In this document: positions 1-64,000 of the stretch, piece after piece
How the letters are laid out: each line of letters opens with the position of its first letter
How positions within the stretch are numbered: position 1 is the stretch's first letter
Assembly: GCA_040881665.1 (NCBI GenBank)
Contig: JBBECT010000004.1
Span: 692,303 to 756,302, forward strand
Reading direction: 5' to 3'
Source of the DNA: Actinomycetota bacterium
GTDB taxonomy: Bacteria; Actinomycetota; UBA4738; HRBIN12
DNA length: 64,000 nucleotides
Made by a program: the position numbers and the translations under genes
Notes under the pieces: model-generated
What the model was told of the DNA's origin: nothing
Databases searched by the model: none
The model's input: the letters and a program-made list of their open reading frames with translations, nothing else

Positions 1-75
1 CTCGATGAACAGCACGCCGTCCCGAACGCTGAGGGCGTCGTCGATCTTGCGGGTCGTGGCGGTGCCCGGTGCCAT
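1..75 (-). CDS. 5' end of a probable PLP-dependent decarboxylase (partial)
   Basis: The minus strand opens an ATG reading frame at 75 that runs off the left edge. Only 25 codons are visible. They read MAPGTATTRKIDDALSVRDG followed by VLFIE, which resembles the N-terminus of diaminopimelate/ornithine-type decarboxylases (fold type III), where a 'vrdG-LfiE' strand precedes the barrel. No catalytic residue lies inside the window, so the family call is weak. It follows menD on the same strand after a 28-nt gap and may share its transcript. Confidence 0.35.
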   Translation of the reverse strand, partial: MAPGTATTRKIDDALSVRDGVLFIE

Positions 76-103
76 CGAGTGTTTCTACACCACAAATATG
101 GAT

Positions 104-1852
104 TCAGTCCAGCAAACTCGCCTGCGCCGCCGCTTGTATCTCTGCATGACGTCGGACGTTGTTCTCTCGATCGACGGCCACTTCGACCACCTGAACGCCG
201 CCTTGCGTGCCTGCGCGCCGGAGCACGGTGGCGAACTCGAGCCCCCGAGACACCGATCCGCGTGTCACGCCGACGGCGGCGCAGATCGCGCCGAGGTCGA
301 GGCCGTGCGGCGTGGTGAACAGGCGCTCGTGTTCGGGGAGCGTGGCTTGGTCGAGGAACGAGAAGATCATGCCGCCGTCGTTGTTCGGCACGACGATCAC
401 GACGTTCAGATCCTCCCGACGTCCGCTCCATGTGAGGGCTCCGAGGTCGTAGACGAAGGACAGATCGCCGCAGAGCGCGTACGTCGTCGTATCCGGCTCC
501 GTCGCGGCGACCCCGAGGACGGTTGACACGAAGCCGTCGATCCCGCTCGCTCCTCGGTTCGCGAGCACGCGAAGGCCGTCGCGGGGAGCTGCGTACGCGT
601 CGAGGTCGCGGATCGGCATGCTCGACGCCGCGACGAGCGTTCCCGAGGGGATCGACGCGGCCAGATCGCGCGCGATCCTTCCTTCGAACGGTTCGTCCCA
701 TCCGTCGAGAAGCTCGTCGACCGTGGTTCGGACCGCCGCGTCGGCCCGTCGCCACTCCTCCAGCCAGGCAGGGTCGCTGGGGACGGTCGGGATCCGTTCG
801 AGCAGCTGCCCGCTGTGGGGTGCGCGGGCGGCGGCGCGGCCGAGTGGATCGGGGTCGAGGTGCCCGCGCGGAACGACGACGAGCTCGGTCGCCTCGGCGG
901 CCAGCGATCGCGCCGCACGTGTGAGCGGGGTCGCGCCGATCTGGAGGACGACCTCGGGAGGATGAGCCGCGACCCAGCGTTCCGCGCCGAGGAGCAGCGT
1001 CCCGGCGGTCAGCGCCACCCACGGGAGCCGTGCGCCGGAGGTCGGCTCGGCGATCACCGGCCATTCGAGCCGGCGTGCGAGCTCGATGTCGTCCTCGGTT
1101 GAGCCCTCGGACCCCTCGGTGCCGAGCAGCACGACGCCCCGCCGGGCGCCGAGGATCACCTCGGCGGCGCGATCGGCACCGTCGGCGTCGGCGTCGGCGT
1201 CGGTTTCGGCCTCGGCTACGGACCCGCTTGGCGCGGCGCGACCGACGGGACGCGGTCCCCGATCCTCGACCTCGACCGGTGTCTCGGTCGGCGTCAGTCG
1301 TTCCCGGAACGGCAGGTTGGCGTGGACGGGCCCGGGCGGAGCGCGCAAGGCCTCGCGGGCAAGCACCGCTCCGGCCTGGCGGAAGTCGGCGCCGAGGTCC
1401 GGTGTCGGGAGCGGGGTCGCGATCTCGGCGCGCACGTACGAGCCGTAGAGGTGTTCCTGGACGATCGTCTGGTTCGCACCCGAACCCTGCAACGATGGAG
1501 GGCGGTCGGCCGTGAGGACCACCAGCGGGGTTCGCGACTGCGACGCCTCGACGACCGCCGGGAGGAACTCCGCGGCCGCCGTTCCGCTGGTGCACGCGAC
1601 GGCGACGAGCGCGCCGGTTGCCTTCGCGATGCCGAGCGCGAAGAAGGCCGACGAGCGCTCGTCGAGATGGACATGGACGGTCAGCTCCGGACGGCGCGCG
1701 AGGGCGAGTGCGATCGGGGTCGAGCGCGAACCCGGTGACAGGCACGCGTGCCGCATCCCCCCGCGGACCAGCTCGTCTACGAGCAGCGATGTGCAGGCGA
1801 GGGCGATGTCGCCTTCGAGCTCACCGCCGATCAGATCGTCCGGGCCGTGCAT
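104..1852 (-). CDS. menD: 2-succinyl-5-enolpyruvyl-6-hydroxy-3-cyclohexene-1-carboxylate synthase MenD
   Basis: A ThDP-dependent enzyme of menaquinone synthesis that joins 2-oxoglutarate-derived succinic semialdehyde to isochorismate. The protein is 582 residues, normal for MenD. SPGSRS (about residues 39-44) and the activating Glu in DERSS (about 65) form the N-terminal ThDP half. The C-terminal half carries the ThDP/Mg segment around VPNNDGG. An Asp/Ala-rich linker near residues 215-225 looks like a lineage-specific insertion. I chose the ATG at 1852, one base after the menA stop; an in-frame TTG at 1870 is the alternative. The order menB-menA-menD with 4-nt or 1-nt junctions indicates one operon. 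Confidence 0.93.
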   Translation of the reverse strand: MHGPDDLIGGELEGDIALACTSLLVDELVRGGMRHACLSPGSRSTPIALALARRPELTVHVHLDERSSAFFALGIAKATGALVAVACTSGTAAAEFLPAVVEASQSRTPLVVLTADRPPSLQGSGANQTIVQEHLYGSYVRAEIATPLPTPDLGADFRQAGAVLAREALRAPPGPVHANLPFRERLTPTETPVEVEDRGPRPVGRAAPSGSVAEAETDADADADGADRAAEVILGARRGVVLLGTEGSEGSTEDDIELARRLEWPVIAEPTSGARLPWVALTAGTLLLGAERWVAAHPPEVVLQIGATPLTRAARSLAAEATELVVVPRGHLDPDPLGRAAARAPHSGQLLERIPTVPSDPAWLEEWRRADAAVRTTVDELLDGWDEPFEGRIARDLAASIPSGTLVAASSMPIRDLDAYAAPRDGLRVLANRGASGIDGFVSTVLGVAATEPDTTTYALCGDLSFVYDLGALTWSGRREDLNVVIVVPNNDGGMIFSFLDQATLPEHERLFTTPHGLDLGAICAAVGVTRGSVSRGLEFATVLRRAGTQGGVQVVEVAVDRENNVRRHAEIQAAAQASLLD

Positions 1853-1853
1853 C

Positions 1854-2783
1854 TCACACCGTCCGTTCAAGGAATAGGCCCAGCGCGAGCGCGACGCCGA
1901 AGGCCGCGTGCAGCGCGGCGGTTCCGGTCAGGACGGGGACGAGGTCCCTTCCGGAGGCGGTTCCGACGCGTTCCATCGGACGGATCGCGAGCGGCCACGA
2001 GACGAGCGCGATCAGCGCCCACGGCGTGAGCCCGGCGTCGAGGTCGAGGAGGTGGACGACGGTGCCGGCGACGATCGTCGCGTACGCGAGCGCGACGACC
2101 CCGCGGTACAGGCGACGCGTCGCCATGTCGCCGATCCGGACGGCGAGGGTGCGCTTGCCCGACGCGGCGTCGGTGGGGATGTCTCGGAGGTTGTTCGCGA
2201 CGAGGATCGCCACCGCGAGCCAGCCGATCGCGCCCCCGCTCCACCACGCGGAGGCGGGGATCGTCTTGGCCAGCACGTACGCCGTCCCGCACACCGCCAT
2301 CAACCCGAAGAAGCAGAACACGATCACCTCGCCGAGCCCCAGCCCCGCGTAGGGGCGGGGACCGCCCGAGTACAGGAGGGCGGCGACGAGCGCGAGCGCG
2401 CCGACGAGCAGGATCAACACGGGCGCGGTCGCCAGCGCGAGCCCGAGCCCCGCGATCGCCGCGACAACGAGGGCGCCGAGGGCCGCGGTCAGCACCGCCC
2501 GGGGACTCGCTGCGCCGCTCGCCGTGAGGCGTACAGGTCCGACGCGTTCGGCGGTGTCGACGCCGCGGACCCCGTCGAAGTAGTCGTTCGCGTAGTTCAC
2601 GCCGATCTGCAGACCGAGAGCGACCACGAGCGCGGCGGCGAACCGCCACCAGATCATCTCGCCGGCCGCCGCCGCACCCACCAGGACCGGAACGAGCCCC
2701 GCTCCCAACGTTCGCGGCCGGGCGCCGGCGATCCAGATACCGGGTCCCGCCCCACCCGCGGGGGCGGAGGCGCCGGTGCTCAC
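1854..2783 (-). CDS. menA: 1,4-dihydroxy-2-naphthoate polyprenyltransferase MenA
   Basis: An integral membrane UbiA-family prenyltransferase that attaches the polyprenyl tail to DHNA to give demethylmenaquinone. About 309 residues with eight to nine hydrophobic segments. The first Asp-rich motif is in the [14 protein letters not shown] segment (about residues 63-76); the second is NNLRDIPTD (about 196-204). Both bind Mg-prenyl diphosphate. The GTG start overlaps the menB TGA by four bases (GTGA), so translation is probably coupled. Downstream it abuts menD. Confidence 0.93.
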
Positions 2784-3592
2784 GGTCGCTTCGGGAAGCG
2801 GGAGAAGTCGGGGTCGCGCTTCTCCTGGAACGCGTTCCGCCCCTCCTGAGCCTCCTCGCTCATGTAGTAGAGGAGCGTCGCGTCGCCGGCGAGCTGCTGA
2901 ACCCCCGCGAGGCCGTCCGTGCCCGCGTTCGCGCCGGCCTTGAGCAGACGGAGCGCGAGCGGGCTCATCCGGAGCAGCTCACGCGCCCACTCGAGGGTCG
3001 TGTCCTCGAGCGCGTCGAGCGGGACGACTGCGTTCACCAGCCCCCAGTCGAGCGCGGTCTCGGCGTCGTACTGGCGGCAGAGGAACCAGACCTCCTTCGC
3101 GCGCTTCTCACCGATCTGACGGGCGAGCAGGTTGATGCCGTAGCCGGCGTCGAACGAACCCACGCGCGGGCCCGTCTGTCCGAACCGCGCGTTGTCGGCG
3201 GCGATCGTCAGGTCGCAGCACACGTGCAGGACGTGGCCGCCCCCGATCGCGTATCCGGCCACCATCGCGATCACCGGCTTGGGCAGGCGGCGGATCTGGA
3301 CCTGGAGGTCGAGGACGTTGAGGCGTCCGACGCCCTGCTCGTCGACGTAACCGTCGTCGCCGCGGATCTTCTGATCCCCGCCCGAACAGAACGCCTCGGT
3401 CCCTTCGCCGGTGAGGATCACGACGCCGATCTCGGGATCGTCCCGCGCCGCGTCGAACGCGCGGATCAGTTCCTTCACGGTCAGGGGGCGGAAGGCGTTG
3501 CGAACCTCGGGCCGCGCGATCGTGATCTTGGCGACGTGGTCCGCTGTCTCGTACCGGATGTCGGTGTAGTCGCCGGCGCCGATCCAATCCAT
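2780..3592 (-). CDS. menB: 1,4-dihydroxy-2-naphthoyl-CoA synthase MenB
   Basis: A crotonase-fold enzyme that closes the second ring of the naphthoquinone from O-succinylbenzoyl-CoA. The protein is 270 residues. MenB-type signatures are FCSGGDQ (about 68-74), AGYAIGGGH (about 112-120, oxyanion hole) and the SFDAGYG loop (about 146-152) that separates MenB from generic enoyl-CoA hydratases. The ATG at 3592 is preceded by AGGAG at 11 nt; a GTG at 3604 is in frame but sits on the ribosome site. It is divergent from menE, and the two share a short promoter region (3593-3645). Confidence 0.95.
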
Positions 3593-3631
3593 ATGACCAT
3601 TCACTCCTAGAGCGTGGACTCGCAGGGTTGG

Positions 3632-3637
3632 TAGCCT
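3632..3637 (+). promoter_or_regulatory. -10 hexamer of menE (leaderless)
   Basis: TAGCCT lies 8 nt before the menE ATG at 3646, where a transcript would begin at or next to the start codon. No Shine-Dalgarno sequence is visible. The same arrangement recurs before many genes here. Confidence 0.5.
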
Positions 3638-3645
3638 ATCGCACG

Positions 3646-4833
3646 ATGTGGAGCTCGGACATCCCCGTGCTCCGTCCCGGCGACGTCGTCGCCGTCCGGC
3701 TGGAGCCCGGCCCGACCTGGCGCGGGCTCGTCGAGCTCGTCTGGGGCGCCGGCGCGGCCCTGTTCCCTCTGGATCACCGGCTGCCCGCCGCCGAAGCGGA
3801 CGCCCTGCTCGCGCTCGCTCGTCCCACGGTGCTCGTCGACGCCCGGCAAGGACGGCGGCTCGAGGGCGGTGTCGAGGCACCCGAGGGTGACGCGGTGCTC
3901 GTCGCTACGTCGGGCACGTCGGGGTCCTCCAGGATCGTGCGACTGTCACGGTCGGCGATCGACGCGGCGGCAGCCTCGTCGGCGCTCGCGCTCGAAGCCG
4001 ACCCTCACGACGAGTGGCTGTGCTGCCTGCCGCTCGGCCACATCGGAGGCTTGCTGGTGCTGCTGCGGTCGGTGCTCCTAGGGGCCCCCGCCGCGGTGCA
4101 TGCACGGTTCGATCCCACAGCGGTGGCGGCCCTGCCGAACGTTCGCTTCGTGTCGGTCGTGCCGACGATGCTCGCGCGGATGCTCGACCACGGGGACGAC
4201 GTCGCGCGGTATCGGGCGATCCTCGTGGGCGGGAGCCCCATGCCGGCCGAGATGCGCGATCGGGCGCGCGCGGCCGGCGCGCGGGTGGTCGCGACCTACG
4301 GACTCACCGAGAGCTGTGGCGGGGTGGTCTACGACGGCGTCGCGTTGCCCGGCGTCGGCGTGCGGATCGGACCCCGCGGTGGCGTTCAGCTGTCGGGGCC
4401 GACCCTGATGCGCGGGTACCGCTTCGACGACGCCGCGACGACCGCCGCGCTCACTCCCGACGGCTGGCTGAAGACGCGAGACGCGGGCGACCTCGGTCCC
4501 GACGGCCGGTTGCGCGTGCTCGGGAGGATGGACGACGTGATCCTTACGGGGGGGGAGAAGGTGTGGCCCGAAGAGGTCGAGAACGTCCTGCGCATCCACC
4601 CCTCCGTGTCCGATGCCCTGGTGGCCGGGCGCGACGACGAGGGATGGGGGCAGCGGGTCGTGGCCTGGATCGAGCTCGCACCCGGCGCGACGGCTCCCGA
4701 TCTCGAGGCGATCCGCGACTTCGTCGGGAACCGTCTGCCACGGTTCCGCGCTCCACGCGAGCTCCATGTGGTGGTGGAACTGCCCCGCACGCCGCTCGGC
4801 AAGATCCGCCGGAGCGCGATCGAGCCGGATTGA
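3646..4833 (+). CDS. menE: o-succinylbenzoate-CoA ligase MenE (AMP-binding)
   Basis: Adenylate-forming ligase that activates o-succinylbenzoate to its CoA ester, the substrate of MenB. The protein is 395 residues, short but typical of actinobacterial MenE. The P-loop SGTSGSS is at about residues 89-95, the A5 segment TYGLTES in the middle, [20 protein letters not shown] is the hinge region, and [10 protein letters not shown] near the end supplies the catalytic Lys. The ATG at 3646 fits the leaderless -10; in-frame TTG 3628 and GTG 3631 lie within or before that -10. It converges on the Ig-repeat gene with a 20-bp gap. Confidence 0.92.
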
Positions 4834-4853
4834 CCGATCGCGGCGAGCGGCTC

Positions 4854-6167
4854 CTAGAAGTTGACCTTCGGCGCCCCGACCTGGGTGACGTTCGCGGTCG
4901 ACATCCCGTTCCATGCCCGATCGCGTGCGTTCGCGGACGGTGTCCATACAGGGGTCACCGCGCCGGCCGTCTCCGTCGGGCCGGAGGGGTTGCCGAGCGT
5001 GATCGTGATCGCATTCCCGCTCATCACCATCGTCGAGTTCGTGAAGCTCCGGGTCGCGCCGTTCACGAAGTTCCCGCCGAGCGCGACGTCGTTGAACGGC
5101 AGCTGGGTGGTGTTCGCGGAGTCCCAGACCTGCAGGCGGTCGTTGCTCGCGTTCTGGGTGATCCGGGCGGTCACCGTCGTGCTCGATCCGTCCCAGCCCG
5201 CGAGGAACGAGATCGGTTCCATCGGCTCGCTGAAGGAGTAGGTCGCGGTGTCGCCGGCCTCAGGCTTGCCTGCCGTTCCGCCACCGTTCGTCGTCTGGAA
5301 GTCCGTCCCGGTCGGCACGGTGTTGTCGACGGTCACGCTTCCGGTGTTCGAGGTGCCGCTGTTGCCGAGGGTGTCGATCGCGGTGATCGAATAGCTCTTC
5401 GCGCCCGCGGACAGTGGGTTGCTCGCCGTCTGAGCGGCGCTGCGCCAGGTGTAGGAGACGCCGCCGACGCTGAAGGGTCCGCCGGCCGTGGTGAGCGCGA
5501 CCGCTCCCGCCCCGCTGCCGCTGACGTTCGTGAGGTTCGCGGTCGCGCTCGTCACACCGACGGCGTCGGCCAGGTTCGCGTACACGCGGTAGGAGCCGTT
5601 CTGCCGGATGAAGCCGACGACGCCGCCCTCGTTCTTCTGGATCACGGTCGCGGTGACACTGGGTCCGGCGTTGTCGACCGTCACCGAGTACGGGCCGTCG
5701 TTGCCCGAGTTCCCGGCGTTGTCGGTCAGCGTGAACGAGTAGTTCACGCTCCCCGAGGCGAGGCCGCCGTTCGCCGTCTGCTGTGCCGAGCGCCAGGCAT
5801 AGCTCGTGCCGTCGACGGTCCACGGGCCGCCGGCCGTCGAGAGGTTCGTCGTTCCGGCTCCGGTGGTGATGTTCGACAGGTCGGCCACGACGGAGGCCAC
5901 GCCGCTCGGGGGACTGCCGAGGTCGGTCACGTTCGCGAACACGCGGTAGGTGCCGCCCGCGCGGATCGAGCCGGCCACGTTCCCGCCGCCTTCGATCACG
6001 GTGTCGTCGATCACAGGCGGGCGAAGGTCGTCGGCCGCCTCGAAGGTGTTGTTCGGGTTCTGCGCGGTGTCGAAGAACGCCGCGTAGGTCGCACCCCCGC
6101 CGATCCCGACGGCGAGCCCGAACGCGACGAGCAGCACGAGCGCCTTGATGCCGTGGGGCCGCCTCAT
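4854..6167 (-). CDS. Secreted Ig-like repeat protein with SipW-type signal
   Basis: A 437-residue exported protein. The N-terminus has basic residues, a hydrophobic stretch and then GGATYAAFFDTAQNPNNTFEA, the pattern of SipW-dependent signal peptides (small residue, AxF, then NxF). Two tandem repeats of about 115 residues follow (about 48-170 and 171-285). Each starts near a VIxxGG motif, includes GxYRVxAN, contains an AGGPxxVxGxxYxWRSAxQTA core and ends VTVDN, consistent with bacterial Ig-like beta sandwiches. The C-terminal 150 residues are another beta-rich domain. There is no LPXTG or membrane anchor. ATG 6167 overlaps the signal peptidase stop (ATGA), so it is the last gene of the coupled block. 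Likely a surface or fibre-associated adhesin; function not proven. Confidence 0.75.
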   Translation of the reverse strand: MRRPHGIKALVLLVAFGLAVGIGGGATYAAFFDTAQNPNNTFEAADDLRPPVIDDTVIEGGGNVAGSIRAGGTYRVFANVTDLGSPPSGVASVVADLSNITTGAGTTNLSTAGGPWTVDGTSYAWRSAQQTANGGLASGSVNYSFTLTDNAGNSGNDGPYSVTVDNAGPSVTATVIQKNEGGVVGFIRQNGSYRVYANLADAVGVTSATANLTNVSGSGAGAVALTTAGGPFSVGGVSYTWRSAAQTASNPLSAGAKSYSITAIDTLGNSGTSNTGSVTVDNTVPTGTDFQTTNGGGTAGKPEAGDTATYSFSEPMEPISFLAGWDGSSTTVTARITQNASNDRLQVWDSANTTQLPFNDVALGGNFVNGATRSFTNSTMVMSGNAITITLGNPSGPTETAGAVTPVWTPSANARDRAWNGMSTANVTQVGAPKVNF

Positions 6168-7039
6168 CCCGTTGCCTCCCCGGGCTGGGTGGCGCCCTCG
6201 TCGGTGCTCTCGTCGGAGGTCGGTCGCCAGATCCGCCACAGCTCGTAGGCCCCGAGAAGCAGCGCCGGGAACACGATCAACAGCAGCCGCCCGAGCGAGC
6301 CCCGCAGGTAGAACAGGACGTAGCCGATCTTCGGGACGCGGAACACGACACGGCCGATCTGCCCGTCGGGTGTGATCCGCCACTGTTCCACGGAGGTGTT
6401 CGCGTCGCCCTTCGTCACGAACGTCACCTCGTTGTCCCCAACCTCCATCGCCCGCACTCGGTGAGTGATCAGGCGCGAGGGATCCTCGGGGTCGCGGAAC
6501 GACACGATGTCACCGATGCGCGCGTCCAGTGGCGGGATCTGCTCGACGACGACGACGTCGCCGGTGGTGATCGCCGGTTCCATACTGCCCGACAGCACCG
6601 TCAGGCTCCGGTTGCCCTGGACGATCGGAACGGTGATCGCGAGGACGAACCCCGCGGCCAGTCCGAAGACGATCCACAGTCCGACCATCGCGGCCCAACG
6701 GGCGAGCCGTCGGGGGACCCTCCGGTGATCCTGGGGCTGGGGGCCCGAGGGGAGGTTCGTCTGCGCTTGCAGTTCGGCGACCAGGGAAGTCTCTCGGGGC
6801 AACTGGGGCGACGCCTCCGGGAGGGTCTCGCGTGCGGCCAGCTCTGTGAACGTCTCGCGTGCCGGCTGCTCCGGGACGTTCTCCAGGTCGTCGTGCCGCG
6901 AGGGGGTCAGCAGGTCGATAGCGCCGGCGGGGACGTTGGACGAAGCGGTCTTCGCGCCGTCGAAACCGAGCGCGTGGAGGCGCTCCAGCAGCTCCTTGCT
7001 GGGGATCCCGAGCTCGCGCGCGAGTTCGTAGGTCCTCAC
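6164..7039 (-). CDS. SipW-type signal peptidase I fused to an IF-2 N-terminal domain
   Basis: 291 residues. Residues 1-50 (starting VRTYELARELGIPSKELLER) match the translation initiation factor IF-2 N-terminal domain (IF2_N) in its YELAxELGxxSKELLExLxxLG core. A disordered Gln/Pro/Glu-rich linker (about 51-115) leads to a transmembrane helix (about 120-140). Then comes an S26B peptidase domain: VLSGSMEPAI holds the catalytic Ser, and ITHRV carries His where bacterial SPase I has Lys, as in SipW and ER/archaeal signal peptidases. A second membrane helix lies near 250-270. The GTG start overlaps the upstream stop (GTGA), and no stop separates the two domains. Likely processes the TasA-like and Ig-like cargo encoded beside it. 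Confidence 0.85.
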   Translation of the reverse strand: MRTYELARELGIPSKELLERLHALGFDGAKTASSNVPAGAIDLLTPSRHDDLENVPEQPARETFTELAARETLPEASPQLPRETSLVAELQAQTNLPSGPQPQDHRRVPRRLARWAAMVGLWIVFGLAAGFVLAITVPIVQGNRSLTVLSGSMEPAITTGDVVVVEQIPPLDARIGDIVSFRDPEDPSRLITHRVRAMEVGDNEVTFVTKGDANTSVEQWRITPDGQIGRVVFRVPKIGYVLFYLRGSLGRLLLIVFPALLLGAYELWRIWRPTSDESTDEGATQPGEATG

Positions 7040-7620
7040 TGGTTGCGCGCCTCCCACACGAAGTCGGCGCCGGCGGACAGCGCCTCGGCGTTCGGGTTGT
7101 CCTGCAGCGTGACCTCGAACCGGTAGGCGTGGGCGTCGTTGGTCGACCACGTCTGTGGGTCGATGACGCCGCCGCCCCAGCCCGCCGGGAACGCGTCGAG
7201 GTCGCCCTCGTAGATCACGCCGGGTCCGTCGCCGTTGTAGTCGGTCGGGTCCGGGGTGAACCCGCCACAGCCGGGGAACGAGGGCGAGGCGTCCGTGCCG
7301 CGCGTGACCTTCAGCGTCAGGTACTGGCCGAGTGAGCCCGTCACGTTGGCGTACAGGCGCACGTCGGCGTCGAGCGATCCCGAGTAGGTGACGAGGATGC
7401 AGCCCTGGACCGAGTCGTTCGGGTAGGCATCGGTCAGCGTCATCATCGCGCTGCCGCTGTCGTTGTCGGCGATCCGCACCGTTCCTGCGGCGAACGCGTT
7501 CGCCGGGTTGCCGGTCGTGTCCGAGAAGGCCGCCCACGTGCCGGTCCCGGACACGACGGCGACGATCCCGACGACGAGCGCCGAGATCGCGATCCGCCGG
7601 AAGCGGCCCAGGCCCTTCAC
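7036..7620 (-). CDS. TasA/camelysin-like secreted protein (third paralogue)
   Basis: 194 residues. A hydrophobic N-terminal helix (about 10-32) is followed by GTWAAFSDTTGNPANAFAAG, a SipW-dependent signal segment, and by a beta-sandwich domain typical of TasA/CalY fibre proteins. It is related to, but clearly diverged from, the two identical paralogues encoded at 8241 and 9222; all share an N-terminal AFSxTTxNxxNxFxAGTV region and a YxGSLDADVxLYA motif. The GTG start at 7620 overlaps the upstream stop (GTGA) and its own stop overlaps the signal peptidase start. Expected to be exported and assembled or anchored at the cell surface. Confidence 0.8.
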   Translation of the reverse strand: MKGLGRFRRIAISALVVGIVAVVSGTGTWAAFSDTTGNPANAFAAGTVRIADNDSGSAMMTLTDAYPNDSVQGCILVTYSGSLDADVRLYANVTGSLGQYLTLKVTRGTDASPSFPGCGGFTPDPTDYNGDGPGVIYEGDLDAFPAGWGGGVIDPQTWSTNDAHAYRFEVTLQDNPNAEALSAGADFVWEARNQ

Positions 7621-8141
7621 GAGCGCACCCCCCGCGGGAGAACCTCGAGGTCGATCGATTCGATCCGCCCGCGGAAGTCCTCCGCGGCGTCCTCCGGGAT
7701 CCACACCGACACCGTGAGCGTCCGTGTTTGCCCCGACGCGATCGTCACGCTTCCCGGCGATGCGGACCGCAGGTCCCCGAGGGGACCGCGGAACACGCGG
7801 TGACCGGCAGCATCGACCTCGACCCACAGCACCTCGTCGAGGTCCACACCGGTTGGGAGCGCGCGGACCTGCACGACCTGCGGCAGGGCGGAGATGTTCG
7901 TGAGGGACAGCTCCTCGCTCGCGGCGCGGCCCTCGGTACCGGGCTGGAGTCCGGTCGCGGACAGGAACGGACCGACGGGATCGGCGTGGACGACCCCGGT
8001 ATTGGCGGCCGCGACGATCACGTCTGCGCCGAGGACACCCTCGCCGGGCGGAACGCGCCAGGCCACGACGGCGGAGAACGCGATCGCGAGCCCGAGGATG
8101 AACGCTGCTCCTCGGACCGCCATGTCGCCTCGGACCTTCAT
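7617..8141 (-). CDS. Small exported protein of the TasA/SipW locus, unknown function
   Basis: 174 residues. An N-terminal hydrophobic helix (about 10-28) is followed by VPPGEGVLGADVIVAA and a beta-rich domain with no cysteines. The body (VxVRALPTGVDLDEVLWVEVDAAG, then a TVSVWIPEDA segment) looks like a small beta-sandwich carrier and may be a minor subunit or assembly partner. It heads the four-gene overlapping block. ATG 8141 has GGGAG about 6 nt upstream. I recognise no named family; the role is inferred only from position and export signal. Confidence 0.65.
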   Translation of the reverse strand: MKVRGDMAVRGAAFILGLAIAFSAVVAWRVPPGEGVLGADVIVAAANTGVVHADPVGPFLSATGLQPGTEGRAASEELSLTNISALPQVVQVRALPTGVDLDEVLWVEVDAAGHRVFRGPLGDLRSASPGSVTIASGQTRTLTVSVWIPEDAAEDFRGRIESIDLEVLPRGVRS

Positions 8142-8191
8142 GTGATGCTCCCGCTTCGGGTGTCGTCGATCGGATGCGCGGCGGCGACGGC

Positions 8192-8219
8192 GGGAGCCCT
8201 CGAGGGGGAGAGGGCCCCC
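8192..8219 (-). terminator. Terminator-like hairpin after TasA-like copy 1
   Basis: On the minus strand, downstream of the stop codon, GGGGGCCCTC and GAGGGCTCCC form a 10-bp stem (one G-T pair) with an 8-nt loop. There is no T-tract, as is common for high-GC Gram-positive terminators. It separates this gene from the block starting at 8141. Confidence 0.6.
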
Positions 8220-8240
8220 GCCATCACCGACCGTGCAGCT

Positions 8241-8825
8241 CTAGTTGTTCTGTGCCTCCCAGGTGTAGGAGTGCGCCCCGGTGGACAGGGCCACGGCCCC
8301 GCCGTTCGCGGCGTTGTCGTCCTGCAGGGTGAGGGTGAACCGGAACACGACCGCGTCGTTCTGGACCCACTCGGTCTGGGCGCCGGGGTTCACGGCGAGC
8401 CCGTTGCCCCAGCCCGTGTGGGCTGCGGCGAAGTTCCCGAGCGTGTCGTTGTAGATCGTGCCGTCCGAGGAGAAGCCCGCGCAGCCCGCGCCGAAGGCAA
8501 CCGCACCGGTGCCCTTCTCGATCTCCAGGTCCACGTAGTCGCCGAGCGCGCCGACCGCCGAGGCGTACAGCTTCACGTCGGCATCCAGCGATCCGGTGTA
8601 GGTCACGGTGATGCATCGCACGAGCGCGTCGCCGGGCGCCTGGCCCGAGACGTTGTACATCGCCGAGCCGGCGTCGTTGTCGGTCAGGTAGACCGTGCCG
8701 GCCGTGAAGTCGTTACCGCTGTTGACCGTGGTCGCCGAGAACGCCGAGAAGGTTCCGACCCCGGCCAGGGCTCCCACGATCCCGATCACCAGAACCGTGA
8801 GGAGCAGCTTGCGCGTCTTGCTCAT
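8241..8825 (-). CDS. TasA/camelysin-like major secreted protein, copy 1
   Basis: 194 residues. After MSKTRKLLL comes a hydrophobic helix (about 10-27), then GTFSAFSATTVNSGNDFTAG, the SipW-dependent signal pattern, then a compact beta-sandwich domain. Two cysteines (in VRCITVTY and GAGCAGF) could form a disulfide after export. The protein appears identical to that encoded at 9222-9806, but the promoter regions differ. The ATG at 8825 has AAGGAGG about 7 nt upstream. Its own upstream region (8826-9169) carries a NarL-like inverted repeat. Most likely a fibre or surface-layer subunit processed by the SipW-type peptidase encoded downstream. Confidence 0.82.
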   Translation of the reverse strand: MSKTRKLLLTVLVIGIVGALAGVGTFSAFSATTVNSGNDFTAGTVYLTDNDAGSAMYNVSGQAPGDALVRCITVTYTGSLDADVKLYASAVGALGDYVDLEIEKGTGAVAFGAGCAGFSSDGTIYNDTLGNFAAAHTGWGNGLAVNPGAQTEWVQNDAVVFRFTLTLQDDNAANGGAVALSTGAHSYTWEAQNN

Positions 8826-8903
8826 GTGGTGCCCTCCTTGTCGTCCGCCTGAGATAGCGCTTGTGCCACGCATCCAATGTCGGCCCCGAAGGGGTCCCGC
8901 GAC

Positions 8904-8922
8904 ATTCCCTGCGTGCGGGAAT
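8904..8922. promoter_or_regulatory. Inverted repeat ATTCCC-N7-GGGAAT
   Basis: A perfect 6-bp inverted repeat, ATTCCCTGCGTGCGGGAAT, 78 nt upstream of the TasA-like start at 8825. A degenerate version (ATTCCC-N7-GGGAGA) is at 9902-9920, upstream of the twin gene. It could be an operator for a second regulator or part of the promoter. Confidence 0.4.
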
Positions 8923-8951
8923 CTCCCCTACCGTTCGGACACCGGTCGGCC

Positions 8952-8967
8952 TACCCCGCATCGGGTA
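8952..8967. promoter_or_regulatory. NarL-like 7-2-7 inverted repeat upstream of copy 1
   Basis: TACCCCGCATCGGGTA has the 16-bp 7-2-7 geometry of NarL-family operators (TACYY cores facing each other across 2 bp). It ends 126 nt upstream of the ATG at 8825. The twin gene has TACCCGCGTTCGGGTA at almost the same distance. The NarL-family regulator encoded at 10008-10682 is the obvious candidate to bind it. Confidence 0.5.
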
Positions 8968-9172
8968 CGGCTCCGGACCACCCGGATCGGTGGTGCGGGG
9001 CTCCGACCTGCGGAGACGGCGGCGCATGGGAGGAACGGATCACCGACGGAACGTCTCATCGCTCCCCAGAACGGACCATGAGGGCCGGGTGCGGATCGGC
9101 CCCCGGGACGGCCCGGGATTGACAACGACCCGGGGCCGACGAGTGCGGACCCGGGTCGTTCGTGGAGCTGGC

Positions 9173-9200
9173 GGGAGCCCTCGAGGGGGAGAGGGCCCCC
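9173..9200 (-). terminator. Terminator-like hairpin after TasA-like copy 2
   Basis: Same 10-bp stem and 8-nt loop as at 8192-8219, downstream of the stop at 9222 on the minus strand. It lies inside the duplicated unit, so each copy has its own terminator and probably its own transcript. Confidence 0.6.
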
Positions 9201-9221
9201 GCCATCACCGACCGTGCAGCT

Positions 9222-9806
9222 CTAGTTGTTCTGTGCCTCCCAGGTGTAGGAGTGCGCCCCGGTGGACAGGGCCACGGCCCCGCCGTTCGCGGCGTTGTCG
9301 TCCTGCAGGGTGAGGGTGAACCGGAACACGACCGCGTCGTTCTGGACCCACTCGGTCTGGGCGCCGGGGTTCACGGCGAGCCCGTTGCCCCAGCCCGTGT
9401 GGGCTGCGGCGAAGTTCCCGAGCGTGTCGTTGTAGATCGTGCCGTCCGAGGAGAAGCCCGCGCAGCCCGCGCCGAAGGCAACCGCACCGGTGCCCTTCTC
9501 GATCTCCAGGTCCACGTAGTCGCCGAGCGCGCCGACCGCCGAGGCGTACAGCTTCACGTCGGCATCCAGCGATCCGGTGTAGGTCACGGTGATGCATCGC
9601 ACGAGCGCGTCGCCGGGCGCCTGGCCCGAGACGTTGTACATCGCCGAGCCGGCGTCGTTGTCGGTCAGGTAGACCGTGCCGGCCGTGAAGTCGTTACCGC
9701 TGTTGACCGTGGTCGCCGAGAACGCCGAGAAGGTTCCGACCCCGGCCAGGGCTCCCACGATCCCGATCACCAGAACCGTGAGGAGCAGCTTGCGCGTCTT
9801 GCTCAT
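9222..9806 (-). CDS. TasA/camelysin-like major secreted protein, copy 2
   Basis: 194 residues, same protein as the copy at 8241. SipW-dependent signal (hydrophobic helix, then SAFSATTVNSGNDF) and a beta-sandwich domain. The ATG at 9806 is preceded by AGGAGG about 9 nt upstream. This copy lies 201 bp from the NarL-family regulator gene and has its own NarL-like repeat at 9927-9942. Two identical genes with separately conserved operators suggest high dosage of a structural subunit. Confidence 0.82.
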   Translation of the reverse strand: MSKTRKLLLTVLVIGIVGALAGVGTFSAFSATTVNSGNDFTAGTVYLTDNDAGSAMYNVSGQAPGDALVRCITVTYTGSLDADVKLYASAVGALGDYVDLEIEKGTGAVAFGAGCAGFSSDGTIYNDTLGNFAAAHTGWGNGLAVNPGAQTEWVQNDAVVFRFTLTLQDDNAANGGAVALSTGAHSYTWEAQNN

Positions 9807-9901
9807 GTGGGTCCGTCCTCCTGTGTCGCGTCCGTCCGCTTCGCCGGGTAGCAGGCTCCCGGTCACAGAACGAGGCATCGGCACGAGGGCGGTCCATTTC
9901 G

Positions 9902-9920
9902 ATTCCCGCGTGTGGGGAGA
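9902..9920. promoter_or_regulatory. Imperfect inverted repeat ATTCCC-N7-GGGAGA
   Basis: Counterpart of the perfect repeat at 8904-8922, 95 nt upstream of the TasA-like start at 9806. One arm is degenerate. Confidence 0.3.
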
Positions 9921-9926
9921 TGCGCT

Positions 9927-9942
9927 TACCCGCGTTCGGGTA
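9927..9942. promoter_or_regulatory. NarL-like 7-2-7 inverted repeat upstream of copy 2
   Basis: TACCCGCGTTCGGGTA is a 16-bp near-perfect palindrome (TACCCG/CGGGTA arms) with NarL 7-2-7 geometry, 120 nt upstream of the ATG at 9806. The matching site before copy 1 sits at a similar distance although the surrounding bases have diverged. Confidence 0.55.
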
Positions 9943-10007
9943 GCGAGGCGGGAGAAGGGCTGCACCGCGACCGATCCGCCTCGGTGGCTGTGTTCGCAGG
10001 GGCCGCG

Positions 10008-10682
10008 TCAGACGGTGATCGCGCCGTGTTTCACGGCGAACGCGACGGCTTCGAGCTTCGAGTGCACCCGGAGCTTGGCGAGGATGTTGCGCACGTGTGT
10101 CTGCACGGTCTGCGGGCTGATGAACAGTTCGGCCGCGATGTCGTCGTTGCGCTTGCCCTCGGCGAGCAACGACAGGATCTCGCGCTCGCGGTCGGTCAGC
10201 TCGGCGAGCAGCATCTGCGCGTCGCGCTGTTCCTCGCGCTCGCGGGCGACCTGATGCAACAGCCGCGTGAGGGTCGTGGGATCGATCAGCACCTCACCGG
10301 CGGCGGCCGACTTGGCGGCGTCGAGGACCTGGTCGGCCGCCTCCTCCTTGCCGAGGAACCCCGAGGCGCCCGCTTCGACGGCTTCGACGAGCAGTCGCTC
10401 GTCGTCGTGCGCGGTCATCACGACCACCCGGGTCGAGGGGGAGATCTCCTTGATCCGCCGGGTCGCATCGATCCCGTTCATGTGGTCGCCCTTGAAGACG
10501 ATGTCCATCAACACCACGTCCGGTGGCGAATCGGTCACCATCGCGATCGCCTCCTCGGGCGTGTGCACCGGGGGGGAGATCATCTCCAAGCCGTCCGAGC
10601 GGTCCACGACCATCGCCAGGGCGTCGGTCAGGATCTTGTGGTCGTCGCAGATCAGCAGGGTGAAGCCTTCATGGTCCGTCAC
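10008..10682 (-). CDS. NarL/FixJ-family response regulator
   Basis: 224 residues: an N-terminal receiver (phospho-acceptor Asp in VVLMDIVFKG, about residue 56; Thr in VVVMTAH; Lys in GFLGKEE) and a C-terminal LuxR-type helix-turn-helix (LTDREREILSLLAEGKRNDDIAAELFISPQTVQTHVRNILAKL). The GTG start overlaps the kinase stop by four bases (GTGA), so kinase and regulator are coupled. The next genes downstream on the same strand are the TasA-like genes, whose promoters have NarL-like inverted repeats, which makes them the likely targets. Confidence 0.9.
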   Translation of the reverse strand: MTDHEGFTLLICDDHKILTDALAMVVDRSDGLEMISPPVHTPEEAIAMVTDSPPDVVLMDIVFKGDHMNGIDATRRIKEISPSTRVVVMTAHDDERLLVEAVEAGASGFLGKEEAADQVLDAAKSAAAGEVLIDPTTLTRLLHQVAREREEQRDAQMLLAELTDREREILSLLAEGKRNDDIAAELFISPQTVQTHVRNILAKLRVHSKLEAVAFAVKHGAITV

Positions 10683-11443
10683 GGGATTGCCTCTCCAGGG
10701 TCGGTTCCAGGGGTCTGATCGGGGACGGTGACGAGGGGGAGCGTGACGCGCAGCATCGTACCCCCCGAGGGGCGGTCCTCGACGGAGATCGTCCCTCCGT
10801 GTGCCGCGGCGATCCCTCGGCTGATGTGCAGGCCGAGCCCGGCGCCGGGAACGTCCTCGTAGCCCCGGGGCCGGAACCGCACGAAGCGGCCGAACGCCTC
10901 CTCCCGGCGCTCGGGGGGGATGCCCGGACCGGAGTCGAGGACCTCGATCAGCGCCGTGCCGTCCTCGGCCCGAAGCCGGACCTCGATCGGGCCCACGGGC
11001 GGTGAGAACTTGACCGCGTTCTCGACGAGGTGCCCGACGAGCTCGTGCAGCCGTCCTCGGTCGACCGTCCCGTGGATCCCTTCGTCGAGTTCGAGTGACA
11101 CCGGGTGCCCACCGTGCCCGATCGCCTCGGCTCCCTCGCGGACCACCTCGGCGAGCGGCTCGTCTCGCGGCTCCGATGTGAGCACGCCCGCGTCGAGCTT
11201 CATCGCGGTGGAGATCTCCTCGGCCATACGTCCGAGCCGCCGCGCCTCGTGGTCGATCAGCTCGAAGAACTCCAGGCGTTCGGCGTCCGAGAGCTTGTCG
11301 TAGAGCTGGGCGCCGGTGGACGCGAGACCCCGGATCGACGCGATCGGATTGCGGACCTCGTGGACGATCATCGAGGCCATCTCGGCCTGCTCGCGGCGAA
11401 CGCGGTCCTCGTCGACGGGTCCCGTCTCGTCGGGTGCGGTCAT
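10679..11443 (-). CDS. Cytoplasmic sensor histidine kinase
   Basis: 254 residues. A HisKA dimerisation domain with MIVHEVRNPIASIRG (His about residue 28) is followed by a HATPase_c domain with N box (HLVENAVKFS), G1 box (DSGPGIP) and G2 (GAGLGLHISRGI). There is no membrane segment and no recognisable sensor domain; the input must be a partner protein or a very short N-terminus. It forms a two-component pair with the overlapping NarL-type regulator. Transcription is probably leaderless (-10 at 11451-11456). Confidence 0.88.
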   Translation of the reverse strand: MTAPDETGPVDEDRVRREQAEMASMIVHEVRNPIASIRGLASTGAQLYDKLSDAERLEFFELIDHEARRLGRMAEEISTAMKLDAGVLTSEPRDEPLAEVVREGAEAIGHGGHPVSLELDEGIHGTVDRGRLHELVGHLVENAVKFSPPVGPIEVRLRAEDGTALIEVLDSGPGIPPERREEAFGRFVRFRPRGYEDVPGAGLGLHISRGIAAAHGGTISVEDRPSGGTMLRVTLPLVTVPDQTPGTDPGEAIP

Positions 11444-11450
11444 CGCGCCG

Positions 11451-11456
11451 AGTCTA
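11451..11456 (-). promoter_or_regulatory. -10 hexamer of the kinase/regulator operon (leaderless)
   Basis: On the minus strand TAGACT is followed by 7 nt and the kinase ATG at 11443, with no Shine-Dalgarno sequence. Confidence 0.5.
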
Positions 11457-11518
11457 GGCCCGGGGCGTGCGCGGTTCGACCACTCGAGAACCTGGCGCCC
11501 GTGGCGGAACGACGATGC

Positions 11519-12310
11519 TCAGCGATAGCTGTGCTCGGCGTCGGGGAAGGTTCCTCGCTCGACCTCGTCGGCGAACGCCGTCACGGCTCGGCTGATCTCC
11601 GCCCTCAGATCCGTGTACGCCTTCGCGAAGCGGGGAGCCGGTCCCTCGTTCAGACCGAGGAGGTCGTTGATCACCAGCACCTGTCCGTCGGTACCCGGTC
11701 CGGCGCCGATCCCGATCGTGGGGATCGACAACGCGGTGGAGATGTCGGCTCCGACGTCGGACGGAACGCCCTCGATCACGGTCGCGAAGGCGCCGGCCTT
11801 CTCGATCGCGAGCGCGTCGTCCTGCAGCCGGCGCGCTGCCTCGGCCGTGCGTCCCTGGACCCGGTAGCCGCCCATCTCGTGGACGGCCTGCGGCGTCAGG
11901 CCGAGATGTCCCATCACCGGGATCCCCGCCCGGGTCAGCGCCTCGGTCAATTGCAGCTGAGCGCCCTCGAGCTTGACGGCCCCGGCCCCCGCCTCCTTGA
12001 GGAAGCGCGCTGCGTTGCGGACGCCGTCGTCGACCGATGCCTGGTACGAGCCGAACGGCATGTCCGCGACGACGAGGGCGTTGCGTGCCCCGCGCACGAC
12101 CGCCTTCGTGTGGTGGAGCATCTCCTCCATCGTCACCGGCAGGGTGGAGTCGTAGCCGAGGACGTTGTTGCCCACCGAGTCCCCGACGAGCAGCACCGGG
12201 ATACCGGCGGCGTCCAGGATCTTCGCGGTGGGGTGGTCGTAGGCGGTCAGCATCGCGAACCGCCGTCGTTCCTGCTTGAAAGAACGCAGATCGTGCGTGG
12301 TCACGGACAT
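11519..12310 (-). CDS. panB: 3-methyl-2-oxobutanoate hydroxymethyltransferase PanB
   Basis: First enzyme of pantothenate synthesis: transfers a hydroxymethyl group from 5,10-methylene-THF to 2-oxoisovalerate to give ketopantoate. 263 residues, normal length. Family signatures include LTAYDHPTAKILDAAGIPVLLVGDS (metal-binding Asp in VGDS), VVADMPFGSYQ and the conserved VKLEG and GHLGLTPQ segments. The ATG at 12310 has GAGGAGG about 9 nt upstream. No other pantothenate gene is adjacent. Confidence 0.95.
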   Translation of the reverse strand: MSVTTHDLRSFKQERRRFAMLTAYDHPTAKILDAAGIPVLLVGDSVGNNVLGYDSTLPVTMEEMLHHTKAVVRGARNALVVADMPFGSYQASVDDGVRNAARFLKEAGAGAVKLEGAQLQLTEALTRAGIPVMGHLGLTPQAVHEMGGYRVQGRTAEAARRLQDDALAIEKAGAFATVIEGVPSDVGADISTALSIPTIGIGAGPGTDGQVLVINDLLGLNEGPAPRFAKAYTDLRAEISRAVTAFADEVERGTFPDAEHSYR

Positions 12311-12351
12311 CGCTCGCGCCTCCTCAGAAGTGCACGGCAGTGGGAGCGTCG

Positions 12352-12357
12352 ATTCTA
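12352..12357 (-). promoter_or_regulatory. Candidate -10 of panB
   Basis: TAGAAT on the minus strand, about 41 nt before the panB ATG at 12310, which also has a good ribosome site. A conventional leadered transcript is expected. Confidence 0.35.
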
Positions 12358-12392
12358 GAGCGTCAGGGCGTTCGCGAACAGTCCCGCGTCGA

Positions 12393-12749
12393 TCAGGCCG
12401 GGGTGGCGCCGGCGGCGGTACCGGGGACGTCCGGGACGAGGCGGTCGATCCGCTGGACCATCGGGCGGGGGATGTGGGTCACGGCCCGGAATCCCTCGCC
12501 GTCGGGGAGGATCTCCTGGGCGATCGAGACCACGTGGCCCTCGTCGCGGACGAGATAGCCGACCGTCTGGATCGCGTACTCCTCGCGCCAGTCCTCGGCC
12601 TTCTGCTCGTCCGGGTCGTACCAGGCGTCGAGCCAGTGGACCACGACAAGGGGGTGGGTGGGCCCGGGCTGATCCGGGACGAGGTCGAGCGCGTCCGCCG
12701 GAAGCTGCGTGACCTGGCCATCAGGGGGTTCGAGGACCCGCACCGTCAT
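12393..12749 (-). CDS. Small hypothetical protein
   Basis: 118 residues, no signal peptide or membrane segment. It is rich in Asp, Glu, Pro and Trp (VVVHWLDAWYDPDEQKAEDW) and ends in a flexible Pro/Ala tail. I recognise no family. The ATG at 12749 has GAGG just upstream. An in-frame upstream extension is possible but has no ribosome site. It lies between panB and the ribosomal-protein operon with no functional clue. Confidence 0.5.
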   Translation of the reverse strand: MTVRVLEPPDGQVTQLPADALDLVPDQPGPTHPLVVVHWLDAWYDPDEQKAEDWREEYAIQTVGYLVRDEGHVVSIAQEILPDGEGFRAVTHIPRPMVQRIDRLVPDVPGTAAGATPA

Positions 12750-13089
12750 CACCTCGTTGTCCTTGTTCCGTCGGTATCGGATCGAAGGTCCTGGTGGAAC
12801 AGATGCCGTCCGGATCATTTCGCCGTGGGCCGGGGTTAGGCCGCTCGGCCCCGGTCGGGGCACCGCAACCTCCGACCGGGTGACCCTATCCGGGGGCGCC
12901 GACACGAAGCGTCCATCGTCCGGCCCGGAGAGCCATCCGCGAACATCCAAGGGCCGTTCCTCTGCAGGAGATCTGGCACGTTTCGGACGGTCATGTCGGT
13001 GGCCGCTGCTACGGTTCGCCCGACGTCGGTACACTCTGTGCGTCCATCCCTGCTCCCCCGGGGGGCCGTCCAGTCCAGAGGAGGTGGAT
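12750..13089. other. Divergent intergenic region before rpsF
   Basis: 340 bp without a convincing gene. It carries the rpsF promoter and leader on the plus strand. A GC-rich inverted repeat (CCGGGG and CCCCGG arms around 12834-12857) could be a hairpin in the leader of the minus-strand gene. I see no other feature. Confidence 0.5.
13030..13035 (+). promoter_or_regulatory. Candidate -10 of the rpsF operon
   Basis: TACACT about 55 nt before the rpsF start, without a clear TTGACA at -35. The roughly 48-nt leader includes a C-run/G-run dyad (around 13055-13066) that could be an S6:S18 autoregulatory hairpin; that is a guess. Confidence 0.3.
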
Positions 13090-13377
13090 TTGAGGGAGTA
13101 CGAAGTCATGCTCATCCTGCCCGCCGAGGCCGACGAGTCGGTTGTCGGTGCGGCCGTCGACCGCATCACGAAGGTCATCTCCGACGGTGGCGGCGACGTC
13201 GCCAACATCGATCGGTGGGGCCGCAGGCGGTTCGCCTACGAGATCGAGAAACAGACCGAGGGCTACTACGCGGTCGTCACGTTCAAGGCCGAGCCCGATG
13301 CCCTGGCCGACCTCGACCGCGTGCTGCACCTGGCCGACGAGGTCGTGCGGCACAAGGTCGTCGTTCGAGCGGCATGA
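13090..13377 (+). CDS. rpsF: 30S ribosomal protein bS6
   Basis: 95 residues, typical S6 (YEVMLILPAEADESVV, then the RRFAYEIEKQTEGYYAVVTFKA segment). It binds the central domain of 16S rRNA together with S18, encoded two genes downstream. The start is TTG at 13090, preceded by a strong AGGAGG; the longer frame upstream is not needed. First gene of the conserved rpsF-ssb-rpsR-rplI cluster. Confidence 0.95.
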   Translation: MREYEVMLILPAEADESVVGAAVDRITKVISDGGGDVANIDRWGRRRFAYEIEKQTEGYYAVVTFKAEPDALADLDRVLHLADEVVRHKVVVRAA

Positions 13378-13446
13378 AGCTCCTTCCCCCTCTCCGGGCT
13401 CGCCATCCAGCCCCGAGAGCGGACAGATGCGAGGTAGGTGATCGAG

Positions 13447-13893
13447 ATGGCCGTTGAGAATCAGCTCACGATCGTCGGCAACCTGACCGACGACCCGGAA
13501 CTGCGTTACACCCCCAACGGGGCGGCGGTCGCGAAGTTCCGCGTCGCCGTCAGCCGTCGCGTCAAGGATGACGCCACCGGACAGTGGAAGGACGCCGATA
13601 CGTCCTTCTTCTCCGTCAACGCGTGGCGCAGCCTCGGCGAGAACGCCGCCGAGTCGCTCACGCGCGGTACGCGCGTCGTGGTGACCGGGCGGCTGCTGCA
13701 GCGCTCCTGGGAGACCCAGGAGGGAGACAAGCGCACCGTGATCGAGATCGAGGCCGACGAGGTCGCCCCGTCCTTGCGATGGGCGACCGCGAAGGTCGAG
13801 CGCCAGAGCCGCGGTGGCGGCGACTGGTCCTCCCCCACGGTTTCGGTCGGTGCCGGTGGAGCACAGGAGGATTCCCCACTCGATGCCGGCTAG
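13447..13893 (+). CDS. ssb: Single-stranded DNA-binding protein SSB, short, without acidic tip
   Basis: 148 residues. The OB fold is complete: [21 protein letters not shown] at the start, then [40 protein letters not shown] and a [16 protein letters not shown] strand. The tail after residue 115 is only about 30 residues and ends in EDSPLDAG; the usual C-terminal DDxPF tip that recruits partner proteins is absent. ATG 13447 is chosen with AGGTG 6 nt before; GTG 13438 is in frame. The last 11 nt overlap rpsR. Confidence 0.93.
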
Positions 13894-14161
13894 AGGAAGC
13901 AACACGAAGAAGCGCGGCCCGAAGAAAGAGAAAGACGACAAGGGCTGGAAGAAAACCAAGAAGAAGGTCTGCTTCTTCTGCAAGGAGAAGATCGACTACG
14001 TCGACTTCAAGGACACGGGCATGCTCCGCAAGTTCGTCTCCGATCGCGGCAAGATCCGCGCGCGCCGGGTCACGGGTAACTGCGCCCAACACCAGCGCGA
14101 CGTGGCCGCGGCGGTGAAGAACGCTCGGGAGATGGCGTTGTTGCCATTCTCGGCTCGATGA
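13883..14161 (+). CDS. rpsR: 30S ribosomal protein bS18
   Basis: 92 residues. A basic N-terminal tail (about 1-27, nine consecutive KK/KKxK stretches) precedes a typical S18 core, [37 protein letters not shown] shortened here to its key CxxC and RGKIRARR parts. A CxxC (CFFC) is kept, hinting at the zinc-type form, although only one further Cys (TGNCAQH) is present. ATG 13883 lies inside the end of ssb, with AGGAGG at 13865-13870. It overlaps rplI by ATGA. Confidence 0.95.
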
Positions 14162-14613
14162 GCACCAAGGTCGTTCTCCAGAAGCAGGTCGACAAGCTCG
14201 GCAGCCCTGGCGACGTGGTCGACGTGGCCGACGGGTACGCGCGCAACTACCTGTTGCCACGCGGGCTCGCGGTCCGGGCGACGAAGGGCATGGTCCGTCA
14301 CCAGGACAGCCTCAAGCGGGCGCACGAGGTTCGCGTCGTCAAGCAGAAGGGTGAGTTCGAGTCGATCGCCTCGATGCTCGCGGGCACACCGGTCAAGGTG
14401 AAGGCGCGCGCCGGCGACGAGGGCAAGCTGTTCGGCAGCGTCACGGCCGACAACATCGCCGACGCCCTCCGTGCCCAGCTCGAGGTCGACGTCGACAAGC
14501 GCTCGGTCCACCTCGACGAGCCGATCCGCAGCCTCGGAACGCACGAGGTCAAGGTGCGCCTGTTCGCCGATGTCGAACCGATCGTGCACGTCGAAGTCGT
14601 CGCGGCCGACTAG
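14158..14613 (+). CDS. rplI: 50S ribosomal protein bL9
   Basis: 151 residues, full length: N-terminal rRNA-binding domain ([34 protein letters not shown]), central helix and C-terminal domain. ATG overlaps the rpsR stop (ATGA). In most bacteria dnaB follows rplI; here dnaB is about 6.7 kb further on. A strong hairpin follows the stop codon. Confidence 0.95.
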
Positions 14614-14628
14614 CAACACGGTGCCCTT

Positions 14629-14668
14629 CACGACAGCAGCGTTCCCATATCGGGATGCTGCTGTCGTG
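14629..14668 (+). terminator. Terminator hairpin after rplI
   Basis: CACGACAGCAGC (14629-14640) and GCTGCTGTCGTG (14657-14668) form a perfect 12-bp stem; the 16-nt loop contains a further TCCC/GGGA pair around ATATC. No T-tract. It ends the ribosomal-protein operon. Confidence 0.7.
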
Positions 14669-14713
14669 CGTTCGGTGGGAGCTGCGCCCCGGCAAGCTCG
14701 CGGGATCTCCAAC

Positions 14714-14719
14714 TAGGCT
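14714..14719 (+). promoter_or_regulatory. -10 hexamer of the methyltransferase gene (leaderless)
   Basis: TAGGCT followed by 6 nt and the ATG at 14726; no Shine-Dalgarno sequence. Confidence 0.5.
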
Positions 14720-14725
14720 GATGCG

Positions 14726-15481
14726 ATGAACGAGGAAGGGCTACCCAAGCTCTACGGGGAGTTGGCGGGGTGGTACTACCTGCTGACCGCGCCGGAGGAG
14801 TACGCGGAGGAAGCGGCGATCTATCGCGACCTGCTCACCCAGGGGTCACATCGACCGGTTGAGGACGTTCTCGAGCTGGGGAGTGGAGGCGGCGCGAACG
14901 CGTCGTTCCTCAAGGAGCGGTTCCGGATGACCCTCGTCGATCTGTCGCCCGAGATGCTCGACAACAGCCGATCGCTCAATCCGGAGTGCGAGCACGTGGT
15001 CGGCGATATGCGCACCGTGCGGCTGGAACGAGACTTCGACGCGGTCTTCGTGCACGACGCGATCGACTACATCCTGACCGAGGACGACCTCGCCGCGACG
15101 GTGCGAACTGCGTTCGAACATTGCCGGCCGGGAGGTGCGGCGCTGTTCGTTCCCGACTACGTGCGGGAGACCTTCGTGGCACGTGCAGAGGCAGGCGGCC
15201 ACGACGGCCGGGATGGGGACGAGCGGGCGCTACGCTACCTCGAATGGGATCGGGATCCGGACCCCGACGACGCCGAGTACGTATCCGACTTCGCCTATCT
15301 GTTGAAGGAGGCAGACGGAACGGTTCGCGTCGTGCACGACCGGCACCGATGCGGGCTCTTCTCCCGCGACACCTGGCGCCGGATCATCGAAACGGCTGGG
15401 TTCCGTGCCGAGCCCCACGAGACACACATCGACGACCGCGAGGGCGTCGCTTTCCTCGCCGCTCGACCCGAAGAGCGCTAG
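14726..15481 (+). CDS. Class I SAM-dependent methyltransferase
   Basis: 251 residues. Rossmann-type methyltransferase: motif I VLELGSGGGANASFL (about residues 46-60), an acidic residue ending strand 2 (MTLVDLSPEMLDNS), motif II around CEHVVGDMRTVRLERDFDAVFVHDAIDYI. The substrate is not evident; the C-terminal DRHRCGLFSRDTWRRIIETAGF and the general layout resemble small-molecule methyltransferases. It is separated from the ribosomal operon by a terminator and has its own leaderless promoter. It converges with the next gene with a 4-bp overlap of stops. Confidence 0.8.
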   Translation: MNEEGLPKLYGELAGWYYLLTAPEEYAEEAAIYRDLLTQGSHRPVEDVLELGSGGGANASFLKERFRMTLVDLSPEMLDNSRSLNPECEHVVGDMRTVRLERDFDAVFVHDAIDYILTEDDLAATVRTAFEHCRPGGAALFVPDYVRETFVARAEAGGHDGRDGDERALRYLEWDRDPDPDDAEYVSDFAYLLKEADGTVRVVHDRHRCGLFSRDTWRRIIETAGFRAEPHETHIDDREGVAFLAARPEER

Positions 15482-15750
15482 GACGCGAGGCGTTCTGACG
15501 CGGCGATGGGGAGCCACTCGGGCTTGATCGTGCCGAGGTGCTCGATCGCCGCGGGGTCCATCCGTTCCTCGAGCCAGTCGAGCAGGTACGAGCGGCTCGG
15601 GACCTCGGTCTGGCCTCGATCCTCGCCCGCAGGGCCGATCACGCGCACGGTGTCGTCGTAGGCCCGGCCGTACCAGTCCATGTGCGCGGCCCGGCGACGG
15701 ACCTGCCAGATGCGGCCCATCCGGTCGGTCAGCTTCAGCGTCTCGGTCAC
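15478..15750 (-). CDS. Small hypothetical protein
   Basis: 90 residues, cytoplasmic, beginning VTETLKLTDRMGRIWQVRRR. It is rich in Trp, Tyr, Arg and Asp (AHMDWYGRAYDDTVRVIG, SYLLDWLEERMDPAAIEHLG). I recognise no family. GTG 15750 is chosen because GAGGGGG lies about 8 nt upstream; an earlier start at 15867 would add a Gly/Pro/Arg-rich low-complexity stretch. Stops of this gene and the methyltransferase overlap (CTAG). Confidence 0.5.
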   Translation of the reverse strand: MTETLKLTDRMGRIWQVRRRAAHMDWYGRAYDDTVRVIGPAGEDRGQTEVPSRSYLLDWLEERMDPAAIEHLGTIKPEWLPIAASERLAS

Positions 15751-15923
15751 CTGTTCCCCCTCGTTCGCCGTCGTGCGTGGGTCGTGCCTGCGGCCGGCCC
15801 CCGGGGAAGTCGGTCGCCGAGGGCGGCCCGGGCCGGAACCACAGCAGTGTAATTCATGCGCGGCCACCTGCGTGGACGCATCCGGTCGTCACCCGGGCGG
15901 CCGAAGCCTCAAGCCTGAGCACG

Positions 15924-15941
15924 GGAGGCCGAAAGTCCTCC
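15924..15941. promoter_or_regulatory. DosR/DevR-like box upstream of pilT
   Basis: GGAGGCCGAAAGTCCTCC on the plus strand. The minus strand reads AGGACTTTCGGCCT, close to the mycobacterial DosR box consensus (GGGACTTNNGNCCC). It sits 30-47 nt before the pilT ATG. Similar boxes are at 32064-32077 and 60005-60017. The surrounding leader (15868-15971) is also rich in self-complementary runs. Confidence 0.45.
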
Positions 15942-15971
15942 TAGGAGCCCTTCCGTGAGGGAACGACCTGC

Positions 15972-17090
15972 ATGGACGTAACCGATCTGCTCAGCTACGC
16001 CGTGGAACGCCGCGCCAGCGACCTGCATCTGTCGGCCGGCAACGTCCCGTTCATCCGCGTGGACGGAGAGCTGCTGCCCGCGCCGTTCCCGGTCCTGGAG
16101 CCGAACGACACGCGCGCCGCGGCCGAGGACCTGATGCCGCAGCACAAAGCCGCAGAGTTCGCCGACACGAAAGAGTGCGACTTCGCCTACACGCTCGAGG
16201 GCGTGGGTCGGTTCCGCGTGAACGTGCTCCGCGATCGGGGGACGGTGGGGCTGGCGATCCGCTGGGTCAGCGGTGAGGGGCTCACGTTCGAGGAACTCCA
16301 CCTGCCGGCCGTGATCCAGAGCTTCGCCGAGGCGAGGCGCGGGCTCGTGCTCGTCACGGGGCCGACCGGCGCCGGCAAGACGACGACGATCGCTTCGATG
16401 ATCGGTTTCGTGAATCGCACCCGCCGCGCGCACATCGTCACGATCGAGGATCCGATCGAGGTCGTGCACAACGACGACCTGTCCGTCGTCCGCCAGCGCG
16501 AGATCGGTCCGGACACGCACTCGTACGCCGCGGGGCTGCGCCATGTGCTCCGCCAGGACCCCGATGTGATCTTCCTCGGGGAGATCCGCGACGGCGACTC
16601 GGCGATGGCGGCGATCCAGGCCGCGCAGACCGGTCATCTCGTCTTCTCGACGATGCACACGATCGACGCCGCGGAGACGCTCGCGCGCATCCTCGAGCTG
16701 TTCCCCGCGAAGCAGCATCAACAGGTGCGCGCCTCGTTCGCAGGGGCGTTGCGGGGCATCGTGTCGCAGCGACTGCTCGAGCGGTTGGACGGATCGGGGC
16801 GCGTCCCCGCCGTGGAGGTGCTGTCCAACACCGGGCGCGTCACCGACCGGATCCTCGACCCGGAGGCGACCGGTGAGCTCACGGATGTGATCGCGGACAG
16901 CGCCTTCGACGGGATGCAGACCTTCGATCAACACCTGCTGACGCTCGTCACCGAGGGCCTCGTGTCCGAGGAGGACGCGCGCGCCGTCGCCACGAACCCG
17001 CACGACTTCGGCTTGGCTCTGACCGCCGCCTCGGCCGAGTCCAACGTCGGCGCGACCGAGTCGGCCTACGCGGGCGAGGGAGCTCGATGA
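15972..17090 (+). CDS. pilT: PilT-type twitching/retraction ATPase
   Basis: 372 residues, normal for PilT. N-terminal PAS-like domain (DLLSYAVERRASDLHLSAGNVPFIRVDGEL), Walker A GPTGAGKTTT (about 132-141), Asp box (IVTIEDPIEVVH), Walker B (DPDVIFLGEIRDG) and His box (TGHLVFSTMHTIDAAETLARI) are all present. The PilT signature AIRNLIRE is not clear, so a related pilus ATPase is possible. No other type IV pilus gene is in the window. ATG 15972 follows a weak GAGGGAA site. The stop overlaps the start of the following giant gene (ATGA). Confidence 0.88.
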   Translation: MDVTDLLSYAVERRASDLHLSAGNVPFIRVDGELLPAPFPVLEPNDTRAAAEDLMPQHKAAEFADTKECDFAYTLEGVGRFRVNVLRDRGTVGLAIRWVSGEGLTFEELHLPAVIQSFAEARRGLVLVTGPTGAGKTTTIASMIGFVNRTRRAHIVTIEDPIEVVHNDDLSVVRQREIGPDTHSYAAGLRHVLRQDPDVIFLGEIRDGDSAMAAIQAAQTGHLVFSTMHTIDAAETLARILELFPAKQHQQVRASFAGALRGIVSQRLLERLDGSGRVPAVEVLSNTGRVTDRILDPEATGELTDVIADSAFDGMQTFDQHLLTLVTEGLVSEEDARAVATNPHDFGLALTAASAESNVGATESAYAGEGAR

Positions 17091-20000
17091 GCCAACCCGG
17101 AAAGCAGATCGAGACCGGAGGCGCGCCCACCGGCTCCGTGAGCGACTGCCCGTCCTGCGGGACGCCCAACCCTGAGCCGGCGCGCTTCTGCTCGAGCTGT
17201 GGGATCGAGCTGCCCGACGGCGTCGACCTCGAGCCGCCCGCGGCGCCCGAACCGCGTGCGGTCGCCGTGGTCGCGGTGCTCCTCGACGCGACCGGGGACG
17301 GGGCGGAACGCGCCCGCCGACGCGCGGAGGTTCGGATCCGAGCGACGCTGCAACGACACGGTGGCGCCACGATCGCGGTGGAGGGAGGATCGGCCGCGGT
17401 GTTCGGGCTCCATCCCACTCACGGGGACGGCGCGCTTCGGGCGGCCCGAGCCGCCGAAGAGGTGCGCGACGCGCTCGCCCGCGAGAGCGAGACGCGCGTC
17501 TCCGGCGGGTCTCTCGCGCCGGCAACGGGACGCATCTCCGTGACGATCGAACAGACCGTGACCACCGATGTGAGCGAGGTTCCTCTCGAGAACGCGGTGG
17601 CGCTCGCCGAGCGAGCCGAGCCCGGGGAGGTTCTGCTCGGCCCCGAGGCGCATCGACGCGCCGGTCCCGCCTCGGTCGAGGCCGAGCCGACGACGACGCC
17701 GACGCCGAGCGACGCCCCGGCGGTCGCCGAGCGAGCGGATGCCGACACCGAGGGGACGGTTCCCGACGACGTGCCCGACCCGGCCTCGGACGACGCCGAG
17801 GAGGGAGCGACCCTCGCCGACCCGGACGAGGCCGATCCGTTGGAAGCGCTCGAGAGCGCGCTCGAGGACGAGGATGACGATCACGGCGAAGGTGGCGACG
17901 AGAACGACGAGAACCGGGAACGCGACGAAGACGCAGCCACCCCGGGGGACGCCGACGATCTGGGGCACGCCGACGATCTCGTGGATGCAGGCGTCGATGA
18001 CGAAGAGGCCGAGGTCCCCATGCGCCTCGTACGGGTCGTCGAGGCAGGCGCGGGACAGGCGCCGACGCCACGAGCGCCACTCGTCGGACGGGATGCGGAG
18101 CGGGTCGCACTTCGCGAGCTGTTCGAGCGAGCGGTCGAGAGCCGTTCGTGCGTCGCGGTGACCGTGGTCGGGAGTCCCGGGATCGGCAAGTCGCGACTCG
18201 CGGAAGCGCTGATCGCGTGGGCCGAGTCCTCGCACGATGCGACGGCGATCCGTGTTCGGTGCCGTGACGCCGCCGAGGGCGGAGCCGCGTGGCCGGTCGC
18301 CGAGCTGATCGAACAAGCGATCGGGGTCGTCCTCGGCGACGGCGTCGACGATGCCCGGGCGGACCTGGAACGGGTCCTATCCGGCGCGCACGATGCTTCC
18401 GTCGTCATCGAGCGGCTCGCGCACATGCTCGCGTTGCCCGGAGGCCGCGCGCTCGAGGAGGAGACGCCGTGGGCGCTGCGCAGGCTCCTCGAGGTGATCG
18501 CGAGCGAACGCCCGATCGTCCTACTCGTCGACGACGCGGACGGAACGGATCCCTCGTTCGCGCGGTTGCTCCGATCGGTCGCCGACCGCATGAGCGCGCC
18601 GATGCTGCTTCTCGCCACGGGACGCTCGGATCCCCTGCACGGCACCGCGGAGGAGAACATCGTCGCGGCGATCACCCTCGAGCCGCTCGACGGCGGGACC
18701 GTGGCGGAACTGCTCGAGCAGCTCGTGGGGCGTACCGCGCTCGGCGAGCGCGCCCAGCAGCGCGTGGCGACCGCGACGGGGGGGAATCCGTTCCTGATCG
18801 AGCAGCTGACATGCATGCTGATCGAGGAAGGACTGCTGCGGTGGGACGAGGGGCGATGGCTGCCGACGACGGACCTGTCGGCGATGCCCACGCCACCCAA
18901 CGTCGCCGCGCTGCTCGACGCCCGATTGCAGGGGATCACGACGGAGGAGCGAACCGTCCTCGAACGGATCGCCGTCGTCGGCGAGCGACCGCGGTGGGAC
19001 GCGGTGCTCGCAGCTGTTCCCGACGAGCTCCGGCTCGCGGCGGGCGATCATGTCGCGGCCTTGCGCCACAAGCAGCTGCTTCGATCCACCGACGTCCCGG
19101 GCGATGACATCGTCCGGTTCCACCACCCCTTCGTGCGCGACGCGGCCGTTCGCGGGGCGACGGGAGTGGTTCGTGCGCAGGTGCATGCGGCGATCGCCTC
19201 CTGGCTCGTGGTGGCGGCCGGCGATCGCTCCGACCGATTCGATGAGCTCCTCGGGGCGCACCTCGAGCGCGCCTACCGCACCGCGAGTGCGAACGGATCC
19301 GACGCGCACGTGGTGGAGGCCGCGCGCAGCGCTGCCGCCCACCTGGAGGGTGCCGGCGAACGCGCAGGCCAACTCGGCGACGCGCAGGGAGCGTTCCAAC
19401 TCGCCCAGCGCGCGGCGTCCCTGGTTGCGCGCGACGATCCGCACCGACCGGAGCTGTTGCTGCGCGCAGCGATCGCGTTGGCCGACCTCGATCAGCTGCC
19501 GCGCGCCGATGCGCTGTTGACCGAGACCGCCCACGCCGCGCGCGCGGCGGGGGAGCGCGCGGTCGAGTGGCGGGCGAAGATCCTCCGTGCCCGGCTGGCC
19601 GCCGCCGGCGGGCAGGATCACCGCGCCCTCGAGAACGCGCGCCGGCGAGCGGACCGCAGTGTGGTCGTGTTCCGTGACCTCGGTGATGACTGGGGCCTCG
19701 CGTGGGCGTGGTCCCTCTCCGCGTACGTCAGCCTGTGCCGGGGCCATGCGTCCGCTTACGCCGCAGCGGCAGGGCGGGCGGCCGAGGCGGCCCGTCGCGC
19801 CGGCCGCAAACGCGAGGAGGCCGCCGCGCTGCGCGACCTGGCGCGCGCGCTCGGCGAGGGCCCGGCCCCGCTGGACGAGGTCGCGGCACGGCTCGCGTCG
19901 ATCGTCGATCGCGTCGGCGACGAACTTCGCCCGGTCGCGCAGGAGGCGCTGGGCGTGCTTGCGACGGTGCACGCGGATCGGGGACATCCGGACGAGGCAC

Positions 20001-21067
20001 GGGCGGCGGACGAACGGGCGGCGTCGATCGCGGCCGACCTCGGCTTGGAACGCGAGTTCGCACTCCGCGCCGAACGCTCGGGCGCGGTGCAGCTGCTGAC
20101 CGGCGACGTCGAGGGCGCGCAGGTGACGCTGCGCGAGGGGCTCGAGATCGCGGAGCGCGCGGGTGATGGGGCGGCAGCCGCGCGGATCGCCGCGACCCTG
20201 GCCCACGTTCTGGAGGATGCCGGGAACTACGGGGAGGCCGTCCGGCTCACCGAGGTCGCCGAGCAAGGCGGCGCTCCGCACGACGTGACGACCCGCGTCC
20301 GGTGGCGGACGGCGCGGGCCCGGGCCCTGGCCCACGGCGGGAACCTCGCGCAGGCCAACGCGCTGGCGCGCGAGGCCGTTCGGCTCGCCGATCAAACCGA
20401 CGCCGTGGAACTGCGGGCGACCGCACTGATCGAGCTCGCCGAGGTGCTCCGCCTCTCCGGGCGCAGGAACGAAGCGATGCCCCTCGTCCGCAGAGCACTC
20501 CGAGCCTTCTCCCGCAAGGGTGCGTCCGTCCGTGCGGCTCGCGCGCGTCGGTTGCTCGCCGAGCTCGACCCGGCGAGCGAGCCCGTCGACGACACGCCCG
20601 CCGTTCCGGGAACCGGACCTTCCGCAGGGTCACCGGGCCCGGCGACGGCGTCCACAGCGAGCTCTGGCGAGGTGGCGTACGCGAGCGTCGCGCCGGGAGT
20701 CGCTCCCGTCGAGGCCGCGGTTCCCGCCGTTCCGAACGGCACGACGATGGGGACGCAGGTGGTCGAACCGACCGGGGTCCCCGCGCAACCGCAGGGAGCT
20801 GCTCCATCGCCTGGAGCCGGGGCGGCCGCGCCGGTCGTCCGGGCCTCGAACGGAGACCCTGCCGAGCCGTTCGGAGCATCGATCGAGCAGGAGTTCGCCG
20901 CATTGCAGGAAGATGCCCCGGGCCCCGACCCCAGGTCCGGGTCCATGCCTACATCGGACGGAGCGACCCTGAACGAGGAGTCCGAGCAGGTGGCACCGGC
21001 CCCGACGGAGTCGCCGGACGCGGGCGCGGACAAGGGGAAGGGCCGCAAGGGCCTGCGGTTCTGGTAG
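17087..21067 (+). CDS. Zinc-ribbon, cyclase-like and AAA-ATPase protein with a helical-repeat C-terminus
   Basis: 1326 residues. A four-Cys zinc ribbon (CPSCG at 21-25, CSSCG at 35-39) is followed by a region (about 55-190) laid out like a nucleotide-cyclase domain but without visible catalytic Asp residues. A very acidic linker (about 200-310) leads to a STAND-like ATPase: Walker A GSPGIGKSRL (about 362-371) and Walker B IVLLVDDAD (about 477-485). From about 700 to 1160 there are TPR-like helical repeats, then a Pro/Ala-rich tail ending KGRKGLRFW. This matches the 'adenylate cyclase plus predicted ATPase' architecture of bacterial signalling proteins. Overlap with pilT (ATGA) ties it to PilT expression. 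Confidence 0.8.
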   Translation: MSQPGKQIETGGAPTGSVSDCPSCGTPNPEPARFCSSCGIELPDGVDLEPPAAPEPRAVAVVAVLLDATGDGAERARRRAEVRIRATLQRHGGATIAVEGGSAAVFGLHPTHGDGALRAARAAEEVRDALARESETRVSGGSLAPATGRISVTIEQTVTTDVSEVPLENAVALAERAEPGEVLLGPEAHRRAGPASVEAEPTTTPTPSDAPAVAERADADTEGTVPDDVPDPASDDAEEGATLADPDEADPLEALESALEDEDDDHGEGGDENDENRERDEDAATPGDADDLGHADDLVDAGVDDEEAEVPMRLVRVVEAGAGQAPTPRAPLVGRDAERVALRELFERAVESRSCVAVTVVGSPGIGKSRLAEALIAWAESSHDATAIRVRCRDAAEGGAAWPVAELIEQAIGVVLGDGVDDARADLERVLSGAHDASVVIERLAHMLALPGGRALEEETPWALRRLLEVIASERPIVLLVDDADGTDPSFARLLRSVADRMSAPMLLLATGRSDPLHGTAEENIVAAITLEPLDGGTVAELLEQLVGRTALGERAQQRVATATGGNPFLIEQLTCMLIEEGLLRWDEGRWLPTTDLSAMPTPPNVAALLDARLQGITTEERTVLERIAVVGERPRWDAVLAAVPDELRLAAGDHVAALRHKQLLRSTDVPGDDIVRFHHPFVRDAAVRGATGVVRAQVHAAIASWLVVAAGDRSDRFDELLGAHLERAYRTASANGSDAHVVEAARSAAAHLEGAGERAGQLGDAQGAFQLAQRAASLVARDDPHRPELLLRAAIALADLDQLPRADALLTETAHAARAAGERAVEWRAKILRARLAAAGGQDHRALENARRRADRSVVVFRDLGDDWGLAWAWSLSAYVSLCRGHASAYAAAAGRAAEAARRAGRKREEAAALRDLARALGEGPAPLDEVAARLASIVDRVGDELRPVAQEALGVLATVHADRGHPDEARAADERAASIAADLGLEREFALRAERSGAVQLLTGDVEGAQVTLREGLEIAERAGDGAAAARIAATLAHVLEDAGNYGEAVRLTEVAEQGGAPHDVTTRVRWRTARARALAHGGNLAQANALAREAVRLADQTDAVELRATALIELAEVLRLSGRRNEAMPLVRRALRAFSRKGASVRAARARRLLAELDPASEPVDDTPAVPGTGPSAGSPGPATASTASSGEVAYASVAPGVAPVEAAVPAVPNGTTMGTQVVEPTGVPAQPQGAAPSPGAGAAAPVVRASNGDPAEPFGASIEQEFAALQEDAPGPDPRSGSMPTSDGATLNEESEQVAPAPTESPDAGADKGKGRKGLRFW

Positions 21068-21124
21068 ACCCGGTCCAGACCCGGGCGTCGATCCGGCCAA
21101 CGACGCGCACGGGTATGTCACACC

Positions 21125-21139
21125 CATGTGATTCACATG
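21125..21139. repeat. Perfect palindrome upstream of dnaB
   Basis: CATGTGATTCACATG has 7-bp arms around one central base. It lies in the 262-bp gap between the giant ATPase gene and dnaB, among several CACA-containing 9-mers that weakly resemble DnaA boxes (TGATTCACA, TTTCCCACA). Possible operator; no regulator identified. Confidence 0.35.
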
Positions 21140-21264
21140 TCTCCACAGGGTTTCCCACATCCGTCGACCCTGGTGGAGGCTGGAGTGACAGGAAACTTCG
21201 ACACCCGACCGGCGCGGTTGGATTTCCCCAGCGTTCTCCGATGCGCCACCCGCGCCGGCGCCGC

Positions 21265-21270
21265 TAGCCT
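21265..21270 (+). promoter_or_regulatory. Candidate -10 of dnaB
   Basis: TAGCCT about 60 nt upstream of the dnaB start, the same hexamer as before menE. Confidence 0.3.
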
Positions 21271-21329
21271 CACGCGGTCATCAGCGTCGGACCGGCCGTC
21301 GCATCGCTCGGCCGAAGGGGGGAGTGCGC

Positions 21330-23942
21330 GTGGCTCGAACCGCTGACGACGTCACCCGCCTGCGTCCCGAGCGCGTGCCGCCCCAGAACCTCGAGGCCGA
21401 GCAGTCGGTCCTCGGGGCCATGATGCTCTCGTCCGAGGCGATCGCCGACGCCGTCGAGGAACTCCACCCCGACGACTTCTACCGCAGCGCGCACCGCACC
21501 GTTTACGACGCGATCCGCGGGATCTACGCGCACGGCGAGCCCGTCGACGTGATCACGGTCACCGAGGAGCTTAAGCGCCGGGGCGATCTCGACCAGATCG
21601 GCGGCCCGCTGTACGTCCGCGACCTCGTCGATCAGGTGCCGACCCCGGCGGGGGCGGCGCACTACGCACGCATCGTCGCCCAGTCCGCGCTGCTGCGCCG
21701 GTTGATCTCGGCGGCCGCCGACATCATGGAGCTGGGCTACTCGAGTCCCGACGATCCCGAAGGGGTTGCCGACGAGGCCGAGCAGCGGATCTACGACGTC
21801 GCTCGCCGTGAGGACAAGGATCAGGTCGCCCACGTCCGCGATCTGATCGATCAAGCGATGGTCGACCTGGAGTCGATCCAGAACCGGGACGAGCAGTTCG
21901 CCGGAGTTCCCACGGGGTTCCGCGATCTCGACTCCCTCATGTCGGGCCTGCAGCCCGGAAACCTGATCGTCGTCGCGGCGCGACCGGGCGTCGGCAAGTC
22001 CTCGTTCGTGACGAACCTCGCCCGCAACGTCTCGGTCGACGCGCACGCACCGACCGCGATCTTCTCGCTCGAGATGTCGCGCTGGGAGATCGGCATGCGG
22101 CTGCTGTGTGGTGAGGCGCGTGTTCCCTGGGACCGAATCCGCAACAAGCGCGTCGGCGCCGAAGACTGGCAGAACATCGTCCGTGCGGCGGAGAACCTAC
22201 ACGAAGCCCCCCTGTCGATCGTCGACGCAGGCAACGTGACGATCGTCGACATCCGCGCTCGGGCGCGGCGACTCGCGACCCGCAAGTCCGGCCTCGGGCT
22301 GATCATCGTCGACTACCTGCAGCTGATGTCCTCGCCGAACCGGCGCATCGACAACCGCCAGCAGGAGATCGCCGAGATCAGCCGCAGCCTGAAGCTCCTC
22401 GCGAAGGAGCTGCGGATCCCGGTGATCGCGGTCTCCCAGCTCAACCGCGACCCGGAGCGCCGCCAGGACAAGCGTCCTCAGCTCTCCGACTTGCGGGAGT
22501 GTGTGACCGGCGACACCCTCGTGCAGATGGCAGACGGCCGGCGGGTACCGATCGAGGGTCTCGTCGGCACCACTCCAGAGGTCCTTGCGATGGCTCCCGA
22601 CGGACGGATCGTGACGGCGCGGAGCGACCGTGTCTGGCGGGTCGGACGCCGTTCGGTCCGGACGGTCCGGTTGGCCAGCGGCCGGGCGATCCGCTGTACG
22701 TCCAAGCACCGGCTCTACGGCGCGGACGGATGGGTCCGTGCGGGCAACGTGTCGGTTGGCGATCGGCTGGCGATCGCACGGACCGTGCCGGAGCCAGCGG
22801 ATCCGGTCGTGTGGTCCGACGAGCACGTCGCTCTCCTCGGTCAGCTGATCGGCGACGGCAGTTACCTCTCCGGCCAGCCGATGCGCTACACGACCGCCTC
22901 CGAGGAGAACAGCCGGGTCGTCGCGGACGGTGCCCGGTCGCTGGGATCGCGCGTGACACGATACGCGGGACGGGGAGCCTGGCACCAATTGTTGATCAGC
23001 GGGAACGGCAACCGCTGGTATCCCAAGGGTGTGAACGCGTGGCTGCGCGAGCTCGGCATCTTCGGCCAGCGTTCCCACGTGAAGCGGGTACCCGGATCCG
23101 CGTTCCGCCTGTCGGACCGGCAGATCGCTCTGTTGTTGCGCCACCTGTGGGCGACCGACGGATGCATCTTCGTCCGGCCGCCCGGAACCAGGGGCAGTCA
23201 CTCGGTCTCCTTCGCGACCGCCAGCGCAGGTCTGGCCTCCGATGTGGGAGCGCTCCTGCTGCGGTTGGGAATCGTCGGCAGGATCGCCCGCGTGCGTCAG
23301 CGTGGCAGCGCGTGGTACACGGTGGTGGTTTCCGGAGCCGAACCGCAGCGTCGGTTCTTGGACGTCGTCGGGGCGGTCGGACCGCGCGTCGACGTCGCGC
23401 ATCGGCTCGGGCTACGCCTCGGGCCCGTCCAGTCGGGTACGAACGTCGACACGATTCCTCCCGCGGTGTTCGGGTTGTTGACCGAAGAGATGGAAGCCGC
23501 CGGCCTCACTCCGCGGCAGGTGGCCGAACGCCGGGGGATGAGCTTCGGAGGGTTCGCGACGGGGTTCTCACCGTCCCGGACGCTCGTGAAGGAGTGGTCG
23601 GAGGTCCTCGGGAGTTCATTGCTACAAGAGATAGCATCCGATGATCTGTTCTGGGATCGTGTCGTGGCGGTCGACGATGTGCTCGAAGAGCAGGAAGTGT
23701 TCGACCTTACGGTTCCGGGACTGTCCAGCTGGTTGGCAGATTCTGTCATTTCACATAACAGTGGAGCGATCGAACAGGACGCAGACGTGGTGATGTTCAT
23801 CCACCGGGACGACTCGGACGTGACGACGAAGGGAACGGCCGACCTGATCGTGGCCAAGCACCGCAACGGGCCGACCGACACGATCCGGCTCGCCTTCCTG
23901 CCGAACCTCACCCAGTTCCGCAACTACGCGCCGGGACCGTAG
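21330..23942 (+). CDS. dnaB: Replicative DNA helicase DnaB containing an intein
   Basis: 870-residue precursor. The exteins form a normal 450-residue DnaB: N-terminal domain (PPQNLEAEQSVLGAMML), linker, and RecA-type motor with Walker A ARPGVGKSSFVTNLA, Walker B GLIIVDYLQLM and motif H4 split between SDLRE and SGAIEQDADVV. The intein begins at a Cys (codon at 22500) and ends HN just before Ser (codon at 23760). After splicing the helicase would be intact. The start is GTG 21330, with a G-rich site (AAGGGGGG) 7 nt before; GTG 21324 is too close to that site. A gap of 37 bp separates it from nth. Confidence 0.95.
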   Translation: MARTADDVTRLRPERVPPQNLEAEQSVLGAMMLSSEAIADAVEELHPDDFYRSAHRTVYDAIRGIYAHGEPVDVITVTEELKRRGDLDQIGGPLYVRDLVDQVPTPAGAAHYARIVAQSALLRRLISAAADIMELGYSSPDDPEGVADEAEQRIYDVARREDKDQVAHVRDLIDQAMVDLESIQNRDEQFAGVPTGFRDLDSLMSGLQPGNLIVVAARPGVGKSSFVTNLARNVSVDAHAPTAIFSLEMSRWEIGMRLLCGEARVPWDRIRNKRVGAEDWQNIVRAAENLHEAPLSIVDAGNVTIVDIRARARRLATRKSGLGLIIVDYLQLMSSPNRRIDNRQQEIAEISRSLKLLAKELRIPVIAVSQLNRDPERRQDKRPQLSDLRECVTGDTLVQMADGRRVPIEGLVGTTPEVLAMAPDGRIVTARSDRVWRVGRRSVRTVRLASGRAIRCTSKHRLYGADGWVRAGNVSVGDRLAIARTVPEPADPVVWSDEHVALLGQLIGDGSYLSGQPMRYTTASEENSRVVADGARSLGSRVTRYAGRGAWHQLLISGNGNRWYPKGVNAWLRELGIFGQRSHVKRVPGSAFRLSDRQIALLLRHLWATDGCIFVRPPGTRGSHSVSFATASAGLASDVGALLLRLGIVGRIARVRQRGSAWYTVVVSGAEPQRRFLDVVGAVGPRVDVAHRLGLRLGPVQSGTNVDTIPPAVFGLLTEEMEAAGLTPRQVAERRGMSFGGFATGFSPSRTLVKEWSEVLGSSLLQEIASDDLFWDRVVAVDDVLEEQEVFDLTVPGLSSWLADSVISHNSGAIEQDADVVMFIHRDDSDVTTKGTADLIVAKHRNGPTDTIRLAFLPNLTQFRNYAPGP
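22500..23759 (+). other. DnaB intein with LAGLIDADG-type homing endonuclease
   Basis: 420 residues from the Cys in CVTGDTLVQMADGRRVPIEG (block A) to the HN of DSVISHN (block G), followed by the extein Ser. Splicing residues Cys1, the penultimate His, the terminal Asn and Ser+1 are all present. Block B is CTSKHRLY, with His but without the usual TxxH spacing shift. The middle holds two dodecapeptide-like motifs, LLGQLIGDG and LLRHLWATDG, with the acidic residues needed for DNA cutting, so the endonuclease may be active. It interrupts the conserved SDLRE/SGxIEQDAD helicase motif. Confidence 0.93.
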
Positions 23943-23967
23943 CGGGCGACCCTCGCAAGGACGCGGC

Positions 23968-23973
23968 TATCGT
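23968..23973 (+). promoter_or_regulatory. -10 hexamer of nth (leaderless)
   Basis: TATCGT followed by 6 nt and the GTG start at 23980; no Shine-Dalgarno sequence. Confidence 0.4.
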
Positions 23974-23979
23974 GCGCAC

Positions 23980-24708
23980 GTGGCTCGCGCGTCCGCCTCC
24001 GAAGCTCCGCTCCCGGCCGCAGAACGGCGCCGGCTGCGCACGATCCTCGGACGTCTGCGCAAGCGGTTCGGCGCGTTGGAGCCACCCCGGCGCGTCGATC
24101 CGCTCGAGGAGCTCGTACTCACGGTCCTCTCCCAGCACACGAGCGACCTGAACGCCGAGCGGGCGTTCGGTGCACTGCGCGAGCGCTACCCGACGTGGGA
24201 CCGGGTCCTGGCGGCTCCGTCCGCCGCGCTCGCCGATGCGATCCGGTCGGGAGGTCTGGCGGACACGAAGGCGCCGCGTATCCAGGCGATCCTGCGTGAG
24301 ATCCACGACCGCGAGGGTTCCTGGGATCTCTCGTGGACCGCCGACGCGAGCGACGGTGAGATCCGCGACTACCTCACGTCGCTCCCGGGTGTGGGCCCCA
24401 AGACCGCGGCCGTGGTGCTCTCGTTCGCGCTCGGCCGCGACGCGTTGCCGGTCGACACCCACGTTCATCGCGTGACACGCCGGCTCGGGTTGATCGGTCC
24501 GAAGACGAGCGCCGAGGCGGCAGATCGACTGCTGCACGAGCTGGTTCCGGAGGGCTCCCGGGTGCCGCTCCACGTCGGCTTGATCCGCCTGGGCCGCGAG
24601 ATCTGCAAGGCGGGAACGCCCCGCTGCACCGTGTGTCCCCTCCAGGATCTGTGCCCGAGCGCCGATCCACCCGCACGCCGTCCCGCACGGCACGCCACGG
24701 GTGCTTGA
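23980..24708 (+). CDS. nth: Endonuclease III (base-excision DNA glycosylase/AP lyase)
   Basis: 242 residues. It removes oxidised pyrimidines and nicks abasic sites. The helix-hairpin-helix LPGVGPKTAAVVLSFA carries the catalytic Lys, and the Asp in LPVDTHVHRV completes the active site. The C-terminal 4Fe-4S loop is C-X6-C-X2-C-X5-C (CKAGTPRC, CTVC, then CPS). The N-terminal 30 residues are Arg-rich, as in other actinobacterial forms. The GTG at 23980 fits the leaderless -10. Confidence 0.92.
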   Translation: MARASASEAPLPAAERRRLRTILGRLRKRFGALEPPRRVDPLEELVLTVLSQHTSDLNAERAFGALRERYPTWDRVLAAPSAALADAIRSGGLADTKAPRIQAILREIHDREGSWDLSWTADASDGEIRDYLTSLPGVGPKTAAVVLSFALGRDALPVDTHVHRVTRRLGLIGPKTSAEAADRLLHELVPEGSRVPLHVGLIRLGREICKAGTPRCTVCPLQDLCPSADPPARRPARHATGA

Positions 24709-24766
24709 GGGGGTCTCTCCCGCGTGGAACCATCGCCGAGAGGCCCGACCGGGCTGACACGGGGGG

Positions 24767-25201
24767 ATGACGATGCTCGCGCAGAGCACGGATGGCTGGG
24801 GCGGTCTCGGTTTTACCTTCTGGTTGATCTACGCGATCGTCTTGGTCGTGTACCTGGCGTCGCTCTGGGTCGTCTTCACGAAGGCGGGACGCCCGGGATG
24901 GGCCGCGATCATCCCCATCTACAACATCTGGGTGTTGCTCGAGATCGTCGGCCGGCCTGGCTGGTGGTTGATCCTCTACCTGATCCCGATCGTGAACATC
25001 GTCGTGCACATCATCGTGCTCGTGGATCTATCGAAGAGCTTCGGCCACGGAGCCGGTTTCGCGATCGGTCTGCTGCTGATCCCGATCATCTTCTTCCCGG
25101 TCCTGGCGTGGGGGGACTCCACCTATCGGGGACCGTCCGCACCCGGCGCCCCCGGAGCGGCCCCGGTACCTCCGCCCCCGCCACCACCTGCACCAGCCTG
25201 A
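24767..25201 (+). CDS. DUF5684-like small membrane protein
   Basis: 144 residues with four predicted membrane helices (about 14-36, 45-60, 66-88, 98-115) and a Pro/Ala-rich cytoplasmic tail. The FTKAGRPGWAAIIPIYNIWVLLEI and GRPGWW segments match the DUF5684 pattern (KAGxPGW, IIPIYN). Such proteins are found beside secretion, sortase and signal-peptidase genes, but the function is unknown. A second ATG at 24773 is 6 nt after the G-rich ribosome site and may be the true start. Confidence 0.7.
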   Translation: MTMLAQSTDGWGGLGFTFWLIYAIVLVVYLASLWVVFTKAGRPGWAAIIPIYNIWVLLEIVGRPGWWLILYLIPIVNIVVHIIVLVDLSKSFGHGAGFAIGLLLIPIIFFPVLAWGDSTYRGPSAPGAPGAAPVPPPPPPPAPA

Positions 25202-25215
25202 TCGACCCAGTCGTG

Positions 25216-25289
25216 TGGAGCGGGTGAGGGGAATCGGACCCCCGTCTCGAGCTTGGGAAGCTCGCATTCTGCCATTGAACTACACCCGC
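25216..25289 (-). tRNA. tRNA-Gly (CCC)
   Basis: The minus strand folds as a cloverleaf: acceptor GCGGGTG/CACCCGC, D arm with AGTTCAATGG, anticodon stem CGAGC/GCTCG with loop TTCCCAA (anticodon CCC), T arm GGGGGTCCGATTCCCC (GTTC-type loop reads GTCCGATTC). An encoded CCA lies at 25216-25218. It reads Gly codons GGG. Confidence 0.95.
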
Positions 25290-25417
25290 AGGACGCTCCT
25301 TGCGGAGCGTGTCGAGCCGCGATTCTAGCGCGGCTCGCGCGACGCGGACCCTGGAGCCGACCGGCCACGACCTGCGGGTCTCGTGCTGCCGACCTCGCGG
25401 TATCCGCGATCGACGGC

Positions 25418-25423
25418 TATCCT
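25418..25423 (+). promoter_or_regulatory. -10 hexamer of trpD
   Basis: TATCCT followed by 10 nt and the ATG at 25434; no Shine-Dalgarno sequence, so the transcript is probably leaderless or nearly so. Confidence 0.4.
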
Positions 25424-25433
25424 TCCGTCCCTC

Positions 25434-26504
25434 ATGGCCTCCCTGACGGATCGACACGACGCGGACTTCTGGCCCTCCGTGCTCGCACGCGTGTCGGGGG
25501 GGGCTTCGCTCTCGGCCGACGAAGCGGCCGAGGCGATGCGCGCGATCATGGAGGGCGATGCGACGCCCGCCCAGGTCGGTGGGTTGCTCATGGCGCTGCG
25601 CACCAAGGGCGAATCGGTCGAGGAGATCGCCGGGTTCGCCGACGTGATGCTCGAGTTCGCCAGCCCCGTCACCGCTCCCGATCCTCTCCCCGGCTTGGTC
25701 GTCGTCGACACGTGCGGAACGGGAGGCGACCGATCGGGCACCTTCAACATCTCGACCGTCGGTGCGATCGTGGCGGCCGGCGCCGGCGCGACCGTGGCCA
25801 AACACGGGAACCGCGCCGCGACGTCGGACTGCGGGTCCGCCGACCTGCTCGAGGCGCTCGGTGTGCGGATCGATCTCGACGCGGCCGGTGTGCAGCGCTG
25901 TCTGACCGAGGCGGGCATCGGGTTCATGTTCGCTCCTGCGTTCCACCCCGCCACCGCGTACGCGGTGGGGATCCGGCGCGAGCTGCGCGTCCCGACGGCG
26001 TTCAACTTCCTCGGACCGCTCACGAACCCCGCACGTCCCGGGGCTCAGGTCGTGGGGGTCTCCGACGCTCGGATGCTGCCGCTCGTGGCCGAGGTGCTCG
26101 CTCGTCGCGGGGTGCGGGCGAAGGTGTTCCGCGGTGAGGACGGCTTGGACGAGCTGACCACGACGGGACTGTCAACCGTGTACGAGGTCGTGGACGGGAA
26201 CCTGCACGAGCGCACCCTCGATCCGACCGACCTCGGGTTCGCGAAGGCCTCACCCGACGCACTCCTCGGTGGAGACGTTGATCGCAACGTCGAGATCGCG
26301 CGTGAGGTGCTGGCCGGCGCGCCCGGCCCGACCCGCGACGTCGTTATGCTGAACGCGGGCGCCGCCCTCGAGGTGGCCGGGGTCGCCGCGTCGCTCGCGG
26401 AGGGGATCGTCGCCGCGGCCGCGTCGATCGACGAGGGCAGGGCGTCGGCGGTGCTCGATCGCTGGGTCGCGTGCTCCGCGGCCGCCACTTCGGCGAACGG
26501 GTAG
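25434..26504 (+). CDS. trpD: Anthranilate phosphoribosyltransferase TrpD
   Basis: Tryptophan synthesis, step 2: joins anthranilate and PRPP. 356 residues. The PRPP-binding loops are [15 protein letters not shown] (about 98-112) and [36 protein letters not shown] and the DGLDEL motif complete the site. Start ATG 25434. No other trp gene is nearby, so it is isolated from any trp operon. Its stop overlaps the -10 of dcd. Confidence 0.95.
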
Positions 26505-26507
26505 CAT
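26502..26507 (+). promoter_or_regulatory. -10 hexamer of dcd overlapping the trpD stop
   Basis: TAGCAT, whose first three bases are the trpD stop codon, followed by 8 nt and the dcd ATG at 26516 with no ribosome site. Confidence 0.5.
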
Positions 26508-26515
26508 CCGCGCCG

Positions 26516-27082
26516 ATGATCCTCTCCGACCGCACGATCCGCGAGGAGCTCGCCGCCGGACGGGTCGTGATCGACCCGCTCGACGAGGCGTGCATCCAGC
26601 CGTCGTCGGTCGATCTGCACGTCGACTCGCAGTTCCGCGTGTTCGCGAACTCGCGCTATCCCTACATCGACGTGCAGCGCGAGATGCCCGACCTCACCGA
26701 GCTCGTGGAGGTCCCCGGCGAGGAGCCGTTCATCCTGCACCCCGGGGAGTTCGTCCTCGGTTCGACCCTCGAGCGCGTCGCCCTGCCCGACGATCTCGTC
26801 GCCCGGCTGGAGGGGAAGTCCTCGCTCGGCCGGTTGGGTCTGCTGATCCACTCGACGGCCGGCTACGTCGACCCCGGTTGGGACGGCTACCTCACGCTCG
26901 AGCTCTCGAACGTGGCGAACCTGCCCATCACGATCTACCCGAAGATGAAGATCGGGCAGATCTCGTTCTTCCGGCTCACGACCCCGGCCGACGTCCCGTA
27001 CGGTTCCTCCGAGGCGGGATCGAAGTACCAGGGACAGCGTGGTCCCACGCCCAGCCGGTTCTTCCGAGACTTCTCGAGTTGA
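26516..27082 (+). CDS. dcd: dCTP deaminase
   Basis: 188 residues, dUTPase-fold enzyme that deaminates dCTP on the route to dTTP. Signatures: [16 protein letters not shown] near the start, [25 protein letters not shown] (about 95-120, nucleotide binding and catalytic Arg and Glu) and the C-terminal [20 protein letters not shown] flap. It could be the bifunctional DCD/dUTPase of actinobacteria. ATG 26516 fits the leaderless -10; the open frame extends further upstream inside trpD but is not needed. It converges on the HEAT-repeat gene. Confidence 0.95.
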
Positions 27083-27103
27083 GACTGCGGCGGCTCGAGA
27101 CCG

Positions 27104-30034
27104 TCAGGCGGGACGCAGCGCCGTCAAGACGCCCCGCGCGGCCTCGGCGACCTCGGGGATCGGGTCGGAATCCGCGACGTGTGCCACGGCTTCGGCGGTC
27201 CGCGGGTCGCCAAGCGCGCCGAGCGCCTTGACGGCGGCCGTCCGCACGTGCTGGTCGGGGTCGCCGAGTGCGGCGAGCGCGTGCTCGACAGCGGCCGGGC
27301 CGCCGATCGCGGCCAGCGCCGTCATCGCACGTCGACGCTGCTTGGGGTCCATCGCGTGCAGCCGTTCGACGAAGTGGTCCGCACCGACGAGCTGATCGAG
27401 CAGCGAACCGACCGTGGGCACCATCTCGGGGGTCGAGTGCAGCAACACGTCGACGAGGAGCTCGGTCGCCGATGCTCCCATCTTCGTCAGCAGGTCGATC
27501 GCCTGATCGCGCAGCGCCGGCGTCGCGAGGACACCGGCCAGTCGCCGGGCGACGGCGGGTGAGCTCCACTCGGTCAACACCTGGCTCGCGGTTTCGCGCA
27601 CGTCCTTGCTCGGATCCTGCAGAGCCTGCACGAGGAACCCGAGCACCGCTTCGGAGTCGATCACTCCGAGCGCACGGACGACCTGTTCGCGCACGGAGGG
27701 ATCGGGGTCGGACAAGGAACCACCGAGTGCGGAGGCGGCCTGCGGGCTCTTGATCCGGCCGAGCGAGGCGGCTGCTTGACGGCGCACATCTGCGACCGGG
27801 TCCTGCAGGGCCTGTACGCATGCCTGCACGCTCGCTTCCGTCCCCCCCTGTCCGGCGAGCGCCACGGCGAGGCGGCGTTCGTCGGGGTCGGGCGCCTGAG
27901 CGTGCTGCAACGCGAGGTCGGCGACGCGGACGGCGTCGGCCCGCGCCATCGCGTCGATCAGCTCGGCGCGCTGTTCGGGACGGGCTTTGGTCAACGCACC
28001 CCACACCGTGTCCAGGTCCTCAGACGCGAGCGAGGCCAGGTGCGGGAGGGCGGCACGCCACACGCGGTCGTCGAGATCGTCGAGCGCGCGCGTCAGCAGA
28101 TCGCTCGCGGCGCGGCCCGCGCCGGCCGGAAGCGCGGTGACCGCCGCCGCCCGAACCGACGGATCGGGGTCGGCGATCGCCTGCGACAGCGCCTGGATCC
28201 GTTCGTCGGCGGATCCGCGCACCACGACCCCGATCGCCGCGGCCCGGACGACCGGCGACGAATCCGAGGTGAGCGAACGCATCGAAGCCTGGACGCCGCT
28301 CGGCTCGCCGGACGTGGCGAGCACATCGAGCACGGCGGTGCGAACGTCCGGGTCGGGATCGCCGAGCCGCTGTTCCAACGCGGGGAGTGCGGCGCGACCG
28401 GCGACCTCCCAGAGGAACCCGACCGCGGCGGGCTTGCGGTCCTGGGCGACGGCGTCGAGCGCTCGCACGAGCTGATCGGTCTCGATCGGGATCGAGGACA
28501 ACGCCCGCCGGAACGGTTCCTGTCGTTCCCCCGCCAGCGCCGCGCCCTGGTCGAGCAGCACGGGCGCCGACTCGGTCAGCCCGCGGAGCTGCGCGACCTC
28601 GGCGGCGATCCGCGGCAGCTCGGGATCGTCGGAACGCGCGGCGTCGTCGACCCACTCCGCCATCACCGTTCGTTCCACATCGGTCAGGGCCGCGGTCGCG
28701 CGTTGCCGGACACCCTCGTCGGGGTCGGCCAGAGCGCGCGCGAGCGCGGTGATCATCTCGCTCTCGGCCGCCTGCTCCACCTGCGACGAGCCGTCGGCTG
28801 GCGGCGGTGGCGGCGGCGGAGCCGCGGCGCGGTCGAGCTCGGCGATGTGATTCGCTGCCAGCTCGGCCGTGGTCCGGATCTCCTCGAGCGGGTCGGCGGT
28901 GAGCTCGGCGAGCGCGCGCGTTGCCGCGGCCGAGCCCTCGAGGCTCAGCAGGCGCGCCGCGCCCAGCCGCCGATCGTCGGTCGCCGTGAGTTGTTCGGTG
29001 ACGTGCCCGACCCCGAGGCCTCGTGCGAGTTCGGCGAGCGGACCGGACTCGCTCGGATCGGGCTTGGAGTCCATGCGCGCGACCGCGTTCAGCGCCGTCG
29101 TCAGATGCTCGTCGTCGGGGCCCCCGCCCCGGGAGACCAGGTCCGGGAGCACCTCGAGGGCGGCGCGTTGGGTGGCCGGGGAATGCCGCGCACCGAGCAA
29201 GGGGAGCAGCGCCGCGACATCGCGATCGCCACGCGCCGCTGCGAGCCGGACCGCCTGGGCGCGAACATCGTCGTCGGGATCCTGGAGGGCTTGCTGGATC
29301 GACGCGTTGGGCAACAGGTCGGCTTGCGCCTCCAGCGCCTGCAACGCCTGGGACCGAACCTGCTGGTCGGGATCCTTCGCCAATGCGAGGACCCGTTCGA
29401 CATCGGACGCCGCTAGGCCGCGATCGGTGAGCGCGACCAGCGCCTCCCGTCGCAGGTCCGGATCGGGCGCGTCGAGCGACGGCTGCGGGACCTCGGGCTC
29501 CGGTTCGGGCTCCGGTTCGGGTTCCGGTTCGGGTTCCGGTTCCGGTTCGGGTTCCGGTTCCGGTTCGGGCTCCGGCTCGGGTTCGGGTTCGGGTTCGGGT
29601 TCGGGTTCGGGGGTCTCCGCGACCGGTTCCGAGGTGGCTTCGGCCTTCTTCTTGCGTCCGGCCTTCGGCTTCGTGTCGGGCTCGGGTGGGGACGAGGCGG
29701 GCGTCTCTGGGGGCTCCTCGTCGGCCGCTTGGGCCCCGGCGGTGGTGTCGGCCGCTTCCGCGCCGGCGTCTCCGTCGGGGTCGTCGGGGCCGAGGTCGAT
29801 CACCGCGGCGTCGTCGTCTGCGTCATCGGGCGCGTCCGAAGGTCGTTCCTCGGTTGCGATCGGAGAGGCGTCCCGCTGCTCGTCGTCGCCGTCGTCCCCG
29901 TCGTCACCGGCGAGCGCGGCCTGACGCTCGGCGAGCGCCTTCAGGCTTCGGTACCAGTCGGACTCGTACGCGTCGACTCCGTCCCCTGCGGGACCCATCA
30001 CGCCTCCGGCACGGCCGTCGTCTGCATCCACCAC
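27104..30034 (-). CDS. HEAT-repeat (PBS-lyase-type) protein with a Pro-Glu repeat linker
   Basis: 976 residues. The first 55 residues include [19 protein letters not shown]; then an acidic low-complexity zone, a Lys patch ([12 protein letters not shown]) and a Glu-Pro dipeptide run (about residues 142-181). From about 190 to the end there are roughly 25 HEAT repeats with the DPDxxVRxxAxxALG consensus. No catalytic domain. Such rods usually act as protein-interaction scaffolds. GTG 30034 has GGGAGG about 6 nt upstream, and TAGCCT just before it is a possible -10. It lies immediately downstream of a NarL-type regulator on the same strand. Confidence 0.85.
29494..29611. repeat. Tandem hexanucleotide-type repeat encoding (Glu-Pro)n
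   Basis: About 118 bp of imperfect 6-bp units (GGTTCG / GGCTCC / GGTTCC variants on the plus strand) inside the HEAT-repeat gene. It encodes about 20 Pro-Glu dipeptides, likely a stiff extended linker between the N-terminal tail and the HEAT rod. Copy number is likely to vary between strains. Confidence 0.85.
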
Positions 30035-30059
30035 GGTCTTCCTCCCAGGCTACTCAGCG

Positions 30060-30764
30060 TCAGCGGCGCTGGGCCTTGGGACGCGGACCGTCCTCGCCGT
30101 TCTCCTCTGAGTCCTTGTGGTGCGTGGGGCCGATCCCCATCGCGACCGCGGCCATCGCGGCCTGCGTGCGGTTCGTGACGCCGAGCTTGCGGAACACGGC
30201 AGCGAGGTGCGCCTTGACCGTCTTCTCCGACAGGTACAGGGTCTGCGCGATGTCGCGGTTGCTGCGTCCTTCGGACAGCAATCCGAGGATGTCGCGCTCC
30301 CGGCTCGTCAGGTTGTACTCCTGGCGGGCGGTGTCTGCGCTTTCGCTCGCCTCGACGTCCTCGAACAGGTTCTGGATCACCTTCGGTGACAGAACGTTGC
30401 CGCTGCCCGAGAGCGCGACGCGGATCGCCTGTCCGAGATCGTCGGGTGTCGCATCCTTCAGCAGGTACCCGGCCGCCCCGTCTGCGAGGGCGCGCTTCAC
30501 GTAGACCGCCTGGTCGTAGGTCGAGAGCATGATCACCGGGACGTCGCTCCAGCCGGCCTTCAGCGTCCGGAGCAGTTCGAGTCCGTCCAGGCCCGGCATC
30601 CGGACGTCGACGAGTGCGACCTCGATCCCACCCTGCTCCATCACGGCGACGGCCTCGTCGGCCCCGCCGGACTCGGCCACCTCGGCGTCGGGGAAGCACT
30701 CGCGGACCACGTGCGCCATCCCCCGACGGACGAGCGCATGGTCGTCGACGATCAAGACCTTCAT
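30060..30764 (-). CDS. NarL-family response regulator (DosR-like candidate)
   Basis: 234 residues. Receiver domain with the phospho-acceptor Asp in VALVDVRMPGLDG (about residue 52), Ser/Thr in VIMLSTYDQ and Lys in AGYLLKDATP. LuxR-type helix-turn-helix near the end (LTSRERDILGLLSEGRSNRDIAQTLYLSEKTVKAHLAAVFRKLG). The last 25 residues are a charged extension. The ATG at 30764 has AAGGAGA 8 nt before. The kinase gene lies 11 bp upstream, and a DosR-like box precedes that kinase gene, suggesting autoregulation. Confidence 0.9.
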   Translation of the reverse strand: MKVLIVDDHALVRRGMAHVVRECFPDAEVAESGGADEAVAVMEQGGIEVALVDVRMPGLDGLELLRTLKAGWSDVPVIMLSTYDQAVYVKRALADGAAGYLLKDATPDDLGQAIRVALSGSGNVLSPKVIQNLFEDVEASESADTARQEYNLTSRERDILGLLSEGRSNRDIAQTLYLSEKTVKAHLAAVFRKLGVTNRTQAAMAAVAMGIGPTHHKDSEENGEDGPRPKAQRR

Positions 30765-30775
30765 CTGTTGTCTCC

Positions 30776-32047
30776 TTACGTCCGGGAGGGTGCCGTCGGC
30801 AACCCCGCGACCACCCGGGTGCCTGCCCCGGGTGCGGTCTCGATCCCGAAGGTGCCGCCTGCTTCGGCGACCCGCTCGCGGATCAAGCTGAGCCCCATGT
30901 GGCCCGGTGCATCCCGGACCGACGCTGGGTCGTACCCCCTCCCGTCGTCGAGGATCTCGACGACGAACGTTCCTGGTTCGGTGCGCAGCGCGACACGGAT
31001 CGTGCTCGCGTCGGCGTGCTTCGCGGTATTCGCGATCGCCTCGCGGATCACCTGTCGCGCGACCTCGATCGTGGCGTCGTCCACCTCGTCGAGGTCGTCG
31101 ACGTCGATCGTGGCTTCGACCGGGAGCTTCCATCGCTCGGCGACGCCGCGGACGTAGCCGCGAATACGTTCGTCGGCCGTCGCGTCGAGCTGCTCGGACC
31201 GCGTGAGATCGAACAGGAGCCCGCGCAGGTCGAACAGGGTCCGTCGCACGTCGGTGGCTGCCTCGGTGACCGCGTCGGCGAGCGGCGGATCGAGGTCGTC
31301 GCGAGCGCCGAGCCGGCGCAGCTCGAGGAAGGCAGCCGTCACGGCCTGGGTCACACCGTCGTGGATCTGCGCGGCCCATCGCTCGCGTTCGGCCGCGGAG
31401 CCGCTCGTCGCGGTGCGCCGGCGATCCTGCATCGCCTCGCGCGCGGCCATGAGCGCGCGACCGACGATCGCCAGCGTGACGGGGTGCGGAGGCGTCTGTT
31501 CGCTCCCCGCCAGGAGCAGCTCGACGCGATCGGAGGCGGCGAACCCCCCCGCCAGATGGGGAAGTCGTGCACCCGTTACGACGCCGAGCTGGTGGACGGT
31601 CGCCTCGGTCAAGGGGGAGGAGCGATCGAGCGCGCCGAGTTCGGCTCGCACGCCGCGCGCCACGGTGCGGGGACGGTCACCGGGTCCGACCCCGTCGATC
31701 TGGAGCCGGCCGCCCCGCTCGTACAGACAGATCAGCTCCTCGACGCCGAGTCGCTCGGCCGCCGCCGCGAGAACATCGGCGAATTCCGACTCGGGCTCGC
31801 GGACGACCCTGCGGATCGTGTCGAGCACGTCGAGCTCAGGTGGGAGCGCGGACCGCCCGTCGCCGGCAATGTCTTCGCCGATCGGGAACACGATCAGACC
31901 CTCGGCCCGGCCTTCGACCACATCCTCGAGGGCCGCCGAGCCGTCTCCGACGGCCGCGACCGCGTCGGCGCCGAGCAGGCGCGCCAGCTTGCGGCAGGCG
32001 TCGGTGCTTCCTGCGCCGGGCACGTCCCGGCTCTGGGTCTCCTGCAC
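30776..32047 (-). CDS. Sensor histidine kinase, NarX/DosS-type (HisKA_3)
   Basis: 423 residues, no membrane helix. The first 200 residues may hold a GAF-like sensor (about 70-200, LLGADAVAAVG, RLGVEELICLYERGG). The HisKA_3 motif is AAQIHDGVTQAVTAAFLELRRL (His about 227), followed by DVRRTLFDLRGLL, and then a HATPase_c domain with N box REAIANTAKHADAS, G1 DDGRGYDP and G2 GHMGLSLIRERV. I chose GTG 32047 because GGAGAGG lies before it; a longer frame upstream is Pro-rich and covers the DosR-like box. It pairs with the regulator gene 11 bp downstream. Confidence 0.85.
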   Translation of the reverse strand: MQETQSRDVPGAGSTDACRKLARLLGADAVAAVGDGSAALEDVVEGRAEGLIVFPIGEDIAGDGRSALPPELDVLDTIRRVVREPESEFADVLAAAAERLGVEELICLYERGGRLQIDGVGPGDRPRTVARGVRAELGALDRSSPLTEATVHQLGVVTGARLPHLAGGFAASDRVELLLAGSEQTPPHPVTLAIVGRALMAAREAMQDRRRTATSGSAAERERWAAQIHDGVTQAVTAAFLELRRLGARDDLDPPLADAVTEAATDVRRTLFDLRGLLFDLTRSEQLDATADERIRGYVRGVAERWKLPVEATIDVDDLDEVDDATIEVARQVIREAIANTAKHADASTIRVALRTEPGTFVVEILDDGRGYDPASVRDAPGHMGLSLIRERVAEAGGTFGIETAPGAGTRVVAGLPTAPSRT

Positions 32048-32063
32048 GTTCCTGCCTCTCCGA

Positions 32064-32077
32064 GGGACTTTCGGTCT
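32064..32077. promoter_or_regulatory. DosR/DevR-like box upstream of the kinase gene
   Basis: GGGACTTTCGGTCT on the plus strand, 17-30 nt before the kinase GTG (minus strand). It matches the GGGACTTNNGNCCC-type core in 12 of 14 positions. Confidence 0.45.
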
Positions 32078-32177
32078 AGTTCCTTTTCGGTCGAACGGCC
32101 CTTGGGCTTGACCCCTCCCGTGCGGAGACAGGCGCAGCGCCCGAGGCCCAGGAGGCGGAGGGCTCGCGGATGCCGAC

Positions 32178-32200
32178 GCCGGAGGGGAGCGCCCTCCGGC
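32178..32200. repeat. Perfect 9-bp stem-loop between divergent promoters
   Basis: GCCGGAGGG and CCCTCCGGC separated by GAGCG. It may act as a terminator or insulator between the divergent transcripts. Confidence 0.45.
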
Positions 32201-32329
32201 CCCTGCCGGCGGCTCTTCGGTCAGCATCGGGAGGGGTGGGGCGGGACCGAAGCCCCCAGGCGGTTGGACCCCCCGATCCGCAGGTAGGTGAGTTGTTGAT
32301 GCCATGGAGTGCAACAGGTGAGGGGAGAC

Positions 32330-32361
32330 AAGTTGACAGCCTCACACTCAACTTCTAGACT
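32330..32361 (+). promoter_or_regulatory. dnaK promoter overlapped by an HspR (HAIR-like) operator
   Basis: TTGACA (32333-32338) and TAGACT (32356-32361) are spaced by 17 bp: a full vegetative promoter. Across the -35 and spacer lies the inverted repeat AAGTTGA (32330-32336) and TCAACTT (32348-32354). The right arm ACTCAAC matches the HAIR half-site ACTCAAG in 6 of 7 bases; the left arm is weaker. A further half-like GTCAACTT is at 32371-32378. HspR, encoded four genes downstream, would repress here with DnaK as co-repressor. Confidence 0.7.
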
Positions 32362-32427
32362 CATCACGCAGTCAACTTCGAAACACACGATCCAGTCCGA
32401 GCCGACACCCAAGAGAGGAAGGCACCG

Positions 32428-34281
32428 ATGGCACGAGCTGTGGGCATCGACCTGGGAACGACGAACTCGGTGGTCTCGACACTCGAGGCCGGCGAGCCTG
32501 TCGTGATCCCGAACGCGGAGGGCGCCCGGACCACCCCGTCGGTGGTCGGTTTCTCCAAGAACGGCGAGATCCTCGTCGGCGAGGTCGCCAAGCGTCAGGC
32601 GATCACGAACCCCGACCGCACGATCCGGTCGGTCAAACGGCACATGGGACGCGACTGGTCCGTCGACATCGACGGGAAGAAGTGGACACCGCAAGAGGTG
32701 TCCGCGCAGATCCTCGGCAAGCTGAAGCGCGACGCCGAGTCCTACCTGTCGGACTCGGTATCCGAGGCGGTCATCACCGTTCCCGCCTACTTCGACGACG
32801 CACAGCGTCAGGCGACGAAGGAAGCCGGGCAGATCGCCGGCCTCGAGGTGTTGCGGATCGTGAACGAGCCGACCGCGGCCGCGCTCGCCTACGGGCTGGA
32901 CAAGCAGCACGACCAGACGATCCTCGTCTTCGACCTCGGCGGCGGCACCTTCGATGTGTCCCTGCTCGAGATCGGCGACGGCGTCTTCGAGGTGAAGGCG
33001 ACGCACGGCGACACCGAGCTCGGTGGCGACGACTGGGATCAGCGGATCGTCGATTGGCTCGTGAAGAACTTCTCCGATGAGCACGGCATCGACCTGTCGT
33101 CGGATCGCATGGCGATGCAGCGCCTGCAGGAGGCGGCGGAGAAGGCGAAGACCGAGTTGTCGCAGGTGACCGAAGCCGCGATCAACCTTCCGTTCATCGC
33201 CGAAGGCCCACTGCACATCGAGACGAAGCTCACCCGCGCGGAGTTCGAGCGGATGACCGAGGACCTCGTGCAGCGCACGCGCGTTCCCTTCGAGCAGGCG
33301 ATCGCCGACTGGGGCAAGCCCGTGTCGAACATCGATCACGTGATCCTGGTGGGCGGTTCCACCCGCATGCCGATGATCACCGCCCTGGTGAAGGAGCTGA
33401 CCGGAGGCAAGGAGCCGCACAAGGGGGTCAACCCCGACGAGGTCGTCTCGGTCGGCGCCGCGATCCAGGCGGGCGTGCTGAAGGGCGACGTGAAGGACAT
33501 CCTGTTGCTCGACGTCACGCCTCTGTCGCTCGGTGTCGAGACGAAAGGCGGCATCTTCCAGAAGATGATCGAGCGCAATACGACGATCCCGACCCGCAAG
33601 GCAGAGACGTTCACGACCGCCGACGACAACCAGACTACGGTCGAGATCCACGTCCTGCAGGGCGAGGCCGAGACGGTGTACTCCCCGGCGATGCGCTCGC
33701 TCGGGAAGTTCCACCTGATGGGGATCCCACCCGCGCCGCGCGGTATGCCGCAGATCGAGGTCGCCTTCGACATCGACGCGAACGGCATCGTCAACGTGAG
33801 CGCGAAGGACCTGGCCACCGGCAAGGAACAGCAGATGACGATCACCGGTGGAACGGCCCTGGGCAAGGAGGAGATCGACCGGATGGTCGCCGACGCGGAG
33901 CAGTTCGCCTCCGAGGATCACGAACGGCGCGAGGCCGCCGAGGCACGCAACCAAGCCGACCAGGTCGCCTACCAGGTCGACAAGAGCCTCGAGGAGTGGG
34001 GCGACAAGCTCCCCGAGTCCGAGCGCGACGAGCTGAAGAAGCTGAACGACGAGTTGAAGGAGGCCCTGAAGGGCGACGACCTCGAGGCGATCAAGAGCTC
34101 CTCGGAGACCGTGGTGCAGAAGTGGCAGCAGGCCGGAGCGTCGATCCAACAGGCCGCGCAGGCCGAGGGCCAGCAGGCTCCCGGTGCGCCGGCGGACGGG
34201 GGCGACGCGTCTCAGCCGCCTTCCGATGGTGAGGGCGACGTGGTCGAGGGCGAGATCGTCGACGAGGGCGAGGCGTCGTGA
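32428..34281 (+). CDS. dnaK: Chaperone protein DnaK (Hsp70)
   Basis: 617 residues. Nucleotide-binding domain motifs: [11 protein letters not shown] (about 6-16), [19 protein letters not shown], and [12 protein letters not shown]. The substrate domain follows [17 protein letters not shown], and the lid ends in a Gln/Ala-rich tail with [11 protein letters not shown]. In actinobacteria DnaK is also the co-repressor of HspR. A GAGAGGAAGG ribosome site precedes the ATG. First gene of dnaK-grpE-dnaJ-hspR-clpB; GTGA overlap with grpE. Confidence 0.97.
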
Positions 34282-34880
34282 CCGACGTGGGTGAGCCCGA
34301 GGGCGACGAACGGGAACGTCCGCGGGTCAAGGTGACCGATCGGCGGCGGATCCGTCCGGGCGACGTGCCCGCCGCCGCAGGACCCCTCGCGCAGGATCCC
34401 CCCGAGCCCGACGACGCCGGGGAACCCGACGAGCTCGCGGTCGCACTCCGGCAGGCACAGGAATACCGCGAGCTGGCACAGCGGCTGCAGGCCGACTTCG
34501 ACAACTACCGCAAGCGCGTCGTGAAGGAGCAGACGCGCGCGGTCGAGATGGCGGCCGAGCCGTTCGTCCGGCGGTTGCTCGAGGTGCTCGACGACTTCGA
34601 CCTGGCGTTGCTGTCGGTCGGGGAGGACGACGCGACCGACGCCGATCGGTTCGTCAAGGGCGTCGAGCTGGTGTACGCGAAGCTGATCGACGCGTTACGG
34701 GGCGAGGGTCTCGAGCGGATCGAGGCCGAGGGAAAGCTCTTCGATCCGAACGAGCACGAGGCTCTGATGCAGACCGGCGACGGCGATTCGGAACCGGTCG
34801 TGACGGAGGTGTTCCGTCAGGGCTACCGGCTGAACGGCAAGGTGCTGCGGCCCGCGCAGGTGCGCGTGACGCGCGAGTAA
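34278..34880 (+). CDS. grpE: Nucleotide exchange factor GrpE
   Basis: 200 residues. Disordered charged N-terminus (1-50), long coiled coil ([28 protein letters not shown]), then the beta domain with FDPNEHEAL and [23 protein letters not shown]. It releases ADP from DnaK. The GTG start overlaps the dnaK stop (GTGA). A gap of 16 nt to dnaJ. Confidence 0.95.
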
Positions 34881-34896
34881 GAAGGGATACACACCG

Positions 34897-36072
34897 ATGG
34901 CGGACGAGGTACGCAGGGAGTGGTTCGACGAGGACTACTACCAGGTGCTCGGCGTGCCCAAGAACGCCTCGGCCGACGAGATCAAGAAGGCCTATCGCAA
35001 GCTCGCGCGCAAGTTCCACCCGGATCGCAACCAAGGCGACAAGGCGGCCGAGGAACGGTTCAAGGAGATCTCGTCCGCGAACGATGTCCTGTCCGACCCC
35101 GAGACGCGCACGCGCTACGACCGAGTGCGCGACATGGCGGCGGCCGGCTTCGGCGCGGGCGGTTACCCCGGCGGCGGTCCCGGCGGGGGGCAACGTGTTC
35201 GGTCCGAGGACATCCCGTGGAGCACCGAGGGCACCGCCGACTTCGGGGACGTCTCGGATCTGTTCGCCGGCCTGTTCGGTGGCGGTGGGCGCGGGCGCGG
35301 GGCTGGGCGAACCGGCCGTGGCCGGGCGCAGCGACGCGGCGCCGATCTCGAGACCGAGGTCACGATCCCCTTCGACGATGCGATGGCCGGCACCACGGTG
35401 CCGGTGCGGATCGACGGTCCCGCCCAGTGCGATCGTTGCCACGGGTCGGGCGCCGAACCCGGGACGAGCCCGATCGCGTGCCCGACGTGTGGCGGTGCCG
35501 GTCAGGTCAACGTGAGTCAGGGGCTGTTCCAGATGGCGCAGCCGTGCCCCGAGTGCGGCGGTCGCGGCGTTCGGATCGAGCACCCCTGCACGAAGTGCAA
35601 GGGACAGGGCGCCGTCCGCAAGACGCGGAGCTTCTCGGTGAAGATCCCGGCGGCCGTGAAGGACGGCGCCACGATCCGGCTGAAGGGTCGAGGTGAGCCC
35701 GGCCCCGCGGGCGGCGTACCCGGCGACCTGTTCGTGCGCGTGCGCGTGCGTTCTCATCGCATGTTCGGGCGCAAGGGGAACAACCTCACACTCGAGCTGC
35801 CACTCACCTACGAGGAGGCCGCTCTCGGTGCGAACGTTCCCGTTCCCACGCTGAACGGGGCGGTCACGCTGAAGGTTCCGTCGGGGACCCAGTCTGGGAG
35901 CACGTTCCGCATCAAGGGCAAGGGCGCACCGATGCAGGGAGGCGGCACCGGCGACCTGATGGTCACGGCCAAGGTCGATGTCCCGACCAAGCTGAGCAAG
36001 AAGGAGAAAGACCTGCTCAGCCAACTCCGAGACGAACGGAAGGAGTCGCCGCGCGAGCACCTGGGCGTGTGA
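34897..36072 (+). CDS. dnaJ: Chaperone protein DnaJ
   Basis: 391 residues. J domain (YYQVLGVPKNASADEIKKAYRKLA, HPDRN), short Gly-rich region, and a zinc domain with four CxxCxGxG-type repeats (CDRCHGSG, CPTCGGAG, CPECGGRG, CTKCKGQG). The C-terminal substrate domain has the two beta-barrel subdomains. The second DnaJ of actinobacteria usually sits in this operon, which this matches. RBS AAGAAGGG about 10 nt before the ATG. Confidence 0.96.
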   Translation: MADEVRREWFDEDYYQVLGVPKNASADEIKKAYRKLARKFHPDRNQGDKAAEERFKEISSANDVLSDPETRTRYDRVRDMAAAGFGAGGYPGGGPGGGQRVRSEDIPWSTEGTADFGDVSDLFAGLFGGGGRGRGAGRTGRGRAQRRGADLETEVTIPFDDAMAGTTVPVRIDGPAQCDRCHGSGAEPGTSPIACPTCGGAGQVNVSQGLFQMAQPCPECGGRGVRIEHPCTKCKGQGAVRKTRSFSVKIPAAVKDGATIRLKGRGEPGPAGGVPGDLFVRVRVRSHRMFGRKGNNLTLELPLTYEEAALGANVPVPTLNGAVTLKVPSGTQSGSTFRIKGKGAPMQGGGTGDLMVTAKVDVPTKLSKKEKDLLSQLRDERKESPREHLGV

Positions 36073-36091
36073 GTGACGGAAAGGGAGCGGC

Positions 36092-36532
36092 ATGAGCGAC
36101 GAGCGCATCAACGAGTCCCGCGACCGGCGCCCCCGGTACGTGCGCAGTGCGCCGTCCGACGAGCAGGAGCGCGCCGTCTACATCATCAGCGTCGCGGCGG
36201 AGCTCGCGGGGGTCCATCCGCAGACGCTGCGGATCTACGAGCGCAAGGGATTGGTGGCGCCGAAGCGCACGGCGGGGAACACACGCCGCTATTCCGACGC
36301 GGATATCGCGCGGCTGCGGATGATCCAGGCGTTGACCCAGGAGGAAGGCATCAACCTCGCCGGAGTGAGGATGATCATGCAGATGCGCGAGCAGCTGGCC
36401 CAACTGCAGCGCGCCGCGGCGCAGATGCAACGCGAGCTCGAGCGCCAGCGCGAACGGCGCGAGCGCGAGGGTGGATCCGGAGAGATCGTGCCGCTACGAA
36501 CGTGGCTGCATACGTCGCTACGCGAGCCGTGA
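36092..36532 (+). CDS. hspR: Heat-shock repressor HspR (MerR family)
   Basis: 146 residues. A MerR-type helix-turn-helix ([26 protein letters not shown], then [20 protein letters not shown]) and a short coiled coil ([20 protein letters not shown]). HspR binds HAIR sites and represses the dnaK operon and clpB. The N-terminal 30 residues are polar. RBS AAGGGAG before the ATG at 36092. Its position between dnaJ and clpB is the classic actinobacterial autoregulated order. Confidence 0.94.
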
Positions 36533-36533
36533 G

Positions 36534-39131
36534 ATGGATCCGAACAAGCTGACACTGAAGTCACAGGCCGCGCTCGAAGCCGCGCGCCAGCAGGCGGTCG
36601 CCCGCTCGCAGCAGGCGATCGAACCCGAGCACGTGCTCTTCGCCCTGCTCTCCGATCCCGACGGGGTCGTGTACCCGTTGCTGCACACCCTCGATGTCGT
36701 GCCACGCCGCCTGCGCGATCAGGTGGCCGAGGCCCAGGATCGGCTGCCGAAGGTGTTCCAGCCCGGCGCCGCGGCCGAAGCGCGCCTGTCGCCCGCGGCC
36801 ATTTCGATCCTCGAACGTGCCTTCGAGGAGGCCTCGGCACTCGGGGACGAGTACGTCTCCACCGAGCACCTGTTCCTCGCGATGCTGGGAAGCGACGGGA
36901 CCTCCGCCCGTTTGCTCTCCGAGGCCGGTATCGATCGCGAGGCCACGATGGCCGCCCTCGAGCAGGTGCGCGGCAACCGGCGCGTGACCTCGCAGAATCC
37001 CGAGGACACCTATCAGACCCTCGAGAAGTACGCGCGCGATCTCACCGACGCGGCGCGATCGGGCAAACTCGATCCGGTGATCGGCCGCGACGACGAGGTC
37101 CGGAGGGTGATCCAGGTCCTTTCGCGCAAGACGAAGAACAACCCGGTGCTGATCGGCGAGCCCGGCGTCGGAAAGACGGCGATCGTCGAGGGGCTCGCGC
37201 AGCGGATCGTCGCCGGTGATGTTCCCGAGGGACTGAAGAACAAGCGGGTCGTCGCGCTCGACCTCGGTTCGATGCTCGCGGGCGCGAAATACCGGGGCGA
37301 GTTCGAGGAGCGGCTGAAGGCGGTCCTCGAGGAGATCGCCGAGTCCGAGGGCGAGATCATCACGTTCATCGACGAGCTGCACACGATCGTCGGCGCCGGC
37401 GCCGCCGAGGGCGCGATGGACGCCGGCAACATGCTCAAGCCGATGCTCGCCCGTGGCGAACTGCGCGCGATCGGCGCGACGACCCTCGACGAGTACCGCC
37501 AACACATCGAGAAGGACCCCGCCCTCGAGCGGCGGTTCCAGCCGGTGCTCGTCGCCGAGCCGAGTGTTGAGGACACGATCGGGATCCTGCGCGGACTGAA
37601 GGAGCGGTACGAGGTCCACCACGGTGTGCGAATCCAGGACGCCGCCCTCGTCGCGGCCGCGGTCCTGTCCGATCGCTACATCACCGGGCGGTTCCTGCCC
37701 GACAAGGCGATCGACCTGGTCGACGAGGCGGCGAGCCGGTTGCGGATCGAGATCGATTCGATGCCGATCGAGATCGACGAGGTCGACCGGCGGGTGAAGC
37801 AGCTCGAGATCGAGCGCGCCGCGCTGCGCAAGGAGACCGATGAGGCCTCGAAGGACCGGCTCGACAAGATCGAGAAGGAGCTCGCCGACCTGCAAGAACG
37901 GTTCGCCTCGATGCAGACGCACTGGCAACAGGAGAAGGAACGGATCGACGCGATCCGTGCCCTGAAGACCCAGCTCGAGGAGGTGCGCGGCGAAGCGGAG
38001 CGGGCCGAGCGCGACGGCGACCTCGAACGCGCTGCCGAGCTGCGGTACGGACGCCTCGTCGAGCTCGACGCGCAGCTCGAGGAGGAGAACGCGAAGCTGG
38101 ACGAGGTGCAGGCCGAGCGCAAGATGCTGAAGGAGGAGGTCGACGAGGAAGACATCGCCGAAGTCGTCTCGACCTGGACGGGCATCCCGGTCGCTCGGCT
38201 GATGCAGGGGGAGATGGCCAAGCTGGTCCACCTCGAGGACGCGATCCACGATCGGATGGTCGACCAGGCCGAGGCCGTCCAGGCCGTCGCGAACGCGATC
38301 CGGCGTTCCCGCGCGGGGCTCAGCGACCCGCACCGGCCGATCGGTTCGTTCCTGTTCCTGGGGCCGACCGGTGTCGGCAAGACCGAACTGGCACGCGCGC
38401 TCGCGGAGTTCCTGTTCGACGACGAGCGGGCGATGATCCGCATCGACATGAGCGAGTACCAGGAACGGCACACGGTCTCGCGGCTGATCGGCGCACCGCC
38501 GGGCTACGTGGGCTACGAGGCAGGCGGACAGCTCACCGAGGCGGTGCGACGCCGTCCGTATTCGGTCGTGCTGCTCGACGAGGTGGAGAAGGCGCATGCC
38601 GACGCGTTCAACGTGTTGCTCCAACTGCTGGACGACGGGCGACTGACCGATGGCCAGGGTCGCACGGTCGACTTCCGGAACACGATCATCATCATGACCT
38701 CCAACATCGGGAGCTACGTCTACGACGACCCGCAGCTCACGCCCGAGGACAGGCGCTCGAAGGTACTCGACGAGGTCCGTGCGAGCCTGCGGCCCGAGTT
38801 CGTGAACCGGATCGACGAGATCCTCGTCTTCCAGCCGCTCGATCGCGAACAGATCGCCGAGATCGTGGGTCTCCAGCTGGAGCTGCTCCAGCTGCGCCTT
38901 GACGAACGCAAGCTCACGCTGGCCGTGAGCGACGAAGCGAAGGAGCTCCTGGCGAACCGTGGCTACGATCCCGCGTTCGGCGCGCGCCCGCTGAAGCGCG
39001 TGATCCAGCGCGAGGTCCAGGACAAGCTCGCGATGGAGCTGCTCTCGGGCACGATCACCGACGGCGACACCGTGAACGTCGCGGTGGAGGACGGCGAGCT
39101 GGTGTTCCGACCGGTCACTGCGACCGCCTGA
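36534..39131 (+). CDS. clpB: ATP-dependent disaggregase ClpB
   Basis: 865 residues, full length. N domain ([20 protein letters not shown]), first AAA+ module with Walker A GEPGVGKT (about 208-215), the coiled-coil M domain (about 400-530) that separates ClpB from ClpA/C, and second module with Walker A GPTGVGKT (about 609-616). It works with DnaK/DnaJ/GrpE encoded upstream to rescue aggregates. ATG 36534 follows the hspR stop by one base. I see no separate promoter. Confidence 0.97.
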
Positions 39132-39161
39132 CCGCGCCTGTACGGTCTCTCGGGCTCGGGC

Positions 39162-39167
39162 TAGGCT
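39162..39167 (+). promoter_or_regulatory. Candidate -10 of lemA
   Basis: TAGGCT 28 nt before the lemA GTG at 39196; with AAAGGA between them, a short-leader transcript is expected. Confidence 0.4.
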
Positions 39168-39195
39168 GTCGGGCAATCGACGAAAGGAACCCACG

Positions 39196-39897
39196 GTGAT
39201 CGTGGTCTGGATCGTGCTCGGGCTGGCGGTGCTCCTCCTCCTGTGGGGGGTCGTCAGCTACAACCGGTTCGTCTCGCAGCGCAACCTGATCAAGGACGCG
39301 TGGTCGAACATCTCGACCGAGCTCCAGCGCCGCTACGACCTGATCCCGAACCTCGTCGAGACGGTCAAGGGATACGCGCAGCACGAGCGCGGGACGTTCG
39401 AGGCCGTCACGCAGGCGCGCGCCGCCGCGACGGCCGCGGGCGGTTCGCCGGCCGAACAGGCCGCTGCCGAGGGACCGCTGATCGCCGCGCTCCGGCAGCT
39501 GTTGGCGGTCGCCGAGGCCTACCCCGATCTGAAGGCGAATCAGAACTTCCTCTCCCTGCAGGCCGAGCTCGCGAACACCGAGGACCGCCTGCAGACGTCG
39601 CGCCGCTTCTACAACGCGAACGTTCGGCAGTACAACGAGCGTGTGCAGTCGGTTCCCTCGAACGTGATCGCGAACGCGTTCAAGTTCCACGTCGAGGAGT
39701 ACTTCGAGGTCGAGGAGTCGATCCGCGAGGGGGGCGTGCCCCAGGTGAACTTCACGCAGGAAGGACCGGGGGTCAGTTACGGCAACACCGGCAGCGGCGC
39801 GAATCGCCCCCCGGGCGGGGAGCCGCCCTCAGGCGGTGGTCCGGCCGCATCACCGGGGTCCCCCCCACCGCCCGCCGCTCCACCGCCACCCGGTTGA
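39196..39897 (+). CDS. LemA family protein
   Basis: 233 residues. N-terminal membrane helix (about 2-20), then the LemA helical domain with YNRFVSQRNLIKDAWSNISTELQRRYDLIPNLVETVKGYA and the NTEDRLQTSRRFYNANVRQYNERVQSVPSNVIA signature, and a Gly/Pro-rich C-terminal tail of about 45 residues. The precise role of LemA proteins is unknown; they are often linked to membrane quality control. GTG 39196 has AAAGGA 8 nt before. Confidence 0.92.
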   Translation: MIVVWIVLGLAVLLLLWGVVSYNRFVSQRNLIKDAWSNISTELQRRYDLIPNLVETVKGYAQHERGTFEAVTQARAAATAAGGSPAEQAAAEGPLIAALRQLLAVAEAYPDLKANQNFLSLQAELANTEDRLQTSRRFYNANVRQYNERVQSVPSNVIANAFKFHVEEYFEVEESIREGGVPQVNFTQEGPGVSYGNTGSGANRPPGGEPPSGGGPAASPGSPPPPAAPPPPG

Positions 39898-39904
39898 GTC
39901 GCCC

Positions 39905-40873
39905 TCAGGGCTGCACGACGAGCGAGTGGATGTCGAAGTTGTCCGTCCTGCAGTTGACTCGATCGAAGTACACGACGGGGTCGGAGCCTGAAGCGTCGAC
40001 GTAGGCGTCGAACGCTTCACGACCGTCCGGAAGTTGAAGCAGCGGGACGGCCGGGCCGATCAGCGGTTGCGCGAGCAGACGGACGTTGTTCCCACATCCG
40101 GTCGCGCTGCGGAAGAAGTACACGGTTCCGTCCGGATCGACCGCAGGTGTGTACTGCCAACGCACGTTCGAGGGACGGGGGATCACGGTTCGGGTTTCGG
40201 CGGCGATGTCGTAGCGGTAGACATCGCAACTCCGGGCGCCGCAGCGTTCGTACACCGCGTAGTTCCCTGCGACTTGCCCTGAGCGAAGGAATCGGGAGCT
40301 CTCTGCGAGCTGGATCTGTGCCCCGCTCGACCGATCGAACAGGATCACCCGGGAGGTGCGACCGATGCGCCCAAACAGCAGATGATCGGCCGAGATCGTC
40401 GGGGCCCATTCCCACCGTTCGGTGTTCACGCCGGCCGGCGTCGGCACGAACTGCTCAGACGCCAGGTCGAACATCCGAAGGTCGGAACGGCTCTTTCGCT
40501 TGACCTGGAACACGAGATCATCCCCGAAGATGCCGCCGCTGAATGATTCGGTGCCTGCGATGTTCAGTCTCTGCCTGGACGACCCTGAGACCTTCAGGAA
40601 CGTGTCGAAGTGACGAGGGTGACGACGCGAGTTCTGTGCCCACATGAACGTGCTGCCGAGAACGGCGGGGTTGATCTCAGACGAACGAGCACTCAACACG
40701 GCATCACGCAGATGTGGACCGCCGCCCGAGGCACGTCCCGCGACCGGCAGACCGGACTCGCCACCCGGACGAGCCCGATCCGGGACCGCGGCCGCAGCCC
40801 CCGTCGTGATCACGACGAGGGCGAGCGCGGCCGCGACGACGCCGGCGACGGTGCACCACGAAGGTCTTGTCAT
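39905..40873 (-). CDS. Secreted beta-propeller-like repeat protein
   Basis: 322 residues. Signal peptide (MTRPSWCTVAGVVAAALALVV then AAAA) followed by repeated blades with short aromatic/Asp motifs (SGGIFGDDLVFQV, ISADHLLFGRIGR, VAGNYAVYERC, VDPDGTVYFFRSATGC). The pattern suggests a TolB/WD40-like propeller, perhaps five or six blades, with four cysteines in the mature part. Extracellular; substrate unknown. ATG 40873 has GAGGAG 7 nt before. Confidence 0.65.
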   Translation of the reverse strand: MTRPSWCTVAGVVAAALALVVITTGAAAAVPDRARPGGESGLPVAGRASGGGPHLRDAVLSARSSEINPAVLGSTFMWAQNSRRHPRHFDTFLKVSGSSRQRLNIAGTESFSGGIFGDDLVFQVKRKSRSDLRMFDLASEQFVPTPAGVNTERWEWAPTISADHLLFGRIGRTSRVILFDRSSGAQIQLAESSRFLRSGQVAGNYAVYERCGARSCDVYRYDIAAETRTVIPRPSNVRWQYTPAVDPDGTVYFFRSATGCGNNVRLLAQPLIGPAVPLLQLPDGREAFDAYVDASGSDPVVYFDRVNCRTDNFDIHSLVVQP

Positions 40874-40961
40874 GTCAGGCTCCTCGTCGGACGGCTGGTC
40901 AAGCGTTTGCAAGGGAGCGAAGGCTGCCACAGGGTGGACTTCCTGTGCAACCCCTCGACGG

Positions 40962-42263
40962 TCAGGCCCCGTTTCGGGAATCGGGGAAGGATGGCGCCGA
41001 CAGCCCGCCGCCCCGGCGGATGTCGCCCGTCAGGAACCACCAGGTGATCGCCCAGGCCAGCGCCACCGCGCCGAGCCCGATCGCGGCGGGACGTGGGCCG
41101 AACCGATCCGCAGCCCATCCGGTGACCAGACTCGAGATCGCGATCGAAAGCGTCACGAGCGCGAAGTCGAACGAGAAGATGCGGCCGCGCAGCCGGTCGG
41201 GGACCAGGCGCTGCAGCCCGTAGGTCGACAGGGTCCACTGGCCGCCGCCACCCAGATGCGCGCAGAACACGACCGGAAGCGCGACGGCGATCGTCGGGGT
41301 GAAGCCGAAGGCGACGTAGCTGATGCCGAACGTGGCCAAGGCGATGCCGATCGCAGCGAACAGACGCCGATCGTCGTCCCCTGCGATCGCGCGTCCCAGG
41401 AACGGACCGACGAGTGCGCCGGCGCCTCTGGCCCCCATCAGCAGGCCGATCCCGACGGCACCGGCGAGGAAGATCCGCTCGGCGAACACCGACAGCAGCA
41501 CCAACACGCCGGCGCCGAGACCGAACCCGCCCTTGACGACGAGCAATGCGAGCACACGGTGGTCGCGGCGCGCGTAGGTCACTGTTTCCAGCGTTGCTTC
41601 GACGAGCCGGGGATGCTCCCCCTCGTGAGGTTCGGCGAAGGGGCTGCGGATCGAGAAGATCATCGCCGCCGACAGGGCGAACGAGGCTGCATCGATCGCG
41701 AAGGCGGCCGTGCTCCCCAGCCCCGCGACGACGAGGCCGCCGATCGCGGCCCCGACGGCCAGCATCGTTCCCCACGCGGAACCCACGAGCGAGTAGGCGG
41801 GCCCCAGGTCCTCGCTGGGAACCAGGTTGGGCATCGCCGCCTCCATCGCCGGGTCGAAGGCCGTCGAGAACACCGTGATGAACGGAAGGAGCACGTACAC
41901 GAGCCACAGATCGCTCTCACCACCGATCAGCAGGAAGCCGAGGACCAGCACGGCGCGGGCCAGGTCGCACACGACCATCAACCGGCGCCGGTCCAGGCGG
42001 TCGACGAGGTAGCCGGCGGCCGGGGCCGCCAGGAACGAGGGAAGTTCCTGGGCGATGATCACGAGTGCCACCGACGTCGCGGTTCCTTCCAGCCGCAGCA
42101 CGACATCGAACAGGGCCACCGTCAGGAACCAGTCGCCGCCGAGCGAGATCAGGCTCGCGATGTACAGACGACGGAAGTCCCGGTGCCGTCGCAGGACGCC
42201 GAGGCTGGCGCGCAAGCCGGTCGAGCGGGCGGCGGGAGCGGTGGACGATGTCGGATCGGACAC
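40962..42263 (-). CDS. MFS transporter (enterobactin-exporter/macrolide-efflux-like)
   Basis: 433 residues, about twelve membrane helices in two halves. The first loop reads AAGYLVDRLDRRRLM (MFS motif A, GxLxDRxxRR), and the opening FRRLYIASLISLGGDWFLTVALFDVVLR is typical of the EntS/MFS_3 group of drug/siderophore exporters. Substrate unknown. The GTG at 42263 fits a leaderless -10; the open frame extends 24 codons upstream, without a ribosome site. Divergent from the DUF2090 gene. Confidence 0.8.
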   Translation of the reverse strand: MSDPTSSTAPAARSTGLRASLGVLRRHRDFRRLYIASLISLGGDWFLTVALFDVVLRLEGTATSVALVIIAQELPSFLAAPAAGYLVDRLDRRRLMVVCDLARAVLVLGFLLIGGESDLWLVYVLLPFITVFSTAFDPAMEAAMPNLVPSEDLGPAYSLVGSAWGTMLAVGAAIGGLVVAGLGSTAAFAIDAASFALSAAMIFSIRSPFAEPHEGEHPRLVEATLETVTYARRDHRVLALLVVKGGFGLGAGVLVLLSVFAERIFLAGAVGIGLLMGARGAGALVGPFLGRAIAGDDDRRLFAAIGIALATFGISYVAFGFTPTIAVALPVVFCAHLGGGGQWTLSTYGLQRLVPDRLRGRIFSFDFALVTLSIAISSLVTGWAADRFGPRPAAIGLGAVALAWAITWWFLTGDIRRGGGLSAPSFPDSRNGA

Positions 42264-42271
42264 GGCGCGCC

Positions 42272-42277
42272 AGCGTA
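42272..42277 (-). promoter_or_regulatory. -10 hexamer of the MFS gene (leaderless)
   Basis: TACGCT on the minus strand, 8 nt before the GTG at 42263. Confidence 0.4.
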
Positions 42278-42329
42278 CCCTCGCCGCGCCCGTGGTTCGG
42301 TGCGCCTGAGGGCCACGGGCCGGCTCGGG

Positions 42330-42335
42330 TAGCAT
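42330..42335 (+). promoter_or_regulatory. Candidate -10 of the DUF2090-dodecin-epimerase-phospholipase operon
   Basis: TAGCAT about 55 nt before the ATG at 42391, giving a leader of about 48 nt that contains TAGGAGG. Confidence 0.4.
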
Positions 42336-42390
42336 CGGGCCTGCGAACCGATGACCAGGCGCGTTCCACCTCTAGGAGGCGAAGCACACG

Positions 42391-43305
42391 ATGGCACTGG
42401 GCTATGAAGGACAGCTCTACATCCTCGCGTTCGATCACCGGGGCTCGTTCCAGAAGAAGTTCTTCGGCGTCGCGGGTGATCCCACCCCGGAGGAGGCGCA
42501 GCGGATCTCCGACGCGAAGTCGGTGATCTACGAAGGAGCCCTCGCCGCCGCCGACCGGACACCCGAGCAGGCGATCCGCGAGTCGATGGGGGTCCTGGTC
42601 GACGAGCAGTTCGGGGCGGATGTCGCGCGTGACGCGCACAAGCGGGGGATCAAGCTCGCGATGCCGGTGGAAAAGAGCGGGCAGAACGAGTTCGACTTCC
42701 AGTACGGGGACGAGTTCGGCGCCCACATCCTCGACTTCGACCCCACGTTCTCCAAGGTGCTGGTCCGCTACAACCCCGAAGGCGACGGGGTGATGAACGC
42801 CCGGCAGTCGGCGAAGCTGAAGCAGCTGGGGGAGTGGCTCCACGCCAACGACCGGACCTATCTGTTCGAGATGCTCGTGCCCGCCGAGCCCCATCAGCTC
42901 GAGGCCGTGGGCGGTGACGAGGAGCGCTTCGACCGCGAGGTACGCCCGGCGCTGATGCGCAGGGCGATCGCCGAGCTCCAGCAGTCCGGGATCGAGCCGG
43001 ACATCTGGAAGATCGAGGGGCTCGACGCACGCGAGGACTGCGAGGCCATCGCGGCGCAATGCCGGATCGGTGGGCGCGACGGGGTCGTGTGCATCGTGCT
43101 CGGTCGCGGCGCCGACGATTCGGCCTGCGACACCTGGTTGCGGACCGCGTCGGGCGTTCCCGGCTACGTCGGTCTCGCGATCGGTCGTTCGATCTGGTGG
43201 GATCCGCTCAAGGCCTACGTCGGCGGGCAGCTTCCCCGCGAGCAGGCCGCCGACCGGATCGCGGAGAACTACCTGCGGTTCGTGTCCGTGTACCGCGCCG
43301 GCTGA
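42391..43305 (+). CDS. DUF2090 / IolC C-terminal aldolase-like protein
   Basis: 304 residues, TIM-barrel-like protein of the DUF2090 family, which forms the C-terminal domain of some IolC fusions and resembles the 2-deoxy-5-keto-gluconate-6-phosphate aldolase. Visible landmarks are LYILAFDHRGSF (about 9-20), LAMPVEKSGQNEFDFQYG, VLVRYNPEGD, FEMLVP, WKIEGL and GLAIGRSIWWDPLKAY near the end. The Lys in WKIEG may be the Schiff-base residue, by analogy only. No inositol genes are nearby. RBS TAGGAGG before the ATG. Confidence 0.8.
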   Translation: MALGYEGQLYILAFDHRGSFQKKFFGVAGDPTPEEAQRISDAKSVIYEGALAAADRTPEQAIRESMGVLVDEQFGADVARDAHKRGIKLAMPVEKSGQNEFDFQYGDEFGAHILDFDPTFSKVLVRYNPEGDGVMNARQSAKLKQLGEWLHANDRTYLFEMLVPAEPHQLEAVGGDEERFDREVRPALMRRAIAELQQSGIEPDIWKIEGLDAREDCEAIAAQCRIGGRDGVVCIVLGRGADDSACDTWLRTASGVPGYVGLAIGRSIWWDPLKAYVGGQLPREQAADRIAENYLRFVSVYRAG

Positions 43306-43333
43306 GCGACGAACACGAGAGAGAGGAAGCACG

Positions 43334-43537
43334 ATGGCCGTGATCAAGACGATCGACCTGGTGGGCGTCTCGACCGTTTCGTGGCGCGACGCCGCGGAGC
43401 GAGCTCTCGACGAGGCGGCGAAGACGATCCGGGGGATCGAGGCGATGGACATCCTTGAGACGAGCGCGAAGGTGGAGGACGGGAAGATCTCCGAGTACAA
43501 CACGCACGTCTCGATCCGGTTCCGCATCGAGCGTTGA
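43334..43537 (+). CDS. Dodecin (flavin-storage protein)
   Basis: 67 residues. Dodecin family: IKTIDLVGVSTVSWRDAAERALDEAAKTIRGIEAMDI, with the Trp (in SWRDA, about residue 17) that stacks on the flavin, and VEDGKISEYNTHVSIRFRI. It assembles as a hollow dodecamer binding flavins or CoA. It is preceded by GAGAGGAAG. The epimerase gene follows with no gap (TGA then GTG). Confidence 0.93.
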   Translation: MAVIKTIDLVGVSTVSWRDAAERALDEAAKTIRGIEAMDILETSAKVEDGKISEYNTHVSIRFRIER

Positions 43538-44527
43538 GTGCGGATCCTCGTCATCGGCGGGACGGAATTCGTCGGCCGTACGTTCGTCGAGGCGGGGCTC
43601 GCGCAGGGCCACGAGCTCACCCTGTTCCACCGGGGTCGGACCGGGCGGGACCTGTTCCCCGACGCCGAGCGCCTGCTGGGCGACCGCGACGGCGGACTCG
43701 ATGCTCTCCGGGGGCGTCGTTGGGACATGGTGCTCGACACGTGCGGATACGTCCCACGGCTCGTGCGCGACGCGGCCGAGATGCTCGCGGACGCCACCGA
43801 GCGCTACCTGTTCGTCTCGACGACGTCGGTCTACGCGGACGAGTCGCATCCGGGGATTGACGAAGGGGCGGCGCTCGCCGACCCGGAGCCCTTCGCCGAC
43901 AGCGAAGAGGTGTCCGAGGAGAGCTACGGTCCCCTGAAGGTGCTGTGTGAACGGGCGGCTATGGACGCGTTCGGCGCCGAACGGACGCTGATCGTGCGCC
44001 CCGGCTACATCGTCGGCCCCTACGATCCCACCGATCGATTCACCGCTCATCTCGTGCGGGTCTGGCGGGGAGGGACGTTCCTCGCTCCGGGGCCACCGGA
44101 CCTCGCGATGCAGGGGATCGATGTCCGCGACCTCGCCTCGTGGATGCTCGCCTGCGCCCCGCAGCAAACCACCGGGGTTTTCAACGCGGTTGGTCCGGCG
44201 ACCTCGATCGCCGACATCCTCGATTGCGCGCGTCGCGAGAGCCGGAGCGACGCGGAGCCCGTGTGGGTCGACGCCGCGTTCCTGCTCGAGGCCGGGGTGG
44301 CGGACGAGATTCCCATGTGGCATCCGCGCCCCGACGAGGCCGGCGCGATGCGGTTCGACCCCGCGAGAGCGATCGGCGCGGGTCTGAACCTCCGCCCGAT
44401 CGCGGAGACGATCCGCGACACGCTCGCCTGGCGGACCCCCCTGCTGCACGAGCGTCCGCTTGTGGCGGGCCTGACACCGCAGCGGGAGAAGGAGCTCCTG
44501 TACGCGTGGGCATCGCGGATCGGCTGA
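43538..44527 (+). CDS. NAD-dependent epimerase/dehydratase (SDR extended)
   Basis: 329 residues. The N-terminal nucleotide fold is ILVIGGTEFVGRTFVEAGL (GxxxxG variant GGTEFVG) and VLDTCGYVP follows. The active-site YxxxK is replaced by a SYGPLKVLCE segment (Y-G-P-L-K, about 129-133), which keeps the Tyr and Lys. This sub-group resembles the RNA-binding/CSP41-type reductases of unknown substrate. GTG directly follows the dodecin stop. It overlaps the phospholipase D gene by 22 nt. Confidence 0.82.
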   Translation: MRILVIGGTEFVGRTFVEAGLAQGHELTLFHRGRTGRDLFPDAERLLGDRDGGLDALRGRRWDMVLDTCGYVPRLVRDAAEMLADATERYLFVSTTSVYADESHPGIDEGAALADPEPFADSEEVSEESYGPLKVLCERAAMDAFGAERTLIVRPGYIVGPYDPTDRFTAHLVRVWRGGTFLAPGPPDLAMQGIDVRDLASWMLACAPQQTTGVFNAVGPATSIADILDCARRESRSDAEPVWVDAAFLLEAGVADEIPMWHPRPDEAGAMRFDPARAIGAGLNLRPIAETIRDTLAWRTPLLHERPLVAGLTPQREKELLYAWASRIG

Positions 44528-45804
44528 GGCGCCACCGAAGGGCCGTAGCTGCGGGTGCGGCCGGCGCCGGTCTGGCAGCGTACGGCGCCCGTGAGCTGGC
44601 CCGCTTCCGGTCGGAGGCCGCTCGAGGCTACCGGCTCGATGGCGTGCCGCAGCCGGGAACCGACGACTTCGCCCGACTGGTCGAAGCCTTGACCGCAGCT
44701 CCGCTCCGTCAGGGCAACCGAGTCACGTGCCTTCGCAACGGCGACGAGATCTTTCCCGCGATGCTGGACTGCATCCGAGCGGCCGAGCGCACGATCAACC
44801 TGCAAACGTTCGTCTACTGGACCGGGGACATCGCCGTGGAGTTCGCGACCACCTTGGCACGACGGGCGGCCGAGGGGGTCTCCGTGAAGGTGCTGCTCGA
44901 CGCCGTCGGAGCGAACAAGATGGATCAAGGGTTGGTCGACCAGATGGAACGCGCGGGCGTGGAGGTGGCTTGGTTCCGGCCGGTGCGGCTCCGAAGCATC
45001 GCCCGCGCCAACAACCGGACCCACCGCAAGATCCTCGTCTGCGATGCGAAGGTCGGATTCACCGGAGGCGTCGGCATCGCCGAGGAATGGACCGGGAACG
45101 CACAGGACCCCGGCCACTGGCGCGAGACGCACGCGCGCGTTGAGGGTCCGGCCGGACGGGATCTGCTCGGCGGCTTCATCGAGAACTGGGCGGAGGCGAC
45201 CGGGGAGGTCCTCACGGGCGATCACCTCGCGCTGGTCGACCCGTTCGACGACGGCGTCGACGCCCAGGTAACTCGGAGTTCGGCAACGAAGGGGCACACC
45301 GAGGCCGAGGAGCTGTTCTTCGCGGCGATCGAGGGGTCGCGGGAACGGCTGTGGCTGACGACCGCGTATTTCGCTCCCCGGCGCGCCTTCGTAGATGCGC
45401 TGACCCGGGCGAGTGATCGCGGCGTCGACGTGCGCCTGCTCGTGAACGGCCCGCACATCGACAAGAGGATCGTCCGGCGCGCCGGCCATGCGAGCTATTC
45501 GACCCTCCTCGAGCATGACATCCGGATCTTCGAGTTCCAGCCGACGATGCTCCACGCGAAGATCCTGCTGATCGACGGCCGGTGGGCGACGATCGGGTCG
45601 ATCAACTTCGACGACCGATCGTTCCGACTCCATGAGGAGCTGAACCTTTCGATCTCCGATCCCGGCTGCACCGACCGATTGGCGGGTCACTTCGAGGAGG
45701 ACCTGGGCCGGGCCGAGGAGATGACCCTCGAGGCGTGGCACGCTCGTCCCGCACACCGGCGTGCGCTCGAGACCGGCTCGGCGTTGGTTCGTCGCCAGCT
45801 GTAG
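44506..45804 (+). CDS. Phospholipase D-family cardiolipin-synthase-like protein
   Basis: 432 residues. An N-terminal Ala-rich helix (about 10-30) may anchor it in the membrane. The two HKD motifs are THRKILVCDAKVGFTGG (about 170-185) and LHAKILLIDGRWATIGSINFDDRS, each with H-x-K-x4-D. The overall plan is that of bacterial cardiolipin synthases, joining two phosphatidylglycerols; other phosphodiesterases are possible. GTG 44506 lies inside the end of the epimerase gene, after GAGAAGGAG. Codon use does not differ from the neighbours. Confidence 0.82.
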   Translation: MGIADRLRRHRRAVAAGAAGAGLAAYGARELARFRSEAARGYRLDGVPQPGTDDFARLVEALTAAPLRQGNRVTCLRNGDEIFPAMLDCIRAAERTINLQTFVYWTGDIAVEFATTLARRAAEGVSVKVLLDAVGANKMDQGLVDQMERAGVEVAWFRPVRLRSIARANNRTHRKILVCDAKVGFTGGVGIAEEWTGNAQDPGHWRETHARVEGPAGRDLLGGFIENWAEATGEVLTGDHLALVDPFDDGVDAQVTRSSATKGHTEAEELFFAAIEGSRERLWLTTAYFAPRRAFVDALTRASDRGVDVRLLVNGPHIDKRIVRRAGHASYSTLLEHDIRIFEFQPTMLHAKILLIDGRWATIGSINFDDRSFRLHEELNLSISDPGCTDRLAGHFEEDLGRAEEMTLEAWHARPAHRRALETGSALVRRQL

Positions 45805-45837
45805 AGGGTGGCTGACCTGCGGCGCAACCGCCACGGA

Positions 45838-45843
45838 TAGACT
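45838..45843 (+). promoter_or_regulatory. -10 hexamer of the purA-purD operon (leaderless)
   Basis: TAGACT followed by 8 nt and the purA ATG at 45852. A GAGGT within the spacer is too close to act as a ribosome site. Confidence 0.45.
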
Positions 45844-45851
45844 GAGGTCCT

Positions 45852-47126
45852 ATGCCGGCTTCGATCGTGCTCGGGACCCAGTGGGGGGACGAAGGCAAAG
45901 GGAAGGCGACGGACTACCTCGCCGACCGGATGGACCTGTGCGTCCGCTACCAGGGAGGGAACAACGCCGGGCACACGGTGATCGCCGAGGGACGCGAGCT
46001 GAAGCTGAACCTGATCCCCTCGGGCATCCTGTACGAGCACGTCACTTCGGTGCTGGCGGACGGCGTCGTGATCGATCCAGGCGTGCTGCTACACGAGATC
46101 GACGAGCTCGAGGCCGACGGGATCGACACCTCCCGCTTGAAGATCTCGGGCAACGCGCATCTGATCATGCCCTACCACCTCGAGCTCGAGAAGGTGACGC
46201 AGCGGTTCCTCGGGCAGAACGCCCTCGGCACGACCAAGCGCGGGATCGGACCGAGCTACGGCGACAAGGCCGCCCGGATCGGTCTGCGCGTGCAGGACCT
46301 GTTCGACGAGAAGATCTTCCGCGAGAAGCTCGACGTCGTCCTCGACGAGAAGAACAAGATCCTGACGAAGATCTACAACCGCCTGCCGTTGGATGCCGAC
46401 GCGATCGTCGACGAGACGATGGCGTATGCGCCCCGGCTCGAACCGCACGTCGCCGACACCGGCAAACTCGTGCACGACGCGCTGCGTGAGGGACGCAACG
46501 TGCTGCTCGAAGGCGCGCAGGGAACGCTGCTGGACCTCGATCACGGCACGTACCCGTTCGTCACGTCGTCGAACCCGGTCGCCGGCTACGCGCTCGCCTC
46601 GGTCGGCATCGGCCCGCGGGAGGTCGATCGGGTGATCGGGATCGTGAAGGCGTACGTGACGCGCGTCGGTGCGGGGCCCTTCCCGACCGAGGACACCGGG
46701 GAGCAGGGCGAGCGGCTCGGGGAGCGCGGGGCGGAGTTCGGGACCACGACCGGCCGCAAGCGCCGCTGCGGTTGGTACGACGCGTGCATCCTCCGGTACG
46801 CGGCCCGGCTGAACGGCCTGACCGAGCTGATCCTCACCAAGCTCGATGTGCTGTCCGGGTTCGAGACCGTGAAGGTCTGCACGGGGTACCGCGCCGAGGG
46901 CGAGCTGTTCGAGGACTTCCCGCCGCACCAGTCGCTGTTCCACAAGGCCGAGCCCGTGTACGAGGAGCTCGAGGGGTGGGGCGAGGAGATCAGCGACGCG
47001 CGGTCGATCGACGATCTTCCGGCCGCAGCCCGAAAGTACGTCGACCGGCTCGAGGAGCTGGCCGACGTTCCGATCAAGCTCGTCTCGGTCGGCCCCGACC
47101 GCGAGCAGAGCCTGCCAGCGGGGTGA
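45852..47126 (+). CDS. purA: Adenylosuccinate synthetase
   Basis: 424 residues, converts IMP, Asp and GTP to adenylosuccinate. GTQWGDEGKGKATDYLAD (about 7-24) is the GTP P-loop with the catalytic Asp, and GGNNAGHTV follows. Also QNALGTTKRGIGPSYGDKAAR, LEGAQGTLLDLDHGTYPFVTSS and GRKRRCGWYDA. First gene of the long purine cluster; purD starts 4 bp downstream. Confidence 0.97.
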   Translation: MPASIVLGTQWGDEGKGKATDYLADRMDLCVRYQGGNNAGHTVIAEGRELKLNLIPSGILYEHVTSVLADGVVIDPGVLLHEIDELEADGIDTSRLKISGNAHLIMPYHLELEKVTQRFLGQNALGTTKRGIGPSYGDKAARIGLRVQDLFDEKIFREKLDVVLDEKNKILTKIYNRLPLDADAIVDETMAYAPRLEPHVADTGKLVHDALREGRNVLLEGAQGTLLDLDHGTYPFVTSSNPVAGYALASVGIGPREVDRVIGIVKAYVTRVGAGPFPTEDTGEQGERLGERGAEFGTTTGRKRRCGWYDACILRYAARLNGLTELILTKLDVLSGFETVKVCTGYRAEGELFEDFPPHQSLFHKAEPVYEELEGWGEEISDARSIDDLPAAARKYVDRLEELADVPIKLVSVGPDREQSLPAG

Positions 47127-47130
47127 GTCG

Positions 47131-48420
47131 ATGAGGGTGCTGGTCGTCGGGGGAGGCGGCCGCGAGCACGCCCTTGCGTGGAGGCTCGCGCAGAACGCGA
47201 CGATCGACCGTCTCTACGCCGCGCCCGGCAACGCGGGCATCGCTCGGGAAGCCCAGTGCGTCGACATCGCGGCCGACGATGTTCCCGGGTTGCTCGCGCT
47301 GATCGAGCGGGAGCAGATCGACCTGACGGTCGTCGGCCCCGAGGCCCCGCTGGTGCTCGGCCTCGTCGACGAGCTCGAGGCGATCGGGGCGCCCGTATTC
47401 GGTCCCACCTCGGATGCGGCGCGGATCGAGGGATCGAAGGCGTGGACCAAAGACCTGTGCGAGCGGTACGGCATCCCCGCGGCCCGGTCGCGTTCGTTCT
47501 CGGACCCGGACGAGGCGATCGCCTACCTCGACGCGGTCGGGTCGCCGTACGTCGTGAAGGTCGACGGGCTCGCCGCCGGCAAGGGTGTCACCGTGACCGA
47601 GGACCGCGCCGAGGCGATGCTCGCGATCCGCGAGGCGCTCGTGGACCGGGTGTTCGGCGCCGCCGGCGACACGGTCGTGATCGAGGAGTTCCTCGATGGG
47701 TACGAGGTCTCGGCGTTCGCGGTCACCGACGGGCGGGAGATCCTGCCCCTCGACCTCGCGCAGGACTTCAAGCGGGCCGGCGACGGCGACACAGGGCCGA
47801 ACACGGGGGGGATGGGCGCGTTCAGCCCGCTCCCGGACGTTCCCGACGACGTCCGCGCGCGGATCTTCGACGAGATCGTCGCGTGGGGTGTGCGCGCGAT
47901 GGAGGCCGAGGGCGTCCGGTTCCGCGGCGTGCTCTACGCGGGTTGCATCGTGACCGCCGACGGTCCCAAGCTCGTCGAGTTCAACTGCCGGATGGGCGAT
48001 CCCGAAACCCAGGTCGTCGTGCCGCGGCTGCGCTCGGACCTCGGGGAGCTGATCCTCGGGTGCATCGAGGGGAACCTGAAGAACTACCGGGCGCGATGGC
48101 GTCCGGAGGCCTGCGTGACCGTCGTGGCGGCCTCGGGCGGCTATCCCGGTCACTACGAGACCGGGGTTCCGATCACCGGGATCGAACAGGCCGAGGAGGT
48201 CGACGGGGTGCTCGTGTTCCACGCGGGCACGATCGAGCGCTCCGGTAGACTCCTGACCGCCGGCGGGCGTGTGCTCGCGGTGAGTGGCCTCGGCCCCACC
48301 GTCGAGGATGCCCGCGAACGGGCATACGAGGCGCTCGACCGGATCTCGTTCCCGGGCATGACGTATCGGACCGACATCGCTTCGGTTCCGGGACCGACCA
48401 CAGGAGAGGGGAACGGGTGA
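47131..48420 (+). CDS. purD: Phosphoribosylamine-glycine ligase
   Basis: 429 residues, ATP-grasp enzyme for step 2 of purine synthesis. Start VLVVGGGGREHALAWRL; ATP-binding segments VVKVDGLAAGKGVTVTED and VVIEEFLDGYEVSAF; metal/substrate loop NTGGMGAFSP and LVEFNCRMGDPETQVV. The stop overlaps the GTG of purE. Confidence 0.97.
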   Translation: MRVLVVGGGGREHALAWRLAQNATIDRLYAAPGNAGIAREAQCVDIAADDVPGLLALIEREQIDLTVVGPEAPLVLGLVDELEAIGAPVFGPTSDAARIEGSKAWTKDLCERYGIPAARSRSFSDPDEAIAYLDAVGSPYVVKVDGLAAGKGVTVTEDRAEAMLAIREALVDRVFGAAGDTVVIEEFLDGYEVSAFAVTDGREILPLDLAQDFKRAGDGDTGPNTGGMGAFSPLPDVPDDVRARIFDEIVAWGVRAMEAEGVRFRGVLYAGCIVTADGPKLVEFNCRMGDPETQVVVPRLRSDLGELILGCIEGNLKNYRARWRPEACVTVVAASGGYPGHYETGVPITGIEQAEEVDGVLVFHAGTIERSGRLLTAGGRVLAVSGLGPTVEDARERAYEALDRISFPGMTYRTDIASVPGPTTGEGNG

Positions 48421-48893
48421 CCGAGCCGACGCCGCAGGTGGGGGTGCTCGCCGCGTCGCCCGCAGAGCTGGGGGTGCTCCAGCAGGCGGGCGCGATCCTC
48501 GAGAAGTTCGACATCCCCCACGAGATCCGCGTGATGTCCTCGTCGCGGAACCCCGACCTTGTCGACGAATACGCGCGCACGGCGTTCGAGCGCGGCATGC
48601 AGGTGATCATCTGTACGACCGGCATCTCCGGGCACCTGGCGGCCGCGATCGCCGCGCGCACAGTGCTCCCCGTGATCGGTGTTCCGATCGTCTCGCCCCC
48701 GCAGATGGACGGCCGCGAGGCGCTCGCGATCACCGCGCAGATGCCCTCGGGTGTTCCGGTCGCGACGGTCGGCGTCGATGCGGGCGTGAACGCGGCCGTG
48801 CTCGCCGTGCAGATCATCGCGGTCGGTGATCCGGACGTGCAGCAGCGGATGTGGAAGTTCAAGGACGACCTTGCGGAGGGCCTGCGGCTGTGA
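48417..48893 (+). CDS. purE: PurE-like protein (5-carboxyaminoimidazole ribonucleotide mutase family), divergent active site
   Basis: 158 residues, Rossmann-like PurE fold, in the right place in the operon. The family shape is clear (VGVLAASPAELGVLQQAGAI, RVMSSSRNPD, GVPIVSP, ITAQMPSGVPVATVGVDAGVNAAVLAVQI). However, three active-site segments differ. The phosphate-binding GSxSD is AASPAE (about 12-17). The SAHR loop, whose His is essential in the E. coli enzyme, is SSSR (41-44). GAGGAAHLPG is TTGISGHLAA. It may be a variant with altered chemistry. No purK is in the window. GTG start overlaps purD (GTGA). Confidence 0.8.
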   Translation: MTEPTPQVGVLAASPAELGVLQQAGAILEKFDIPHEIRVMSSSRNPDLVDEYARTAFERGMQVIICTTGISGHLAAAIAARTVLPVIGVPIVSPPQMDGREALAITAQMPSGVPVATVGVDAGVNAAVLAVQIIAVGDPDVQQRMWKFKDDLAEGLRL

Positions 48894-48975
48894 GGCCGGG
48901 GCCCGACCCGACCGCTCGACCTCCCGCCACCACCGGTCCATGCTCCCGGCGACCGACCCTGCCCGGGGCGGCGCC

Positions 48976-50295
48976 GTGATCCCGCGTTACTCCCAGCCGG
49001 AGATGGCCGAGGTCTGGACCGACGCCTCCCGGATGGAGCGCTGGCTCGAGATCGAGATCTGCGCCGTGGAGGCCCGTGCCGCGCTCGGCGACGTGCCCGC
49101 CTCCGACGCGGTGGCGATCCGCGAACACGCCTCGGTCGACGTGCACCGGGCCCTCGAGCTCGAGCGCATCACCCGCCACGACGTCGCCGCTTTCGTCCAG
49201 GCGGTCGGGGAGACGAGCCCCGAGGCGGCGCGCTGGCTGCACTTCGGGATGACCTCCTCGGACGTGCTCGACACGGGGTTCGCGCTGCAGCTGCGCGACG
49301 CGGCCGACATCCTGCTGCGGCGCCTCGAGCGGCTGCTCGGCGTGACGACGCGGCTTGCGCTGGAGCACCGCACGACCGTGATGGCCGGGCGCAGCCACGG
49401 GATCCACGCCGAGCCGACGAGCTTCGGGCACAAGGTCGCGATCTGGGCCTTCGAGCTTGCCCGCGATCGCGAACGGATCCGGCGGGGGCGAGAGATCGTG
49501 AGCGTCGGCAAGCTCTCGGGAGCCGTCGGCTCCTACTCCCAACTCGACTCCCGTGTCGAGGAGCTGGTCATGGGACGCCTCGGGCTGCGCGCCGCCGAGG
49601 CGTCGAACCAGATCGTGCAGCGTGACCGGCACGCCGAATACCTCGGAGCATTGGCGATCACCGCCTCGACGCTCGACAAGATCGCGACCGAGATCCGCCA
49701 CCTCGCGCGGACCGAGGTCCGCGAGGTGGCGGAGCCGTTCGCCGAAGGGCAGAAGGGCTCGTCGGCGATGCCGCACAAGCGGAACCCGGTCGCCAGCGAG
49801 CGCATCAGCGGACTCGCGCGCGTGATCCGCGCGAACCAGCACGCCGCGCTGGAGAATGTCGCGTTGTGGCACGAACGCGACATCTCCCATTCGTCGGCCG
49901 AGCGCGTGATCTTCCCGGACTCGACGGGCCTGCTCGACTTCATGCTCCTCGAGATGACGAAGGTGCTCGAGGGACTCCGGATCCATCCGGAGCGCATGCG
50001 GGAGAACCTCGCGTCCGACGGTGGGCTCGCGTTCAGCCAGAGCGTGCTGCTCGCGCTCGTCGACGCGGGCCTGCCGCGTGACGATGCGTACCGGATCGTG
50101 CAGACCGCGGCGGCCACGGCGTGGGACGAGGGGGGAGACTTCCGCGCGGACCTCGGATCGAACCCGGAGGTCGCGCGGCTGCTGTCGCCCGAGGAGCTGA
50201 ACGCGCTGTTCGACCCGGCGCGGTTCCTGCGCAACCTCGATGTCGTCTTCGACCGCCTCCAGCGGTTGCCGGTCGAGGCGGGGACGGAGGACTGA
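48976..50295 (+). CDS. purB: Adenylosuccinate lyase
   Basis: 439 residues. It cleaves SAICAR and adenylosuccinate. Signatures TSSDVLDTGFALQLRD, RSHGIHAEPTSFGHK (His of the active site) and the superfamily loop GSSAMPHKRNPVASERI. I chose GTG 48976; the ATG at 48940 would add 12 residues but neither has a strong ribosome site. The 82-bp gap after purE is the largest within the early pur operon. purC follows after 2 bp. Confidence 0.96.
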   Translation: MIPRYSQPEMAEVWTDASRMERWLEIEICAVEARAALGDVPASDAVAIREHASVDVHRALELERITRHDVAAFVQAVGETSPEAARWLHFGMTSSDVLDTGFALQLRDAADILLRRLERLLGVTTRLALEHRTTVMAGRSHGIHAEPTSFGHKVAIWAFELARDRERIRRGREIVSVGKLSGAVGSYSQLDSRVEELVMGRLGLRAAEASNQIVQRDRHAEYLGALAITASTLDKIATEIRHLARTEVREVAEPFAEGQKGSSAMPHKRNPVASERISGLARVIRANQHAALENVALWHERDISHSSAERVIFPDSTGLLDFMLLEMTKVLEGLRIHPERMRENLASDGGLAFSQSVLLALVDAGLPRDDAYRIVQTAAATAWDEGGDFRADLGSNPEVARLLSPEELNALFDPARFLRNLDVVFDRLQRLPVEAGTED

Positions 50296-50297
50296 CC

Positions 50298-51242
50298 GTG
50301 GCGACCGCGGGCGACCTGCTCGCGCGGGGGAAGGTCCGCGACATCTACGACGCGGGAGACGATCGCCTGCTGCTGGTCGCCAGCGATCGGCTCAGCGCGT
50401 TCGACGTGATCCTGCCCAACCCGATCCCGGACAAGGGGCGGGTGCTCACCGGGCTCGCGCTGTTCTGGTTCGAACGCACGGCCGACCTCGTCGCCAACCA
50501 TGTGCTCACGGCCGAACGCTGGCGCTTCCCCGAACCGTTCGCGCACGACACGGACCTATCGGGGCGTGCCACGCTCGTCCTACGCGCCGACGTGATCCCG
50601 GTCGAATGCGTCGCACGCGGCTACCTGTCCGGATCGGGATGGATCCAGTACCGCGCGTCCGGCGAGGTCTGCGGCGTCTCGCTGCCGAACGGACTCGCGG
50701 AGTCCGAACGGCTGCCCGAGCCGATCTTCACGCCGACCACGAAGGCCGAGGAGGGTCACGACCTTCCGATCACCCTCGAGCAGACCGAGGAGCTGGTCGG
50801 ACGCGGGCTGGCGCGCAAGCTCCAGGAGGTCACCCTGACCCTCTACGAGCGGCTCGCGGCGCTGGCGTCCGAACGCGGCGTCATCCTGGCCGACACGAAG
50901 TTCGAGTTCGGCTTCCGCAACGGCGAGCTGATCCTCGTCGACGAGATCGGAACGCCGGACTCCTCGCGCTTCTGGCCGGCCGACGCGTACCGCCCCGGCG
51001 GACCGCAGCCGAGCTTCGACAAGCAGTACGTCCGCGACTGGCTCGACGCGAGCGGATGGGACCACGAACCGCCGCCGCCCGAGCTTCCTCCCGAGGTCGT
51101 CGAGCAGACTGCGGCTCGGTACCGTGAAGCCTATGAGCGGCTCACCGGTGAACGGTTCGATCACTACCGCCACCGGATGGGCGTGATCGACGAGGCGCAG
51201 TGGGACGCGAAGAACACCGGTCGAGCGCAGGAGGGTCCATGA
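50298..51242 (+). CDS. purC: SAICAR synthase
   Basis: 314 residues. It condenses CAIR and Asp. ARGKVRDIYDAGDDRLLLVASDRLSAFDV (about 8-36) is the ATP-binding start; IPVECVARGYLSGSGW, EIGTPDSSRFW and the KQYVRDWL segment complete the site. GTG start 2 bp after the purB stop; stop overlaps purS (ATGA). Confidence 0.96.
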   Translation: MATAGDLLARGKVRDIYDAGDDRLLLVASDRLSAFDVILPNPIPDKGRVLTGLALFWFERTADLVANHVLTAERWRFPEPFAHDTDLSGRATLVLRADVIPVECVARGYLSGSGWIQYRASGEVCGVSLPNGLAESERLPEPIFTPTTKAEEGHDLPITLEQTEELVGRGLARKLQEVTLTLYERLAALASERGVILADTKFEFGFRNGELILVDEIGTPDSSRFWPADAYRPGGPQPSFDKQYVRDWLDASGWDHEPPPPELPPEVVEQTAARYREAYERLTGERFDHYRHRMGVIDEAQWDAKNTGRAQEGP

Positions 51243-51499
51243 GGTACGGCTTCGAGGTCCTGGTGTCGCTGAAGCCGGGACTGCTCGACCCGCAGGGCAA
51301 GGCCGTCGAGGGATCGCTGCCCGCGTTGGGGTGGACGAACGTGGCGGGGGTGCGTGTCGGCAAGCACATCGCGCTCACCGTCGAAGCCGCCGATGCGGCA
51401 TCCGCGCGCGCGCAGGTCGAACAGATGGCCGAGCGGCTGCTGTCGAACCCGGTGATCGAGGATTTCCAGATCCTCGCGGCGGAGGAGCTCGTCGAGTGA
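51239..51499 (+). CDS. purS: FGAM synthase subunit PurS
   Basis: 86 residues, small alpha/beta subunit (FEVLVSLKPGLLDPQGKAVEGSL, LSNPVIEDFQI). With PurQ and PurL it forms the three-part formylglycinamidine synthase that channels ammonia. ATG overlaps the purC stop. Confidence 0.94.
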   Translation: MRYGFEVLVSLKPGLLDPQGKAVEGSLPALGWTNVAGVRVGKHIALTVEAADAASARAQVEQMAERLLSNPVIEDFQILAAEELVE

Positions 51500-51509
51500 A
51501 GGTGGGGTC

Positions 51510-52211
51510 GTGAGCTCCCGGATCGGCGTCGTCACCTTCCCGGGCTCGCTCGATGATCGCGACGCGCTGCGCGCGGTCACCACGATGGGGGGAGACGCGG
51601 TTCCGCTGTGGCACGGCGCGCACGACCTTCGGGGGGTCGACGCCGTGATCCTCCCGGGAGGCTTCAGCTACGGTGACTACCTGCGCACGGGAGCGCTCGC
51701 GCGCTTCGCCGACGTGATGGACGAGGTCCGCGACTTCGCTCGCGGGGGCGGTCCCGTGCTGGGGATCTGCAACGGGTTCCAGATCCTGTGCGAGGCCGGG
51801 TTGCTACCCGGCGCCCTGTCCCGGAACGCGTCGTTGCGGTTCCTGTGCCGCACCGTTCCGCTGCGGGTAGAGACGTCCGCGACCCCGGTCACCGGCCGGC
51901 TCGTGCCGGGCGAGGTGGTCGAGATCCCGATCAAGCACGGGGAGGGACGGTACGTCGCGGACGGCGACCTGCTCGCGCGGCTCGAGGACGAGGGACAGGT
52001 CGTGTTCCGGTACGCGCACGCCGACGGCACGGTGGACGAGCGCGCCAACCCGAACGGGAGCGCCGCCTCGATCGCCGGTGTTCGCAACGACGCCGGCAAC
52101 GTCGTCGGCTTGATGCCCCACCCCGAGCACGCCGTCGACCCCGACGTCGGGCCGGTGGGAGGCCAGCCCCTGTTCGCCTCCCTGCTCGAGCACGTCGGCG
52201 CGAGGGTCTGA
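51510..52211 (+). CDS. purQ: FGAM synthase glutaminase subunit PurQ
   Basis: 233 residues, class I glutamine amidotransferase. LPGGFSYGDYLRTGALA and the nucleophile Cys in LGICNGFQIL (about 87), with His and Glu in LMPHPEHAVD near the end. GTG at 51510 has GAAGGTGGGG before it. Supplies ammonia to PurL. Confidence 0.95.
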   Translation: MSSRIGVVTFPGSLDDRDALRAVTTMGGDAVPLWHGAHDLRGVDAVILPGGFSYGDYLRTGALARFADVMDEVRDFARGGGPVLGICNGFQILCEAGLLPGALSRNASLRFLCRTVPLRVETSATPVTGRLVPGEVVEIPIKHGEGRYVADGDLLARLEDEGQVVFRYAHADGTVDERANPNGSAASIAGVRNDAGNVVGLMPHPEHAVDPDVGPVGGQPLFASLLEHVGARV

Positions 52212-52213
52212 CC

Positions 52214-54421
52214 GTGGGGGCCGACGGCCGCGAGCCGCTGTTCCGCAGCCTCGGTCTCACCGACGAGGAGTACGGAGAGATCCGCGAGACGCTCGGGCGG
52301 GAGCCCGAGCGCGCCGAGCTGGCGATGTACGCGGCGATGTGGTCCGAGCACTGCTCCTACAAGTCCAGCAAGGTCCATCTGCGCACCCTGCCCACCGAAG
52401 GAGACGCGGTGCTGGTCGGTCCCGGACAGGACGCGGGCGCCGTGGACATCGGCGACGGGCAGGCCGTCGTGTTCAAGATCGAGAGCCACTCGCACCCGAG
52501 CGCGATCGAGCCCTACCAGGGCGCGGCGACCGGTGTGGGTGGCATCGTGCGCGACATCATCTCGATGGGCGCCCGGCCGGTCGCCTTGATGGATCCGCTC
52601 CGGTTCGGTCCGCTCGAGGATCCACGCAACCGCTGGCTGGTCGCGGGTGTCGTCGCGGGCATCGGCGGCTACGGCAACTGCATCGGCGTGCCGACGGTCG
52701 GCGGCGAGATCGCCTTCGCGCAGCCGCACACGAAGAACCCGACCGTCAACGTGCTCTGCGCGGGGATCGCCCCGGCCGATCGCCTCGTGACCTCCGCGAT
52801 GCAGGTGCACGAGGGATCGCTCATGGTCCTGTTCGGGGCGGCGACCGGCCGCGACGGGATCGGTGGGGTATCGGTCCTGGCCAGCGCCACCCTCGAGGAA
52901 GGCGCCGAGGGTGCGCGCCCGAGGGTGCAGATCGGGGACCCGTTCGCCGAGAAGCTGTTGATCGAAGCCTCGCTCGAGCTCGTGGAGCGCGGCCTGCTCG
53001 AGGGACTCCAGGATCTCGGTGGCGCCGGGCTCACCTGTGCGGTCAGCGAGTCGGCGGCGCGCGCCGGCCTCGGCGCCGAGCTCGACCTGGACGCGGTGCC
53101 GCTGCGTGAGGCCGGCATGGAGGACTTCGAGATCCTCACGAGCGAGTCGCAGGAGCGGATGCTCGCGATCGTCGCGCCCGAGCGACTCGACGAGGTCCGG
53201 ACCGTCTGCGAGAAGTGGGGCCTGAACGGCGTCGTCGTCGCGCGAACGGTCGCGGGCGGTGAGCTGACGGCGCGGTTCGGGGGCGAGGTCGTAGCGAGGG
53301 TGCCCGCGCGATCGCTGACCGACGACGCGCCCGAGTACGAACGGCGAAAGTCCGCGCCGGCCGATCTCGGGGAGCGACACGAGGACGACCCGACCTTCGC
53401 GACCGTTACCGTCAAGGCGGAGGAGGCGTTCTTCACGATCCTCGGCGCTCCGAACATCGCGAGCAAGCGCTGGGCCTTCGAGCAGTACGACTCGCTCGTG
53501 CAGGGCAACACGATCGCGGGACCGGGTGGTGACGCGGCGTTGATCCGCGTGCCGGGAACCCTCAAGGCGCTCGCACTCTCGACGGACGGGAAGGGGCGGT
53601 TCGGCCAGCTCGACCCCTACCTGGGTGCCGCGCACTCGGTCGCCGAGGCCGCGCGGAACGTCGCCTGCGCCGGAGCGCGCCCGCTCGCGATCACGAACTG
53701 CCTCAACTTCGGCAACCCGGAGCGCCCGGAGGTGATGTGGCAGTTCGCGGAGTCGATCCGCGGGATCGCCGACGCGTGCCGCGCGTTCGACACGCCGGTG
53801 ACCGGCGGGAACGTGAGCTTCTACAACGAGTCGGGCGACTCGACGATCTGGCCGACCCCGGTGATCGGGATGCTCGGGCTGCTCGAGGATCACCGCCTGC
53901 GCGTGCGGACGGGGTTCCGCGGGCCGGGCACGTTCGTCTACCTGTTGGGCGAGACCCTCCCCGAGCTCGGGGGGTCCGAGTTCGCCGAGGCCGTCCTCGG
54001 ACGCCGGTCGGGGCGCCCCCCGGCGCTCGACTTCGCGCGGGAGCGCTCCCTCCACGATCTGCTGATCCGGGCCGCCGCCGGTGACCTGCTCGTGTCGGCG
54101 CACGACTGCGGTGACGGCGGGCTCGCGGTCGCGCTCGCCGAGTCGGCGATCGCGGGGGACGCGGGGTTCGCGGTGACACTGCCCGACGACGTTCCGTGGT
54201 ACGTGTCGCTGTTCTCCGAGAGCGCGTCCCGCGCGGTCGTCTCGGTCGACGAGGCCAAGGCGGGGGTCTTCGAGACGCTCTCCTCCGAGGTGGGCGTTCC
54301 GGCGTTGCGGATCGGAGAGACCGGTGGACCGAGGATCTCGATCGATCAGATCCTCGAGACCACCGTCGAAGCGGCCCGGGACGCGCACATCTCCACGTTG
54401 CCGGACCTGCTCGGCGCCTGA
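52214..54421 (+). CDS. purL: FGAM synthase subunit PurL
   Basis: 735 residues, small PurL type. N-terminal SEHCSYKSSK (about 44-53), FKIESHSHPSAIEPYQGAATGVGGIVRDI, and QDLGGAGLTCAVSESA; a second AIRS-like half with AHDCGDGGLAVALAESA near the C-terminus. It works with PurS and PurQ encoded just upstream. GTG start 2 bp after the purQ stop. The gene ends the contiguous pur run; purF and purM are 3 kb further on. Confidence 0.97.
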   Translation: MGADGREPLFRSLGLTDEEYGEIRETLGREPERAELAMYAAMWSEHCSYKSSKVHLRTLPTEGDAVLVGPGQDAGAVDIGDGQAVVFKIESHSHPSAIEPYQGAATGVGGIVRDIISMGARPVALMDPLRFGPLEDPRNRWLVAGVVAGIGGYGNCIGVPTVGGEIAFAQPHTKNPTVNVLCAGIAPADRLVTSAMQVHEGSLMVLFGAATGRDGIGGVSVLASATLEEGAEGARPRVQIGDPFAEKLLIEASLELVERGLLEGLQDLGGAGLTCAVSESAARAGLGAELDLDAVPLREAGMEDFEILTSESQERMLAIVAPERLDEVRTVCEKWGLNGVVVARTVAGGELTARFGGEVVARVPARSLTDDAPEYERRKSAPADLGERHEDDPTFATVTVKAEEAFFTILGAPNIASKRWAFEQYDSLVQGNTIAGPGGDAALIRVPGTLKALALSTDGKGRFGQLDPYLGAAHSVAEAARNVACAGARPLAITNCLNFGNPERPEVMWQFAESIRGIADACRAFDTPVTGGNVSFYNESGDSTIWPTPVIGMLGLLEDHRLRVRTGFRGPGTFVYLLGETLPELGGSEFAEAVLGRRSGRPPALDFARERSLHDLLIRAAAGDLLVSAHDCGDGGLAVALAESAIAGDAGFAVTLPDDVPWYVSLFSESASRAVVSVDEAKAGVFETLSSEVGVPALRIGETGGPRISIDQILETTVEAARDAHISTLPDLLGA

Positions 54422-54509
54422 CGCTCGTGGCGGTCCCGGCCGGCTTTCACGTTCCGCGGGCCCGGCGCGTTGTTCCTTCGATGGACCCGAAGAGCAAGCG
54501 CAGAGGCGG

Positions 54510-55016
54510 ATGAGCGGCCGGGTAGCCGTTCCACCGTTCACCGAGCTCGTGGAGGAGCACCGGGCGATGGTGCACCGGTTCCTGACGGTCGCGGTCGGCC
54601 CGCTCGAGGCCGACGACTGCTTCCAGGAGACCTTCCTCGCCGCGCTCCGCGCCTACCCACGGCTGGAGCACGCCGACGCGCTCGATCGATGGCTGCTGCG
54701 GATCGCGACGCGCAAGGCGCTCGATCACCACCGCGGACGACGGCGTCGTCCGGAGCCGTCCGAGACCGTCGATGCCGCCGATGCCGCGCTCGCCGGCCGG
54801 CCGGAGAGCGGTGCGTCGGCCTCGCCCGATCTCGGCGACCCCCTCTGGTCCGCGGTCGCGAGCCTGCCGCCTCGCCAGCGCGCCGCGGTGGTGCATCGCT
54901 ACGTGCTCGATCTGCCGTACGCGGAGATCGGACGTCTGATGGAAAGCTCGACCGAAGCGGCCCGCGCGAACGTCGCGGCTGCGATGCGAACCCTGCGATC
55001 GGAGGTATCCCGATGA
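54510..55016 (+). CDS. ECF-type RNA polymerase sigma factor
   Basis: 168 residues. Region 2 (VEEHRAMVHRFLTVAVGPLEADDCFQETFLAALRAYPRL, WLLRIATRKALDHHR) and region 4 (LPPRQRAAVVHRYVLDLPYAEIGRLMESSTEAARANVAAAMRTLR) are both recognisable. No anti-sigma gene follows. The ATG at 54510 has AGAGGCGG directly upstream. The stop overlaps the start of the methyltransferase gene (ATGA), so the two are co-expressed. Confidence 0.9.
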   Translation: MSGRVAVPPFTELVEEHRAMVHRFLTVAVGPLEADDCFQETFLAALRAYPRLEHADALDRWLLRIATRKALDHHRGRRRRPEPSETVDAADAALAGRPESGASASPDLGDPLWSAVASLPPRQRAAVVHRYVLDLPYAEIGRLMESSTEAARANVAAAMRTLRSEVSR

Positions 55017-55636
55017 ACGGAGCGACCGAACCCCGCGGACGCGACCTGCGTCGCCTGGCTGCCGGCGCGGATGCGCGCTCGGCCGAGCTCACCGACGCTC
55101 TCGCCGACGCGGCCGACGAGCGAGGTCTGGTCGACGTCGGCATCGGCTGGGTGGACTCTCCCCTCGGGCGGCTGGCCGTCGCCGTCACGCGTCGCGGCGT
55201 GCTGGAGATCGTCTTCCCCGACCGGGATCGCGACGACTGGCTGAGCTCGCTCGCGCGCGACGTGTCGCCGCGGATCCTCGAGTCGCCCACACGGGCCGAG
55301 CCCGTCCGACGCCAGCTCGACGAGTACTTCGCGCAGCGGCGAACGCGCTTCGACCTGCCGGTCGACCGCCGCTTGATCCGCGGATTCCAGGCGGCGACGC
55401 TGCGAGCGCTCGAGCGCGTTCCCTACGGCTCGACCTCGACTTACGGCGATCTGGCGCGCCGGGCGGGCAGTCCGAAGGCATCGCGTGCGATCGGGAGTGC
55501 GCTCGGGAGGAACCCGATCCCGATCGTGATCCCGTGCCATCGGGTGGTGCGCACGGGGGGTGCGCTCGGCGGATACGCCGGGGGCTTGGACCGCAAGCGG
55601 TTCCTGTTGGAGCTGGAGGGGTCGCTCAAGTCCTAG
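55013..55636 (+). CDS. ogt: Methylated-DNA-protein-cysteine methyltransferase (Ogt-like)
   Basis: 207 residues. N-terminal extension of about 45 residues (RLAAGADARSAELTDALADA) of unknown role, then a ribonuclease-like domain starting DSPLGRLAVAV, and a DNA-binding/active domain with ATLRALERVPYGSTSTYGDLA and IPIVIPCHRVV, whose Cys accepts the alkyl group. The reaction repairs O6-methylguanine. Coupling to an ECF sigma factor suggests that alkylation or other stress induces it. Confidence 0.92.
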   Translation: MNGATEPRGRDLRRLAAGADARSAELTDALADAADERGLVDVGIGWVDSPLGRLAVAVTRRGVLEIVFPDRDRDDWLSSLARDVSPRILESPTRAEPVRRQLDEYFAQRRTRFDLPVDRRLIRGFQAATLRALERVPYGSTSTYGDLARRAGSPKASRAIGSALGRNPIPIVIPCHRVVRTGGALGGYAGGLDRKRFLLELEGSLKS

Positions 55637-55703
55637 GCTCCAGGCACCCGGATCGCGTGTCGATGGGCATCGGGTACGACCCCGACCCGAATCGATCGCG
55701 ACC

Positions 55704-57422
55704 GTGGATCCTCAGACTGCTCAGCAGAGCCCGCCAGAGGCGGGCGCGGCAGCCGCGCCGCGTCTGGACGTCGAGCGTGAGCTCCGTCGACGCGAAGCGA
55801 TCCTGCACGCGGTGTCCGTCGCGGCGGAGCGGTTCCTCGCGGCGGAGTCCTGGACCGAGGTGATCGACGAGATCCTCGGGCAGCTCGGCACCGCCGCCGA
55901 GGTCAGCCGGGTCTACGTCTTCGAGAATCGGCGGACCGACGACCAGCGGGTGGTCTCCGACCAGCGCGCCGAGTGGGTCGCCCCCGGAGTCTCGGTACAG
56001 CTCGGGAACCCGGTCCTGCAGGGATTCGACTACGGCGCCGACGGCTACGGCGAGTGGGCTGCTCGGATGTCCCAGGGAGAGGCGGTGCAGGGCCACCTCG
56101 ACGAGGTCGGTCCTCGCCAACGCGAGCTGTTCGCCGAACAGGACATCCTCTCGTTGCTGATGGTCCCGGTGTCGACCGACGCCGGTTGGTGGGGGTTCCT
56201 GGGTTTCGACGACTGTGTGGAGGGTCGCCGATTCCCCGCCGTCGAGGTCGAGGCCCTGCGTGCTGCTGCGAGCATCCTCGGGGCGGCGCTGCACCGGGAG
56301 AGGGCGCAGCGGGAGCTGTCCGAGGCCGAGGCCCGCTATCGCACCCTCGTCGAGCAGATCCCCGCCGCGATCCACATCTCTCGTCTCGACGTGAACGCCT
56401 CGACGATCTACATCAGCCCCCAGATCGAGCAGCTCTTCGGGTACACCCCCCAGGAATGGATCGCGAACCCGCGGCTGTGGTCCGAGCTGCTCCACGAGGA
56501 CGATCGGGAGAGCGTCCTGGCCGCGAACGAGGGGTTCGTGCGGACCGGCGAGCCGTTCCGCATGACGTACCGGATGCACGCGCGCGACGGTCGGACGCTG
56601 TGGATCCGCGACGAGGCGGTGATGATCCGCGACGCCGACGGAGCGCCGGTCTCGATGCAGGGTCTGCTGATGGACGTGTCCGAAACCCGCAAGGTGGAGG
56701 AGGACCTTCAGCACAGTCTTGCCCTGCTCGAGCACGGAGACGCCGAGCGACGTGAGCTGCTGGCGCACCTGGTCAGCGCTCAGGAGCAGGAACGCGTCCG
56801 GATCGCCTCGGACATCCACGACGATCCGCTCCAGAAGCTCACCGCGGTCGGCATGCGCCTCGGCGGGCTGCGCCGAGAGCTCGGGGAGTCCGCGCCCGAA
56901 ATGGTCCTGCAGCTCGAACGGACGATCTCGGGGGCGATCGCGAGCCTGCGCAACCTGTTGTTCGAGGTCCGCCCGCCCTCGCTCGACCGGGAGGGGATCG
57001 CGATCGCCCTCGCGCAGTACCTGCGGGAAGGAGCGACCCCCGAGGCGGAGCTGACGTGGGAGCTGGATGACCGGCTCACGGTCGAGCCTCCGCCGGAGGT
57101 CCGTGCGATCTGCTACCGGATCTGCCAGGAGGCGATCACCAACGTCCGTAAGCACGCGCGGGCCACCCATCTGAAGGTGGAGCTCGGCGATGACGGGGAC
57201 TCGTTCCGCGTGCGGATCCACGACGATGGCATCGGGATCCGAACCGACGACCCGGGCACGGGGATCGGTCACCTCGGGATCCCCTCGATGCGCGAGCGAG
57301 CGGGCCTGGCGGGCGGCCGCCTGGACATCCGTGCGCGTCCCGGCGGCGGGACGACCGTCGAGGTCGTCATCCCGATCGCGGGTCCGTCCGCGGCCGGATC
57401 GGTCGGAGCCACCACGCCGTAG
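55704..57422 (+). CDS. Soluble GAF-PAS histidine kinase (HisKA_3)
   Basis: 572 residues, no membrane helix. GAF domain (about 30-200, AAEVSRVYVFENRRTDDQ, LLMVPVSTDAGWWGFLGF), PAS domain (about 205-330, ending with the PAC-like FRMTYRMHARDGRTLWI), dimerisation helix with RIASDIHDDPLQKL (His about 371) and a HATPase_c domain (EAITNVRKHA, DDGIGI, GHLGIPSMRERA). NarX-like output but no NarL-type regulator beside it; the CheY-like protein at 60101 is an unlikely partner. I chose GTG 55704. No good ribosome site is visible, so the start is uncertain. Confidence 0.82.
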   Translation: MDPQTAQQSPPEAGAAAAPRLDVERELRRREAILHAVSVAAERFLAAESWTEVIDEILGQLGTAAEVSRVYVFENRRTDDQRVVSDQRAEWVAPGVSVQLGNPVLQGFDYGADGYGEWAARMSQGEAVQGHLDEVGPRQRELFAEQDILSLLMVPVSTDAGWWGFLGFDDCVEGRRFPAVEVEALRAAASILGAALHRERAQRELSEAEARYRTLVEQIPAAIHISRLDVNASTIYISPQIEQLFGYTPQEWIANPRLWSELLHEDDRESVLAANEGFVRTGEPFRMTYRMHARDGRTLWIRDEAVMIRDADGAPVSMQGLLMDVSETRKVEEDLQHSLALLEHGDAERRELLAHLVSAQEQERVRIASDIHDDPLQKLTAVGMRLGGLRRELGESAPEMVLQLERTISGAIASLRNLLFEVRPPSLDREGIAIALAQYLREGATPEAELTWELDDRLTVEPPPEVRAICYRICQEAITNVRKHARATHLKVELGDDGDSFRVRIHDDGIGIRTDDPGTGIGHLGIPSMRERAGLAGGRLDIRARPGGGTTVEVVIPIAGPSAAGSVGATTP

Positions 57423-57459
57423 CGTTCCTCCGCACCGAGGTGGTCGGACAGGCCGGTGC

Positions 57460-57465
57460 TAGCAT
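57460..57465 (+). promoter_or_regulatory. -10 hexamer of purF (leaderless)
   Basis: TAGCAT followed by 8 nt and GTG 57474. It lies inside the region that a GTG start at 57456 would translate, arguing for 57474. Confidence 0.45.
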
Positions 57466-57473
57466 CGGAGGTC

Positions 57474-58913
57474 GTGGGAGCGGAGAGTCCCAAAGAGGAG
57501 TGCGGCCTGTTCGGGGTGTGGGCCCCGGGTGAGGACGTGGCTCGCCTGGCCTACTTCGGACTCTTCGCCCAGCAGCATCGCGGCCAGGAGAGCGCCGGGA
57601 TCGCGGTCTCCGACGGCCACAACATCCTCGTCTACAAGGAGCTCGGTCTCGTCTCGCAGGTGTTCAACGAGGCGACGCTGTCCACCCTCCAGGGCGACCT
57701 CGGGATCGGTCACACGCGGTACTCCACCACGGGATCGACGACGTGGGAGAACGCCCAGCCCGCGTTCAAGACCGATGGAACGCACACACTCGCACTCGGC
57801 CACAACGGCAACCTCGTGAACACCGCCGAGCTCGCCGAGCGCGTCGGCTCGAAGGGTCGGGCGAGCACCGACTCCGACCTCGTAGCGACGCTGCTCGCTC
57901 GCCGGATGAACGGCGGCGGGCTGGGCGACGCCGCGATGGATGTGCTGCCGACGCTCCAGGGGGCGTTCTCGTTCGTGCTGATGGACGAGCGGAGCATCTA
58001 CGCGGCGCGGGATCCCTGGGGTGTGCGTCCGCTGTCGATCGGCCGTCTGGCGAGCGGGTTCTGCGTCGCGTCGGAGACCTGCGCGCTCGACATCGTCGGG
58101 GCGACCCTCGTCCGCGACGTCGAGCCCGGAGAGCTGATCCGGATCGACGACCGGGGGATCCACTCCGAGCGGTTCGCGGCGTCGCCGCGCAAGGCGCTGT
58201 GCATCTTCGAGTACGTCTACCTCGCACGGCCCGACTCGCGGATCGGCGACACGCTCGTGCTCGAGGCGCGGCGCGAGATGGGCCGCCGCCTGGCGGTGGA
58301 GGCGCCTGCCGAGGCCGACCTCGTGATCCCGGTGCCCGACACGGGGCATGCCGCCGCGCAGGGCTTCGCCGAGGTCTCGGGACTTCCCTACGGCGAGGGC
58401 CTGATGAAGAACCGCTACGTGGGGCGCACCTTCATCCAGCCCTCCCAGTCGCTGCGCGAGCGCGGGGTGAAACTCAAGCTCAACGTGATGCCCGACGCGG
58501 TGCGGGGCAAGCGGCTCGTCGTCGTGGACGACTCGATCGTTCGCGGGACCACGACGCGGCAGATCGTCCAGGCGTTGCGCGAGGCCGGCGCCACGGAGGT
58601 CCACACCCGCATCACCTGCCCGCCGATCAAGTGGCCGTGCTTCTACGGGATCGACTTCTCCACGCGTCAGGAGCTCGTCGCGTCGGACCTCGACGTCGAC
58701 GAGATCCGCTCGTTCGTCGGGGCCGACACCCTCGGGTATCTCTCTCTGGACGGGATGGTCGAGGCGACCGGCGGCCGCAAGGAGGACTTCTGCCGGGCGT
58801 GCTTCGACGGCGAGTACGCGATCCCGATCCCGGAAGGGGCGGGGAAGTTCCTGCTCGAGGAGCAGCTCTCGCTGCCGTCGCAGCCCGAGCCGGCCGACGC
58901 CGGCGTCGAGTGA
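57474..58913 (+). CDS. purF: Amidophosphoribosyltransferase
   Basis: 479 residues, first committed enzyme of purine synthesis. The nucleophile Cys is in KEECGLFGVWAPG (about residue 9), with a short propeptide before it; GHTRYSTTGS and HNGNLVNTAEL belong to the glutaminase domain. The PRPP site is VVVDDSIVRGTTTRQIV. Cysteines (CRACFDGEYAIP and CPPIKWPCFYG) suggest the Fe-S cluster form. purM follows 22 bp downstream. Confidence 0.96.
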   Translation: MGAESPKEECGLFGVWAPGEDVARLAYFGLFAQQHRGQESAGIAVSDGHNILVYKELGLVSQVFNEATLSTLQGDLGIGHTRYSTTGSTTWENAQPAFKTDGTHTLALGHNGNLVNTAELAERVGSKGRASTDSDLVATLLARRMNGGGLGDAAMDVLPTLQGAFSFVLMDERSIYAARDPWGVRPLSIGRLASGFCVASETCALDIVGATLVRDVEPGELIRIDDRGIHSERFAASPRKALCIFEYVYLARPDSRIGDTLVLEARREMGRRLAVEAPAEADLVIPVPDTGHAAAQGFAEVSGLPYGEGLMKNRYVGRTFIQPSQSLRERGVKLKLNVMPDAVRGKRLVVVDDSIVRGTTTRQIVQALREAGATEVHTRITCPPIKWPCFYGIDFSTRQELVASDLDVDEIRSFVGADTLGYLSLDGMVEATGGRKEDFCRACFDGEYAIPIPEGAGKFLLEEQLSLPSQPEPADAGVE

Positions 58914-58935
58914 GCCTCCGGGGGTTCCCGGCGCG

Positions 58936-59949
58936 ATGAGCGACGCGTACGCGCGGGCCGGGGTGGATCTCGACGCGGGGGCGAAGGCCGTCGCGTTGAT
59001 CGGAGACCTCGCCCGTGCCGCACGCCGGCCGGAGATGCGCGAGGACCTGAAGGGGTTCGCGGGGCTGATGGACCTCGGCGACGGACGCTTGCTCGCCGCC
59101 GGTACCGACGGCGTCGGGACGAAGCTCGAGATCGCCCGGCAGGCCGGACGGCTCGGCACGGTCGGCATCGACCTCGTGGCGATGTGCGCGGACGACGTCG
59201 TGTGCACCGGGGCGGAGCCGTTGCTGTTCCTGGACTACCTCGCGGTCGGGGCGGTCGATCCCGAACGCGTCGCGGCGATCGTGGCCGGCGTCGCGGAGGG
59301 CTGTCGCCGCGCCAACTGCGCGCTGCTCGGGGGCGAGACCGCGGAGCATCCCGGAACGATGGAACCCAACGCGTTCGACCTCGCGGGCTTCTGCGTCGGG
59401 ATCGTCCGGGAGGACGAGCTCCTCGGGGCGCACCGGGTCCGGGAGGGTGACGCGCTGGTCGGCCTGGCCTCGAGCGGACTGCACTCCAATGGTTACTCGT
59501 TGGTCCGCCGCGCGATGCTCGAGTCGGGAACGTTCCTGCTCGACGAGACTCCCGAGGGGCTCGATCGTCCGCTGGTCGACGAGCTCCTCGAGCCCACGAC
59601 GATCTACGCTCCGCTGGTGCTCGACCTGGCGCATGGGGGACTGCTCCGCGCGGCGGCGCACGTCACCGGGGGAGGCATCGAAGAGAACCTGCCGCGGGTG
59701 TTTCCCGACGGGCTCGGTGCCCAGGTCGACGAGACGGCGTGGTCGCCGCCGCCGATCTTCGATCTCGTCCGTCGCGCCGCCGAGGCGTCGGCCGACGACA
59801 TGCGAGCCACCTTCAACATGGGTGTCGGCATGATCCTCGTGGTCGCGCCCGAGGACGCCGATCGTGTCGCCGGCCTCGCGCGCGCGAAGGGGGTACCGGC
59901 GTCCACGATCGGCCGGGTCGTGCCCGGCTCCGGCGCGCGGTACACGTAG
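58936..59949 (+). CDS. purM: AIR synthetase (FGAM cyclo-ligase)
   Basis: 337 residues. YARAGVDLDAGAKAV near the start, then LAAGTDGVGTKLEIA (about 54-68), MCADDVVCTGAEPLLFLDYLAVG and HVTGGGIEENLPRVFPDG. It closes the imidazole ring. It probably shares the purF transcript. The region beyond (59950-60100) contains a DosR-like box. Confidence 0.96.
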   Translation: MSDAYARAGVDLDAGAKAVALIGDLARAARRPEMREDLKGFAGLMDLGDGRLLAAGTDGVGTKLEIARQAGRLGTVGIDLVAMCADDVVCTGAEPLLFLDYLAVGAVDPERVAAIVAGVAEGCRRANCALLGGETAEHPGTMEPNAFDLAGFCVGIVREDELLGAHRVREGDALVGLASSGLHSNGYSLVRRAMLESGTFLLDETPEGLDRPLVDELLEPTTIYAPLVLDLAHGGLLRAAAHVTGGGIEENLPRVFPDGLGAQVDETAWSPPPIFDLVRRAAEASADDMRATFNMGVGMILVVAPEDADRVAGLARAKGVPASTIGRVVPGSGARYT

Positions 59950-60004
59950 TCCCCGGCCTGCGCAGGTATCCGGGCTAGGTAGTCACCGCATCCCCCGGGG
60001 TCTC

Positions 60005-60017
60005 GGACGAAAGTCCC
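60005..60017. promoter_or_regulatory. DosR/DevR-like box upstream of the CheY-like gene
   Basis: GGACGAAAGTCCC on the plus strand; the minus strand reads GGGACTTTCGTCC, the closest of the three to the DosR consensus. It lies 84-96 nt before the ATG at 60101. Confidence 0.5.
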
Positions 60018-60100
60018 AGGTGCTAGGGCCACCGCCAGGAACGAAACCGTCCCAACGGCCGATTATCCGCAGGCGGTTCCCGGCCGTAGTTAGTAGGGAC

Positions 60101-60499
60101 ATGGACGCGACCCGGCAGGCTCCTCCCGCCTCCCACAGCGTGCTCGTCGTCGACGACGAGCCCCAAGTGGTGTGGGTGCTGCAGTTCTCCCTCGAGGCCG
60201 AGGGCTACGAGACGTTCTCGGCCCGGGACGGACGCGCGGCGATGAGCGCGATCGCGGAGAACCACCCGCACCTGCTCGTGCTCGACATCATGATGCCGAC
60301 GATGGACGGCTGGAGCGTGCTCGAGGAGCTCCGACAGCTTCCCGAGGATCAGCGTCCGCGGGTCGTCGTCGTCTCCGCCCTCGCGAGCCTCCGCGATCGC
60401 GCGAAGGCTGCGGAGCTCGGAGCGGACGCCTTCGTGCCGAAGCCTTTCAACGTCGACGATCTGATCGGCGTGCTGCACGAGCTCGAACGAGCCAGCTGA
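60101..60499 (+). CDS. Single-domain response regulator (CheY-like)
   Basis: 132 residues: a receiver domain only. VLVVDDEPQVVWVL (acidic pair), Asp in LLVLDIMMPTMDGW (about residue 60), Ser in VVVVSALAS and Lys in AFVPKPFNVDDL. It has no output domain and must act by protein contact. The ATG at 60101 is preceded by TAGTTAGTAGGGAC, which contains possible -10 hexamers. A DosR-like box lies about 90 nt upstream. It converges with the kal-like gene. Confidence 0.9.
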   Translation: MDATRQAPPASHSVLVVDDEPQVVWVLQFSLEAEGYETFSARDGRAAMSAIAENHPHLLVLDIMMPTMDGWSVLEELRQLPEDQRPRVVVVSALASLRDRAKAAELGADAFVPKPFNVDDLIGVLHELERAS

Positions 60500-60520
60500 T
60501 CCGGCGCCGGCCGGTGTCGA

Positions 60521-60925
60521 TCAGTGCCCGTAGCGCTGGTGGTCGGTGGGAACGACCGTGGTGCCGGTCGCTCTGCATGTGAGCACGGGCTCCGCGAGCA
60601 TCTCGGCGGCGGACTCGGAGATGTCGGTGCGCGCCTGTGCCACCTTCCACACCTCGAACGCGCACGTGCGGCTCGTCGTGCCGACCTTCACGATGCGGCC
60701 CTTCGCCTCGATGAAGTCCCCCGCGTACAACGGCGCCAGGAACTCGACCGAGTCGTAGGCGCGGAACAGTCCCTCGTCGCCGTCGAACTTGATCGCCAGC
60801 TCGGTGATCAGATCGCCGATCAGCTGCAGCTGCGTCGCGCCGGCGACGAGATTGCCACCGTAGTGAGCGTCCTCCTGGCCGAGGCGAAGCCGGATCAGGG
60901 CGGTGGGCAGTTCTCGTTCGGACAT
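60521..60925 (-). CDS. 3-aminobutyryl-CoA ammonia-lyase-like hot-dog protein (Kal-like)
   Basis: 134 residues. The sequence [28 protein letters not shown], then [31 protein letters not shown], fits the Kal family of hot-dog enzymes (3-aminobutyryl-CoA to crotonyl-CoA and ammonia, in lysine fermentation). No other lysine-fermentation gene is near, so the substrate may be another acyl-CoA. ATG 60925 has AAGGAG 10 nt before. It follows the SH3-like gene by 13 bp. Confidence 0.65.
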
Positions 60926-60938
60926 GTCGGGACGCTCC

Positions 60939-61160
60939 TTACGGGCTGGCGGGGACGACCTTGCCGTGGCGCACGCCGCGGAGCGGAACCCGGGCGAGCT
61001 CGCCGGCCTTCGTGCGCACGAGGTAGGTCTGTGCGTCATCGTCGTAGTACTCGAAGGTGCCGACCACCTCGGTGATGTACCCGTTCGGCAGCTCGTACTG
61101 GAACGAGACGCGCTTGCCGACATCGGTGGTCGCGACGCGGTTGCTCGTTGAGGAAGCCAT
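60939..61160 (-). CDS. Free-standing SH3-like domain protein (Rv0428c N-domain type)
   Basis: 73 residues. After a polar N-terminus, [14 protein letters not shown] and [21 protein letters not shown] then [16 protein letters not shown] look like the small SH3-like barrel that precedes the acetyltransferase domain of Rv0428c-type proteins. Here it stands alone. It may be an RNA- or protein-binding module. ATG 61160 fits a leaderless -10. Confidence 0.55.
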
Positions 61161-61169
61161 GGCGCCGCG

Positions 61170-61175
61170 AGGATA
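61170..61175 (-). promoter_or_regulatory. -10 hexamer of the SH3/kal-like operon (leaderless)
   Basis: TATCCT on the minus strand, 9 nt before the ATG at 61160. Confidence 0.4.
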
Positions 61176-61184
61176 CCGGACGGG

Positions 61185-62102
61185 TCAGCGCCCGGCCCGC
61201 GAGATGCGTCCGGGCGGCGGCTCCGGGAAGTCGTCGGGGTGGCCGGCCCAGGCGAGGATCTCCAACCCGTCCACCAGGCGCGGGCCCGGGCGGGAGAAGT
61301 AGGAGGTCGCGTCGGTCGCGTATATCGCGCCTTCGCGCGCCGCGTTCGTGTCGGCGAAGTCGGGGTTGGACAGCAGCCGAGGGGCTTCCTCCTCGGCCTC
61401 CTCGAGGTAGTAGCCGCACGGCATGAACACGACGATCTCCGGCATCGCATCGGCGATCTCGCGCCAGGTGACCTCCTTCGATCGCTGCCCTTTCTCGTTG
61501 AGCAGGTTCGTGGCGCCCGCCAGCTCGATCAGCTCGGGGATCCAGTGACCGCCCACCATCGGGGGATCGGACCACTCGAGGGCGAACATCCGAACGGTCG
61601 GCAGGCGCAGCGCTCGCCGCTTGATCGTCTCGACCCGCTCGCGGAGACCTTCGGCCAGCTCCTTCGCCCGTTCCTCCCGGTCGAGGAGCGTGCCCACGAT
61701 CTCGAGCTGACCGATCGCCTCGCCCAAGGACTGCGGGTCGAGCGACACGACCTGGGCGTCGGGCAGTCCGAGCTCGTCGAGGGCTCGCTGGACCTGCCCG
61801 GTCGGGACGGCGCACACGCGGCACAGATCCTGGGTCAGGATCACGTCCGGCTGTTCGCGCGCGAGCAGTTCGCGGTCGAGCACGTACAGGGGCTGCTTGG
61901 CCGCCATCCGCTCACGAACGGCGGCATCGACGCGGCCCGGCGACAGCGGACGGTCCTGGGGCAGCGCCGTCCGGGACACCACGGGCTTGGTCGTCGCCTC
62001 GGCGGGGAAGTCGCACTCGTCGGTGACGCCGACGAGCTCGTCGCCCAGCTCCAGCGCGTAGACGATCTCGGTGGCCGAGGGCAGCAGCGAGACGATCTTC
62101 AC
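61185..62102 (-). CDS. Cobalamin-binding protein, BtuF-like, without signal peptide
   Basis: 305 residues. A periplasmic-binding-protein fold of the BtuF/FecB type ([99 protein letters not shown]). The start GTG 62102 is followed directly by the first strand; there is no export signal, so it is cytoplasmic. Two Cys in CRVC may matter. The GTG overlaps the E1-beta stop (GTGA), linking it to the dehydrogenase operon. No transporter genes are adjacent. Confidence 0.75.
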
Positions 62103-63070
62103 GCGAGTACCTCCTGCACGGCGGCGCAGATCCGGTCGACGCCGGGCAGCCAGGCCTGCTCCAGCTGTCCCGGAGGATACGGGGTGTCCCAGCCGGTGAC
62201 GCGCCGAACCGGGGCGAGGAGCTCGTCGAACGCGTGCTCCTGCACGAGTGCCGCGATCTCGGCGCCGATCCCGAGGGTGCGGGGCGCCTCGTGCACGACG
62301 ACGACCCGGTGCGTCGTCCGCGCGGCGCCCACGATCGCCTCGACATCGAGCGGCGCGAGCGAACGCAGGTCGAGCACGTGTGCCTCGACCCCGGTCTCGG
62401 CGAGTCGGTCGGCGGCCTCGAGCGCCCGCTGGGTCATCGCGCCGTATGCAACGATCGCGACGTCCGCGCCGGCGCGCAGCTCTCGTGCCGCGCCGATCGC
62501 CGGACCGGCGGTCGTCAGCTCCCCGGACTCGCTCGAGCGGTAGCTCGCCTTCGGCTCGAGCACGACGACCGGGTCGGGGTCCTCGATCGCCAGGCGCAGC
62601 AGCCGATAGGCGTCGAGCGCCGACGACGGGACGACGACCTTGAGTCCCGGCGTGCTCGCGTAGATCGACTCGGGGCTCTCGCCGTGGTGCTCCTTGCCCC
62701 CGAGACCGCCGAAGGCCGGCATCCGCAGCACGATCGGCATGTCGGCGACACCGCGGATCCGGTTCCGATACTTCGCGACGTGCGACAGGATCTGCTCGAG
62801 CGCGGGGTGGGCGAACCCGTCGAACTGCAGCTCGACGACCGGACGGTAGCCGCGCAGGGCCAGCCCGATCGCAGCACCGACGAACCCGGCCTCGGAGACC
62901 GGAACGTCGAACACGCGCTCGCGTCCGAACTCGTCCTGCAGCCCCGCGGTGACGCCGAAGATGCCACCCGCGGCACCGACGTCCTCCCCGTAGACCAGCA
63001 CCATGTCGTCGGCGGCCAGCGCGTCGCGCATCGCCGCGTTGAGCGCCTGGACCATCGTGACCTCAGGCAC
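62099..63070 (-). CDS. 2-oxoacid dehydrogenase E1 component, beta subunit
   Basis: 323 residues. Transketolase-like beta subunit: VLVYGEDVGAAGGIFGVTAGL, VFDVPVSEAGFVGAAIGLAL and ELQFDGFAHPALEQILSHVAKYRNR, then VAIVAYGAMTQRALEA and a C-terminal domain. With the alpha subunit it decarboxylates a 2-oxoacid on ThDP and passes the acyl group to E2 lipoate. Pyruvate versus branched-chain substrate cannot be settled here. The GTG start overlaps the alpha gene by 8 nt. Confidence 0.9.
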   Translation of the reverse strand: MPEVTMVQALNAAMRDALAADDMVLVYGEDVGAAGGIFGVTAGLQDEFGRERVFDVPVSEAGFVGAAIGLALRGYRPVVELQFDGFAHPALEQILSHVAKYRNRIRGVADMPIVLRMPAFGGLGGKEHHGESPESIYASTPGLKVVVPSSALDAYRLLRLAIEDPDPVVVLEPKASYRSSESGELTTAGPAIGAARELRAGADVAIVAYGAMTQRALEAADRLAETGVEAHVLDLRSLAPLDVEAIVGAARTTHRVVVVHEAPRTLGIGAEIAALVQEHAFDELLAPVRRVTGWDTPYPPGQLEQAWLPGVDRICAAVQEVLA

Positions 63071-64000
63071 GGGGCGGCTCCCCGGCCTGACGCGTGGCCT
63101 CCCGTCGCTGCGCCTCGAACGACGAGGGGGGCTCCACGTAGACGAACGCGAACAGGTCGTCGACCGGCGGCGGCGGTGTCGCGACGAGCGCCTCGCGGAC
63201 CCGCATCGCGAGCGCCTCGGCCTCCCGCTCGCAGGCGAGGACGAACCCCTCGTCCGCCACCCGCTCTGCCAGCAGGAACGCGCGGAACCGCGTGATCGGA
63301 TCGAGCTCCCGCGCGAGCTCGACCTCGCGCGCGTCCCGGTAGCGGCTCGCGTCGTCGTTCGTCGAGTGCGGGCCGATCCGGTAGGTGATCGCCTCGATCA
63401 AGGTCGGTCCGTCCCCGCCGCGGGCACGCCGCACGGCGTCTCGTGTCACCTGGTGCACGGCGAGCACGTCATTGCCGTCGACGCGGATCCCCGGAAACCC
63501 GTAGCCGTCGGCGCGCCGCACGATCTCCCCCCGGAGCTGCTCCGCGAGCGGCGTCGTGATCGCCCACCCGTTGTTCTGGCACAGGATCACGAGCGGCGCG
63601 TCCCAGACGGCGGCCAGGTTCGCCGCCTCGTGGAAGTCGCCCTCCGAGGTCGCTCCGTCGCCGATGCAGCCGATCGCGACGGCGTCGCTGCCGTCGAGCT
63701 TGGCGCCGAGCGCCCATCCGACCGCGTGCGGCAGTTGCGTTCCCGTCGGGACGCAGATCGGCGCGAACCCCGACACGATCGGGTCGTAGGGCGCGCCGTG
63801 CCACGTTCCCCGGTGATAGCGCAGGTACGCGACCGGGTCGACGCCGCGCACGATCGCCATCGCGAGCTCGCGGAACGTCGGGAACACGATGTCGTCGGTC
63901 CCGAGAGCGAAGGCGGCACCGACCTGCGCGCCCTCCTGACCCTCGAACCCGGGGTAGGTGATCAGCTCGCCCTCGTTGGCCAACGTGATGCACTCGGCGT
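63063..64000 (-). CDS. 2-oxoacid dehydrogenase E1 component, alpha subunit (5' end missing)
   Basis: Partial gene of at least 312 codons; the frame continues past the window edge (AECITLANEGELITYPGFEG). The ThDP motif is GCIGDGATSEGDFHEAANLAAVWDAPLVILCQNNGWAI (GDG to NN), and TYRIGPHSTNDDASRYRDA holds the flexible loop with a phosphorylatable Ser in related enzymes. Same operon as the beta subunit; the E2 and E3 genes are outside the window or elsewhere. Confidence 0.9.
   Translation of the reverse strand, partial: AECITLANEGELITYPGFEGQEGAQVGAAFALGTDDIVFPTFRELAMAIVRGVDPVAYLRYHRGTWHGAPYDPIVSGFAPICVPTGTQLPHAVGWALGAKLDGSDAVAIGCIGDGATSEGDFHEAANLAAVWDAPLVILCQNNGWAITTPLAEQLRGEIVRRADGYGFPGIRVDGNDVLAVHQVTRDAVRRARGGDGPTLIEAITYRIGPHSTNDDASRYRDAREVELARELDPITRFRAFLLAERVADEGFVLACEREAEALAMRVREALVATPPPPVDDLFAFVYVEPPSSFEAQRREATRQAGEPPRA

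Follow-up and report, generated by a model that had tools for sequence, protein, structure and literature searches.

Why should a membrane-bound signal peptidase begin with a domain of translation initiation factor IF-2? The question is raised by a gene in the window, by which we mean the whole 64,000-nucleotide stretch of Actinomycetota DNA analyzed here. The original prediction, which placed this gene correctly but gave no strand, held that an IF2_N domain continues in frame through a linker into a signal peptidase of the SipW type.

Results

The gene occupies positions 6164..7039, with the minus strand as its coding strand (GTG start at 7039, TGA stop at 6164-6166), as is the case for the parts of the protein and the neighboring genes located below, and encodes a 291-residue protein in which an IF2_N domain is fused to an ER/SipW-type signal peptidase. 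The domain comprises residues 1-46 (6902..7039), as judged by PF04760, alignment to IF-2, AlphaFold2, and Foldseek, and is followed by an acidic, proline-containing linker with no detectable domain (residues 47-105; 6725..6901), whose net charge is about -8 over residues 50-105. The first transmembrane helix is predicted at residues ~116-140 (6620..6694) from hydropathy and charge and the second at residues ~245-270 (6230..6307). A stretch with a charge of +5 lies directly before the first helix, and hence, by the positive-inside rule, the N-terminus of the peptidase, and IF2_N with it, would be on the cytosolic side of the membrane. GC3 is 0.91 in the domain, 0.86 in the linker, and 0.89 in the peptidase core, as expected of a coding frame throughout with uniform codon composition. 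We also note an in-frame TTG at codon 80 (6800-6802), a possible start for a short form without IF2_N that recalls the isoforms of IF2.

The domain matches PF04760 with an E-value of 6.4e-6 and 26.3 bits (curated cut-off 25.3), and scores 29.6 bits in a genome-wide search. The similarity reaches beyond the part matched by Pfam, and residues 1-46 can be aligned over their whole length with the N-termini of 18 IF-2 proteins of the same class at 44-54% identity. Fifteen of the 17 positions that are fixed in those 18 proteins are retained within residues 1-37, whereas none of the five fixed residues of the basic tail adjoining the domain in IF-2 (including P42, R43, and R45) has been kept. Retention of so many fixed residues at about 50% overall identity suggests that the fold is under constraint. 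The Pfam match above cut-off, the alignment to IF-2, and the uniform GC3 together bear out the predicted in-frame fusion.

The three-helix fold of IF2_N, for which a structure prediction had been proposed as a check, was likewise recovered. AlphaFold2, given residues 1-49 and the IF-2 alignment, returned helices at residues 3-10, 14-23, and 38-44 with a pLDDT of 84.6, a model that is partly circular in that the other rows of the alignment are IF-2; run without an alignment, it placed the same three helices in residues 1-49 at lower confidence. The best matches of a Foldseek comparison with the PDB were structures of IF2 (9a4o first, and 4b43 at 1.1 A rmsd and a TM score of 0.82), with E-values that are weak (0.09-3.9) because the domain, at 49 residues, is tiny. 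RacA, BldC, and other small DNA-binding domains were matched as well. Pfam detects neither the G domain nor the C-terminal domains of IF-2 in the protein, which therefore does not qualify as a translation factor IF-2. Judged by sequence and position, then, the domain is an IF-2-derived IF2_N of the N1 type, with a predicted three-helix fold.

The remainder of the protein matches Peptidase_S26 of Pfam (E 8e-6) and the NCBIfam family sigpep_I_arch (TIGR02228; E 5e-27, 94.7 bits against a cut-off of 51.85). Its score against SipWBacil (NF046067) is 79, as compared with a cut-off of 190. By these profiles the enzyme is an ER/SipW-type (S26B) signal peptidase distinct from the Bacillus SipW equivalog. 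Ser152 (in SGSMEP; 6584..6586) and His193 (in THRV; 6461..6463), the latter replacing the Lys of LepB-type enzymes, correspond to the catalytic Ser and His that had been predicted, and both are invariant in an alignment of orthologues, as is the conserved Asp212 (in KGDAN; 6404..6406). The peptidase is thus presumably active.

The fusion gene is the third of four in a translationally coupled operon (8141-7617, 7620-7036, 7039-6164, and 6167-4854) joined by four-base start/stop overlaps throughout. The first gene (7617..8141) encodes a secreted-looking protein of 174 residues without a family match. The second (7036..7620), which has GTGA overlaps at both ends, encodes a 194-residue TasA/camelysin-like protein (PF12389, TIGR04088) with a signal peptide of the SipW-dependent type. 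The fourth (4854..6167), which overlaps the peptidase gene by ATGA, encodes a 437-residue surface protein with Ig-like (Big) domains, and its SipW-type signal peptide is weak (16.9 bits against a cut-off of 19). Upstream of the operon lie genes for a second TasA-like protein with a SipW-type signal peptide (8241..8873) and for a third that is a near-copy of it (9222..9965, the true start probably being inside the frame). TIGR04088 is above cut-off in three neighbors of the fusion and slightly below in a fourth, and the TasA-like surroundings that had been predicted are thus present. An exact direct repeat of 641 bases (8189-8829 and 9170-9810) spans most of two of the TasA-like genes and, from its sequence, is a recent or gene-converted tandem duplication. 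SipW and TasA provide a precedent for a peptidase paired with substrates from its own operon (PMC4551309). In light of this precedent and of the operon context, the fusion peptidase is most likely dedicated to the TasA-like surface proteins encoded with it, which are of a fibre type and whose export signals it would probably remove.

How did the peptidase come by its extra domain? Orthologues in three sister genera (genomes G010, G011, and G013) have the same gene order and the same ATGA/GTGA start overlap but no IF2_N. The absence of the domain at the same start overlap argues that IF2_N is a lineage-specific gain just after the start codon; its loss in all three sister genera is a less simple alternative. 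Among 17 genomes of the family only that of the fusion (G000) has a third copy of IF2_N, outside IF-2; the 15 others with matches have exactly two each, close together and in one frame, as in IF-2.

It had also been suggested that the same pairing of PF04760 with SipW might be found elsewhere, including beside TasA-like genes, but no instance emerged beyond this genome. Of the 131 SipW-like frames gathered across the phylum and GTDB, only the fusion gene's own copies carry IF2_N. A subfamily of such fusions was sought without further cases among 17 family genomes, among 27 class genomes, among the matches that were read from a 397-genome sample of the phylum, among the best 80 GTDB loci listed, and in the viral contigs searched. 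The original prediction had named confinement to one genome together with signs of a chance extension as grounds for doubt. The first part holds, whereas the second does not: a chance extension is rejected in view of the Pfam score, the codon composition, the predicted fold, and the convergent fusion described below. Other N-terminal additions to SipW-like proteins came to light. One such protein (L039:940-2013, genome G021) adjoins a SpoIID-like gene and has an HTH-looking N-terminus, and it has apparently lost its catalytic residues (SGQM instead of SGSM, and no THR). Two SipW-like peptidases of Chloroflexota (L048 and L082) have N-terminal regions of about 200 residues of no recognized kind.

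Extra copies of IF2_N are found in 23 genomes besides that of the fusion, among 383 genomes of the phylum with IF2_N. Several are in long frames of the size of RNase E, and the one that we read (L176, genome G073) is RNase E/G-like. Two others (L182 in genome G102 and L183 in genome G056) consist of IF2_N, a linker, and a LepB-type signal peptidase I. L182 exceeds the PF04760 cut-off and L183 falls slightly below it (22.4 against 25.3), but the two are 71% identical across the domain, which they retain at low identity to IF-2. They come from two of 16 genomes of another actinobacterial family and are the only carriers within their 24-genome class. Both have a second signal peptidase gene alongside in tandem, and the linker of L182 is lysine/alanine-rich and histone-like. 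Their IF2_N domains are closest to the IF-2 of their own class and that of the window fusion to the IF-2 of its class, so that the SipW-type and LepB-type fusions probably arose separately, 46 residues being too few for a firm tree. Three further membrane proteins begin with IF2_N: an LCP/LytR_C protein (L175:376-1683, genome G134), in which the domain is cytosolic, an HD-GYP protein (L185:1181-3664, genome G248), and, with a match below cut-off, an ABC exporter (L190:789-2945, genome G233). By a rough count, membrane proteins make up five of the seven types of non-IF-2 carrier (p ~0.02 against an assumed 28%, a post hoc figure from a small sample).

Discussion

What might an IF-2 domain do on a signal peptidase? 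We tentatively propose that an infB-derived IF2_N tethers a signal peptidase dedicated to its own operon and docks it toward the transcription-translation machinery, an explanation that we prefer while holding it with somewhat less than even confidence. On this view, the first ~46 codons of the lineage's own infB would have been copied onto the cytosolic N-terminus of an ER/SipW-type peptidase. The domain, hanging in the cytosol on a flexible tether of about 60 residues, would dock to a protein and so hold the enzyme close to transcription-translation complexes engaged in making exported proteins. Hypothetical partners are NusA and the 30S subunit. In Escherichia coli the N1 domain of IF2 binds the C-terminus of NusA, although that contact has been shown only in E. 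coli and the interacting regions are, according to the authors, not well conserved (PMC12297416). In Pseudomonas aeruginosa it is the N2 domain that binds h16 of 16S RNA at the 30S shoulder (PMC9192638). The domain of the fusion resembles N1 by position and has a net charge of 0, and the loss of the basic tail together with the acidic linker favors a protein partner over RNA, which bears on the original suggestion that the enzyme may be brought to translating ribosomes or to its own mRNAs. Docking is supported by the retained fold residues, by the gain of the domain in one lineage, by the second, LepB-type fusion elsewhere, and by the preponderance of membrane proteins with an N-terminal IF2_N (LCP, HD-GYP, and ABC exporter) among the other carriers. 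It is weakened by the single genome, the lost basic tail, the restriction of the NusA contact to E. coli, and the possible start at codon 80.

A somewhat unlikely alternative is that the 5' end of infB works as an expression cassette, giving the gene a well-folding start that is translated efficiently and raises the output of peptidase, or that it is a neutral passenger, with no docking in either case. An InfB-derived "expressivity tag" has indeed been used in published work, and the fusion, in its single genome, replaces the short start of a translationally coupled gene. Yet an effect at the nucleotide level would not need the core fold residues to be kept across the whole domain at about 50% identity, and in the LepB fusions, too, the domain is kept although its identity to IF-2 is low. 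That the fusion is an artefact of assembly or gene calling is scarcely credible: its occurrence in a single genome is set against a 966-kb contig, a continuous frame of uniform codon composition, a start overlap common to the orthologues, and the existence of the same kind of fusion elsewhere.

Two further explanations concern the partner of the domain. IF2_N could be an HTH-like nucleic-acid-binding module through which the membrane-tethered peptidase regulates its own operon, a function reminiscent of the second role reported for SipW in B. subtilis, which is described as bifunctional in that its peptidase activity is dispensable for biofilms on solid surfaces (PMC5817204). The structural matches to RacA, BldC, and other small DNA-binding domains, this non-proteolytic role of SipW, and the degenerate SipW-like protein with a different HTH-looking N-terminus (L039) are consistent with such a regulator, but the neutral domain, acidic linker, and lost basic tail argue against it, as does the fact that the closest homologues are IF-2 proteins rather than transcription factors, and we consider it improbable. 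We attach equally little likelihood to docking outside translation, for example on a cytosolic protein of envelope assembly. The presence of IF2_N on LCP, HD-GYP, and ABC-exporter proteins would fit such a partner, as would the top fold match, a PDB entry whose title describes a crosslinking model of IF2 and TagH; against it, no such partner is known.

If, as we prefer to think, the domain docks to the transcription-translation machinery, signal peptidases may be stationed where proteins are made, coupling of translation to export would become testable, and the little-understood N1 domain of IF2 would gain a portable function. That two kinds of signal peptidase carry the domain hints that protein synthesis and protein export may be functionally linked. 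A broader conjecture, which we regard as unlikely, is that Actinomycetota use IF2_N as a portable cytosolic address label, repeatedly copied from infB onto envelope proteins, signal peptidases included, so that export enzymes are linked to transcription-translation complexes located at the membrane. The parts of the fusion are known; what appears to be new is that they are combined, and that this has happened independently on two types of peptidase. In keeping with the original prediction, to whose author the architecture was not known as described, the literature searched contained no report linking IF2_N with a signal peptidase, and earlier occurrences among the architectures in UniProt are possible.

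Finally, we compare the fusion with known systems. Like the N1 subdomain of IF-2 (PF04760), its domain stands at the very N-terminus before a long flexible linker and is similar to it in sequence (44-54% identity) and the same in predicted fold; unlike IF-2, the fusion is a membrane protein that has lost the basic tail and lacks the other parts of the factor. With SipW/ER-type signal peptidases (MEROPS S26B) it shares the Ser-His-Asp residues, two membrane helices, and adjoining TasA-like putative substrates, but it adds a cytosolic IF2_N and linker, whereas in its orthologues from the sister genera about 8-30 residues precede the first membrane helix. The RNase E/G-like protein L176 is similar in carrying IF2_N outside IF-2 in Actinomycetota and differs in being an RNA-processing enzyme rather than a peptidase. 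The closest parallel in layout is provided by L182 and L183, in which IF2_N, a linker, and a membrane signal peptidase follow one another as in the window fusion, but the enzyme is of the LepB (Ser-Lys) type, the class is a different one, and the origin of IF2_N is probably separate.
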